A DNA stretch of 34,154 nucleotides, taken from a virus. A program made the translations under genes and the position numbers. The stretch lies in IMG/VR virus record IMGVR_UViG_3300027782_000209, positions 1 to 34,154 of that record, one strand, 5' to 3'. This document shows, one piece after another, positions 1-34,154 of this stretch. Position 1 is the first letter of the stretch. The number at the start of each line of letters is the position of its first letter. The notes below the pieces were generated by a model. The model was not told the origin of the DNA, searched no databases, and worked only from the letters and a program-made list of their open reading frames with translations.

Positions 1-96
1 GGATACGTGTGTCATAGGATTCTGGTTCAGGATAGCGGCTAAGACTGTAGAGCCTGAACGTGGAATGCCTGATAAAAAGTGTAGTTGTTTTTGCAT
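1..96 (-). CDS. Sulfotransferase family protein, N-terminal fragment (cut by window edge)
   Basis: A gene starts with ATG at 96 and runs off the left edge of the window after 32 codons. The fragment contains SGIPRSGSTVLAAIL at about residues 9-23, which is the PAPS-binding P-loop (5'-phosphosulfate loop, consensus GxPRSGTT/S) of the sulfotransferase superfamily, placed right at the N terminus as is usual. An AAGGA ribosome site lies about 5 nt upstream, just after the stop codon of the RCC1 gene at 105, so it is the next gene of the same leftward operon. The family transfers sulfate from PAPS to a hydroxyl or amine. In a phage tail region a virion or cell-surface glycan could be the target, but that is inference. 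Only the cofactor loop is visible, so the acceptor and completeness are unknown. Confidence 0.72.
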   Translation of the reverse strand, partial: MQKQLHFLSGIPRSGSTVLAAILNQNPMTHVS

Positions 97-104
97 GAAG
101 TCCT

Positions 105-1256
105 TTAAGTTGTTTTGATTGCAATGGTGTGTGCATAACCACCAGCTATGTTTAACCAAGACGTTAATGCGCCAACTTGTTTAGGAGAAGAGTAAGTAGT
201 TATGCTACCTAGGCCAAGTTGACCCTCTCCGTTTACCCCCCATGACCACAACGTGCCGTCAGTCTTAGTGGCAAGGGTAAAATAACCCCCGCAAGCAATG
301 TTTAACCACGTAGTTAATGCTCCAACTTGATTAGGCGATGATCGGTAAGTTAAGTTACCTAGCCCCAACTGCCCAGAGCCGTTACCACCCCATGCGTAAA
401 GAGTACCGCCTGTTGCAGTGGCTATTGTAAAATTAGCAGCTCCTGCAACCTTATACCAAGTAGTAAGCGCACCAACTTGTTTTGGTGAGGAGTATGCGGT
501 TGTATTGCCTAAACCAAGTTGTCCGCCTGCGTTAAATCCCCAAGTCCAAAGCGTACCGTCAGTTTTAATTACCATTGTGGAATACGTACTACATGCCACT
601 GTGAGCCAATTTGTTAAAGAGCCTACTTGCTTGGGCGAGTAGTAGGTGGTTGTGTTGCCAAGCCCTAATCTGCCATTGTTACCGTTTCCCCATGTCCACA
701 TAGTACCATCTGATTTTGTGGCAGCAGCGTGAGAAACCCCACATGCAATATTTAACCAAGTTGTTAGAGCACCTACCTGTTTAGGTGATGAATAGGAAGT
801 TGTGTTGCCTAAACCTAATTGACCAACATGATTACGCCCCCATGACCACAAAGTACCGTCAGTCTTAGTGGCTAGAGTAAAACTGTCTCCCCCAGCGGTT
901 TTTAACCACGCAGTTAAAGCACCTATTTGTACTGGTGATGACCGATAAGTTGTGCTGCCATCTCCAAGTTGACCATAAGTATTACGTCCCCATGTCCAGA
1001 GAGTACCGTCTTTTTTGGTTGTAAGAGTGAAATTTGCCCCACAAGAAACAGTAGACCACGTAGTTAATGCGCCTACTTGTTTAGGGCTAGAGTATACTGT
1101 GGTGTTGCCTAAACCGAGTTGACCAGAACTGTTACGCCCCCACGCATATAACTGCGGCAAGCCCGTCCAAGTCCCCGCAGCCAAAGCAGCGTTCACCTGA
1201 TTCATTGTCCAGATGCCTGAGTATTGAACGCCTGATATTACTGTTGAGGAGGGCAT
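105..1256 (-). CDS. RCC1-repeat seven-bladed beta-propeller protein A, tail-associated
   Basis: The 383-residue protein has seven repeats of about 50 residues, each with the RCC1 signature of an LxxWG strand, a GQLGLG turn and an SSPKQVG strand. Counting the [LM]x[TSA]WG motifs gives exactly seven, enough for one closed seven-bladed propeller. The first 35 residues are different and include GIWTMNQVNAALAAG, a short motif seen in other aquatic-phage tail proteins. There is no signal peptide or membrane segment. It lies 7 nt downstream of a paralogue of almost equal length and after the tail-fibre genes, so a tail-tip or receptor-binding role is likely but inferred. RCC1 folds usually bind protein or surface ligands. 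The ribosome site is weak, so translation may depend on the gene before it. Confidence 0.85.
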   Translation of the reverse strand: MPSSTVISGVQYSGIWTMNQVNAALAAGTWTGLPQLYAWGRNSSGQLGLGNTTVYSSPKQVGALTTWSTVSCGANFTLTTKKDGTLWTWGRNTYGQLGDGSTTYRSSPVQIGALTAWLKTAGGDSFTLATKTDGTLWSWGRNHVGQLGLGNTTSYSSPKQVGALTTWLNIACGVSHAAATKSDGTMWTWGNGNNGRLGLGNTTTYYSPKQVGSLTNWLTVACSTYSTMVIKTDGTLWTWGFNAGGQLGLGNTTAYSSPKQVGALTTWYKVAGAANFTIATATGGTLYAWGGNGSGQLGLGNLTYRSSPNQVGALTTWLNIACGGYFTLATKTDGTLWSWGVNGEGQLGLGSITTYSSPKQVGALTSWLNIAGGYAHTIAIKTT

Positions 1257-1263
1257 AGTTGTC

Positions 1264-2403
1264 TCAGTATTTAAGGGCTAGAGTGGTATTTCTTGTCACC
1301 CCAATTGTTGACCAAGTATTCAATGCACCAACTTGTTTTGGGCTAGAGTAGCTAGTTGTGTTTCCTAAGCCAAGTTGACCGTAATTGCTCTGTCCCCATA
1401 CCCAAAGCGTACCGTCAGTTTTGCTTGCAACAGTAAACCCATAACGGGCAGCAATATTAAGCCATGTAGTAAGTGCGCCAACCTGATTAGGAGAGGATGT
1501 ATTAGCTGTAGTGCCACTGCCTAACTGACCAACAGAGTTATAACCCCAAGTCCACAACGCGCCATCTGTTTTAACGGCTACTCCATGATAAAACCCAGCA
1601 GCAACGGTAAGCCACGTTGTTAGCGCACCAACTTGAACGGGAGAAGATTTATTTACAGTAGTGCCATCGCCTAATTGACCGTAATTATTCTGCCCCCATG
1701 CCCAAAGAGTACCGTCTGTTTTAGTGGCTAGGGCTTGATAATAGCCACCTGCGATAGTAAGCCAATTAGTCAAAGCACCCACTTGTTTTGGAGATGAATA
1801 GCTTGTGGTGTTACCTAAACCAAGTTGACCACTGGTGTTGTATCCCCATGTCCAAAGTGTTCCGTCAGTTTTGATTGCTAAAGTGGAGTTTTTTGTGCAA
1901 GAAACCTTAGACCACGCAGTTAGCGCACCAACTTGTTTAGGTGATGAGTAATAGCTAGCGTTGCCTAAACCTAATTGCCCCTGAGCGTTATTTCCCCACG
2001 ACCATAGTGTTCCATCTGTTTTAGTGGCTACGGTATACGTCTGCCCACCAGCGGTTTTATACCAAGTAGCAAGCGCACCTACTTGTTTTGGGGAGGAGTA
2101 GCTGGTTGTGTTTCCTAGCCCCAGTTGACCGTAGGTGACGTTTTTACCCCAAGTCCATAAAGTGCCGTCTGTCTTAGTTGCTATTGTGTGATAGAAACCT
2201 CCTACTACAGTAAGCCAAGTAGTCAGTGAACCAACTTGTTTTGGAGAAGAATAATAGGTAACGTTGCCTAAACCCAACTGACCATTTTGATTCTGCCCCC
2301 AAGTATACAACTCATACGTATAAGTCGTCACAGAAGTCTGCGCACCTAAAGCGTTAAAGCCCGGCTTATTGATGCTGCCTAGATTGTTATTACGAATACT
2401 CAT
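1264..2403 (-). CDS. RCC1-repeat seven-bladed beta-propeller protein B, tail-associated
   Basis: This 379-residue protein is a second complete RCC1 propeller. Seven LxxWG motifs occur (LYTWG, LWTWG, LWSWG, LWTWG, LWAWG, LWTWG, LWVWG), each followed by GQLG and SSP[KVN]QVG. It is a clear paralogue of the next gene downstream, but its N-terminal 30 residues (SIRNNNLGSINKPGFNALGA) are unrelated to that gene's, so the two propellers probably attach to different partners. Its ATG overlaps the stop of the preceding gene by one base (TAATG), which indicates translational coupling. The internal DNA repeats could allow gain, loss or exchange of blades. A role in host-surface recognition is inferred from position and fold, not shown. 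Confidence 0.85.
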   Translation of the reverse strand: MSIRNNNLGSINKPGFNALGAQTSVTTYTYELYTWGQNQNGQLGLGNVTYYSSPKQVGSLTTWLTVVGGFYHTIATKTDGTLWTWGKNVTYGQLGLGNTTSYSSPKQVGALATWYKTAGGQTYTVATKTDGTLWSWGNNAQGQLGLGNASYYSSPKQVGALTAWSKVSCTKNSTLAIKTDGTLWTWGYNTSGQLGLGNTTSYSSPKQVGALTNWLTIAGGYYQALATKTDGTLWAWGQNNYGQLGDGTTVNKSSPVQVGALTTWLTVAAGFYHGVAVKTDGALWTWGYNSVGQLGSGTTANTSSPNQVGALTTWLNIAARYGFTVASKTDGTLWVWGQSNYGQLGLGNTTSYSSPKQVGALNTWSTIGVTRNTTLALKY

Positions 2404-2801
2404 TACGCAGCAATCGATTCGTAGCTTATGCTGTAGGTAATGCCACTCGCAGTACCAGACGTGATCGTGATTGACGTGCCTTCCATCAAGTAGATCGCAG
2501 TCGTCTTGTCTACCGCTATCACAGACGCATTTGCCGGTACTGACAAGGTAGAGATGATGGGGTAAGCCGTACCGCCAGAGGGTGCTGAACCCTGAGCCAC
2601 CGCACCGTTACTGTAGAGACTCACCGTAGCGTTAACAGCACTAGAGCCGTTGACGTTGGCAGCCACTATCTGGTTGATCTTAAAGACCAAGCCACTTGAG
2701 GCAGCGTTAGGCAGTAAGACTACCGCAGACGTGCCAGATGGGGTGTAGTACGTTGTCGTACCTAGAATACTTGTTACGTTGACTATATTTGGATTTGCCA
2801 C
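2403..2801 (-). CDS. Small virion protein in tail-fibre cluster, function unknown
   Basis: The 132-residue protein is rich in Ser, Thr, Ala and Val with almost no charge, and its alternating hydrophobic pattern suggests an all-beta fold. The opening ANPNIVNVTSILG resembles small conserved structural proteins of uncultured aquatic phages; I cannot assign it a named family. The start is GTG at 2801 with an AGGAG ribosome site 6 nt upstream. It lies between a tail-fibre-like protein and the RCC1 propellers, and its stop overlaps the start of propeller B, so it is probably made together with it. A fibre-associated or decoration protein is the likeliest role (inference). Confidence 0.6.
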   Translation of the reverse strand: MANPNIVNVTSILGTTTYYTPSGTSAVVLLPNAASSGLVFKINQIVAANVNGSSAVNATVSLYSNGAVAQGSAPSGGTAYPIISTLSVPANASVIAVDKTTAIYLMEGTSITITSGTASGITYSISYESIAA

Positions 2802-2810
2802 AATACTCTC

Positions 2811-3305
2811 CTAGAGTCCGAATACGATTGAAAATGCGATAGCCTGTCCTTTAGTCGCCCCACTTGATGTTGGCGCTGTACTAGCCCAAGTCGTCCCGTT
2901 ACTCGTTAATACATTACCAGAGCTACTCGGTGCAATCATTTGTGGTGCGCTAGTGCCGTTACCAAGCAGGACATAGTTGGCTGTTAGCGTAGTAGCGCCC
3001 GTGCCTCCATTAGCTACAGGAAGTGCAGTACCGGAATAGGTCATCGCGAGCGTGCCGGATGATGTGATCGGGCTACCTGCAATACTAAAAATGCTAGGGA
3101 CTGTAGCTGCTACGCTAGTGACTGTGCCGCTTGCGCCGGCCGCTGATGCTAGCAGGGTAACCGCACCCGCCGCGTTCTCGCAATACAGCTTCATGTCACT
3201 GATGTTTAGGGATAGCTCACCAGGCGCAAGGTTTGCCGCTAATGGGACAGCCGCAGCAGTGGTGCTGTAATATGTAATGATCGGTGTGTAGCCTGATTGT
3301 GCCAT
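2811..3305 (-). CDS. Tail-fibre-like protein, short
   Basis: The 164-residue protein opens with a segment common at the N terminus of phage fibre proteins: around residues 27-52 it has APGELSLNISDMKLYCENAAG, close to the widespread GELAINxxDGKLFYK pattern. The middle has LPVANGGTGATTLTANYVL and a GNVLTSNGTTWAS segment, both typical low-complexity fibre repeats. There is no enzymatic motif. It starts at ATG 3305 with AGGA 7 nt upstream. The larger fibre gene just upstream shares the LP[LV]ANGGT motif, so the two may form parts of one fibre or be related by duplication. Host-recognition function is inferred from family and position. Confidence 0.7.
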   Translation of the reverse strand: MAQSGYTPIITYYSTTAAAVPLAANLAPGELSLNISDMKLYCENAAGAVTLLASAAGASGTVTSVAATVPSIFSIAGSPITSSGTLAMTYSGTALPVANGGTGATTLTANYVLLGNGTSAPQMIAPSSSGNVLTSNGTTWASTAPTSSGATKGQAIAFSIVFGL

Positions 3306-3314
3306 ATAAGTATC

Positions 3315-5234
3315 CTAAAATGTGCCGCCGGTTATGCCGCCAGGGACTGTTAACACCGTGCCGTTAAATGTCAGTGCCGAACCCATTATCAGTTGATTTG
3401 ACACGTTTTGATATGCCACCCCACCAGAAGTGCCGTTAAGCGCGTACAGCTCAGTGATGTCACTGTTAGTGCCTGACTTGGCCGCGACTAGGTTTGTCCT
3501 TGCAGTAGCGGCTGTTGTTCCAGCAGTGCCGCCATTGGCAAGCGGAAGCGAGCCGGACACGTCTGCCGTCAGAGACACTGACCCAAACGTTGGGGCGCCT
3601 ACAGCATTACCATGAAGAACCGTAGTAGTCGTGCCAGTGCTGCCTACAACGACAGGCGCCGCGCCTGCACCACCGCCTAGCACTAACGCATACTGGGTCA
3701 ATGCCGCCGAGGTAGCCCAAGTAGACGCAGAACTAAAATAGGGAACACCGCCGGACGTTCCTGCAACGGTAAGGGCCAAGGTGCCGGTCGTAGTAATCGG
3801 CGAACCAGCCACTGAGATAATACCGCCGGTAAAGGTCTGGGCAACGCTGGTGACGCCGCCAGCGGCAGGAGTTTGCCACGTCGCCGCCGTGCCACTAGTC
3901 GCCGTCAGCATCTGTCCAACCGTAGGCGCTGGAGAAGACGATACGTTAACCACCGTAGTGGCGGAGTTTAATGCGTTGGTTTTAGCCGCCGTGCCGGTCG
4001 TGTCTTGGTTCCAAGTAGGTATCGCGCCGGCCAAATCTGCGTAGGCAATGCTCACCACGCCTGTCTGGCCGTTTACGCTAGACACTAAGTTAGTCTGGTC
4101 GATCTTCTGCCAAACGGTGCCGTTGAATATAGCCCAGTCGCCTACAAGCCAATCGGTAATGCCGTTTAGATTGGTAGATCCAGAGACGGACACAATGTAA
4201 TAGTAACCGTTAGTGCCAACGCTAGACGTTAGTGTTGGGGTGTTGGTAGAGGCATTCCAAGAGCCTTGGTACGCCAATCCGCCAGTAATCGCAGCCGTAG
4301 TCACGCTTGTAATGACGCCCTTTGCGTTAACCGTAACAACAGGAATTGCAAGGGCAGAACCGTACGTGTTAGCGGTTACGCCAGAAGCCGGAAGGTCTGC
4401 ATTGACTAATGCCCTGAACGCAGTTGGCGCAACAGGTCCAGCGGTTGGGCCTGCATAAACAACATTTGCCGCCTGATCAACAACGAGCAGCGCAGAGCCC
4501 CACGTCGGTGCCGCAGTTCCGCCAGACACTAACACTTGCCCTGAGCCGCCCACTGGACCTACATACAGCCCGTCAGATCCAGACCAAATAATTGCCCCAG
4601 GCGCCATCACCATGCTGCGTGCTGTGCCGCCATGATTAAGCGGCAATAGTCCGTCGACTTGATCGTCCAACGTCAGGTCTATAGCTGGATGCTGGTGGTC
4701 AGCCCGTGCAATATTGGTAGAAGTGCCAGAAGCACCAGAATTATCGCCGACTAATGGCAACGAATTAGAAAGATTTGCGTTCAGTGTGACGTTAGCGTTT
4801 AGCGGACCGCCACCGTTTAATCCTGTACCGGCAATGACTTGCGTGGCCACTGGCACATACCCAGACGTGGTCGCAGGGACAGTGGTCGCCGACATTACGC
4901 GTCCGGTAGCGTCAACCGTGAAAACAGGGATGTCGGTCGCTGTGCCGTAAGCGCCAGGCGTTACACCAGAAGACGCAAGTTGTGTAGTGCCAATGCCGCC
5001 GTTAGCAACACTCAGCGTCACGTTCGAGGTCAGCTGGCCACCGCCAGTCAAGCCCGTGCCGGCGATTACCTGACGGTTAGTAGGAACACCAGAAACGGCC
5101 AGCAAATCACCCACGCGGATCTGGTACGTGTTGCCCTCGTACACGACCACCATCAACGAGTCTTCGTCGGCAACAGGGGCCACAGGAAGCTGCGTTATTC
5201 GTGTTGGTATTAGATTACTTGGTACGTTAGACAT
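3315..5234 (-). CDS. Large repetitive tail-fibre protein
   Basis: The 639-residue protein is dominated by Gly, Thr, Ser, Ala and Val in internal repeats. VIAGTGLTGGGQL (about residue 56) recurs as VIAGTGLNGGGPL (about 133). A GVTPGAYGTATDIPVFTVDA segment (about 90) recurs as GVTANTYGSALAIPVVTVNA (about 285). There is an ADHQHP motif near 178-183, like the His-containing metal-binding sites of trimeric fibres, and GDWAIFNGTVWQKID near 365-379, a module shared by many phage fibres. No chaperone domain or cleavage site is evident. The start is preceded by GGAG about 9 nt upstream, inside the end of the previous gene. It is the first and largest of the fibre genes after the adaptor and probably the main side-fibre component. 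Confidence 0.78.
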   Translation of the reverse strand: MSNVPSNLIPTRITQLPVAPVADEDSLMVVVYEGNTYQIRVGDLLAVSGVPTNRQVIAGTGLTGGGQLTSNVTLSVANGGIGTTQLASSGVTPGAYGTATDIPVFTVDATGRVMSATTVPATTSGYVPVATQVIAGTGLNGGGPLNANVTLNANLSNSLPLVGDNSGASGTSTNIARADHQHPAIDLTLDDQVDGLLPLNHGGTARSMVMAPGAIIWSGSDGLYVGPVGGSGQVLVSGGTAAPTWGSALLVVDQAANVVYAGPTAGPVAPTAFRALVNADLPASGVTANTYGSALAIPVVTVNAKGVITSVTTAAITGGLAYQGSWNASTNTPTLTSSVGTNGYYYIVSVSGSTNLNGITDWLVGDWAIFNGTVWQKIDQTNLVSSVNGQTGVVSIAYADLAGAIPTWNQDTTGTAAKTNALNSATTVVNVSSSPAPTVGQMLTATSGTAATWQTPAAGGVTSVAQTFTGGIISVAGSPITTTGTLALTVAGTSGGVPYFSSASTWATSAALTQYALVLGGGAGAAPVVVGSTGTTTTVLHGNAVGAPTFGSVSLTADVSGSLPLANGGTAGTTAATARTNLVAAKSGTNSDITELYALNGTSGGVAYQNVSNQLIMGSALTFNGTVLTVPGGITGGTF

Positions 5235-5237
5235 CCC

Positions 5238-5540
5238 TTAAATCTCCAAGTAACTATCACCGTCTTCGGTGATAATAAATTCGTCGCCGGCTTCTTGGAT
5301 AAGACCAGAAGGGTGCGTGTTAACGGGCAAGTCAGGACGAACAAATGGCAAGATAATCTGGTCTGGACCGCGTGGCGCCAACCTGTAAGGGTCGTACTGG
5401 TCTCGGTCTTCACGGCAAACCATCAGCCCTGGGTAGTTCGGGTCGGGCGACAAGTCAGACAAAAACATCTTACGCGAGCAACGTCCGCATATAGCAATGC
5501 CATATGTCGGTTGTCCGCTTGGGTCTAAGAATGCGCTCAT
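5238..5540 (-). CDS. Zinc-ribbon-like small phage protein next to the adaptor
   Basis: This is a 100-residue protein starting at the second Met (MSAFLDPSGQ), whose ATG overlaps the stop of the adaptor gene as ATGA. An ATG four codons earlier (5552) lacks a usable ribosome site. Near the N terminus it has CGRCSRKM and, about 18 residues on, MVCREDRDQYDPYR: three cysteines placed like a small zinc or iron-binding knuckle. This Cys-x2-Cys plus C-x-x-D-x-D-x-YDPYR layout recurs in small phage proteins next to head-tail adaptors, but I know of no established function. The C terminus is acidic (about FIITEDGDSYLEI). Its position between adaptor and fibre genes suggests a virion or assembly role. 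Confidence 0.65.
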   Translation of the reverse strand: MSAFLDPSGQPTYGIAICGRCSRKMFLSDLSPDPNYPGLMVCREDRDQYDPYRLAPRGPDQIILPFVRPDLPVNTHPSGLIQEAGDEFIITEDGDSYLEI

Positions 5541-6517
5541 GCTGTGTAGCATCCTATGCCAGGGTTAATCTGTATCGGCGAGCCGTCGTTGTCCCCGTCC
5601 CAAGCCCTCTGTACGCTCACAGCAGCCCGCTGGTCGAGCATCGGGATCAAACTAATATCAACAGCAGGGGTCTCTAGAGCGACCCTTGCAGCTAGCCCGT
5701 TGACGATAGCCTCTAGCCATCGCTGGGGGACCTCAATCTCTTGCTGCAGGTTGTTCGTGTCCATGATCTGTCTGTGGCGCCAAAGTATCAGCTGTGCCTG
5801 CTCAGCGGCGGAGAAAGGGGCTGGCCATATCCTTACGATAGGCTCCGGCAGGTCACGCTGGTAGTAGTAACTGGCAGGACGGCCTGGAAATACCTGATTG
5901 CTCTGATTGACGTAGCCGTCTCGGTTGAGCTGGCCAAGCGGGATCTCTTGCGGCATATTGCCAAGCGTTATGCTGGTGTATGACAGCGTCGCTATTGAGG
6001 TAATACGGAAGTAAGCGTATGACAAGGCCCCCGATATGTCGGTCCACGTTATCTCGCCAGAACTGACAATGTCTGTAGAGGTCCCGACCGTGGTCCACGT
6101 CGTGCCGTTCGTGCTTACCTGAAACGTTACCGGAACAGACGCGGCAGACCATTTTATGCCAATGGTGTTTACGGTGGTCGCTGAAGAGAAGCTAACGGTG
6201 TAAGAGGTTGACGTTGTGACCGTGGTCCCAGTCAGCTCCTGCAACACACGATAGTTGAGGTTTAATACATCAATCGTTCCAATAGGAAGCGTCACTATAG
6301 GCTGATTTTCGTACATCGGAAGGATTATCCTCTCAATGCACCAGCTAGGTGTTTTGATGTTTGCGAGTTCGGAAATAAGAAACGCTAGAGAGTCTAGCGC
6401 GTAGCTGTGCATTTCTGATGTGATGGCCTGGGCAGGCAAACGACAGCGTCTGAAGGCGTGGTCAACCACCTTCAGTGCGTTGAATGTAACCTCACCCACG
6501 CTACCAGAATATGCCAT
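5537..6517 (-). CDS. Head-to-tail adaptor resembling P22 gp4 (packaged-DNA stabilization), with an inserted discoidin-like domain
   Basis: The 326-residue protein has the pattern of P22 gp4-like tail accessory factors. The N-terminal helical part (about 8-60) runs VTFNALKVVDHAFRRCRLPA to an ALDSLAFLISELAN helix, and the C-terminal part (about 190-300) has RPASYYYQRDLPEPIVRIWP followed by ILWRHRQIMD and PQRWLEAIVNGLAARVA. Between them, about residues 95-188, lies a beta-rich insert with FQVSTNGTTWTTVGTS and SYAYFRITSI, typical of F5/8 type C (discoidin) carbohydrate-binding folds. The known role of the family is to seal the portal after packaging and connect the tail. This is the best evidence in the window for a short-tailed virion. 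No tube proteins follow, so the tail may be encoded outside the window. Confidence 0.75.
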   Translation of the reverse strand: MAYSGSVGEVTFNALKVVDHAFRRCRLPAQAITSEMHSYALDSLAFLISELANIKTPSWCIERIILPMYENQPIVTLPIGTIDVLNLNYRVLQELTGTTVTTSTSYTVSFSSATTVNTIGIKWSAASVPVTFQVSTNGTTWTTVGTSTDIVSSGEITWTDISGALSYAYFRITSIATLSYTSITLGNMPQEIPLGQLNRDGYVNQSNQVFPGRPASYYYQRDLPEPIVRIWPAPFSAAEQAQLILWRHRQIMDTNNLQQEIEVPQRWLEAIVNGLAARVALETPAVDISLIPMLDQRAAVSVQRAWDGDNDGSPIQINPGIGCYTA

Positions 6518-6602
6518 ACTAACCCTAGATAATAGTCAGCTGGGTGCTGGTGCAGCATTCCCCGATGCCTGAAGTATAATTCAAATAATAAAACATGACA
6601 CG

Positions 6603-6776
6603 CTACTTCTTAGACTTTCCGCCCTTCGATCGCATGGTATAACCGCCACAAGCGCAAGGGGTGGCTACCTTCCCACCCACAGCGTAAGCACTGACGGACT
6701 GTTTACCAGCAGAGCCAGTAAACCCTTGCGACGTAGGAAACGAAAACTCTTTAACAATTTTATATGTCTTGCTCAT
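6603..6776 (-). CDS. 57-residue basic protein with a C-terminal CxCGG motif
   Basis: The ATG at 6776 opens 57 codons ending with TAG at 6603. The protein begins MSKTYKIVKEFSFPTSQG and ends with TPCACGGYTMRSKGGKSKK, a small Cys motif followed by a Lys-rich tail. It fills the gap between the adaptor gene and the 136-residue virion gene, reads in the operon direction and lies 6 nt downstream of that gene's stop. I do not recognise the family. Proteins this small with a basic, Gly-rich end are common among phage head genes and may bind DNA or act in assembly, but that is a guess. Confidence 0.55.
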   Translation of the reverse strand: MSKTYKIVKEFSFPTSQGFTGSAGKQSVSAYAVGGKVATPCACGGYTMRSKGGKSKK

Positions 6777-6782
6777 AAATTA

Positions 6783-7193
6783 TCACGCGCTTGCATAGGT
6801 TTTTGTGCATTCAAGCACAATCGTATACATGTCGCCTGAGCTTGCGTCTGCGGTTGTAAACAATAGGTTACCGTTAACGCCCGCACCTGCATTGTTTGGG
6901 ATTCCGCCGAACATACTAAAGTCCATCTTGTACGACACGTTCTGAGGAATCATCCACGCAAAAACATCCGTCGTTGCGTCCCACAACATTTTAACTTCCA
7001 TGCCGTGGGTGTTAGCCCATATACGGTTGATCTTGACCCCGTTACAGGCACGACCAAACCCATTTACCGCAAGCGTAGACACGTCGATCTTAACGACCGC
7101 GCTCTCGCCTGTGCCGTCTGATATGTTGGTGTATTTGCCGATGAAATCACGTTCACCGTCAAGAATAACTTGAGTCGTTACCGCGTCTGCCAT
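6783..7193 (-). CDS. Conserved virion protein, probably capsid-associated
   Basis: The 136-residue protein has an even, beta-rich pattern with no repeats, and its opening ADAVTTQVILDGERDFIGKY leads into NISDGTGESAVVKIDVS. This start is familiar from conserved structural proteins of aquatic podovirus-like phages, though I know of no defined biochemical role. An excellent AGGAGG ribosome site lies 7 nt before the ATG at 7193. It lies between a repeat-bearing virion protein and the adaptor, downstream of the major capsid gene, so a head-completion or decoration function is plausible. There is no signal peptide, membrane segment or catalytic motif. Confidence 0.65.
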   Translation of the reverse strand: MADAVTTQVILDGERDFIGKYTNISDGTGESAVVKIDVSTLAVNGFGRACNGVKINRIWANTHGMEVKMLWDATTDVFAWMIPQNVSYKMDFSMFGGIPNNAGAGVNGNLLFTTADASSGDMYTIVLECTKTYASA

Positions 7194-7205
7194 AAGAACC
7201 TCCTA

Positions 7206-7691
7206 TTAAGCAGTGCGTGTGAACACGTACGCAGTTGCGCTCGAAAACATGATTGTGTAGCGAGCCAAGCCAGTTACACCAGCGGCAATAGTCAGGTCAC
7301 CAAAGCTACCTGGAGTGTCTGCGGCTGCGGTGGACAAGATACCGTTTACCGCAACAACAATGGTCACGGTACTAGCACCGGCAGTGTTGTCTATGTAAAG
7401 GTCAAAAATTGTACCTTTAGCTGCACCAAGAGCTGCGCCCAACAACGTGCCTGTAGGCAGAGTGATGGCAGTAGCTGAGGCTGAAGTAGAAGTGATGTAG
7501 CCGGTTGCTACCTGCGCGGCGGTTGCCGTTGCTGTAGCGTTAATTGCGGATGTTGTGGCATGGGTGATGGTGCCTGAGCCTGCAATGTTGCCTGTTACAT
7601 TACCTGTTACATTACCTGTTACATTACCAGTGAGGGCACCAATAAAGCCATTTGTGGACGTTACTGGGCCGGAAAAAGTAGTTGAAGCCAT
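7206..7691 (-). CDS. Virion protein with VTGN tandem repeat, possible decoration or head-fibre protein
   Basis: The 161-residue protein has an N-terminal stretch (about 18-36) built from tandem VTGN units, then a Thr/Ala-rich linker, then a compact beta-rich domain of about 90 residues beginning near VATGYITSTSASATAITLP. VTGN tandem units of this kind occur in many phage structural proteins and probably form an extended rod. The start has AGGAGA 7 nt upstream. It is the first gene after the terminator-like hairpin that follows the major capsid gene, so its expression is probably lower than or separate from that of the capsid protein. A trimeric head-fibre or decoration protein, with the rod joining an anchor to the outer domain, is a reasonable reading but unproven. 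Confidence 0.62.
   Translation of the reverse strand: MASTTFSGPVTSTNGFIGALTGNVTGNVTGNVTGNIAGSGTITHATTSAINATATATAAQVATGYITSTSASATAITLPTGTLLGAALGAAKGTIFDLYIDNTAGASTVTIVVAVNGILSTAAADTPGSFGDLTIAAGVTGLARYTIMFSSATAYVFTRTA
7591..7626. repeat. Three perfect 12-bp tandem repeats inside a virion gene
   Basis: The plus-strand unit CCTGTTACATTA occurs three times without mismatch, and a partial fourth follows. On the coding strand each unit encodes four residues of the VTGN series. Perfect 12-bp units in a coding region keep the frame when copies are gained or lost, so the rod length of this protein may vary among relatives. Confidence 0.9.
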
Positions 7692-7771
7692 GTGAATCTC
7701 CTCTCATGCGAGTTGTGCGTATCTGTCTGCATGACGTCAGCCGGGGCTGTCAGATACACGGGTTATCCCGG

Positions 7772-7807
7772 TAAAACAAAGAGGGGAGCCGAAACCCCCC
7801 TCTCTTT
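7772..7807 (-). terminator. Intrinsic terminator or attenuator after the major capsid gene
   Basis: On the minus strand, starting 6 nt after the capsid stop codon, AAAGAGAGGGG and CCCCTCTTT form a G/C-rich stem with a small bulge, closed by a loop containing TTTCGG and followed by TGTTTTA. The T-tract is short, so partial termination is likely. That would let most transcripts end after the capsid gene and leave some read-through into the adaptor and fibre genes. A second small hairpin, CGGG-ATAA-CCCG, follows at once. Confidence 0.65.
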
Positions 7808-7812
7808 ATTAC

Positions 7813-8727
7813 TTAAACACCAGCGGTTCCGAAAAGACCACGCGGGTCAGTCCAGCCCACAGTGTAACGCTCGGTTGCCTTGTAGCGCATGGAGTCGGTT
7901 TCAAAATCACCTTCCATAGACTTCTCAAGACCACGACGCATTAACAGCTTCATGCCTTCTGGCGCATCAGTCTGTACCCACCAAGCGGTGGACGAGGTGA
8001 TACGTGACAGATTAGCCTGACCTTTAGCCAACAGACCCATGCTCTTAACAGGGTTGATGTCGTTATCGGCAGTGCCGGTACGCAGAACAGACTTCAGCAA
8101 TACTTCAGCTTGGAACACGTTGCTTGGGCCTGCCACAATCTGAGTAGGCGTCAAACGGATACGCTTGCCGTTGTTGTCAACAGCGTTGCGGATCTGGATG
8201 AGGATCTGCTCAAGTGATGTTTGTGACAAGTTGGCAGCTGTGCTCAACTGATTGCTGAACGTGCCGCTAACAATCGGATGCGCAGTGCTGATCAGCGATA
8301 CGCCGTCACCACCAACATACGCACTGTTAAACGCACGGTTCAATACGTTAGCCGACAACGTTTCTTTCGTTTCGATCAAAGACTGCGCCAAGTGTTTGGA
8401 GTAGGTCTGACCGATACGGATATGATCGCCGTCTTCTACAAGCACTTTGGTCAAGCTGAACGCCAGACCGTATACTTTGTAGAGGTAACGTTGTAGGAAC
8501 AACACGCCGCCAGACTGGTAGCTTACAGCCATACCGTCGGGCAACTCAGGCGCCGCACCAAAACCATAAAGAACGGGTTCTTCATGATAGTTGCGTGGGA
8601 TGCCTTTCTGTTCTGTGAAGACTTGTTTCCACTCGTCTGCACGTTGGTTATAAACGCCATCAAATACTTCGTTGAGGATTGGCTCAACTATGGATCTGAA
8701 GTCCGTACTTCTCATTGGAGTAGCCAT
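7813..8727 (-). CDS. Major capsid protein
   Basis: The 304-residue protein has the look and place of an HK97-fold major head protein. The N-terminal helix is RSTDFRSIVEPILNEVFDGV, a beta-rich region follows around residues 50-100 (YLYKVYGLAFSLTKVLVEDG), a helix with TYSKHLAQSLIETKETLSANVLNRAF around 108-133, a GVSLISTAHPI segment near 143, and an axial-domain-like part with LTPTQIVAGPSNVFQAEVLL near 193-212. It resembles the gpT-type major head subunits in general layout. It lies in the head cluster downstream of portal, scaffold-like and co-chaperonin genes. Its start has a strong purine-rich site (AGGGGGGA), and a terminator hairpin follows it, as expected for a gene needed in high dose. 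No protease domain or N-terminal delta region is visible. Confidence 0.82.
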   Translation of the reverse strand: MATPMRSTDFRSIVEPILNEVFDGVYNQRADEWKQVFTEQKGIPRNYHEEPVLYGFGAAPELPDGMAVSYQSGGVLFLQRYLYKVYGLAFSLTKVLVEDGDHIRIGQTYSKHLAQSLIETKETLSANVLNRAFNSAYVGGDGVSLISTAHPIVSGTFSNQLSTAANLSQTSLEQILIQIRNAVDNNGKRIRLTPTQIVAGPSNVFQAEVLLKSVLRTGTADNDINPVKSMGLLAKGQANLSRITSSTAWWVQTDAPEGMKLLMRRGLEKSMEGDFETDSMRYKATERYTVGWTDPRGLFGTAGV

Positions 8728-8741
8728 GATTCAGTCCCCCC

Positions 8742-9341
8742 TTAAATGGCGTTAACAGGTGCTTTGTAGGCAGCTTCGTTCAAGCGAACGGTCATGCTTA
8801 CATAGGCATCAGTTAAAGAGTCGGTGACAAGGTACGCAGAGCCAGTGATCTGGAATTGACCAGAAGTAGCTACAAGCGCGGTTAGGTACGTGCTGCTGAT
8901 ACCGGTGGAGGTAGAACCGCCAGGGGAAGCCACACGCCAGTCAGCCTGTGCCCCAACATCAACCTGTACTGATGTGGTGCCTGGTGTTCCTGGGTTTGCG
9001 TACTGTACGTCGTACAAAGTTTCTGGGTCGTCGTACACATACGCAACAATTTCTGTGCCTGTGGTGGACGCGGGCCAAAAGGGTGAAATGGTAGGCTTGC
9101 CACTTGCGTCGTTGTACTCAACGCCAGCAAAGATACCCAGTAAAGTAATGCCATCTGTAGTGCCGGTACGTGTACCGTCAGATGAGCCGAGTTGAATGGT
9201 CCCGGTGCTTACTAGCTTAACGGGATCTCCAGAAAAGATTGTCGCAGCGTAACCTGTGGCAATCGTGTAGGCTTTCGGACGAATTTGTCCACTGTTGTGG
9301 AACGAAGGCCGAAAACCATATGGTGCGCTAGTCGTAGACAT
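8742..9341 (-). CDS. Capsid-associated protein, probable decoration or stabilization protein
   Basis: This 199-residue protein begins MSTTSAPYGFRPSFHNSG, an opening that recurs in capsid-cluster proteins of aquatic podovirus-like phages. The rest is beta-rich, with Gly, Ser and Thr loops around residues 130-150 (PGTTSVQVDVGAQADWRV). There is no catalytic motif or transmembrane segment. AGGAG stands about 7 nt before the ATG at 9341. It lies immediately upstream of the major capsid gene with a 14-nt gap and so is co-transcribed from the promoter at 9934-9962. Presence on the outside of the capsid is inferred from gene order, since genes next to the major capsid gene often encode decoration proteins. 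Confidence 0.62.
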   Translation of the reverse strand: MSTTSAPYGFRPSFHNSGQIRPKAYTIATGYAATIFSGDPVKLVSTGTIQLGSSDGTRTGTTDGITLLGIFAGVEYNDASGKPTISPFWPASTTGTEIVAYVYDDPETLYDVQYANPGTPGTTSVQVDVGAQADWRVASPGGSTSTGISSTYLTALVATSGQFQITGSAYLVTDSLTDAYVSMTVRLNEAAYKAPVNAI

Positions 9342-9373
9342 AGTGACTCCTAATGGTTGATTGAAAGATTCGG

Positions 9374-9904
9374 TCAGGAAAGATCGAAACGAGCTTCCCG
9401 GTTTTGTCCGATTTCCTTGTTACCATCTCCCATGTCAATCCGCGACTTAGACACTCGTGCTTGCTGCTCAAGAAACTCAGCCGTATCGGTAAGTTTCTCT
9501 TCTTCTCTCAAAGGAGCGTCGTGGTGAGCTTCCTTCATGTACTTCTGGTACAGAGACATTGGCAGCTTAAAAGCAAGCATCTCGTTCACCCCGATAAGTC
9601 CAGCCCAATCACCCGTCTTAAGGGTTGCGTATTCCCAGCCTGGAACATCCTCAGGCTTGATAGGCTCGTAGCCTAACCGGATCCGCATATGGATCGAATC
9701 ACGAGGGTTAGTCGTGGTCAGCCAGCACGCATGCCAGCCGGGAAGTTTTGGTAAGTCCGGTAAACTGGACTGAAAAAACTGTTGACGGAACATTTCAACC
9801 CGCTCGTCTTCGGTTACTTCGCGGTTCTGTGTAACTGCACGATCTGTCATCGTACGGCTGTCGCGTTTGTCTCCAGCGGATTTCTTTAATCTTTCGTCTG
9901 TCAT
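9374..9904 (-). CDS. Conserved phage protein in head cluster, function unknown
   Basis: The 176-residue protein is hydrophilic, with a charged N-terminal third (about 1-40) and a central folded-looking part with LPGWHACWLTTTNPRDSIHM and RIRLGYEPIKPEDVPGWEYA, a pattern I have seen in conserved hypothetical proteins of phage head modules. The C-terminal third is charged and probably helical (about 130-176). The start has AAGGAG 8 nt upstream, and a good promoter lies 30-58 nt upstream. It follows the scaffold-like gene and precedes the capsid genes. It could be a minor virion or assembly factor; I see no evidence for a specific activity. Confidence 0.6.
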   Translation of the reverse strand: MTDERLKKSAGDKRDSRTMTDRAVTQNREVTEDERVEMFRQQFFQSSLPDLPKLPGWHACWLTTTNPRDSIHMRIRLGYEPIKPEDVPGWEYATLKTGDWAGLIGVNEMLAFKLPMSLYQKYMKEAHHDAPLREEEKLTDTAEFLEQQARVSKSRIDMGDGNKEIGQNREARFDLS

Positions 9905-9933
9905 AACGTCGCTCCTTTTCAGCGATTAGAATT

Positions 9934-9962
9934 AGTATAGAGTTGCAAGCAGATAAATGCAA
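9934..9962 (-). promoter_or_regulatory. Sigma70-like promoter for the capsid genes
   Basis: On the minus strand TTGCAT (-35) and TATACT (-10) are separated by exactly 17 nt. Transcription would begin near 9927, leaving a leader of about 23 nt with an AAGGAG ribosome site for the gene starting at 9904. The same TTGCA[AT] and TATACT hexamers appear in the early promoters on the other strand. This would boost the capsid genes relative to the terminase and portal genes farther upstream. Confidence 0.6.
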
Positions 9963-9978
9963 ATACTTCAACTGTTTT

Positions 9979-10905
9979 TTAGACCCTGTTAGTTTTGTCG
10001 TACTCAGCGTATCGCTTGACGTACTTCATGCGTAACACCGGGTCGTCCCACACGCCAGCCTCTACCAGTGCCTGCTTACGCTCTGGGCTGATGTAGACCT
10101 CTTTGCGTGTCGATGCTGGGGCGTGCTCTCTGCCTGACCCTACCGCAGGACCGCCTCTCGCTACGCGCTCTTCTCGGTCTTCAGATTTGCCGTCAAACTT
10201 CTCAGGCAAGCGCCGTGCCGCACGTTTACGCAGCTCTGTCCAATACTCTTCAGTCTGGGGGTTGTAACCGTCTCTGCTCATCGCTTGGTCAATCGCAATC
10301 ACAATAGACGAGTCTTCGTCTCTGCCCTGTGAGTCGTACCAAGGATTTTCTTTGATGAACTCTTGAGCGTGACGCATAGTCCTGTCATCAATTGTCGATG
10401 GCTGGGCGGGAGGGACTGCCTGTTGCTTGGCGTACGAAAGTTGTTGCAGACGGGACTGTGCCTCGTCTCTGTATCGCATCGCCCTTGTCACGTCTTCGCC
10501 AACACCAGCATTTACCGCCTTAGCGATAACCTTCTCTGCTAGGTCAGCCTGATGCCTAGCCTGAGCAATACTGTTGTCCAACGCGCTTATGTCGCCCGCG
10601 TATGCCCTCTGCTCTTGGGCCGTCAGCCTGCGCTCAAGATCGTCGTTGCGTCCACGCAGGAAGTCTAGCTCGGTCTTGTCCCTCTTGATCGCTACGTCTC
10701 TGCGATCTTTACGGTCTGCTTTTTCTTTGCGGCGGCGCTCTCTGATGGCCTCTCGCTCTTTTTCATCTACAGCGCTTTCTTCTTCTGCGGCCGAGGCTAA
10801 CCGGTCATCTTCTTGATCTTCTTCTACAACCGGCATCTTACTTTTGTCTTCAACAATTACTATTTCGTCCTTGTCGTCGTCTGTCTCTTTTATTGTATTA
10901 GCCAT
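9979..10905 (-). CDS. Scaffold-like protein
   Basis: The 308-residue protein is highly charged, with an acidic N terminus (about 8-50), a basic, coiled-coil-prone helix with many Arg and Lys (about 50-100), further Ala/Gln-rich helices (about 105-165), and a more ordered segment near 180-235 with EFIKENPWYD, IAIDQAMSRDGYNP and TEEYWTELRKRAARRLPEKF. That segment is typical of a conserved phage family lying between portal and major capsid genes that is usually taken as the scaffold. A scaffolding protein guides procapsid assembly and leaves before maturation. Composition and position support the call; there is no catalytic signature. The start has AAGGAG 8 nt upstream. Confidence 0.65.
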   Translation of the reverse strand: MANTIKETDDDKDEIVIVEDKSKMPVVEEDQEDDRLASAAEEESAVDEKEREAIRERRRKEKADRKDRRDVAIKRDKTELDFLRGRNDDLERRLTAQEQRAYAGDISALDNSIAQARHQADLAEKVIAKAVNAGVGEDVTRAMRYRDEAQSRLQQLSYAKQQAVPPAQPSTIDDRTMRHAQEFIKENPWYDSQGRDEDSSIVIAIDQAMSRDGYNPQTEEYWTELRKRAARRLPEKFDGKSEDREERVARGGPAVGSGREHAPASTRKEVYISPERKQALVEAGVWDDPVLRMKYVKRYAEYDKTNRV

Positions 10906-10920
10906 GCGTCATCTCCTTTT

Positions 10921-11334
10921 TCAGATGAATGCCTTGATAGCTAATGGGTCGCCAAGGACTCGCCCAATAATATCAAGGTCGTTAAAGATTACGAACATTG
11001 CGGTAGAGTCTGTGTCAGGAATTCTAGATTCCCAACGGTCTCCGCCGTATTTAGGTACCCGAACAAATTGACCCGCAGCACACCACTCGCCTTCCGGCCA
11101 TGTGGTCATGTCATTGCGGTTCTTAAAGGCTAATGGTCCGACCTGCACAACCTTACCGACCTGTGTGTTCCACTTCTCGGTGTCTTGCGTGCCAAGGTCT
11201 AAGATAATACCCCCTGTGGATTTCTTTTTAGCTGTCCTTATCTGGATCAGAACGCGGCTACCGAAAGGCTGGATCCCTGCTTCTACAGCGGGAAAAGCCT
11301 CTGCAAGTGCGTCCTCATATGTCATTGTCGCCAT
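10921..11334 (-). CDS. GroES-like (Cpn10) phage co-chaperonin
   Basis: The 137-residue protein aligns by eye along the whole GroES core. IQPFGSRVLIQI (21-32) matches the first beta strand (IRPLHDRVIVKR in GroES). KKSTGGIIL (37-45) matches the mobile loop that docks onto GroEL (KSAGGIVL). VGKVVQVGP (59-67), GQFVRVPKYGG (88-98) and FVIFNDLDIIGRV (114-126) match the remaining strands. It is longer than host GroES (about 97 residues) by an N-terminal 20 residues and an insert around 68-87. T4 gp31 shows that phages can carry such proteins so that host GroEL folds their capsid protein. Its place between the portal and scaffold genes fits a role in head assembly. It could alternatively replace host GroES more generally. 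Confidence 0.85.
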   Translation of the reverse strand: MATMTYEDALAEAFPAVEAGIQPFGSRVLIQIRTAKKKSTGGIILDLGTQDTEKWNTQVGKVVQVGPLAFKNRNDMTTWPEGEWCAAGQFVRVPKYGGDRWESRIPDTDSTAMFVIFNDLDIIGRVLGDPLAIKAFI

Positions 11335-11512
11335 GTTGTTCCTCGTCTATGAGTTTTAATAGTACGTTTATTGCGGCTTCGTAGCCCGCAAACATTCCAA
11401 CACGATACCCGTACTCAAACGTATCGCGTGTCTGGGGTCGCGTCAAAGCCTCTACAGCAAAACTCTGCTGCTCAGCCTTGAGCTTATTCAGTAGCTTGGT
11501 CTCTAAGTTCAC
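11315..11512 (-). CDS. Small helical protein between portal and co-chaperonin, function unknown
   Basis: This 65-residue protein starts with GTG at 11512. The GTG overlaps the stop of the 45-residue gene before it (GTGA), and its own end overlaps the co-chaperonin start by 20 nt, so it is tightly coupled on both sides. The sequence is predominantly helical, with TFEYGYRVGMFAGYEAAINV in the middle and an acidic tail (LIDEEQHGDNDI). No known motif is recognised. Small proteins with an EYGYRxGxxxGY-type pattern occur in other phage head clusters. The Gly and aromatic spacing suggests a helix-packing or oligomerising peptide, but the function is unknown. Confidence 0.6.
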   Translation of the reverse strand: MNLETKLLNKLKAEQQSFAVEALTRPQTRDTFEYGYRVGMFAGYEAAINVLLKLIDEEQHGDNDI

Positions 11513-11646
11513 GCAGGTGTCTTAGGAGACTTAGGCGCTGATGGCAACGTCTGACCGGTGACTTTCTCGCCAGCCGCCATACGATGCTTCTGTTTAACGT
11601 CGCCGCCTTTCATTGAAACGGTGCCAGTCTTTGGTTTGTCTTTCAT
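11509..11646 (-). CDS. 45-residue basic peptide gene after the portal
   Basis: ATG at 11646 opens 45 codons ending in TGA at 11509. The peptide is Lys-, Gly- and Pro-rich (MKDKPKTGTVSMKGGDVKQK, then HRMAAGEKVTGQTLPSAPKS) and looks unstructured. GAGGA lies about 8 nt upstream, just after the portal stop codon, and the TGA overlaps the GTG start of the next gene. These features support translation although the peptide is short. I do not recognise the family. A DNA-binding or assembly peptide is possible but unproven. Confidence 0.55.
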   Translation of the reverse strand: MKDKPKTGTVSMKGGDVKQKHRMAAGEKVTGQTLPSAPKSPKTPA

Positions 11647-11656
11647 CGGTGTATCC

Positions 11657-14230
11657 TCATGGGTTGGGGTTAATGCCTGTGCCTGTGCTAAAACTTACTT
11701 TCTCTCCCGACGCGATCTCTGCCGCTGCAAGTAGCTTGGCGGTGTCGTTGTCGGCAGAGTTCATGCGCTCGCGTGACTCTAGCTCTGCCATAGTACGCTG
11801 GGCGTCTGCGCTCAGTCGTGCCTGCGCGATCTGCGCGTCCATGCTAATGGCTGCCTGATCTAACTGCATTTTAGCTTGGTCTAACTGTAGCCGTGCCTGA
11901 TCAAACTGTGCCTTCTGCTGGATCTTGGTCTGCTCTATCTGCGACTGCTGCTGCATCTTAGCCTGATCCATCTGTGTACGTGCCTGATCTTGTGCCGCTC
12001 TTTGTTGCAACGCTTGGCCCTGCAATTGTGAGTTCATCTGCGCAATCTGTAGGCTGCTGTCTTGCTGCACGGGCGCCTGTGGAGCGAACTGCTGGGCTGA
12101 CTGATCAATCTGCGCTAACTGCTGACCAAACGACCCTAGCTGGCTTTCAATGAACTGCTGTACCTGTAGCACAACATTCACCTGCGCTTGGGCCTCTTTC
12201 TCTATGAGACTCTGGCTCTGTGCCATGCTGATCGCGGTGTGGGCCTCTACCAAATAATAGTTCAACAGGTGATCACGCAAGTGTGTGGCCATCGGGTAAA
12301 GGTAGGTCTTTGCTATTGCAGGGTTTGACCCAAACAAGGGAGACTGCAGGAACGGTATGTGTACCATCATGTGTGCCATGTGGTCTTGCGCCGGCAACAC
12401 AAACACAGGACGCCCCATAGCCGCCGCGACGTTCTCGCTGACCGGGTCCATGTCGTCAGTCCCAGGCAGCGACACCAATACTTCGTCGCCAGGTATCTTC
12501 ATTACGCGCAGGAACATCTCCTCGACCTTCCTTGCGTCGTACAATTGCGGCGCGACCGCTGCCCTTTGAATGATCGCTTGGATCTGTGCAAAGCGCTGCG
12601 TCTCGCTGAATATAGAAGGATCGCTGACTGGGATGACGTCCATAGGACCGTCAAAGTCTGACGGCTCAATCTCAAGACCAGCATCGCACGCCTCTATGTC
12701 TTCCTCAGTAAGGTAGGCAGAGTTGATGCGGTGGATTACCTTCAAACATTTCGCCATCGAACTGTGCAGGCGCGAATGAATACTGCTGAACACGACCATG
12801 CCCTGCTCAATGAGGGCCAGCGTTGTCCCTACCGGTTGGTTAACACTCTGATCGCTCAGCCTCTCAAACGAGGTCTGCACCACGCCCTTGCCTGCCTCAA
12901 CTAAAAATCCAAGCAATTGAAACAAGACAGGGCTTGGCTGGTTGAACGGTATCGGCATCGCTATCTTGCGTATGTCGTCGACCAAAGCACCGCCCTCTAT
13001 CTCCGCAATCTCGGTCGGCTGTAGGTTCAGGGTTTGTCCGCCAGGCCCGCCTTTCAGCTTGAGCATGGTAGGGATGTTTTGGATGTGGGCAGAGTCAAGC
13101 AGGGCACGTAACGCGCCAGTAGCCGCACCGCTCAAACCACCGATCATGTGGGTAAGACCGATCGGGTAGGCGCCACGCCAAGGCACAAACGGGAACTCTA
13201 CGACCCAGTCCAGCTCTTTCTTCTGCGTGTCCTCTGGCTCCCAGTTACGGTACAGGCCCAACGCTTTACTGGTCGACTTGTCTATCGTGATGATGTACGG
13301 CTCTACCCCATCACCAAAATCAAAGTAGGTATATATCTCGAACATGGTACGCAGACCGTCCTCGTTGTAGCTCAGGTCTTTGCGTCCCTCAATCTTGTCG
13401 TTGGCTTGTGACGCCTTGCTGTACTCTGGGTCGTCTGGAGCGCCAAGGTCAACGTCGATGTACATGCCAGTCTTGATGCGCTTGTTGTACTCCATCTTGG
13501 TGATGTACTGGACGTGCGTCTTACGTTCTGCGGTGTAGAAGTTCGTCGCAGCGAACGGCAAATAAATATCGTCAATGGGCACAAACTCAGCGTTGGGCCT
13601 ACGGCGCTGTGCGTCCCACATCAGCTTCATGTACTGACCACCACCCAACGGCAGCTGCGTGCTCAACTGCTCAAGCTCGCCCCTGAACTCGGTCATCTGC
13701 TCGGTGATCTGCCAGTTCATAAAGTCGGCTTTTCGTTGCGCCTTCTCTAGCTTGCTCTTCTCTTGCTCGCCGTTTACTTTGCTCTTGACCGGACCATTAG
13801 GCGGAAATATCTCTTTCATAAACCGCGCAGAAAAGTCTACGCACGCCTCGACAAGCATCGGGTGGACGACCTTGTTGGCGCCTGTGAACTGGGCACCGCC
13901 TGGGGCATCGTCGCCCAAGCCTGTACGTCGCAAGCCCTCCTCGTACTGTTTGTCGCGCTTCTCACGAGCTTCCTTGTCACGCTCGATCTTTTCCAATAAG
14001 TCGGTGACAGACTCTTTGAGCATCGACTGGTCGACCTCGTCAACGATATTGGCGAAGTGCTCTAGCACGCTATGCTCGCCGTGCTTGTTTTCCTTTTCTT
14101 CGAGCGCAACCATAGCACCACCGTCTTCGGTGTCGGTAACGCCAGCCTCGTCTTCAGAGACCTCTACAGTCTCACCCTCAGAGTCCAACTCTTCTTTCTT
14201 CAAGAATTCTTCGTCTTTAGACTTAGCCAT
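11657..14230 (-). CDS. Portal protein, long form with C-terminal Gln-rich coiled coil
   Basis: The 857-residue protein is a portal of the P22/aquatic-podovirus type. An acidic N-terminal tail of about 55 residues is followed by a folded body with ANKVVHPMLVEACVDFSARF near 115-135, VPIDDIYLPFAATNFYTAER in the wing region near 215-235, and a helix-rich stem and crown containing TSFERLSDQSVNQPVGTTLA. The last 175 or so residues are a long Gln/Ala-rich coiled coil with heptad-like QAQLDQAKMQ units, equivalent to the barrel that extends into the capsid in some podoviruses. It forms the dodecameric DNA gate on which terminase docks. Its start overlaps the end of the polyvalent gene by 8 nt. Length and barrel fit a short-tailed phage. 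Confidence 0.85.
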   Translation of the reverse strand: MAKSKDEEFLKKEELDSEGETVEVSEDEAGVTDTEDGGAMVALEEKENKHGEHSVLEHFANIVDEVDQSMLKESVTDLLEKIERDKEAREKRDKQYEEGLRRTGLGDDAPGGAQFTGANKVVHPMLVEACVDFSARFMKEIFPPNGPVKSKVNGEQEKSKLEKAQRKADFMNWQITEQMTEFRGELEQLSTQLPLGGGQYMKLMWDAQRRRPNAEFVPIDDIYLPFAATNFYTAERKTHVQYITKMEYNKRIKTGMYIDVDLGAPDDPEYSKASQANDKIEGRKDLSYNEDGLRTMFEIYTYFDFGDGVEPYIITIDKSTSKALGLYRNWEPEDTQKKELDWVVEFPFVPWRGAYPIGLTHMIGGLSGAATGALRALLDSAHIQNIPTMLKLKGGPGGQTLNLQPTEIAEIEGGALVDDIRKIAMPIPFNQPSPVLFQLLGFLVEAGKGVVQTSFERLSDQSVNQPVGTTLALIEQGMVVFSSIHSRLHSSMAKCLKVIHRINSAYLTEEDIEACDAGLEIEPSDFDGPMDVIPVSDPSIFSETQRFAQIQAIIQRAAVAPQLYDARKVEEMFLRVMKIPGDEVLVSLPGTDDMDPVSENVAAAMGRPVFVLPAQDHMAHMMVHIPFLQSPLFGSNPAIAKTYLYPMATHLRDHLLNYYLVEAHTAISMAQSQSLIEKEAQAQVNVVLQVQQFIESQLGSFGQQLAQIDQSAQQFAPQAPVQQDSSLQIAQMNSQLQGQALQQRAAQDQARTQMDQAKMQQQSQIEQTKIQQKAQFDQARLQLDQAKMQLDQAAISMDAQIAQARLSADAQRTMAELESRERMNSADNDTAKLLAAAEIASGEKVSFSTGTGINPNP

Positions 14231-17200
14231 AATTTACTCGTGTGTCCTGATTATATTTGTCTAACATGTCCTGCAGGTCTTGCATTTCTACGTTGCCGCC
14301 GTGGCTGTATCCTTCGCGGATCAAATGACGGATGTACTTTTCCGTTAAGGCTTGGCTTGGTAATCCCTCACCTTCTACGCCCAGCGCAAGGTCGTAGTAG
14401 CCCGGACCCTTGCGGTCTGGGTTGGCCGCTTTGAAAGCACGGTGCCAATCTGGTAGGTAAACCTCAGTCGGCGTGGGGATCATATTAAAGCCCAAGTCTT
14501 CCCCGTGTAACAATGTTGGAAAGCCTGGATGTAGGTCTGGGCGGTACTCGGCCGTCCCGTCCAAACTGAACGTACGTGGACCAGCAGCATAAGTTGGCAC
14601 GTTGCCACCATACAAAGGATGCATCAACGTAGGTTCTGTCTCTCTGATCAAGATTTCACTTGGGTTGAAGATAGCACCGCCGCGTAGTTCCCCCCCAAGT
14701 GGAATGCCTCCTTTGCTTTTCGGCATGCCTTTACCCATCATTAGGTTGGCCAATACCGAACGCTTATCAAACGTATCTGCTAGCTGCCAAATCATCGGAT
14801 CTCTGATGTCTGCACCTTCTCCAAATACTAACGCAAGGTTGTGGTTTATTTTTGAGGCTAAGTCGTCAGACAAGTTGCCCTGCTTCATGGAACCCAAGAA
14901 GCCACGCATGAGCTTGTCAAATACAATTGGGTTGGTTTTAAGCTGGGTTCCAGAGCCGAGCATTGTTGTCCATGCTGTCTCTGGCGTGGTCAGGTTAGTC
15001 AAGCGACTTCCTGTACCTTTATCCATCACCCCCCAGACTATATCCTCATAACCTGGATCTACTTCGCTAATAGCTGGGAAATTTGCGCCGCCTATGTTGC
15101 CACCGCCCACACGGGTGCGGTCAGCTACCGTGGTCGTAGTGTTTTTGAACCCACGCTCCATCAGTTGCCCCAAAGCCTCTGATGCTTTGACCGGCTCTTG
15201 CGAACTAATTAGCTGAGCTGCTTTGCGTCCCGCATTTGCGCGGTCGGCAGCGGTATATAGGTTTTTAGGCACATCTTCAGCCGCTTCTTTCGCTAGCTTC
15301 TCTGCAAGCTCTTTAGGGTTGAAACCGCCTTTGCCAAAGCCTGGCGTCATCATGCTGCGCCTGACGTTGTCCGCTATCCTAGCCCGCTCGTCTGAAGGAC
15401 CGCGCTGCTCAGCGACCCACTGGGCCACCCTTTTGTCTGACTCACGGTCTATTGGATTGCCTATGTCGTCAAGCAATCCGCGCATGTCAGTGTCAGGCAC
15501 TTCATACTCAAGCTCAGGGCTGTACTTTTCGTACATTCTCATCAATCCTTCCATCGCAGGCGGGAACGCCATTCCGCCCGCTGTGCCAATCGCATAATTT
15601 AACGCTGTCGGCTCAATGGTTGGACCCAGATACTCAGGGATAGCCATAAGCGTTTTTTTAATGAAAGGCATTGCGCCCCCTAAAACTTGTGCGCCTTGGC
15701 GGACCTTGTTAGCCGCGGACAGCGGGACCAGCGGTATCTGTCCAAGCATTTCGCCTAGAGTCAGACCAGTCTTGTTCACAAACCCCATGTCGTTGCGTGC
15801 GGGAAGAGCATAGTGATCAAGAGCACGCTGCAAGCCTGTGTCGTACGCGTCTGACCCCGCGTCTGCCATTGGATACTCGGGACCGCCAAAGAGTTGGGCG
15901 TAGCTTGCTAAACCCAGAGCGCTGTTGGCTATGCCGGGCGCAGTGTAGCTGTGCATGTTACCCTCGTCGTCTGTCCATTGGACCTCTTCTGGCAATACCT
16001 GAGCGTCTATCCCAGCCCTCATCGCATAGAACGGGTCTAGCATGTTGTCCAGAACATCAATACCGGTCTTGCTGCGCTTCTGGGAGTCGTAAATGTCTGG
16101 CGCCGGTTCGTCTTTTAAGTCTTTCATGGCACGGCCTCCTTCGGCGTAGCCCTCTACTGGAGGTTTTTGGAACAATCGCTCAACTTGAGCGTTTATACGT
16201 TCACGTTCGTCAAGCCTTGGCATAAATTGTTGGATCATGTTTTTGGATTGGCGAACAGTCATATACGCGGGGATTTTTTCTTCTCTCTGGCTAGCGTTTT
16301 GTCTTGCCCGACGCACAGCCTCAAGATACACAGCGTCTGACCCACCAACATTTGCAGGATCATAGTTCAACGATCCCCGTAGGGGCTCATATTTCATGTG
16401 GTTGAGTTTAAAATATTTCTCCCAATCATTTGTCGGTATCATGTCTATCGCGTCCATGCCATCAACAGCCCCATTATGTGTCCAGTCATTGGACCCCGCA
16501 AAGTCTTGCATGTAGCCCTTGATCTGATTCTTGTAATTTGGATCTTTTTTCATCCAGTCAGAAACATACTGGCTGTCAAAATCGTTAGCGAGTGGCTGCA
16601 TTGACGTTATATTTTTATTTCTTTCCCAATCGTGCGGGTCTCCCTCAAAAGTGGAAACTTGCGCGTGCGGTCTTCCTTCGGGGTCTAGCAGCGCATACAG
16701 ATGGTCTCCTCTTGCGTAATTGCTATAGCCTTTCGCTTGGTCCTCTTGCTGCGTGCACCAGCCCCCCTTGCAGCCTAAGTCCATAACCGACTTTAGTCCC
16801 TCCGGCTCTCTAGCGTTTGGCAGCTTGACCCACTTGTATCCAGAGTCGTACTCCTTGAACGGGTTTAACATCAGCCTCTGACTGGCCGCTTGTGCCTGTG
16901 CCTTGTCCCACTGATTGACCTTGCCCACAAGTTTTGACGCCTGCAGCACGGACATACGTTGCAATGACTCAGGGTTGAGACGCAGCTCATTAGGCAGGCC
17001 AGAGTCTGGCGTAATAGTTCTGCGTAGCGTATTTATCAAGTGAGGAAATGCGCCATAGTGTGGATTAAAATCATAAAACAATTCCATGTCTCTTGGTTTT
17101 CCTGTGAGCCACGGATTTGCCTTGTACACGTCGTCGATGCGTAGTCCAGTAGTTCTATATCCCGCTGTTGGGGAATGAATCAAATCGCGTGTCGTTGACC

Positions 17201-20126
17201 GCAGCCCATCTATTATCTTTTTAGTGCCAGCTTCAGAGCCAAACCTGATCGGTGGCCAGTTTCTTGATCTTAGAGTGGGCTCGCCTTGACGAGCAACATT
17301 GTTCACGCCCTCGGGGACGTGTCTTTCGTCTGGCGTAAGCGTGGTCAATGGATCCCAGTCGGTGCCGTAGTCGCGCTTAATGTACTTGTTGAGTGCACCA
17401 TCAACAAAATTGTTAAGGGCTATGTCTGGCTTGAGTGCGTTCAATTCTTGTTGAGCCATGTCATAATATAAAGGGCTACCTGCTTCATGTGTGCCTGTGC
17501 CAATGCGTCTGTTTGCAAGCGTTGGGTCTGCTAGTATGCCTTGGTAGTGTTCTATAGCGGGTTGACGAGTCTTCAAATCTGCCAGTCCTTTTTCAGGGTG
17601 GTCCTTGAGCCACTCCCTCAAGATTTTGGCTAGATCTCCGCCGCCTGCAAACTTCAGGTAGTGCTCGTCGTGGTCGTCAAAAGGAAACTGGTAGTAGTCC
17701 TTGCTGTACTTGTCCGCGAGCTCTGCTAGGCCTCCCTCAGCGTAGCCCATGACCTCACCGCCTTTTAATTCTTTGGCCAAAGCTTTCGGATTAATGCCGC
17801 CACGGGCGTAATGACGAGGACCATTGGGCGTCTCTACTAAGTGCGCAGGGTCATCTATCGCAATCGTTTTGACTTTCTTTGCTAACACTAGCGGTCCTAT
17901 TTGTATTACCTGCTCTGCAGAGCCAACCGGTGCCCCGTCTGACTTGCGATAGAAATAGCTGTGACGGTCTGGGTTCATGCCGATCTCGACCCAATCTGGA
18001 TCGCCGTCTTCCAGTATGCTTGTCGCCGCCCTCTGCACGTCCTCGGCTGAATGGTTTGCCCAATCGCCATACATTCTAGCAATCGTGCTCTTATCGTATT
18101 TCTCACCGCTAGGCTTCAGAGCTTCAGAGGCTATGTTTAGCGCACCCTTCGCGCTAGACTCAAAATTTACATTGTTCAATACCGCCGTCTGCCCGTAGCC
18201 CACAGCGTTGCCGCCTTTCTTGGTCCCGTCGTGAAGGGAGACCACCCATGTGTCATAGTTCTGGTATGCTGGTATGTCAAGCCTTGAGGCGATTCTGGTT
18301 CCGTCTGGGATGTCGACATTAACACCAACAATGCCCGCTGATTTATTTGGGTCTTTGCTAAGCGATAGCGCAATGTTCTCGAATGTAGGCACGTTTTGAA
18401 CCGCCCCCAACGGTTTGATCGGCATGAATTGCCGTACTATTGCCTGATACTCGTCGGTCGATATGTCGCCTAAGCGCAAGCTGTTTGCTGCGCTTTTCAC
18501 TTCTGGTACGCGGGTCCGTTTGCTCCCTGTGCGAGACGCACGCCAAGCCGCTTGTGCTTCAGGCGTTATGCCAAGCAGGTCTTGTGCCTCTTTGAGCGTA
18601 CCGGATACCTTTGCTGCAAGCTCTTTTGGATTGATACCTCCCCTGCCAAAGCCAGGCACGGAGCCACCCTTGGCGTGTCCTAGATCCGAAGAGTCTAGCT
18701 TGGAGGGGTCGAAGTCAGCATCGGGCGATCGAATGTGAGATGGATTAAAAACAACAGTTGAACGTGTCATGTCGCCAGAAGCCAAATTGTCAGGGAATGT
18801 TACTGAATCATAGCCTCTCTTAGAAAAAGCATTCATGACTTTGTCTTGTGCATCTCTACCAAATGCTTGATAAAATTCACCATCTGTAAAAAGATCAAAG
18901 CTATCAACATCTTCTAACGGTATATCAAGTCTTGCGGCTGCTCCTTCAATATCATCAGTGTCTAACACTGAATTAAGTATATCTTTTAATTGTTTTTTCT
19001 GTTCTTCGCCCATACTCGGATGATGAGCGTCAAAGTTATTTCCCTTTTTTATCAAATATTCTGCTGGTCCACCAAAAGTTCCTTTACCAAAAATTTCTCC
19101 TGTTAAATCGCTTTCTGGTGAAAAATAGGTGCCCCCAAAAACGTTTTTAAATTCACGTCGAATGGGAATATTATATTCAATGGCTTCTTTAGCTTGTGGC
19201 GATCCAGCAAATACTTCATTGCTTGAGTGCCACAACCTGTCCGTGAACCCTTGCTCTACTGCTCTTGCCGACTTGGCTTCTTGTGAGAGATCAAGCAGCT
19301 CTTCAGCCGCTGTCTTAACGCCTAGGCGTGCCTTCGCGGCAATCTCGGCCCAGTTGCCTCCCCTGCCAAAGCCAGGAACCGGCCCGCCGCGTGCGTAGCC
19401 CAGCTCGCTGTCTTCTAACGTGGTCGCGCCGCCCATGTCGATAAGGTCCATCATCATGCGCATGCGCTCGTCAGGGTCTGACACCGTCCGACCGAACGCC
19501 CTGCCTAACATATCGTTATCGAGGTCCATCCGTCTTTCTGCTGGGGATTGTAGTCCGCCCCTGAGATACTCGTTCGCCAGACCGACCATGTACGCGGGCA
19601 GCTCGCCGTACTTGTCCGACAGCTCAGACTGGAACAGCATGTGCCGCAACGCGTCAGCTTCGCCGCCAAGCTCGGTTTCTTTAGGGTAGACTAGGGTTGC
19701 TGCGCGTGCAGCTTCACGGGACATGTCGCCCATCGGGGTAAGGTTCGCTAATGCGTCGGTTACCGTGCGCGTAGACTTGACGGCGCCTTCAGCGTACTTG
19801 TCCAGCAGGTCTTGCAGCCCGCTTGTTGATTCGACTGTGCCGCCCTCAGCCCACTTGACCTTGTTGGCCCAGTAGGCGGCGCTGCTTGGTCCCTTGGCAA
19901 TGTTCTTTGCATGGCGTGACTTGAACGAGGCACGCTTGGCCTTCATCTTGTCAGACTCTCCAGCCTTGGGCTTGCCCGCAGTGCTGGCGCCTTGTTCACC
20001 GAACCGGATGATCTTCTCTTTACCATCGACCTTGGTCTTCACAACGTGAGACTTCGTCGGATGGCTAGGCGTGCGACGAGGCTGATTGAGCGGCAGCGTG
20101 TCTTTGTCCACTGGTTTATTAGGCAT
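14223..20126 (-). CDS. Giant modular polyvalent protein with ADP-ribosyltransferase-like and PcfJ-like modules
   Basis: The 1967-residue protein is a mosaic divided by short Gly motifs. In order: a basic SFKSRHAKNIAKG...YWANKVKW domain (about 60-92), like the DUF5872-type motif of phage proteins; a module with GGEADALRHMLFQSEL and ERRMDLDNDMLGR (150-215), resembling the Arg-His/Asp-Asn metal-site pattern of DUF6973-like domains; an ADP-ribosyltransferase-like module (297-475) with RLWHSS, GGTYFSPES, GYDSVTFP and VVFNPSHIRS; a module with VNVDIPDGTRIASRLDIPAY (600-750), known from large phage polyvalent proteins; a PcfJ-like part with GYKWVKLP, GWCTQQE and LYALLDPEGRPHAQ (1095-1160); a more hydrophobic helical part (1395-1530); and a last module ending in FNPSEILIRE (1602-1830). 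Linkers recur: GYARGGPVPGFGRGG (243-257), GHAKGGSVPGFGRGG (483-497), YARGGINPKAL (773-783), YAEGG (795, 1327), GFGKGGFNPKEL (1596-1607). Such proteins are often injected with the DNA to counter host defences. Activities here are inferred. Confidence 0.7.
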   Translation of the reverse strand: MPNKPVDKDTLPLNQPRRTPSHPTKSHVVKTKVDGKEKIIRFGEQGASTAGKPKAGESDKMKAKRASFKSRHAKNIAKGPSSAAYWANKVKWAEGGTVESTSGLQDLLDKYAEGAVKSTRTVTDALANLTPMGDMSREAARAATLVYPKETELGGEADALRHMLFQSELSDKYGELPAYMVGLANEYLRGGLQSPAERRMDLDNDMLGRAFGRTVSDPDERMRMMMDLIDMGGATTLEDSELGYARGGPVPGFGRGGNWAEIAAKARLGVKTAAEELLDLSQEAKSARAVEQGFTDRLWHSSNEVFAGSPQAKEAIEYNIPIRREFKNVFGGTYFSPESDLTGEIFGKGTFGGPAEYLIKKGNNFDAHHPSMGEEQKKQLKDILNSVLDTDDIEGAAARLDIPLEDVDSFDLFTDGEFYQAFGRDAQDKVMNAFSKRGYDSVTFPDNLASGDMTRSTVVFNPSHIRSPDADFDPSKLDSSDLGHAKGGSVPGFGRGGINPKELAAKVSGTLKEAQDLLGITPEAQAAWRASRTGSKRTRVPEVKSAANSLRLGDISTDEYQAIVRQFMPIKPLGAVQNVPTFENIALSLSKDPNKSAGIVGVNVDIPDGTRIASRLDIPAYQNYDTWVVSLHDGTKKGGNAVGYGQTAVLNNVNFESSAKGALNIASEALKPSGEKYDKSTIARMYGDWANHSAEDVQRAATSILEDGDPDWVEIGMNPDRHSYFYRKSDGAPVGSAEQVIQIGPLVLAKKVKTIAIDDPAHLVETPNGPRHYARGGINPKALAKELKGGEVMGYAEGGLAELADKYSKDYYQFPFDDHDEHYLKFAGGGDLAKILREWLKDHPEKGLADLKTRQPAIEHYQGILADPTLANRRIGTGTHEAGSPLYYDMAQQELNALKPDIALNNFVDGALNKYIKRDYGTDWDPLTTLTPDERHVPEGVNNVARQGEPTLRSRNWPPIRFGSEAGTKKIIDGLRSTTRDLIHSPTAGYRTTGLRIDDVYKANPWLTGKPRDMELFYDFNPHYGAFPHLINTLRRTITPDSGLPNELRLNPESLQRMSVLQASKLVGKVNQWDKAQAQAASQRLMLNPFKEYDSGYKWVKLPNAREPEGLKSVMDLGCKGGWCTQQEDQAKGYSNYARGDHLYALLDPEGRPHAQVSTFEGDPHDWERNKNITSMQPLANDFDSQYVSDWMKKDPNYKNQIKGYMQDFAGSNDWTHNGAVDGMDAIDMIPTNDWEKYFKLNHMKYEPLRGSLNYDPANVGGSDAVYLEAVRRARQNASQREEKIPAYMTVRQSKNMIQQFMPRLDERERINAQVERLFQKPPVEGYAEGGRAMKDLKDEPAPDIYDSQKRSKTGIDVLDNMLDPFYAMRAGIDAQVLPEEVQWTDDEGNMHSYTAPGIANSALGLASYAQLFGGPEYPMADAGSDAYDTGLQRALDHYALPARNDMGFVNKTGLTLGEMLGQIPLVPLSAANKVRQGAQVLGGAMPFIKKTLMAIPEYLGPTIEPTALNYAIGTAGGMAFPPAMEGLMRMYEKYSPELEYEVPDTDMRGLLDDIGNPIDRESDKRVAQWVAEQRGPSDERARIADNVRRSMMTPGFGKGGFNPKELAEKLAKEAAEDVPKNLYTAADRANAGRKAAQLISSQEPVKASEALGQLMERGFKNTTTTVADRTRVGGGNIGGANFPAISEVDPGYEDIVWGVMDKGTGSRLTNLTTPETAWTTMLGSGTQLKTNPIVFDKLMRGFLGSMKQGNLSDDLASKINHNLALVFGEGADIRDPMIWQLADTFDKRSVLANLMMGKGMPKSKGGIPLGGELRGGAIFNPSEILIRETEPTLMHPLYGGNVPTYAAGPRTFSLDGTAEYRPDLHPGFPTLLHGEDLGFNMIPTPTEVYLPDWHRAFKAANPDRKGPGYYDLALGVEGEGLPSQALTEKYIRHLIREGYSHGGNVEMQDLQDMLDKYNQDTRVNYG
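18637..18656. repeat. 20-bp direct repeat copy 1, right side of the spacer following the ART-like module
   Basis: CCTCCCCTGCCAAAGCCAGG is exactly repeated at 19357-19376. It encodes the PGFGRGG linker of the polyvalent protein. The two copies lie on either side of the AT-rich ADP-ribosyltransferase-like module, so they could serve as short homology arms for module exchange. Confidence 0.9.
19357..19376. repeat. 20-bp direct repeat copy 2, spacer preceding the ART-like module
   Basis: This is the exact partner of 18637-18656, 720 bp away. It encodes the first PGFGRGG linker. A diverged third version (GFGKGG) is near 15325. Confidence 0.9.
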
Positions 20127-20159
20127 GCCGGCATATCTCGATCTGCTGTCGATGCTGAA

Positions 20160-20168
20160 AGTATAGCA
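20160..20168 (-). promoter_or_regulatory. Possible extended -10 promoter ahead of the polyvalent gene
   Basis: On the minus strand TGCTATACT matches the extended -10 form TGnTATAAT with one mismatch in the hexamer, and TATACT is the -10 hexamer of this phage's better promoters. It lies in the 49-bp gap between terminase and the polyvalent gene. No -35 element is visible, so the call is weak. Confidence 0.3.
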
Positions 20169-20175
20169 CTATTGC

Positions 20176-21738
20176 TCACGCGGCATAGGGGTTTATGCGT
20201 GGCTTGTCGTCAATTTTTGGATAGTCGATGTCCTTGGCTTTCGGCAGCTCGAACCACCCGTCGTTCTTCAGGTAGATGATCGCCTGCGTGAACGTGTCCA
20301 CGTAGTCGTCGTGCTCTGCGACGGGGAACTTGCCGACCTGCTTGAGAAAGCTTGCGGCCCAGCTTACGTGCTGACCGGGGTTCTTCTTCGACTCAGGTAT
20401 CCAGATCAGTCCGAGCTCTAGCGTTGGCGCCGTCTGATGGGCACGAGAGACCTTGTCGGCATTGCCAGGGTTGTACCCGACCGCAGGGACCTTGGCCAGC
20501 CGCAGGTCTTGCAGCAGAGACTGACCGCTGGCCTTAGCTTCGACCAGTACCCTGTCAGGACGGCGTGCACGCGAGAAGGGCGAGTCTTTGGTCATGCCGC
20601 CGTACTCTGTGGTCCATTCTTTGATGGCCCTAGTACGCAGATCTGGGTAGCTTAGGTGCTCGTCCCAGGCGTCGATCAGCATCGCGTTACGCTGACCCTT
20701 ATGGGTAAACATTGCCCACACAGTACACGCAGTGGGATCGCCAGTGGTCTTCTCTGTAAATGCGCAGTCGTAAGATTGCAAGATGTATTCAAATGTAGGC
20801 AGCGCTGAACCGTGCGGCCACATGGCAAAGAAAGACGTCTTGAGTATGCCGCCCTCGCTCGGGGTAGGGTCCTGCTGCAGCTGGCCAGCCGTGCCGTACG
20901 CGCCCAAGAGCTGCTTGAGCTGGGTGATCTCCGCCTCCCCGAACCTCTCAGGGCAGATCAGTTCGCCCTTCACCGTCCTAGGGTCGTAGGGTCCGAGTAC
21001 GGTCTTCCGCCGCTTGCCGTCCCATTCCGCCGGAATACAGATGTGCTCCCAGCCGCCAATGTCTTCCAAGATATGGCCGCTGATGTCGCGCTCGTGCAGT
21101 CGTTGCATGACCGTGACCATCGCGTCCTTCTTCGGGTTGTTGAGCCGCGTGCTCCACACCATGTCGAACCATTCCAGTGCAGACTCACGCATCGTGTCAG
21201 ACTGTGCGTCCTGAGCCCCGTGCGGGTCGTCCAAGATCAATCTCGAGCCACCCTCACCGGTTGCAGTACCACCGACCGACGTGGCCAGCCGGTACCCTGT
21301 CGCAGAGTTCTCGAACCTTGCCTTGGCGTTCTGGTCACCCGCCAGCTCAAACATGTGCCCCCACCGGTCTTGGTACCAAGGGGACTGGATCAGGCGCCTA
21401 GCCTTCAGGTTGTCCCTGATGCTCAGATTGCCGGAGTAACTCGCACACAAGAACTTCTGTGACGGGTCGGTTAACCACTCCCAGATAGGCCACATAACCG
21501 AGACGATGGTGGACTTACTGTGTCTGGGGGGAATATTGATCAGCAACTTACGTATGTCGCCAGACGTAATCGCTTCTAAATGCTCACAAATTTGTTCAAT
21601 GTGCCAGCTCTTGATGAACGGTATGCCGGGCTCTACCACATGCCAGCTTTGCTTCACGAACTCGTACAGCGACGCGGAGGCCTTCCTGCGCTCTATCTCG
21701 CGCTTTACCAGCCCGTGCACCGCCGCAGCTGTGCTCAA
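20176..21738 (-). CDS. terL: Terminase large subunit
   Basis: The 520-residue protein has the ATPase and nuclease parts of a large terminase. The Walker A-like loop is PPRHSKST (70-77) and Walker B is LILDDP (167-172), with YSGNLSIRDNLK after the second strand. The RNase H-like nuclease half starts near 318 with YILQSYDCAFTEKTTGD (Asp at about 324), continues with RVLVEAKASGQSLLQDL (Glu at about 400) and ends with EHDDYVDTFTQAI (Asp at about 477-478), giving the expected acidic triad. It cuts and pumps DNA into the prohead. The start codon is a TTG at 21738 that overlaps the TGA of the small subunit, so it depends on coupling. A GTG at residue 7 is the alternative. Length is normal for the family. 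Confidence 0.93.
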   Translation of the reverse strand: MSTAAAVHGLVKREIERRKASASLYEFVKQSWHVVEPGIPFIKSWHIEQICEHLEAITSGDIRKLLINIPPRHSKSTIVSVMWPIWEWLTDPSQKFLCASYSGNLSIRDNLKARRLIQSPWYQDRWGHMFELAGDQNAKARFENSATGYRLATSVGGTATGEGGSRLILDDPHGAQDAQSDTMRESALEWFDMVWSTRLNNPKKDAMVTVMQRLHERDISGHILEDIGGWEHICIPAEWDGKRRKTVLGPYDPRTVKGELICPERFGEAEITQLKQLLGAYGTAGQLQQDPTPSEGGILKTSFFAMWPHGSALPTFEYILQSYDCAFTEKTTGDPTACTVWAMFTHKGQRNAMLIDAWDEHLSYPDLRTRAIKEWTTEYGGMTKDSPFSRARRPDRVLVEAKASGQSLLQDLRLAKVPAVGYNPGNADKVSRAHQTAPTLELGLIWIPESKKNPGQHVSWAASFLKQVGKFPVAEHDDYVDTFTQAIIYLKNDGWFELPKAKDIDYPKIDDKPRINPYAA

Positions 21739-22409
21739 CCAGCCCCAGCCTTCGTCAGCATCAGGTTCATGCTCTCCAGCTCTTCGTCCGTCAGGTTCTT
21801 CATGTCTACCGCGGCCAAGGCGATCGGTCCGCCGTTAGCGCCAATGTGCTCTTGGACGATCTTGTCTCCGTAGATCTTCGGCAGGACCTTGCTCAATAGC
21901 CACTTACGCGTGTCGACCTGCAGCCTCTTGTGGGCCACGACGTCTGAGTTCAGGCTCATCAATTCTTGTTTTAGTATCGGGTTGCCGTCCGAGTCGTACG
22001 CCGGCTCACCGTTGACGTTCAGCGCGTGCACCGTGACCCACTCGTGCGTCTTGTCTGCGAGCACCAGAATATCGTCAGCCATGTGGGAATAACCGTGCTG
22101 CCGAGCCAGTGCGTAGTGAGTGCCCACTCCGTCTGGATCCGCCTGAATCCAAGACTTGTAGGTCTGAATGGTGGGCATTCCAACGTCGTTTTTGCAGATG
22201 TCGTTCAGTGACCGTCCTGACCTGATCTCGGTACAGATGTGAGCGCTCACTAACTCACGGTCGAAGAGGCGCTCTTCGGGTCTTGGGAGGCCAGCGATTG
22301 CCCTGTGGGCGAGGTGGTTTTTGAGTGCGACGGTGTTGGATGCTAGTGCTGCGGCGGCTTTCTCTGCGGCCTTCTCTGCCCTAGCCTTTGTGGTAGTGCT
22401 GCTTGCCAT
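21735..22409 (-). CDS. terS: Terminase small subunit
   Basis: I place the start at ATG 22409 (224 residues), because CAGGA lies 5-6 nt before it. A longer reading from GTG 22502 has no ribosome site, and its extra 31 residues look noncoding. A helix-turn-helix-like part (about 55-90) has LVSAHICTEIRSGRSLNDIC and MPTIQTYKSWI. The C-terminal half carries RLQVDTRKWLLSKVLPKIYG (about 162-181), which matches the conserved DARKW...PKxYGDK motif of phage small terminases. An insert around 118-150 (VNGEPAYDSDGNP) is not typical. The protein recognises the packaging site and recruits the large subunit, whose gene follows with an overlap. Confidence 0.85.
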   Translation of the reverse strand: MASSTTTKARAEKAAEKAAAALASNTVALKNHLAHRAIAGLPRPEERLFDRELVSAHICTEIRSGRSLNDICKNDVGMPTIQTYKSWIQADPDGVGTHYALARQHGYSHMADDILVLADKTHEWVTVHALNVNGEPAYDSDGNPILKQELMSLNSDVVAHKRLQVDTRKWLLSKVLPKIYGDKIVQEHIGANGGPIALAAVDMKNLTDEELESMNLMLTKAGAG

Positions 22410-22489
22410 TGGATTCCTGTCAGCCCACGTTTGGCTGCTGTGGTAGTAGGGCGCCGACCCAGCCGGGTTAGCGGGGGGTCGACTCACTG

Positions 22490-22536
22490 GCGTTAAGCTC
22501 ACGTCGACAACTAGGGGGAAGCGACGCTCTTAACGC
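22490..22536. repeat. 8-bp inverted repeat upstream of the small terminase gene
   Basis: GCGTTAAG (22490-22497) and CTTAACGC (22529-22536) are exact inverted copies 31 nt apart. Two GTCGAC sites lie near the left arm. This stretch lies 81-127 nt upstream of the small terminase start, where packaging sites or regulatory structures are often found. Function is unknown. Confidence 0.5.
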
Positions 22537-22572
22537 GAGATGATGGATTGTGTTGCATAGACGGTTGATCTG

Positions 22573-22764
22573 TCAACTGTTTAGCACCGACAGGAGCAAT
22601 TTTGTTGGCAGCTTGAACACGGGACAGTCCAGCTCCGACCTAGCGCTGATAACGTAGAGTTTCGTTGTGTTGACTGCGCCAGGCATTGGCGCTGCGCACC
22701 GTCCTGTTTTTAGTGTGTTGTCCGACCCGTCTCGTCTGAAGTGCTCGCAGCGTCCGCATCTCAT
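22573..22764 (-). CDS. Small zinc-ribbon-type phage protein
   Basis: This 63-residue protein starts MRCGRCEHFRRDGSDNTLKT and continues GRCAAPMPG, with a later ELDCPVF. Its four cysteines (two in CGRC, one in GRCA, one in DCPVF) make a plausible single zinc site. Small proteins with CxxCxxF...GxC...C order are frequent in phages, without an assigned role. GGGA lies 8 nt upstream of the ATG. The gene follows the conserved 215-residue gene by 15 nt and precedes the packaging genes. A partly overlapping 64-codon frame (22640-22834) has no comparable motif and was set aside. Confidence 0.6.
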   Translation of the reverse strand: MRCGRCEHFRRDGSDNTLKTGRCAAPMPGAVNTTKLYVISARSELDCPVFKLPTKLLLSVLNS

Positions 22765-22779
22765 GATTGGTCCCTGAAA

Positions 22780-23427
22780 TTATAGATCTTTGGCATCGTC
22801 GTAGCCCACGGTTGTAGTGCTTCCTAGCCTCCACTTGGCCTTATCTTCCACGCTGTATTTACGGGTACAGACCCTAAAGTCTGGGGTCTTGAGATCTCGG
22901 TGTGCCAAGGCATTGTCGAACAGTTGGATTCGGTTGTTAGGCTGGAGCGCAAATTGACCATTGTCCAATTTTAAGAGGTTGTAGCTCTTGTGCTCGTCGG
23001 GCGTTTCAGAGAACCCAAAGTCTGGAACCCGTGGATCAGGATTAGCACCATCGAGCGTGAACATGTACTCCCCAGCGTAGCGGTTTCCGTCCTTGCCGTA
23101 GAACTCACACCTCAGCCCTTTCAGCAACGGTTTGTCGATCACCTCAACGTGGTACGTCAGCGCGTCCCAGATCTGCAAAATGTCTAGCTCTAGCGGTTTT
23201 TCACACGCCTTCCACACAAACGCTGAAATGGGCAACTTGTCATAAAGTGCTGCAAATTCAGGTAGATAGGTCTCAAACCGGAACGCCTCGCCCCTGACCG
23301 ACTTGACGCAGCACCATACGCCCTCGACCAAGCCTCCGTGGCCCTTCTGGTGGTCGTACAGGTACTCAGCCCTGACGTAAACTTTGATCGGCGGTAACGG
23401 GCAGACGAAGCTCAATTTTGTCTCCAC
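22780..23427 (-). CDS. Conserved phage protein of unknown function (215 residues), start of the leftward block
   Basis: I recognise the overall pattern as a conserved hypothetical family of aquatic phages. Near residue 10 there is PLPPIKVYVRAEYLYDHQKG, then GGLVEGVWCCVKSVRGEAF (about 31-49), KLPISAFVWK (about 65-74) and, around residue 140, TPDEHKSYNLLKLDNGQFAL followed by PNNRIQLFD. The pattern suggests a mixed beta fold. No catalytic residues are evident and its biochemical role is unknown to me. The start is GTG at 23427 with no good ribosome site, so a leaderless or weak start is possible. It is the first gene of the leftward transcription block and could be early-expressed or a regulatory partner. 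Confidence 0.7.
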   Translation of the reverse strand: METKLSFVCPLPPIKVYVRAEYLYDHQKGHGGLVEGVWCCVKSVRGEAFRFETYLPEFAALYDKLPISAFVWKACEKPLELDILQIWDALTYHVEVIDKPLLKGLRCEFYGKDGNRYAGEYMFTLDGANPDPRVPDFGFSETPDEHKSYNLLKLDNGQFALQPNNRIQLFDNALAHRDLKTPDFRVCTRKYSVEDKAKWRLGSTTTVGYDDAKDL

Positions 23428-23479
23428 AGTCGGTCTTTGAGGAGCTTCAGGGACACCTGCCCTGCTCTACCTCTAGTGA

Positions 23480-23509
23480 TGTATAGTGTAGTGTAGTACA
23501 CCAGCACAA
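23480..23509 (-). promoter_or_regulatory. Candidate leftward promoter with a palindrome in its spacer
   Basis: On the minus strand TTGTGC (-35) and TATACA (-10) are 18 nt apart, ending about 53 nt upstream of the GTG at 23427. The spacer contains the perfect 11-bp palindrome GTGTAGTACAC (23491-23501). Both hexamers are imperfect, so confidence is low. A spacer palindrome is also what the early rightward promoters have. Confidence 0.35.
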
Positions 23510-23859
23510 AATCCAAAACGCACCTATTTCCGGAAACCATTCGTCATCCTGACAGCTGGCCAGCTCCCTACCCTCCTCAAGTTGCCCTGAGGTGTCCACT
23601 TACCCGGTTTGCTCCGACAGGACATGCAATCCTGCCAGACAGTCGCTCCTCAGTACCTGAGCACGTTTTGCTATCCCAGTGTTAGCCTCTGGTTGGCTTC
23701 CCAATTTAGCCTTGGTCGGCATCGGCAGGTCAGCCCTGCGTTGGCGTCCCGTTACGCCGGACATGTGACTGTCGGTATCGGCGGACATGAGTTGACCGGT
23801 CAGTGATTAGCTACACACCGGGTCGGGGCTAGGTTGGACGATACCGGACGACCAGAAGG

Positions 23860-23888
23860 TTGTCTTACTGCAGAGTTGTTGATAGAAT
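23860..23888 (+). promoter_or_regulatory. Promoter for a candidate small RNA
   Basis: TTGTCT and TAGAAT are 17 nt apart, with four and five matches to the sigma70 consensus hexamers. No gene begins downstream before the intrinsic terminator at 24004-24031. The expected start is near 23895. Confidence 0.5.
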
Positions 23889-23894
23889 CGCGAC

Positions 23895-24031
23895 CAGTTG
23901 GTCAGAGTCGATCTTTACTTGCTGTTTGGTATCGGCTCCTAGGGCTTGAACAACCCTCCGACGCACACACATTACGTCACTCCCGTGCGTAATGCAAGCC
24001 CCGAAGCCCCCAAGCCTAGGGGCTTTTTTTT
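23895..24031 (+). ncRNA. Candidate phage small RNA of about 137 nt
   Basis: A promoter (23860-23888) and an intrinsic terminator (24004-24031) on the same strand bracket this stretch, and no credible reading frame lies between them. The RNA would hold a CATTACG/CGTAATG 7-bp stem (23970-23994) before the terminator hairpin. The start is predicted only from the promoter. Alternatively, the terminator simply blocks read-through into the early promoter. Confidence 0.4.
24004..24031 (+). terminator. Intrinsic terminator
   Basis: AAGCCCC (24004-24010) and GGGGCTT (24019-24025) form a stem with an 8-nt loop, followed directly by a run of eight T. It is the cleanest Rho-independent terminator in the window and points in the early-gene direction, although it lies upstream of the early genes. 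Confidence 0.85.
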
Positions 24032-24149
24032 GCCTGAAATTACCCCCTTTACCGCCTTTACCGCCTTCTGCTAGCCCGTACCTGAAAACTGTCACAAGAC
24101 CCCTAAAACACCCCGTTAAAAAATAATTGAAAATAAGAGAAAATAAGTG

Positions 24150-24181
24150 TTGCAATATGATTCTAACTGAATCAATATACT
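24150..24181 (+). promoter_or_regulatory. Early promoter 1 with operator-like palindrome in its spacer
   Basis: TTGCAA and TATACT lie 20 nt apart. Between them stands GATTC-TAACT-GAATC (24159-24173), a perfect 5-bp inverted repeat. Upstream is an A-rich stretch with GAAAATAAG repeated every 10 nt, like an UP element. The same geometry recurs at 24877 and 26225. The 20-nt spacer is longer than the usual 17, so an activator or a special polymerase contact may be needed. Confidence 0.65.
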
Positions 24182-24217
24182 CACACCGAAGCAATTCAGC
24201 CTAGGCCGGAGACAGAC

Positions 24218-24553
24218 ATGACAGACTTAGAATTTAAAGCAATGCTACTTGAGTGGGCTGCACAAGACGCTGCAGAGCGCGTAGAAGACGCAGCTAAAGC
24301 AGTAGCAAAAGCGGCTTATTGGGCTTTGCTTGCTGAGATTGAAGCGGCTTGGGCTGTTGTCTGCGCAACAGACACAGATGTCACAAGTTACATCACAGAC
24401 GCATGTGTTGACAGCGAAAACGCAGAGCAGGCAGTTTATGAGTCATCAGCGTACTGGAAATTAATGTACGCATCAGCAAAAAATTGTGCTGGAACGCGAG
24501 CTGAAGAAGCTGGATACGATATTAACAAAGTAATTGGTCGATCAATTTACTAA
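24218..24553 (+). CDS. First early protein, Ala-rich, unknown function
   Basis: This 111-residue acidic protein is largely helical and Ala-rich (AAQDAAERVEDAAKAVAKAA around 14-33), with many Trp and Tyr residues in the second half. I do not recognise a family. The ATG has GGAGA 7 nt upstream, and the gene is the first of the rightward block, transcribed from the promoter at 24150-24181. First-expressed small acidic phage proteins often target host enzymes, but nothing in the sequence identifies a target. A GAAA-tetraloop hairpin follows 6 nt after the stop. Confidence 0.65.
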   Translation: MTDLEFKAMLLEWAAQDAAERVEDAAKAVAKAAYWALLAEIEAAWAVVCATDTDVTSYITDACVDSENAEQAVYESSAYWKLMYASAKNCAGTRAEEAGYDINKVIGRSIY

Positions 24554-24559
24554 CTAACT

Positions 24560-24574
24560 GGTGCGAAAGCAGCC
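24560..24574 (+). other. Intergenic hairpin with GAAA tetraloop
   Basis: GG-TGC and GCA-(G)-CC pair around a GAAA loop with one bulged G. It lies between the first two early genes and lacks a T-tract, so it is not a normal terminator. It is the least regular member of a set with those at 24828, 25592 and 25838. Confidence 0.5.
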
Positions 24575-24589
24575 AACGGGAGATACAAA

Positions 24590-24817
24590 ATGCAGAACAT
24601 CGAACAGTTTCTAGAAAGCAGAGTTAGCCGCAGAATTAAGGCAGGAGATCGGGCGCTGACCCGTCTTGAAAAGCGCGAAGCCCGCGCTGAAAAGTTAGTC
24701 GGTACCATCTTGCGTGACGGGCAAGAGGTCAGCTACATCTACCCCCAAGGAGGGAAGTACAAAGAGGGACGCCACTTTGAGCTAGTGGCCTTTCTAGTTA
24801 GAAACAACTATGTATAA
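24590..24817 (+). CDS. Small basic early protein, unknown function
   Basis: The 75-residue protein is rich in Arg, Lys and Glu. The N-terminal part (about 1-40, MQNIEQFLESRVSRRIKAGD then RALTRLEKREARAEKL) is predicted helical, and the rest contains GQEVSYIYPQGGKYKEGRHF and ends FLVRNNYV. A GGGAGA ribosome site lies 7 nt before the ATG. The net positive charge suggests nucleic acid or ribonucleoprotein contact, without a recognisable motif. A GCAA-loop hairpin follows 10 nt after the stop. Confidence 0.6.
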   Translation: MQNIEQFLESRVSRRIKAGDRALTRLEKREARAEKLVGTILRDGQEVSYIYPQGGKYKEGRHFELVAFLVRNNYV

Positions 24818-24827
24818 CCAACTAAAC

Positions 24828-24841
24828 GGGGCGCAAGCCCC
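24828..24841 (+). other. Intergenic hairpin with GCAA tetraloop
   Basis: GGGGC-GCAA-GCCCC forms a perfect 5-bp stem with a GNRA loop. It is preceded by AACCAACTAAAC and followed by an A-rich stretch, not by T residues. It lies just upstream of early promoter 2. Confidence 0.75.
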
Positions 24842-24876
24842 ACACTAAAATAATTGAAAATAAGTGAAAATAAGTG

Positions 24877-24908
24877 TTGCATTGTGATTCATATTGAACC
24901 AATATACT
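24877..24908 (+). promoter_or_regulatory. Early promoter 2 with operator-like element
   Basis: TTGCAT and TATACT are 20 nt apart, and the spacer holds GATTC-ATATT-GAACC (24886-24900), an imperfect version of the palindrome in promoter 1. The A-rich GAAAATAAG repeats upstream and the CACACCGAAGCAA after the -10 are the same as in promoter 1, which indicates duplication of the whole element. Confidence 0.65.
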
Positions 24909-24948
24909 CACACCGAAGCAATGGTGCTGAGGGTAACGGAGATTCAAA

Positions 24949-25581
24949 GTGACAACTTCTTCTAAAATTCAAGTTCGCGGTAACTGCCCATCATGCGGTA
25001 ACGACCAAGCTGTTGTACGTGGCAGCATGAGCAAACACGGCTACACCGTGAATCATGGTTGGTTCAACGGCGTTTGCTCTGGACACAGTTATGCCCCCAT
25101 TCAAGTATGCCGCATTCAAGCTGACCGGACAGTTGAATCAGTTCGATTGGCTGTTGCCGGAATTGAAAAAGAGCTGGCCGCTGTAGAAGCTGGCATAGTC
25201 ACTCCAGAAAAAATTGACCTTGGTCATCTTGTAATTCAGTTTGCAAACGCTACCGAGATACAACAAAAACGTGCGGTAGACGGCCTGAAAAGAAAGTTGA
25301 CTTACAGAATCGAGGCTGGCGTTGATTTCGCAAACTACTTAGAGCAGGTGGCTAACAAATACCACGGCAAGCCTTTGAGTGAAGTTAAGATAGGCGAAGC
25401 GGGAGTAGTTGTAGGTTCTGTCGTTAAAGTGAGCGGCTCTCTAGTAACAGTAACTAAGATTGAATATCGACAAGCGCGAGGAATTGGTCCAAGCATCAAC
25501 GGACAGCACATCTTGCATATTTTGTTTGAACGTAATGGAAAAGAATGTGCTTACCCAAAACGCTTTGCAAAATTAGTTTAA
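24949..25581 (+). CDS. Zinc-ribbon phage protein, 210 residues, unknown function
   Basis: The start is GTG at 24949 with GGAGA 7 nt upstream. The N terminus (about 9-50) has GNCPSCGNDQAVVRG, then SKHGYTVNHGWFNGVCSGHS: a CxxC knuckle followed by His and Cys residues that could complete a zinc site. I recognise this opening from conserved phage and plasmid proteins without known activity. The middle is helical (about 65-140) and the C terminus is beta-rich, with VVVGSVVKVSGSLVTVTKIE, like a small barrel. It is driven by early promoter 2. It may bind nucleic acid, which is inference from the zinc ribbon plus barrel-like end. Confidence 0.65.
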   Translation: MTTSSKIQVRGNCPSCGNDQAVVRGSMSKHGYTVNHGWFNGVCSGHSYAPIQVCRIQADRTVESVRLAVAGIEKELAAVEAGIVTPEKIDLGHLVIQFANATEIQQKRAVDGLKRKLTYRIEAGVDFANYLEQVANKYHGKPLSEVKIGEAGVVVGSVVKVSGSLVTVTKIEYRQARGIGPSINGQHILHILFERNGKECAYPKRFAKLV

Positions 25582-25591
25582 ACCAACTAAC

Positions 25592-25607
25592 GGGGGCGCA
25601 AGCCCTC
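25592..25607 (+). other. Intergenic hairpin with GCAA tetraloop
   Basis: GGGGGC-GCAA-GCCCTC gives a 6-bp stem with one G-T wobble. It begins 11 nt after the stop of the previous gene and 22 nt before the next start. The leading AACCAACTAAC is shared with the hairpin at 24828. Confidence 0.7.
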
Positions 25608-25628
25608 ACCCAAAACAGGAGCAAGAAA

Positions 25629-25808
25629 ATGCAGTCAGTTACAGTAAGACATAACGGAAAACAAACCAAAATCGAAAACGTGGTGCGAGCGGCAGTGACT
25701 TGCGCTAATCGATCAGCCCCAGCTCGGGCCATCGTCGATTACATAAACGGCGGGCGCAGATGCACGATGACCGTGAACGGCGATGTGTCAATCCAGTATC
25801 ACAACTAA
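25629..25808 (+). CDS. 59-residue early protein, unknown function
   Basis: The start is ATG at 25629, chosen because AGGAGC lies 8 nt upstream. A longer reading from 25545 would overlap the previous gene and cross the hairpin. The protein is small and basic: MQSVTVRHNGKQTKIENVVR, then CANRSAPARAIVDYINGGRR and MTVNGDVSIQYHN. The alternating pattern suggests two beta strands, a helix and a final hairpin. No family recognised. Confidence 0.6.
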   Translation: MQSVTVRHNGKQTKIENVVRAAVTCANRSAPARAIVDYINGGRRCTMTVNGDVSIQYHN

Positions 25809-25837
25809 AGCCTCACCGGCCACCACTAAACACTAAC

Positions 25838-25853
25838 GGGGGCGCAAGCCCCC
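25838..25853 (+). other. Intergenic hairpin with GCAA tetraloop
   Basis: GGGGGC-GCAA-GCCCCC is a perfect 6-bp stem with a GNRA loop, the most regular of the series. It lies 21 nt before the ATG of the Cys-rich gene at 25874 and has no T-tract. Confidence 0.75.
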
Positions 25854-25873
25854 AAACTAACCGGAGATTCAAA

Positions 25874-26221
25874 ATGATTTGTTGTGGGAAAGAAATACAA
25901 GACAAGTACGGATGTCCAAACTGTAACGGCGACAGCCTGCACGTTTATCAGTGCACGAACTGCAAAAAGTTTTGGTCAGAGTCAGAGCTCGACACGAAGG
26001 AAGTGTCGGACACGTCGGAGTTCTGGGGCGCGATGGACACAACGATTAGCATCTGCCTGGCGTGCCCTTCGTGCGGGTTTGACGAGCTCGCAGAGGCCAC
26101 CCCGTGCTGTGCGTGTTTTGACCGGCTGGCCGAAGAGGACGACGAGCTTTGCGCCAGCTGCAGAGAGCAAGAAGACGAGCAAGAAGCGATGATAAAAATA
26201 AATGAAAATAGTTTGAAATAA
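25874..26221 (+). CDS. Cys-rich multi-zinc-knuckle early protein
   Basis: The 115-residue protein starts at ATG 25874, with GGAGA 7 nt upstream. It contains 16 or so cysteines arranged as CPNC, CTNC, CLACPSC, CCAC and CASC, enough for two or three zinc sites, like tandem zinc ribbons. It is otherwise very acidic, with a Glu/Asp-rich tail (EEDDELCASCREQEDEQEAM). I do not recognise a specific family. Zinc-ribbon early proteins can bind nucleic acid or host polymerase, but the strong acidity argues more for a protein partner. Its last codons lie in the A-rich stretch just ahead of early promoter 3, so the gene end may double as promoter sequence. Confidence 0.65.
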   Translation: MICCGKEIQDKYGCPNCNGDSLHVYQCTNCKKFWSESELDTKEVSDTSEFWGAMDTTISICLACPSCGFDELAEATPCCACFDRLAEEDDELCASCREQEDEQEAMIKINENSLK

Positions 26222-26224
26222 TTG

Positions 26225-26256
26225 TTGCAATCTGATTCTAGATGGATCAATATACG
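26225..26256 (+). promoter_or_regulatory. Early promoter 3 with operator-like element
   Basis: TTGCAA and TATACG are again exactly 20 nt apart, with GATTC-TAGAT-GGATC (26234-26248) in the spacer. The -10 has one more mismatch than in promoters 1 and 2. The A-rich upstream part overlaps the 3' end of the preceding gene. It would drive the DUF932 pair. Confidence 0.6.
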
Positions 26257-26301
26257 TACATGGGCTGATCGCACCGACCGGCCACAACTAGGGTAGACAA
26301 A

Positions 26302-26610
26302 ATGAACAACACGAACACAGTAGTAAACGTAGACTTCTCTGGCTTGGTAGACGAGCTGGGTCTTATCAAAGCACAAGCGGCAGATCTTAAAAGCCGTGAA
26401 GACGCGATCAAGGCTGCTTTAACCGAGTCGGGTTTCTCGGCTCTGGAAGGCAAGTTCTTCCGTGCCGCAGTAAGCATCTGCGAACGCTCGCCAAAGACCG
26501 ATTGGGAAGCAGTCGCTAACAAGCTGGCTCCAAGTCGTCAGCTCATTGCGGCTCATACCCACGCACAAGACAGCTATGTTGCTGTCCGCGTATCCGCCCG
26601 CAAATCTTAA
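26302..26610 (+). CDS. Conserved small phage protein preceding DUF932 gene
   Basis: The 102-residue protein has an N-terminal coiled-coil segment (about 10-45, LVDELGLIKAQAADLKSRED then AIKAALTESG) and a C-terminal part with EGKFFRAAVSICERSPKTDW, KLAPSRQLIAAHT and YVAVRVSARKS. I recognise this as a conserved phage hypothetical often found beside DUF932 genes; its function is unknown. It is the first gene after early promoter 3 and ends 29 nt before the DUF932 gene, so the two are almost surely co-expressed. Confidence 0.65.
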   Translation: MNNTNTVVNVDFSGLVDELGLIKAQAADLKSREDAIKAALTESGFSALEGKFFRAAVSICERSPKTDWEAVANKLAPSRQLIAAHTHAQDSYVAVRVSARKS

Positions 26611-26639
26611 TTTAATTTTAAACAACTAGGAGATTCATA

Positions 26640-27467
26640 ATGTACAGATACAACAGCTCAAGCAAACAAACTTCTTACCGTTCAGACTATGCATTGAGCA
26701 ACGAGGCGATAGCGCACTACGCGCCTAGCGTCTTAGCCCAGTCGGCGCACGAGTCACGCGGCGAGCGTTACACTTTCATCCCAACGATCGACGTGATAGA
26801 CGGTCTGCGTGGCCAAGGCTTCCAGCCCTACGAAGTACGTCAAACTAAAGTACGTGACGAGGGCAAACGTGAGCACACCAAGCACATGGTCCGTCTGCGT
26901 CACGAAAGCGCAGTAGCCAGCAAAGAACAGGTAGGCGAGATCATCCTGCTCAACTCGCACGACGGCTCCAGCTCGTACCAGCTGCTGAGCGGGTTCTTCC
27001 GCTTTGTGTGCAGCAACGGCCTGATAGCCGGCGACATTTGCGACGACGTGCGCGTACGTCACACCGGCAACGTTGTCGACAACGTCATCGAAGGCTCGTT
27101 TGCCGTGCTAGACAATCTCAAAACGATTGAAAGCCGCATCGACGACTACAAGGCAATCCAGCTCGACGAGTCAGAGCAGATGCTGATAGCCCAACAGGCC
27201 TCTGTATTGCGCTGGGGCGAAGATGGCGCTCCGATCAACCCGTCTGCACTGCTGCGCATCAAGCGCTCAGCTGACGACGACAGGTCGCTTTGGACTACCT
27301 TCAACCGTGTCCAAGAGGGCTTGCTGCAGGGCGGGATAGCAGGACGATCTGCAACCGGACGCAGGACCCGCACACGAACCGTCGGCGGCGTGTCAGAGAA
27401 CGTCAAGCTGAACAAAGCGCTTTGGTCTATCACCGAGCACTTTGCCAAACTAAAACTTGCAGCATAA
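26640..27467 (+). CDS. DUF932 family protein
   Basis: The 275-residue protein has the typical DUF932 order: an N-terminal YAPSVLAQSAHESRGERYTF IP segment, GFQPYEVRQTKVRD (about 60-73), KHMVRLRH (about 80-87), GEIILLNSHDGSSSYQLLSG and FFRFVCSNGLIAGD (about 98-132), and a helical C-terminal half with YKAIQLDESEQMLIAQQASV. Family members occur in phages and plasmids, and their biochemical function is not settled; replication or recombination roles have been suggested from context. AGGAGA lies 6-7 nt upstream. A basic ATGRRTRTRTVGG loop near 240-252 may contact nucleic acid (inference). Confidence 0.82.
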   Translation: MYRYNSSSKQTSYRSDYALSNEAIAHYAPSVLAQSAHESRGERYTFIPTIDVIDGLRGQGFQPYEVRQTKVRDEGKREHTKHMVRLRHESAVASKEQVGEIILLNSHDGSSSYQLLSGFFRFVCSNGLIAGDICDDVRVRHTGNVVDNVIEGSFAVLDNLKTIESRIDDYKAIQLDESEQMLIAQQASVLRWGEDGAPINPSALLRIKRSADDDRSLWTTFNRVQEGLLQGGIAGRSATGRRTRTRTVGGVSENVKLNKALWSITEHFAKLKLAA

Positions 27468-27483
27468 TCTATCAACTGGGTGT

Positions 27484-27514
27484 TGCATCGTGATTGCAGA
27501 TGAGTCACGATGCA
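27484..27514. promoter_or_regulatory. Perfect inverted repeat, probable operator for the ribbon-helix-helix gene
   Basis: TGCATCGTGA and TCACGATGCA are exact inverted copies around an 11-nt centre, ending 25 nt before the start of the ribbon-helix-helix gene. The block lines up with the early promoters: TTGCAT at 27483, then GATTG-CAGAT-GAGTC where they have GATTC-N5-GAATC. The -10 position is degenerate (GATGCA). It is therefore probably a promoter/operator descendant bound by a dimeric regulator. Confidence 0.6.
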
Positions 27515-27539
27515 CACTCTTTGTTACGGAGCAAACGAC

Positions 27540-27704
27540 ATGAAAAAAACATTACCAGTACGGAAAACTACAGCGTCAATCATTGTTCGGGTAGACACTG
27601 ACATTAAAGAAACTCTGGTCGCGATGGCAGAAGACGACGGCAGATCTTTAGAGTCTATGATGAGAGTGATCATACGTAAATATTTGCAGGCGGTGGCAAA
27701 ATGA
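27540..27704 (+). CDS. Ribbon-helix-helix (Arc/CopG-type) DNA-binding protein
   Basis: The start is the ATG at 27540 (54 residues), with ACGGAG 8-9 nt upstream. An ATG at 27510 lies inside the palindrome and lacks a site. TASIIVRVDTDIKETLVAMA (11-30) gives the beta strand and first helix, and EDDGRSLESMMRVIIRKYLQ (31-50) gives the turn and second helix, the classic ribbon-helix-helix layout. Such proteins bind DNA as dimers through the strand. The perfect inverted repeat just upstream suggests autoregulation, and similar elements in the other early promoters make them possible further targets. An antitoxin role is possible, but no toxin-like neighbour is recognisable. Confidence 0.78.
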   Translation: MKKTLPVRKTTASIIVRVDTDIKETLVAMAEDDGRSLESMMRVIIRKYLQAVAK

Positions 27705-27913
27705 TAATTACTAACGAATGCGCAATCGATCTCGGAAAACTAATTGCACAGGCAACGCGTCGATTAGACAGCGGCTATGACGTAAACGCACCAGCAGCAC
27801 GCGGCGGGGCGATCTCTGTATTTAGCCAACTCGCAGACTCTATAGAAAGCCCAGAGGCTAGGATCCATTTTTGCAGGGCTTTTCGTGCGGAGATCGACAA
27901 GGAGGCAGAATGA
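27701..27913 (+). CDS. Small early protein overlapping the ribbon-helix-helix gene
   Basis: The 70-residue protein starts with an ATG that overlaps the TGA of the regulator gene (ATGA), so the two are translationally coupled. The sequence MIITNECAIDLGKLIAQATR, then AISVFSQLADSIESPEARIH and FCRAFRAEIDKEAE, looks largely helical. No family is recognised. Its pairing with a ribbon-helix-helix gene could suggest a toxin-antitoxin layout. However, it lacks the length and motifs of RelE, MazF or PIN toxins, and it lies in a run of overlapping small genes, so I do not favour that. Confidence 0.6.
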   Translation: MIITNECAIDLGKLIAQATRRLDSGYDVNAPAARGGAISVFSQLADSIESPEARIHFCRAFRAEIDKEAE

Positions 27914-28071
27914 GCAATCTTGTAGACGACCTGATCGAGATTGGGTTTACGCTCACGCAGATTAAATGGGCACTTCAAGATGGGTCTTGGCTAGCAATCT
28001 CAGGAATATCAGAAAGCGAGGCCGAGGCTGCATACGCCGACGTACAAGAACGATTAAACAACTATCAATAG
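27910..28071 (+). CDS. 53-residue early protein, unknown function
   Basis: ATG at 27910 overlaps the preceding stop as ATGA, with AAGGAGG 5 nt upstream, the strongest ribosome site in this cluster. The protein MSNLVDDLIEIGFTLTQIKW, then ALQDGSWLAISGISESEAEA, looks like a small helical bundle with two Trp. No family recognised. An alternative start at 27871 would overlap the previous gene by 43 nt and is not needed. Confidence 0.6.
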   Translation: MSNLVDDLIEIGFTLTQIKWALQDGSWLAISGISESEAEAAYADVQERLNNYQ

Positions 28072-28082
28072 GAGACACACAC

Positions 28083-28262
28083 ATGGCAATAACGCACGAC
28101 TCAATGACACCGTACGACTTGGCTTGCGTGCTCGCAATGCAGGGACTTTTGTCTGGCGAGCCTAGGCTTGCCCACTGCCCGTACGACTTGGCAAATGACG
28201 CGATACGCTCTGTCGACGCGTTGTTTGACCGTCTGAAGCAAAACGAGGACGCAAAGAAATGA
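28083..28262 (+). CDS. 59-residue early protein, unknown function
   Basis: ATG at 28083 has AGGAGA 7 nt upstream. The protein has two PYDLA segments (TPYDLACVLAMQGLLSGEPR and CPYDLANDAIRSVDALFDRL), an internal duplication of a short helical unit, and ends in KQNEDAKK. Its stop overlaps the next start (ATGA). No family recognised; the twin PYDLA helices may pack against each other. Confidence 0.58.
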   Translation: MAITHDSMTPYDLACVLAMQGLLSGEPRLAHCPYDLANDAIRSVDALFDRLKQNEDAKK

Positions 28263-28417
28263 TCATCACAGAAATCAAAAAAGGGTTCTGGCGCCTGACT
28301 AGCACCGGCGAGTCTGACACCGACACGTTAGTTTTTTTTGGATTCAGCCGAAACGAAGTCATCGGCAAGCTGAACTCTTGGGTAAGACGCAAAGACCTAC
28401 AGAAATATTTGTATTAA
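28259..28417 (+). CDS. 52-residue early protein, unknown function
   Basis: ATG at 28259 overlaps the TGA of the preceding gene. The 52 codons end with TAA at 28417, 17 nt before the next ATG. The protein MIITEIKKGFWRLTSTGESD, then TLVFFGFSRNEVIGKLNSWV, has a beta-hairpin pattern followed by a helix with RRKDLQKYLY. The gene lies in a continuous overlapping series, which supports its reality despite its size. No family recognised. Confidence 0.55.
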   Translation: MIITEIKKGFWRLTSTGESDTDTLVFFGFSRNEVIGKLNSWVRRKDLQKYLY

Positions 28418-28434
28418 ACCAACTGGAGCAAAAC

Positions 28435-28671
28435 ATGATATACGACAACAAAAACAAAGGCGCGATCTGGGCCAACAAAAAACACTTAGAGAACGAAAAG
28501 GCGCCGAAATGGACTGGCAAGCTGGACGTGGAGGGCGTGACATACACCGTGTCGGCGTGGCCAGGCGATAAAGAAAAACCAACTTCGCCGTCGCTAAGAT
28601 TTTCTATCCAGAAAGCTGACACAGCACCTGCTACAAAACCCAAAGAAATTATCGAAGACGTTCCATTTTAG
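28435..28671 (+). CDS. Small beta-rich protein with SSB-like acidic tail
   Basis: The start at ATG 28435 is chosen because GGAG lies 8 nt upstream; a frame opening at 28378 lacks a site and overlaps the previous gene. The 78-residue protein begins IYDNKNKGAIWANKKHLENE, then KWTGKLDVEGVTYTVSAWPG and PSLRFSIQKAD, matching a widespread small phage family (ngxLFxNxrkexxxHPDytGxixvdGxxYxlsaW) whose function is unsettled. It ends in IIEDVPF, closely like the DDDIPF tip through which bacterial SSB recruits partners. It may be a single-strand-binding or SSB-mimicking protein. This is inferred from the tail and the fold pattern. Confidence 0.65.
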   Translation: MIYDNKNKGAIWANKKHLENEKAPKWTGKLDVEGVTYTVSAWPGDKEKPTSPSLRFSIQKADTAPATKPKEIIEDVPF

Positions 28672-28686
28672 TCTCGGAGTAAACCC

Positions 28687-28899
28687 ATGCGTAAACTAGA
28701 TGACCTAGTAGATGAGCTAATCGAAGAGATCGACAATTGCGTTAGCGTGAAAGAGCTTAGTCTGTTAGAGGACAAGATCTGGGGCCTGCGGTGCGAGGCC
28801 AACGACGCGCAGGACGACGAGCTCGTTGTAGCCTACGACTGTGCGCTACAAGTACTGGGCGCCAAGCGGTTTAACCACAACATTGACACCAAGCTATGA
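28687..28899 (+). CDS. Acidic helical early protein, unknown function
   Basis: The 70-residue acidic protein consists of predicted helices: MRKLDDLVDELIEEIDNCVS, VKELSLLEDKIWGLRCEAND and DELVVAYDCALQVLGAKRF. The ATG at 28687 has CGGAG 8-9 nt upstream, and its stop overlaps the next start (ATGA). The Leu spacing suggests an antiparallel coiled coil. No family recognised. Confidence 0.58.
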   Translation: MRKLDDLVDELIEEIDNCVSVKELSLLEDKIWGLRCEANDAQDDELVVAYDCALQVLGAKRFNHNIDTKL

Positions 28900-29120
28900 G
28901 CAAGATTATGAGCAAGATAATGATAAATCCATCGGATGTAGTTTGTATGGGCGTAGTAGCGCTGTTCTTATTAGCCGCTTGTGTCGCAGGTACTATGGAG
29001 TACGGCGATGAGGAGCGGCAGCGGGTCTTGTACTGCGATATGTTTAAGATCTATCAGGAGTCAGGAGGTGAATACGGCTGGCCGGACTATAACGATAATG
29101 CTAAGGAAGTATGTGAATGA
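28896..29120 (+). CDS. Small membrane-anchored protein
   Basis: The 74-residue protein starts with a duplicated MSKI-MSKI (two ATGAGCAAGAT units, so either ATG may be used), then an N-terminal hydrophobic segment VVCMGVVALFLLAACVAGT (about 15-33), then a hydrophilic part with YGDEERQRVLYCDMFKIYQE and WPDYNDNAKEVCE. The LLAAC could pass for a lipobox, but a single-pass membrane helix is just as likely. I recognise the YGDxxxxxLYCDM...NY/DN...C type as a small phage membrane protein of unknown function. The last 30 nt are repeated at 30205-30234 after the glycosyltransferase. Confidence 0.6.
   Translation: MSKIMSKIMINPSDVVCMGVVALFLLAACVAGTMEYGDEERQRVLYCDMFKIYQESGGEYGWPDYNDNAKEVCE
29091..29120 (+). 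repeat. Direct repeat copy A flanking the glycosyltransferase cassette
   Basis: The last 30 nt of the small membrane protein gene (coding NDNAKEVCE and stop) match 30205-30234 at 27 of 30 positions. The final bases GTGAATGA also supply the overlapping ATG of the next gene, at both copies. Confidence 0.85.
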
Positions 29121-29344
29121 TTGATCTATTTGATAAATACCCAGAGTGGGTCGGTATGCCTGAGTTTGATCAACAAAACAAAAAACCTTTTAAGGAAATT
29201 ATTGTTAGATTTGAAACTGAAAATGACTACCTTGATTTTCAAAAAAAATTAAACCAACAGCTTACGTTAAAAACAAAAAGCATTTGGCATCCTTTTAAAT
29301 CCCACTGGGGAGTAGAGCGTAAGGTATACGTTAATGAACCCTAA
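29117..29344 (+). CDS. Companion protein of the glycosyltransferase, unknown function
   Basis: The 75-residue protein begins MIDLFDKYPEWVGMPEFDQQ and has FKEIIVRFETENDYLDFQKK, then LTLKTKSIWHPFKSHWGVER. I recognise the PEWxGMPEF...IIVRF...DYxxFxxxL...LTxKTKSIWxP pattern as a conserved small phage protein often found beside other modification genes; no activity is assigned. It starts in the repeated GTGAATGA and overlaps the glycosyltransferase start by 11 nt. Together they form an AT-rich two-gene cassette (one 60-nt stretch at 29221 is about 25% GC by hand count, against about 60% at 28801). Confidence 0.65.
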   Translation: MIDLFDKYPEWVGMPEFDQQNKKPFKEIIVRFETENDYLDFQKKLNQQLTLKTKSIWHPFKSHWGVERKVYVNEP

Positions 29345-30197
29345 CTTCCCAATCTATATTGTATCTAAAGGCCGTCATGAAAATGGTCTGACTACAAGAG
29401 CATTACATGAGATGGGCGTAAAGCACTATATTGTTGTCGAGCAGAACGAGTTAGAGCTGTATCGGGCTGGCAGGTGTTTCGGAACACTGCTGGTGTTGCC
29501 AGATAAATATAAGGTTGAGTATGAACTTTGTGACGATTTTGGTCTGACAAAAAGCACTGGGCCAGGCCCTGCAAGGAACTTCTGCTTAGACCACAGCACA
29601 AGCAACGGATTTGCTCGGCACTGGGTCATGGACGACAACATTGATGCGTTTCACTATCTCAATAAAAATGAGAAACTTGAGGTTCGCACTGGCTCGACAC
29701 TTCTTGCAGCAGAAGATTTTGTAGGCAGGTATTCCAACGTCCCTGTAGCTGGCCTTAATTACTATTCGTTTTGCAAGAAAGTGGATGCTGTTCCTCCCTA
29801 TGTCTTAAACACTCGCATTTATTCGTGCTTGTTAATTGATAATCATGCTGGCTATCGGTGGCGTGGCAGATACAACGAAGACACAGATTTAAGTTTGAGG
29901 GTACTGAAAGACGGCCTTTGCACCATTCAATTTAACGCTTTCTTGTGCGGAAAAATTACAACTCAAAGAATGCGTGGCGGCAACAGCGGCGACTTCTACG
30001 ATGCAGAAGGTACTTTGCCGAAGAGCCAGATGCTGGCCGACTTGCATCCTGATGTTGCGAAAGTTGTTTTTAAATTCAATCGCTGGCATCACCATGTTGA
30101 TTACTTTCAATTTAAAAAAAATAAGTTAATCAAAATTGTAAATACAGACAATCTGCAAAAAGTAAATAATTATGGGATGGTGCTTGGTAATGTTTAA
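29334..30197 (+). CDS. TET-associated-type (GREB1-like) glycosyltransferase
   Basis: The 287-residue protein has the order of the TET-associated glycosyltransferase family. IYIVSKGRHENGLTTRALHE (7-26) is the nucleotide-binding start. HYIVVEQNELELY (31-43) follows, then GPGPARNFCLDHS (76-88) and RHWVMDDNIDAFHYLN (95-110), whose DDN takes the place of the DxD metal motif of GT-A enzymes. GRYNEDTDLSLRVLKDG (178-194) gives the conserved acidic catalytic part. Family members are predicted to glycosylate 5-hydroxymethylcytosine made by phage TET/JBP enzymes, but no such enzyme is in this window. A different acceptor or a partner outside the window is possible. The gene is AT-rich against its neighbours and lies in a cassette flanked by direct repeats. 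Confidence 0.78.
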   Translation: MNPNFPIYIVSKGRHENGLTTRALHEMGVKHYIVVEQNELELYRAGRCFGTLLVLPDKYKVEYELCDDFGLTKSTGPGPARNFCLDHSTSNGFARHWVMDDNIDAFHYLNKNEKLEVRTGSTLLAAEDFVGRYSNVPVAGLNYYSFCKKVDAVPPYVLNTRIYSCLLIDNHAGYRWRGRYNEDTDLSLRVLKDGLCTIQFNAFLCGKITTQRMRGGNSGDFYDAEGTLPKSQMLADLHPDVAKVVFKFNRWHHHVDYFQFKKNKLIKIVNTDNLQKVNNYGMVLGNV

Positions 30198-30234
30198 GAC
30201 TGACAACAATAATGCAAAGGAAATATGTGAATGA
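30190..30234 (+). pseudogene. Relic of the small membrane protein gene after the glycosyltransferase
   Basis: A 14-codon frame reads MFKTDNNNAKEICE then TGA. It matches the end of the gene at 28896-29120 (MFK at its residues about 48-50, then DNAKEVCE at its C terminus) with the stretch between deleted. It overlaps the last codons of the glycosyltransferase. It is a remnant of a duplication that brackets the cassette. Confidence 0.65.
30205..30234 (+). repeat. Direct repeat copy B flanking the glycosyltransferase cassette
   Basis: Partner of 29091-29120, 27 of 30 identical. It lies just after the glycosyltransferase stop and ends in the GTGAATGA that gives the start of the next gene at 30231. 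Confidence 0.85.
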
Positions 30235-30518
30235 AAAAACAACCCCCGATCAAGCTGGTAGAGGACCGCACCGAGTACACTGACAGTCTAGTAAGGCAGG
30301 CTGAGATCGATGAACACATCGCTACATTCCTGCGCAGGGGCGGGCAGATTATTCAGCTAGAGACTGACGCGACAGGCTTGGACCGTAGCGGCAAAATGGC
30401 CGAGCCGTTCGTGATTAAAAGCCATGTGCTGCCCCGCAAAAAATCAAAGCAGAACTGGAAAGACGGTGATCTAAAGGGCTGGAGGGCAAAGGGCAAGATT
30501 GAAGAGGACTTGGAATGA
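30231..30518 (+). CDS. 95-residue basic protein, unknown function
   Basis: The protein starts MKKQPPIKLVEDRTEYTDSL and has a short helical region with AEIDEHIATFLRRGGQIIQL (about 24-43), then a basic C terminus with LPRKKSKQNWKDGDLKGWRA (about 67-86). The IDEHIATFLRRGG segment is reminiscent of the small DNA-binding helices seen in several phage regulators, but I cannot name a family. Its ATG lies in repeat copy B, with AAGGAAA upstream. Its stop overlaps the next start (ATGA). GC content returns to about 50% here, unlike the cassette before it. Confidence 0.6.
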   Translation: MKKQPPIKLVEDRTEYTDSLVRQAEIDEHIATFLRRGGQIIQLETDATGLDRSGKMAEPFVIKSHVLPRKKSKQNWKDGDLKGWRAKGKIEEDLE

Positions 30519-30691
30519 AAGACGAGGATTTGCCCCAGCCGTGTGCCTGCGGCGCCGAGATGGTCAGCGTCATAGCGAACGACACGCCGGACAATCACCC
30601 GTACAGAAAAGGCTGGTTCTGTTTTTCGTGCAAGCGGTGGGTAGACGCTGTAAGCAGGGAACGGTTAGTTAAGACGCCCCCTGTAGTCTGA
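30515..30691 (+). CDS. 58-residue zinc-ribbon protein, last gene of the rightward block
   Basis: ATG at 30515 overlaps the preceding stop. The 58 codons end with TGA at 30691. The protein has CACGAEM near the N terminus and CFSCKRWVD in the second half, giving two pairs of cysteines for one zinc site, with HPYRKGWF between them. This layout (CxCG...GWFCxxC) is common in small phage proteins without assigned function. The 3' end overlaps the 3' end of the convergent NinG-like gene by 27 nt. Confidence 0.6.
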   Translation: MKDEDLPQPCACGAEMVSVIANDTPDNHPYRKGWFCFSCKRWVDAVSRERLVKTPPVV

Positions 30692-31219
30692 TATAATTTT
30701 TTTCAAATCTTCCACGGTGTACCTCGTGACACCGTTTTGAGCTTCGAGCCAGTCTACCAATCCCACCCCGAACCTGCGGACCAGCCTGATCCTGTACTCT
30801 ATGAGATTACCGGACAGGCTTGCGTTGCACTGGGCGCAGCTCGCGTAGATGTTGTCTGGGTTGTAACGCAGGGCCGAGCACGCCTTCACGCTCCGGTAGT
30901 GTGACGCGTGCCTCTGATGTTTGCCATCGTCTGGCCGGTCGCACGAAACGCACGGCAACCCTTTGTCCCTGAGCCTGACGTACCGATTAACCGCCGCCTG
31001 TGCCTCTGCACGCCACTTTGACATTGGCTTGATACGTTCACGCGCCTGAGAGGTCAATTTGCGCTGTGCGGCTTCCTGTGCACGATCAATCACTATCCTG
31101 CGCTTCTTCGCGACTGTGACGCCGCACTCTGGCGAGCACCATGCTACAGGGCCAGGGAAGACTTGCACGGGACGAAAATACTCTCCGCACCCGCCGCACT
31201 TCCTTTTGCTATTCGCCAT
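30665..31219 (-). CDS. NinG/Rap-like recombination nuclease
   Basis: The 184-residue protein has the two zinc clusters of phage NinG. The N-terminal KCGGCGEYF with WCSPECG (Cys 8, 11, 28, 32) is followed by a long basic helix. The second cluster runs CVSCDRPDDGKHQRHASHYR (90-109) and CAQCNASLSGNLIEYRIRL (128-146), where the HASHYRS and CNxxxSGN motifs give the HNH-like core. Lambda NinG (Rap) cuts recombination branch points in phage DNA. Its gene is next to a NinB-like gene, as in lambda-like nin regions, which supports the call. It is the last gene of the leftward replication block. Confidence 0.85.
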   Translation of the reverse strand: MANSKRKCGGCGEYFRPVQVFPGPVAWCSPECGVTVAKKRRIVIDRAQEAAQRKLTSQARERIKPMSKWRAEAQAAVNRYVRLRDKGLPCVSCDRPDDGKHQRHASHYRSVKACSALRYNPDNIYASCAQCNASLSGNLIEYRIRLVRRFGVGLVDWLEAQNGVTRYTVEDLKKIISDYRGRLN

Positions 31220-31682
31220 TGTGTTCTTTCTGCAGCTTCTGGTACTGACCCTTGGACTCTAGCACCAGCCCGTCGTTCGCGGCAGTGTTCTGTAGCCACG
31301 TCAGGAGCTGGAACATTTCACCAGTCTTGTACTCGGCCGAGCTCCGGTAGTACGGCTTGCCCTTGGCGCCAGTGCGTGGATTCACCAACGTCTTCACCAG
31401 CCACTCGGACCCGGTCTGTAGATAGTACAAATGTTTTGCTTTGCGCTTCATGAACTCGATCATCTCTTCGGTCACATTGCGGTGGTCAATCTTGCCTAGG
31501 TGTGCAGCGTACAACGACAGCCATATGTGAAACAGCGCGTTCTGGTCGAGGCTGCGCTCAACCCCTGCACGAAAAACAAACGTCAGGTACTTGTGCTCTT
31601 TCCACTTTTCGTGGGCCCACCTTGCAAAGGCCGCGCAAGATATTTCCGAATTTACAACAAAAGTGTTCTCGCTAATTTCCAT
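31209..31682 (-). CDS. NinB/Orf-like recombination mediator
   Basis: The 157-residue protein has the NinB signature ERSLDQNALFHIWLSLYAAH (about 42-61), equivalent to the RTLDQNAKMWA motif of lambda NinB, with strands before it (KYLTFVFRAG) and helices after (TEEMIEFMKRKAKHLYYLQT). In lambda this protein (Orf) binds single-stranded DNA and helps load the strand-annealing protein. It overlaps the NinG-like gene by 11 nt. The C-terminal 50 residues are extra or diverged compared with the lambda protein. Confidence 0.75.
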   Translation of the reverse strand: MEISENTFVVNSEISCAAFARWAHEKWKEHKYLTFVFRAGVERSLDQNALFHIWLSLYAAHLGKIDHRNVTEEMIEFMKRKAKHLYYLQTGSEWLVKTLVNPRTGAKGKPYYRSSAEYKTGEMFQLLTWLQNTAANDGLVLESKGQYQKLQKEHNGE

Positions 31683-31854
31683 TTTTTTTAGCCCTTGGTT
31701 TATGGCCGTACTGTTCTAGTAATCGGTGTATTTTTATGTGTGTCCTGACCAGATCCTGAAACTCGACCGGACATCCCGCGACAGCTGCCTTCTGTGCGTC
31801 CTTGTCCGTGCCCGCTTTGATGTACGCGGCTGCGTATTGTCGTGGCCATTTCAT
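31672..31854 (-). CDS. 60-residue basic protein between primase and NinB
   Basis: The protein MKWPRQYAAAYIKAGTDKDA, then VEFQDLVRTHIKIHRLLEQY, then GHKPRAKKNGN, is helical and basic. Its ATG overlaps the primase stop (ATGA), and its own end overlaps the NinB-like start by 11 nt, so it is part of the coupled set. I have seen similar short proteins (WPxxYAxxxIxAxTDxxAR...) beside phage primases and NinB; no function is known. A DNA-binding accessory role is inferred from charge and context. Confidence 0.62.
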   Translation of the reverse strand: MKWPRQYAAAYIKAGTDKDAQKAAVAGCPVEFQDLVRTHIKIHRLLEQYGHKPRAKKNGN

Positions 31855-32759
31855 CCCGCAATCTCGTCAGCAAAATCACCGACCAGCTTTGGTATCACTA
31901 CGTCTACCTTTATGCCCTTCTTAGACAAACTATTTGCTAGGATATAGGCTGACCGTTGACCGGCAAAGTTTGAGTCGTTGTCGCTGTAGATTGTCACTTG
32001 AGTCGTCCCCTCTGGCGGTAGGAACTTTTCAAGCAGCCCTGCATTAGCCGCAGCCCAGCACGGCATGTTATGTAGCTCCATCACTGCTAGCGCTGTCTCT
32101 ATGCCCTCTGCTATGCCCAGATGCTCATACTGCTTCGTTAAGACGATAGACGCGCCCGCCATGTCACCAACTGGTGTCAGTAATTTCTTTACGTTTGTCA
32201 CCGGCGCCTTTTCTCCGTCTGACGTTAAGTACGTAACGTGCAGCGTGACTATGCCGTTTTTGTTTCTCAAGGGAGACACCATCGCAGGGTACACGCCCAA
32301 CAGATCCCCGTTGTGGTGGTAATATTTCAAGCCTGCATGTTCCATCAGAAACGGCGAAGACTTTAGACCACGCGACTTTAAATACTTCCTGACGACGCCG
32401 CCTCTGAACGAGGACAAGACTCGGCTTTCTTTGAGCACCGACTTGATCCTAGCGCTACCGTCTGCCGCAGGCTTGACCGGCACCGCTTTGTAACTGTCGG
32501 CCTTGGGCTGTATTTCGTTAACTAAACTCATAGCATTTTTACCTGTATATTTTTTTAATAGAGTTAATCCATTGCCAGCGCCGCAGCCTGAGCAAAAGTA
32601 AGACCCGCTGCCGTCTTTATCGTCCCACCTGAATCTGTCCTTGCCTCCACACAAAGGACAAGGACCGTGCACGTTACGCAAGAAGCTGTGGTCTATGCCG
32701 TACGTGCCTAGTATTCCGTACCATCGTCCATCAGTCGCCCTTTTGAATTCTGCCATCAT
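31851..32759 (-). CDS. Phage primase with zinc finger and Toprim domain
   Basis: The 302-residue protein begins with a zinc-binding domain: HGPCPLCGGKDRFRW (31-45) and YFCSGCGAGNGL (54-65), with Cys 34, 37, 56 and 59, as in phage and P4-type primases. A linker and beta-rich part follow (about 105-200, with VSPLRNKNGIVTLHVTYLTS). The Toprim part begins near 211 with YEHLGIAEGIETALAV (EGIE, the metal-binding glutamate) and has VTIYSDNDSNFAG (255-267, DND). It would make RNA primers on phage DNA. It overlaps the helicase gene by 4 nt; primase and helicase are separate genes here rather than fused. The first two Met codons are adjacent, so the start could be either. Confidence 0.87.
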   Translation of the reverse strand: MMAEFKRATDGRWYGILGTYGIDHSFLRNVHGPCPLCGGKDRFRWDDKDGSGSYFCSGCGAGNGLTLLKKYTGKNAMSLVNEIQPKADSYKAVPVKPAADGSARIKSVLKESRVLSSFRGGVVRKYLKSRGLKSSPFLMEHAGLKYYHHNGDLLGVYPAMVSPLRNKNGIVTLHVTYLTSDGEKAPVTNVKKLLTPVGDMAGASIVLTKQYEHLGIAEGIETALAVMELHNMPCWAAANAGLLEKFLPPEGTTQVTIYSDNDSNFAGQRSAYILANSLSKKGIKVDVVIPKLVGDFADEIAG

Positions 32760-34154
32760 TGTGAAATCCCTTTCGCGTATCGTATTGCCCGCGACTTTAT
32801 GTAATTAATCGTTTCTGGGGAAGGCTCTTGCATGGTCGGTGTAATTTTAGACGGCCACACACCGTACCGAGATCTGTATAGATGTTTTGCCCAGCCTTCT
32901 AACTTTCCACGGTCACTAGCGTACACCAAACACTCACCGAAAAATTTTGACTTCTGTTCTGCAGTGCCGTGCTTGCTGTTGTACTTCTGTGTCCTTGTTA
33001 TCTCACTGAGCTTGCCTGCCGAGTGGACCACTGCGGGCTGACGCTGGGGCTCATGGCCACAGTTGGGACACTTCCACACCGACGGTGGCTTGACGAAGTG
33101 GCACTGGGTACATTCTTTCGCTCTAGGCTCTACCTCGGCCCGTGGCCCGTTAACCTTCCTGCCCATGTTTAGTGTTGTGTGTCGCTCGTCGACTTCTGTT
33201 ACGAGCCCAAGCCTGAGCGTGGTGCTTGAGTGGTCTAGAATCAGCACGTGGTCTTTGCCAGGCGCGTTACGCAGGCCCCTGCCAATGATCTGCTGGTACA
33301 GCATGTCCGATCTGGTCGGTCTGGCGAGGACTATGCAACGCACGTCCCAGTCGATGCCTTTTGTCAAGCAGCCTACGTTGACCACGCCAGCCACGTCCCC
33401 GTTATGGAACTGTTTTTTAATAACGTCGCGCTCGTCGCGCTCTGTGAATGCGTCGATATATTCAAACACAATGCCCGCCTCGCCGAACTGCTTTTGGATT
33501 GCCCGTGCGTGCGCCCGATCAACTGCATAGACTAGCGTCGGAAGTCCGGTAGCTTTTTCTTTCCATGTCTCTACGATGCCCGCAACTAGATCTGCATTGT
33601 TCATGACTATCGCTAGGTCGGCCTCATTGAAATCGCCGGCGGTGATCTTGACTTTGGACAGGTCAGGCTGGGACGGGGCAAAGACCCTAAACTTGCACAG
33701 GTCTCCGTCGTCAATTAGCTCTTGAGTGGTCGCGGTAGACACCAGCTCTTGAAAGTGTTTACCGAGCCCTATCGTGTACGGCGTCGCGCTCAGCCCAATG
33801 AACGGCACGAGGTCCCACTTCTCCATCCACTTTGCGTAGAACTTATAAAAGACGTGTATCTCATCGACCAAGACTAGATCGGCTTCGGGCATGTGTCTGC
33901 GGCGAGACAGTGTCGCCTGAGAGCACACTTGTACACGAGCCTCAGGGTTAGTCATCTCGTGTGTCGCTTGGATTACCCCGACGTCGGTGATGCCCTGCTG
34001 CTGGAAAGACTCTGCAGTCTGATCTACTAGGCTGATCGCATCGACAACGAACAGGACTTTCTTGCCGCGCTCTAACGCACGATGGATTATCTCTGCCGCC
34101 AGAACGGTCTTTCCAAAACCTGTGGGTGCTTTCAATACAACCCGTTTCTTTCCT
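32756..34154 (-). CDS. Superfamily 2 DEIH-box helicase, 5' end cut by window edge
   Basis: The frame stays open to the right edge (GKKRVVLKAPTGFGKTVLAA), so the annotated N terminus is missing. The visible part has motif I APTGFGKT at its beginning, motif II LVLVDEIHVFY, motif III GLSATPYT, and in the second RecA-like domain LVYAVDRAHARAIQKQFG (motif IV), VNVGCLTKGIDW (motif V) and QQIIGRGLRNAPGK (motif VI). A zinc knuckle follows (CTQCHFVKPPSVWKCPNCGH), then a C-terminal tail of about 100 residues. This resembles RAD25/type I restriction-like phage helicases. It would unwind DNA for replication next to the primase gene, which it overlaps. Confidence 0.87.
   Translation of the reverse strand, partial: GKKRVVLKAPTGFGKTVLAAEIIHRALERGKKVLFVVDAISLVDQTAESFQQQGITDVGVIQATHEMTNPEARVQVCSQATLSRRRHMPEADLVLVDEIHVFYKFYAKWMEKWDLVPFIGLSATPYTIGLGKHFQELVSTATTQELIDDGDLCKFRVFAPSQPDLSKVKITAGDFNEADLAIVMNNADLVAGIVETWKEKATGLPTLVYAVDRAHARAIQKQFGEAGIVFEYIDAFTERDERDVIKKQFHNGDVAGVVNVGCLTKGIDWDVRCIVLARPTRSDMLYQQIIGRGLRNAPGKDHVLILDHSSTTLRLGLVTEVDERHTTLNMGRKVNGPRAEVEPRAKECTQCHFVKPPSVWKCPNCGHEPQRQPAVVHSAGKLSEITRTQKYNSKHGTAEQKSKFFGECLVYASDRGKLEGWAKHLYRSRYGVWPSKITPTMQEPSPETINYIKSRAIRYAKGISQ

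Follow-up and report, generated by a model that had tools for sequence, protein, structure and literature searches.

A marine phage acquired a two-gene sugar-transfer cassette between the overlapping genes g74 and g95

In a marine phage, two overlapping genes, g74 and g95, have become separated by a cassette of two genes for sugar transfer, and a copy of the end of g74, the upstream gene, lies on each side of it. The window, by which we mean the whole stretch of DNA analyzed, is the 34,154-nucleotide IMG/VR record IMGVR_UViG_3300027782_000209. On its plus strand, g74 (28896..29120) is followed by the cassette genes S (29117..29344) and G (29334..30197), which overlap by 11 nt, and then by g95 (30231..30518), the gene that stands directly 3' of g74 in relatives with an empty site. 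The insertion after g74 is carried by two contigs only, the window and its sister contig IMGVR_UViG_3300017777_002503 (L001, L007, and L009 in our comparisons), which has the same insertion and an identical 37-nt relic of the g74 end. In phage genomes, genes are tightly packed and stops overlap starts, which makes it hard to see how a gene can enter without breaking a neighbor. At this locus one can see the site with and without the insertion, the scar that was left, and a later transfer. The cassette probably arose by one-sided homologous plus illegitimate recombination at the g74-g95 junction.

The cassette and the duplicated gene end

The upstream gene is intact and encodes 74 aa with a single hydrophobic segment and a C-terminal GWPDY motif (phrog_6168). 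At its start there is an exact 12-nt tandem duplication (28895-28918, TATGAGCAAGAT twice) that is absent from the sister contig, and the true start of g74 may be the second ATG, at 28908. The product of g95 matches the RNA-polymerase-binding domain of SutA only weakly (23.9 bits against a cut-off of 29.3), and it might act on host transcription. Elsewhere in the window, on the minus strand (105-2403), two adjoining genes are made up of RCC1-type-like repeats (W..G..GQLGLGNTT.YSSPKQVGALT), as judged by eye; these are possibly tail or receptor proteins.

The cassette is AT-rich, as the first-pass annotation had stated, and its counts are exact: 15 of 60 positions are G or C at 29221-29280, against 36 of 60 at 28801-28860 and 30 of 60 at 30421-30480. 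The GC content of the cassette is 40.5%, compared to 51.5% for the window; of 662 segments of cassette size, only one has a lower value, which ranks the cassette second in AT-richness at this size.

The repeat that the first-pass annotation had placed at 29091-29120 and again after the glycosyltransferase was found there with the identity given: positions 29091-29120 and 30205-30234 match at 27 of 30 nt. This is the top direct repeat within 28000-31500, and about 200 random pairs of 60- and 80-nt stretches of the window gave a best match of 20/30. With one gap allowed, the repeat extends to 36 nt on the left (29085..29120) and 37 nt on the right (30198..30234), where it lies flush with the stop codon of G. 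Both copies end in GTGAATGA. The ribosome site of the next gene is inside the g74 tail, and each copy has AAGGA 9 nt 5' of the next ATG, at 29103-29107 for S and at 30217-30221 for g95. At the end of each copy this ATG overlaps the stop as ATGA, which bears out the earlier reading that both repeats supply the start of the following gene. That reading also took a 14-codon frame, MFKTDNNNAKEICE (30190..30234), as a relic of g74. The tail relic is real, at 30198-30234, but the opening codons of the frame, MFK, are the 3' end of G, encoded by ATGTTTAA. MFK does not belong to the relic because the G genes of other cassettes (L011, L013, L015, and L016) likewise end in ATG(C/T)TAA, followed there by unrelated sequence, and because the left gene of the sister contig has MVK instead.

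Empty sites and the origin of the insertion

An empty site with a single tail copy had been predicted, and it was found in six contigs (L002, L003, and L166-L169). In these, a g74 homologue runs into a g95 homologue through a stop/start overlap, with one tail. The identity of their g74 to that of the window is 80% for L002, 76% for L003, and 57 to 59% for L166-L169; the empty sites fall in two g74 clades (76 to 81% and 57 to 59% identity). The two genes are ancestral neighbors with an ATGA overlap, and the ribosome site and start of g95 lie within the last g74 codons. As relatives have g74 and g95 adjacent with one tail, the cassette is an insertion. The opposite polarity, in which the cassette is ancestral and the empty sites are deletions between the tails, is very improbable. 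Direct repeats would permit such a clean deletion, but two g74 clades are empty and none has S-G at this place, and the base composition of the cassette is foreign. Morons are extra, compositionally foreign genes between genes that are adjacent in relatives, and classically they have their own promoter and terminator. The cassette resembles them in that it separates genes adjacent in relatives and differs in base composition. It differs from them in that its promoter- and terminator-like sites are no more frequent than in shuffled sequence.

Other cargo follows g74 homologues at sites of this kind, as the first-pass annotation had proposed to check. In L004 (4926-5793) and L006, an N6_N4 DNA methylase directly follows the g74 homologue via an overlap, and there is no tail scar. 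In L202, an 18/18-nt tail repeat follows a 69-aa cargo. In L204, a 128-aa cargo lies between the g74 homologue and the next gene; L206 has the same right junction, and the cargo is absent from L205, L207, L208, and L211, which are empty. In L204, a short tail copy from g74, GGAGAGG(T/C)GCAATGA, of only about 15 nt, forms the in-frame end of the cargo gene and contains the start of the next gene.

The two tail copies at the g74-g95 junction are not equivalent. The tails of all empty sites and the right copy read EICE (ATA), and EVCE (GTA) is present only in left copies. The right copy thus carries the ancestral allele and is the better candidate for the resident gene end. Both copies also have TGT and AACAAT (AACGAT in the left copy of the window), which are absent from the empty sites. 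This suggests either that donor and recipient alleles were close or that the right copy derives from the left one. In another order of events, a tandem duplication would have come first, doubling the g74 tail through g95, and S-G would afterwards have taken the place of the first g95 copy. We regard this order of events as unlikely. It would account for tail copies that are nearer to each other than to the empty-site tails, but neither the window nor L007 has any trace of a second g95, the g74 loci examined include no duplicated intermediate, and L204 and L205 differ at this junction by the cargo alone.

For one-sided homologous plus illegitimate recombination, the donor fragment would have had S-G directly behind the end of a g74 allele, and it would have entered a genome in which g74 and g95 were adjacent. 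The left join would have been homologous and inside g74. The right join would have formed without homology, placing the terminal ~37 nt of the resident g74 behind the end of G. The product would have a whole g74 and a g95 with its own ribosome site and start, and its anatomy suggests that it was retained by selection: as the ribosome site of g95 lies inside the g74 tail, only insertions that duplicate the tail preserve both genes. At the right junction, the stop of G is directly followed by a truncated g74 tail with the ancestral EICE, which is the structure expected of a non-homologous join. At the left junction, g74 is intact and its alleles are odd, with a dS of 0.73 between the two filled contigs. 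A locus of the donor type, with a g74 homologue followed by S-G and then by something else, was not found among the loci compared.

The S-G pair and scars at other loci

G belongs to the TET-associated glycosyltransferase (TAGT) family; it matches the full Pfam model PF20691 with 169.9 bits (E 8.8e-50; gathering score 27.5) and is assigned to phrog_842. A search by sequence in the PDB gave no match to G. S (75 aa, MPEF...KTKSIWHP) falls into no family of Pfam or NCBIfam, and its PHROG match is weak. Its conserved positions are W, PE, Q, K, and W.P, and AlphaFold models it with too little confidence (mean pLDDT 74, pTM 0.41) to support a search by fold. In 152 of 158 matches, some of which come from overlapping loci, S immediately precedes G. 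An overlap of the same length, 11 nt, joins the two genes in 84 of the ~101 separate pairs, and S is fused to G in five contigs and also in Vibrio phages 1.076.O and 1.124.O. Based on this adjacency, the common overlap, and the fusions, S is very likely a partner of G. The family of G and the gene fusion make it probable that G adds sugars to modified bases of phage DNA and that S is a partner subunit. The TAGT of T6 belongs to the same Pfam family as G, and according to the paper describing it (PMC13216743), TAGTs without T4-type glucosyltransferases form a large group that lacks an explanation. The window proteins that were scanned included no alpha- or beta-glucosyltransferase. Whereas G is paired with S here, the available text on the T6 enzyme makes no mention of S (PMC13216743). 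The S-TAGT pair is a widespread unit whose partner gene is nameless in the family libraries searched. The taxonomic assignments of contigs with the pair include Chryseobacterium, Erwinia, Pantoea, and Rhodovulum. Two TAGT matches stand in tandem in a contig that was assigned to a metagenome bin of Verrucomicrobiaceae (L331:4001-5841).

The proposal that a two-gene module was inserted by recombination is supported by the empty sites and by the recurrence of the S-G unit in 59 upstream-context clusters (and 62 downstream clusters) among ~103 loci. These many unrelated contexts, in which S-G often starts at a stop/start overlap (47/92), could also point to a site-specific mobile element, with an enzyme that moves S-G and duplicates its target at gene ends. 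We consider this the least probable of the explanations. No integrase, transposase, or nuclease family was found in the cassette when S and G were scanned, and the copies vary between sites in both sequence and length (~15 to 78 nt). Instead of a fixed-length, identical target duplication, we found 27/30 identity here and 69/78 at L030, and the repeat is absent at most sites.

L030 is the second strong case. There, S-G follows an unrelated gene whose last 78 nt recur 3' of G (69/78 identical); both copies end in ATGA, which starts the next gene at each copy. The exact neighbor pair that would form an empty L030 site was not found among the relatives of its upstream gene, which have a single tail and many different next genes. 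The homologues of this gene (L030:525-878, with a FWKAYP motif) in L246-L325 are followed by varied genes across many phages, mostly through an ATGA overlap, and several of these next genes resemble DNA methyltransferases. The position 3' of the FWKAYP-motif gene is a strong gene-swap hotspot.

Start-associated repeats occur in mycobacteriophages. It could be argued that the repeats around S-G are likewise regulatory, the same translation start signal being kept or reinvented at both junctions rather than left as an insertion scar. Each copy does contain a ribosome site and a start, and S-G is flanked by repeated leader-like sequences in L054 and L061; we did not count the repeats in these two loci as gene tails. 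We nevertheless disfavor this explanation and think it quite improbable, as the match in the window includes coding triplets 5' of the ribosome site (NNNAKEICE) and begins at the stop of G, and the match in L030 is 78 nt of coding sequence.

What the scars have in common is that they carry the downstream gene's ribosome site and start. Among 106 S-G loci, strong junction repeats were found only in the window with its sister contig (L001) and in L030, and L086, with a 23-nt tail repeat, is a weaker, moderate case. The weak junction similarity in L013-L016, where the region 3' of G is convergent, was taken as chance. As most S-G cassettes do not have a tail copy, tail duplication is one route among several. 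In a general scan, gene tails were repeated in 31 of 4575 cases and internal control segments in 10 of 3029, an approximately twofold excess in which the tail repeats are mixed with paralogues and palindromes. With most S-G loci scarless and only this excess in the scan, the route is real but minor. Scars of the same type beside other cargo suggest that the route can be used repeatedly.

Recent transfer and relation to known systems

The window and the sister contig have a block that they came to share recently. Over S, G, and the relic they differ at 11 of 1114 sites, compared to 198 of 4361 in the flanks (p 6e-10), and g74 differs at 22 of 178 sites. Divergence is low over 29103-30250, from within the left tail to 16 nt beyond the relic, and the bounding differences are at 29102 and 30251. 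The dS is 0.00 for S and 0.012 for G, most neighbors have 0.05 to 0.34, and g74 has the value given above. As dS is close to zero in the cassette and higher in its neighbors and in g74, the block of cassette plus relic most simply moved recently between phage lineages. The divergence profile strongly indicates that it passed by homologous recombination with crossovers at or near the tails. The g74 alleles themselves also appear to have been exchanged at this locus; an outgroup comparison asking which filled contig has the foreign allele gave 9 vs 6 vs 9. After the original insertion, the block would have spread among related phages by homologous recombination in the g74 tail and in the relic or g95 start, and recombination between the two tails would be expected to delete the cassette cleanly.

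Homology-facilitated illegitimate recombination is described in transformable bacteria. Such recombination, leaving displaced 3' parts, was proposed for the effector-immunity arrays of the Vibrio cholerae type VI secretion system (T6SS) (PMC5361080). The origin proposed here would be of this kind, with one homologous anchor and one non-homologous join, and in both cases a resident 3' part is kept downstream of the module. They differ in that we deal with phage genomes and with a gene tail of ~15 to 78 nt that includes the next gene's ribosome site, and in that the act of recombination is deduced here from sequences.

Gain of genes at phage gene boundaries, as part of mosaicism, has long been known. 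T4-type mobile regulatory cassettes and the start-associated sequences of cluster K mycobacteriophages are motifs present in multiple copies per genome. They resemble the tails described here as repeated gene-start signals usable as recombination points for gene shuffling, whereas here one gene's own tail is duplicated around one cargo. The kind of event is thus known, although it can be followed here in uncommon detail; new is the duplicated-tail variant with its empty relatives, its parallel cases, and a transfer that is visible in the divergence profile. We found no description of this variant in the open-licence literature searched.

A more speculative idea, which we put forward only tentatively, is that duplicated gene tails serve as portable address labels. 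A cassette between two copies of a conserved gene end could then enter any phage that has this end, through annealing over ~30 nt, while its neighbors stay translated, and it could leave cleanly by tail-to-tail recombination. If true, this would allow a reversible, integrase-free trade of DNA-modification genes at overlapping gene junctions.
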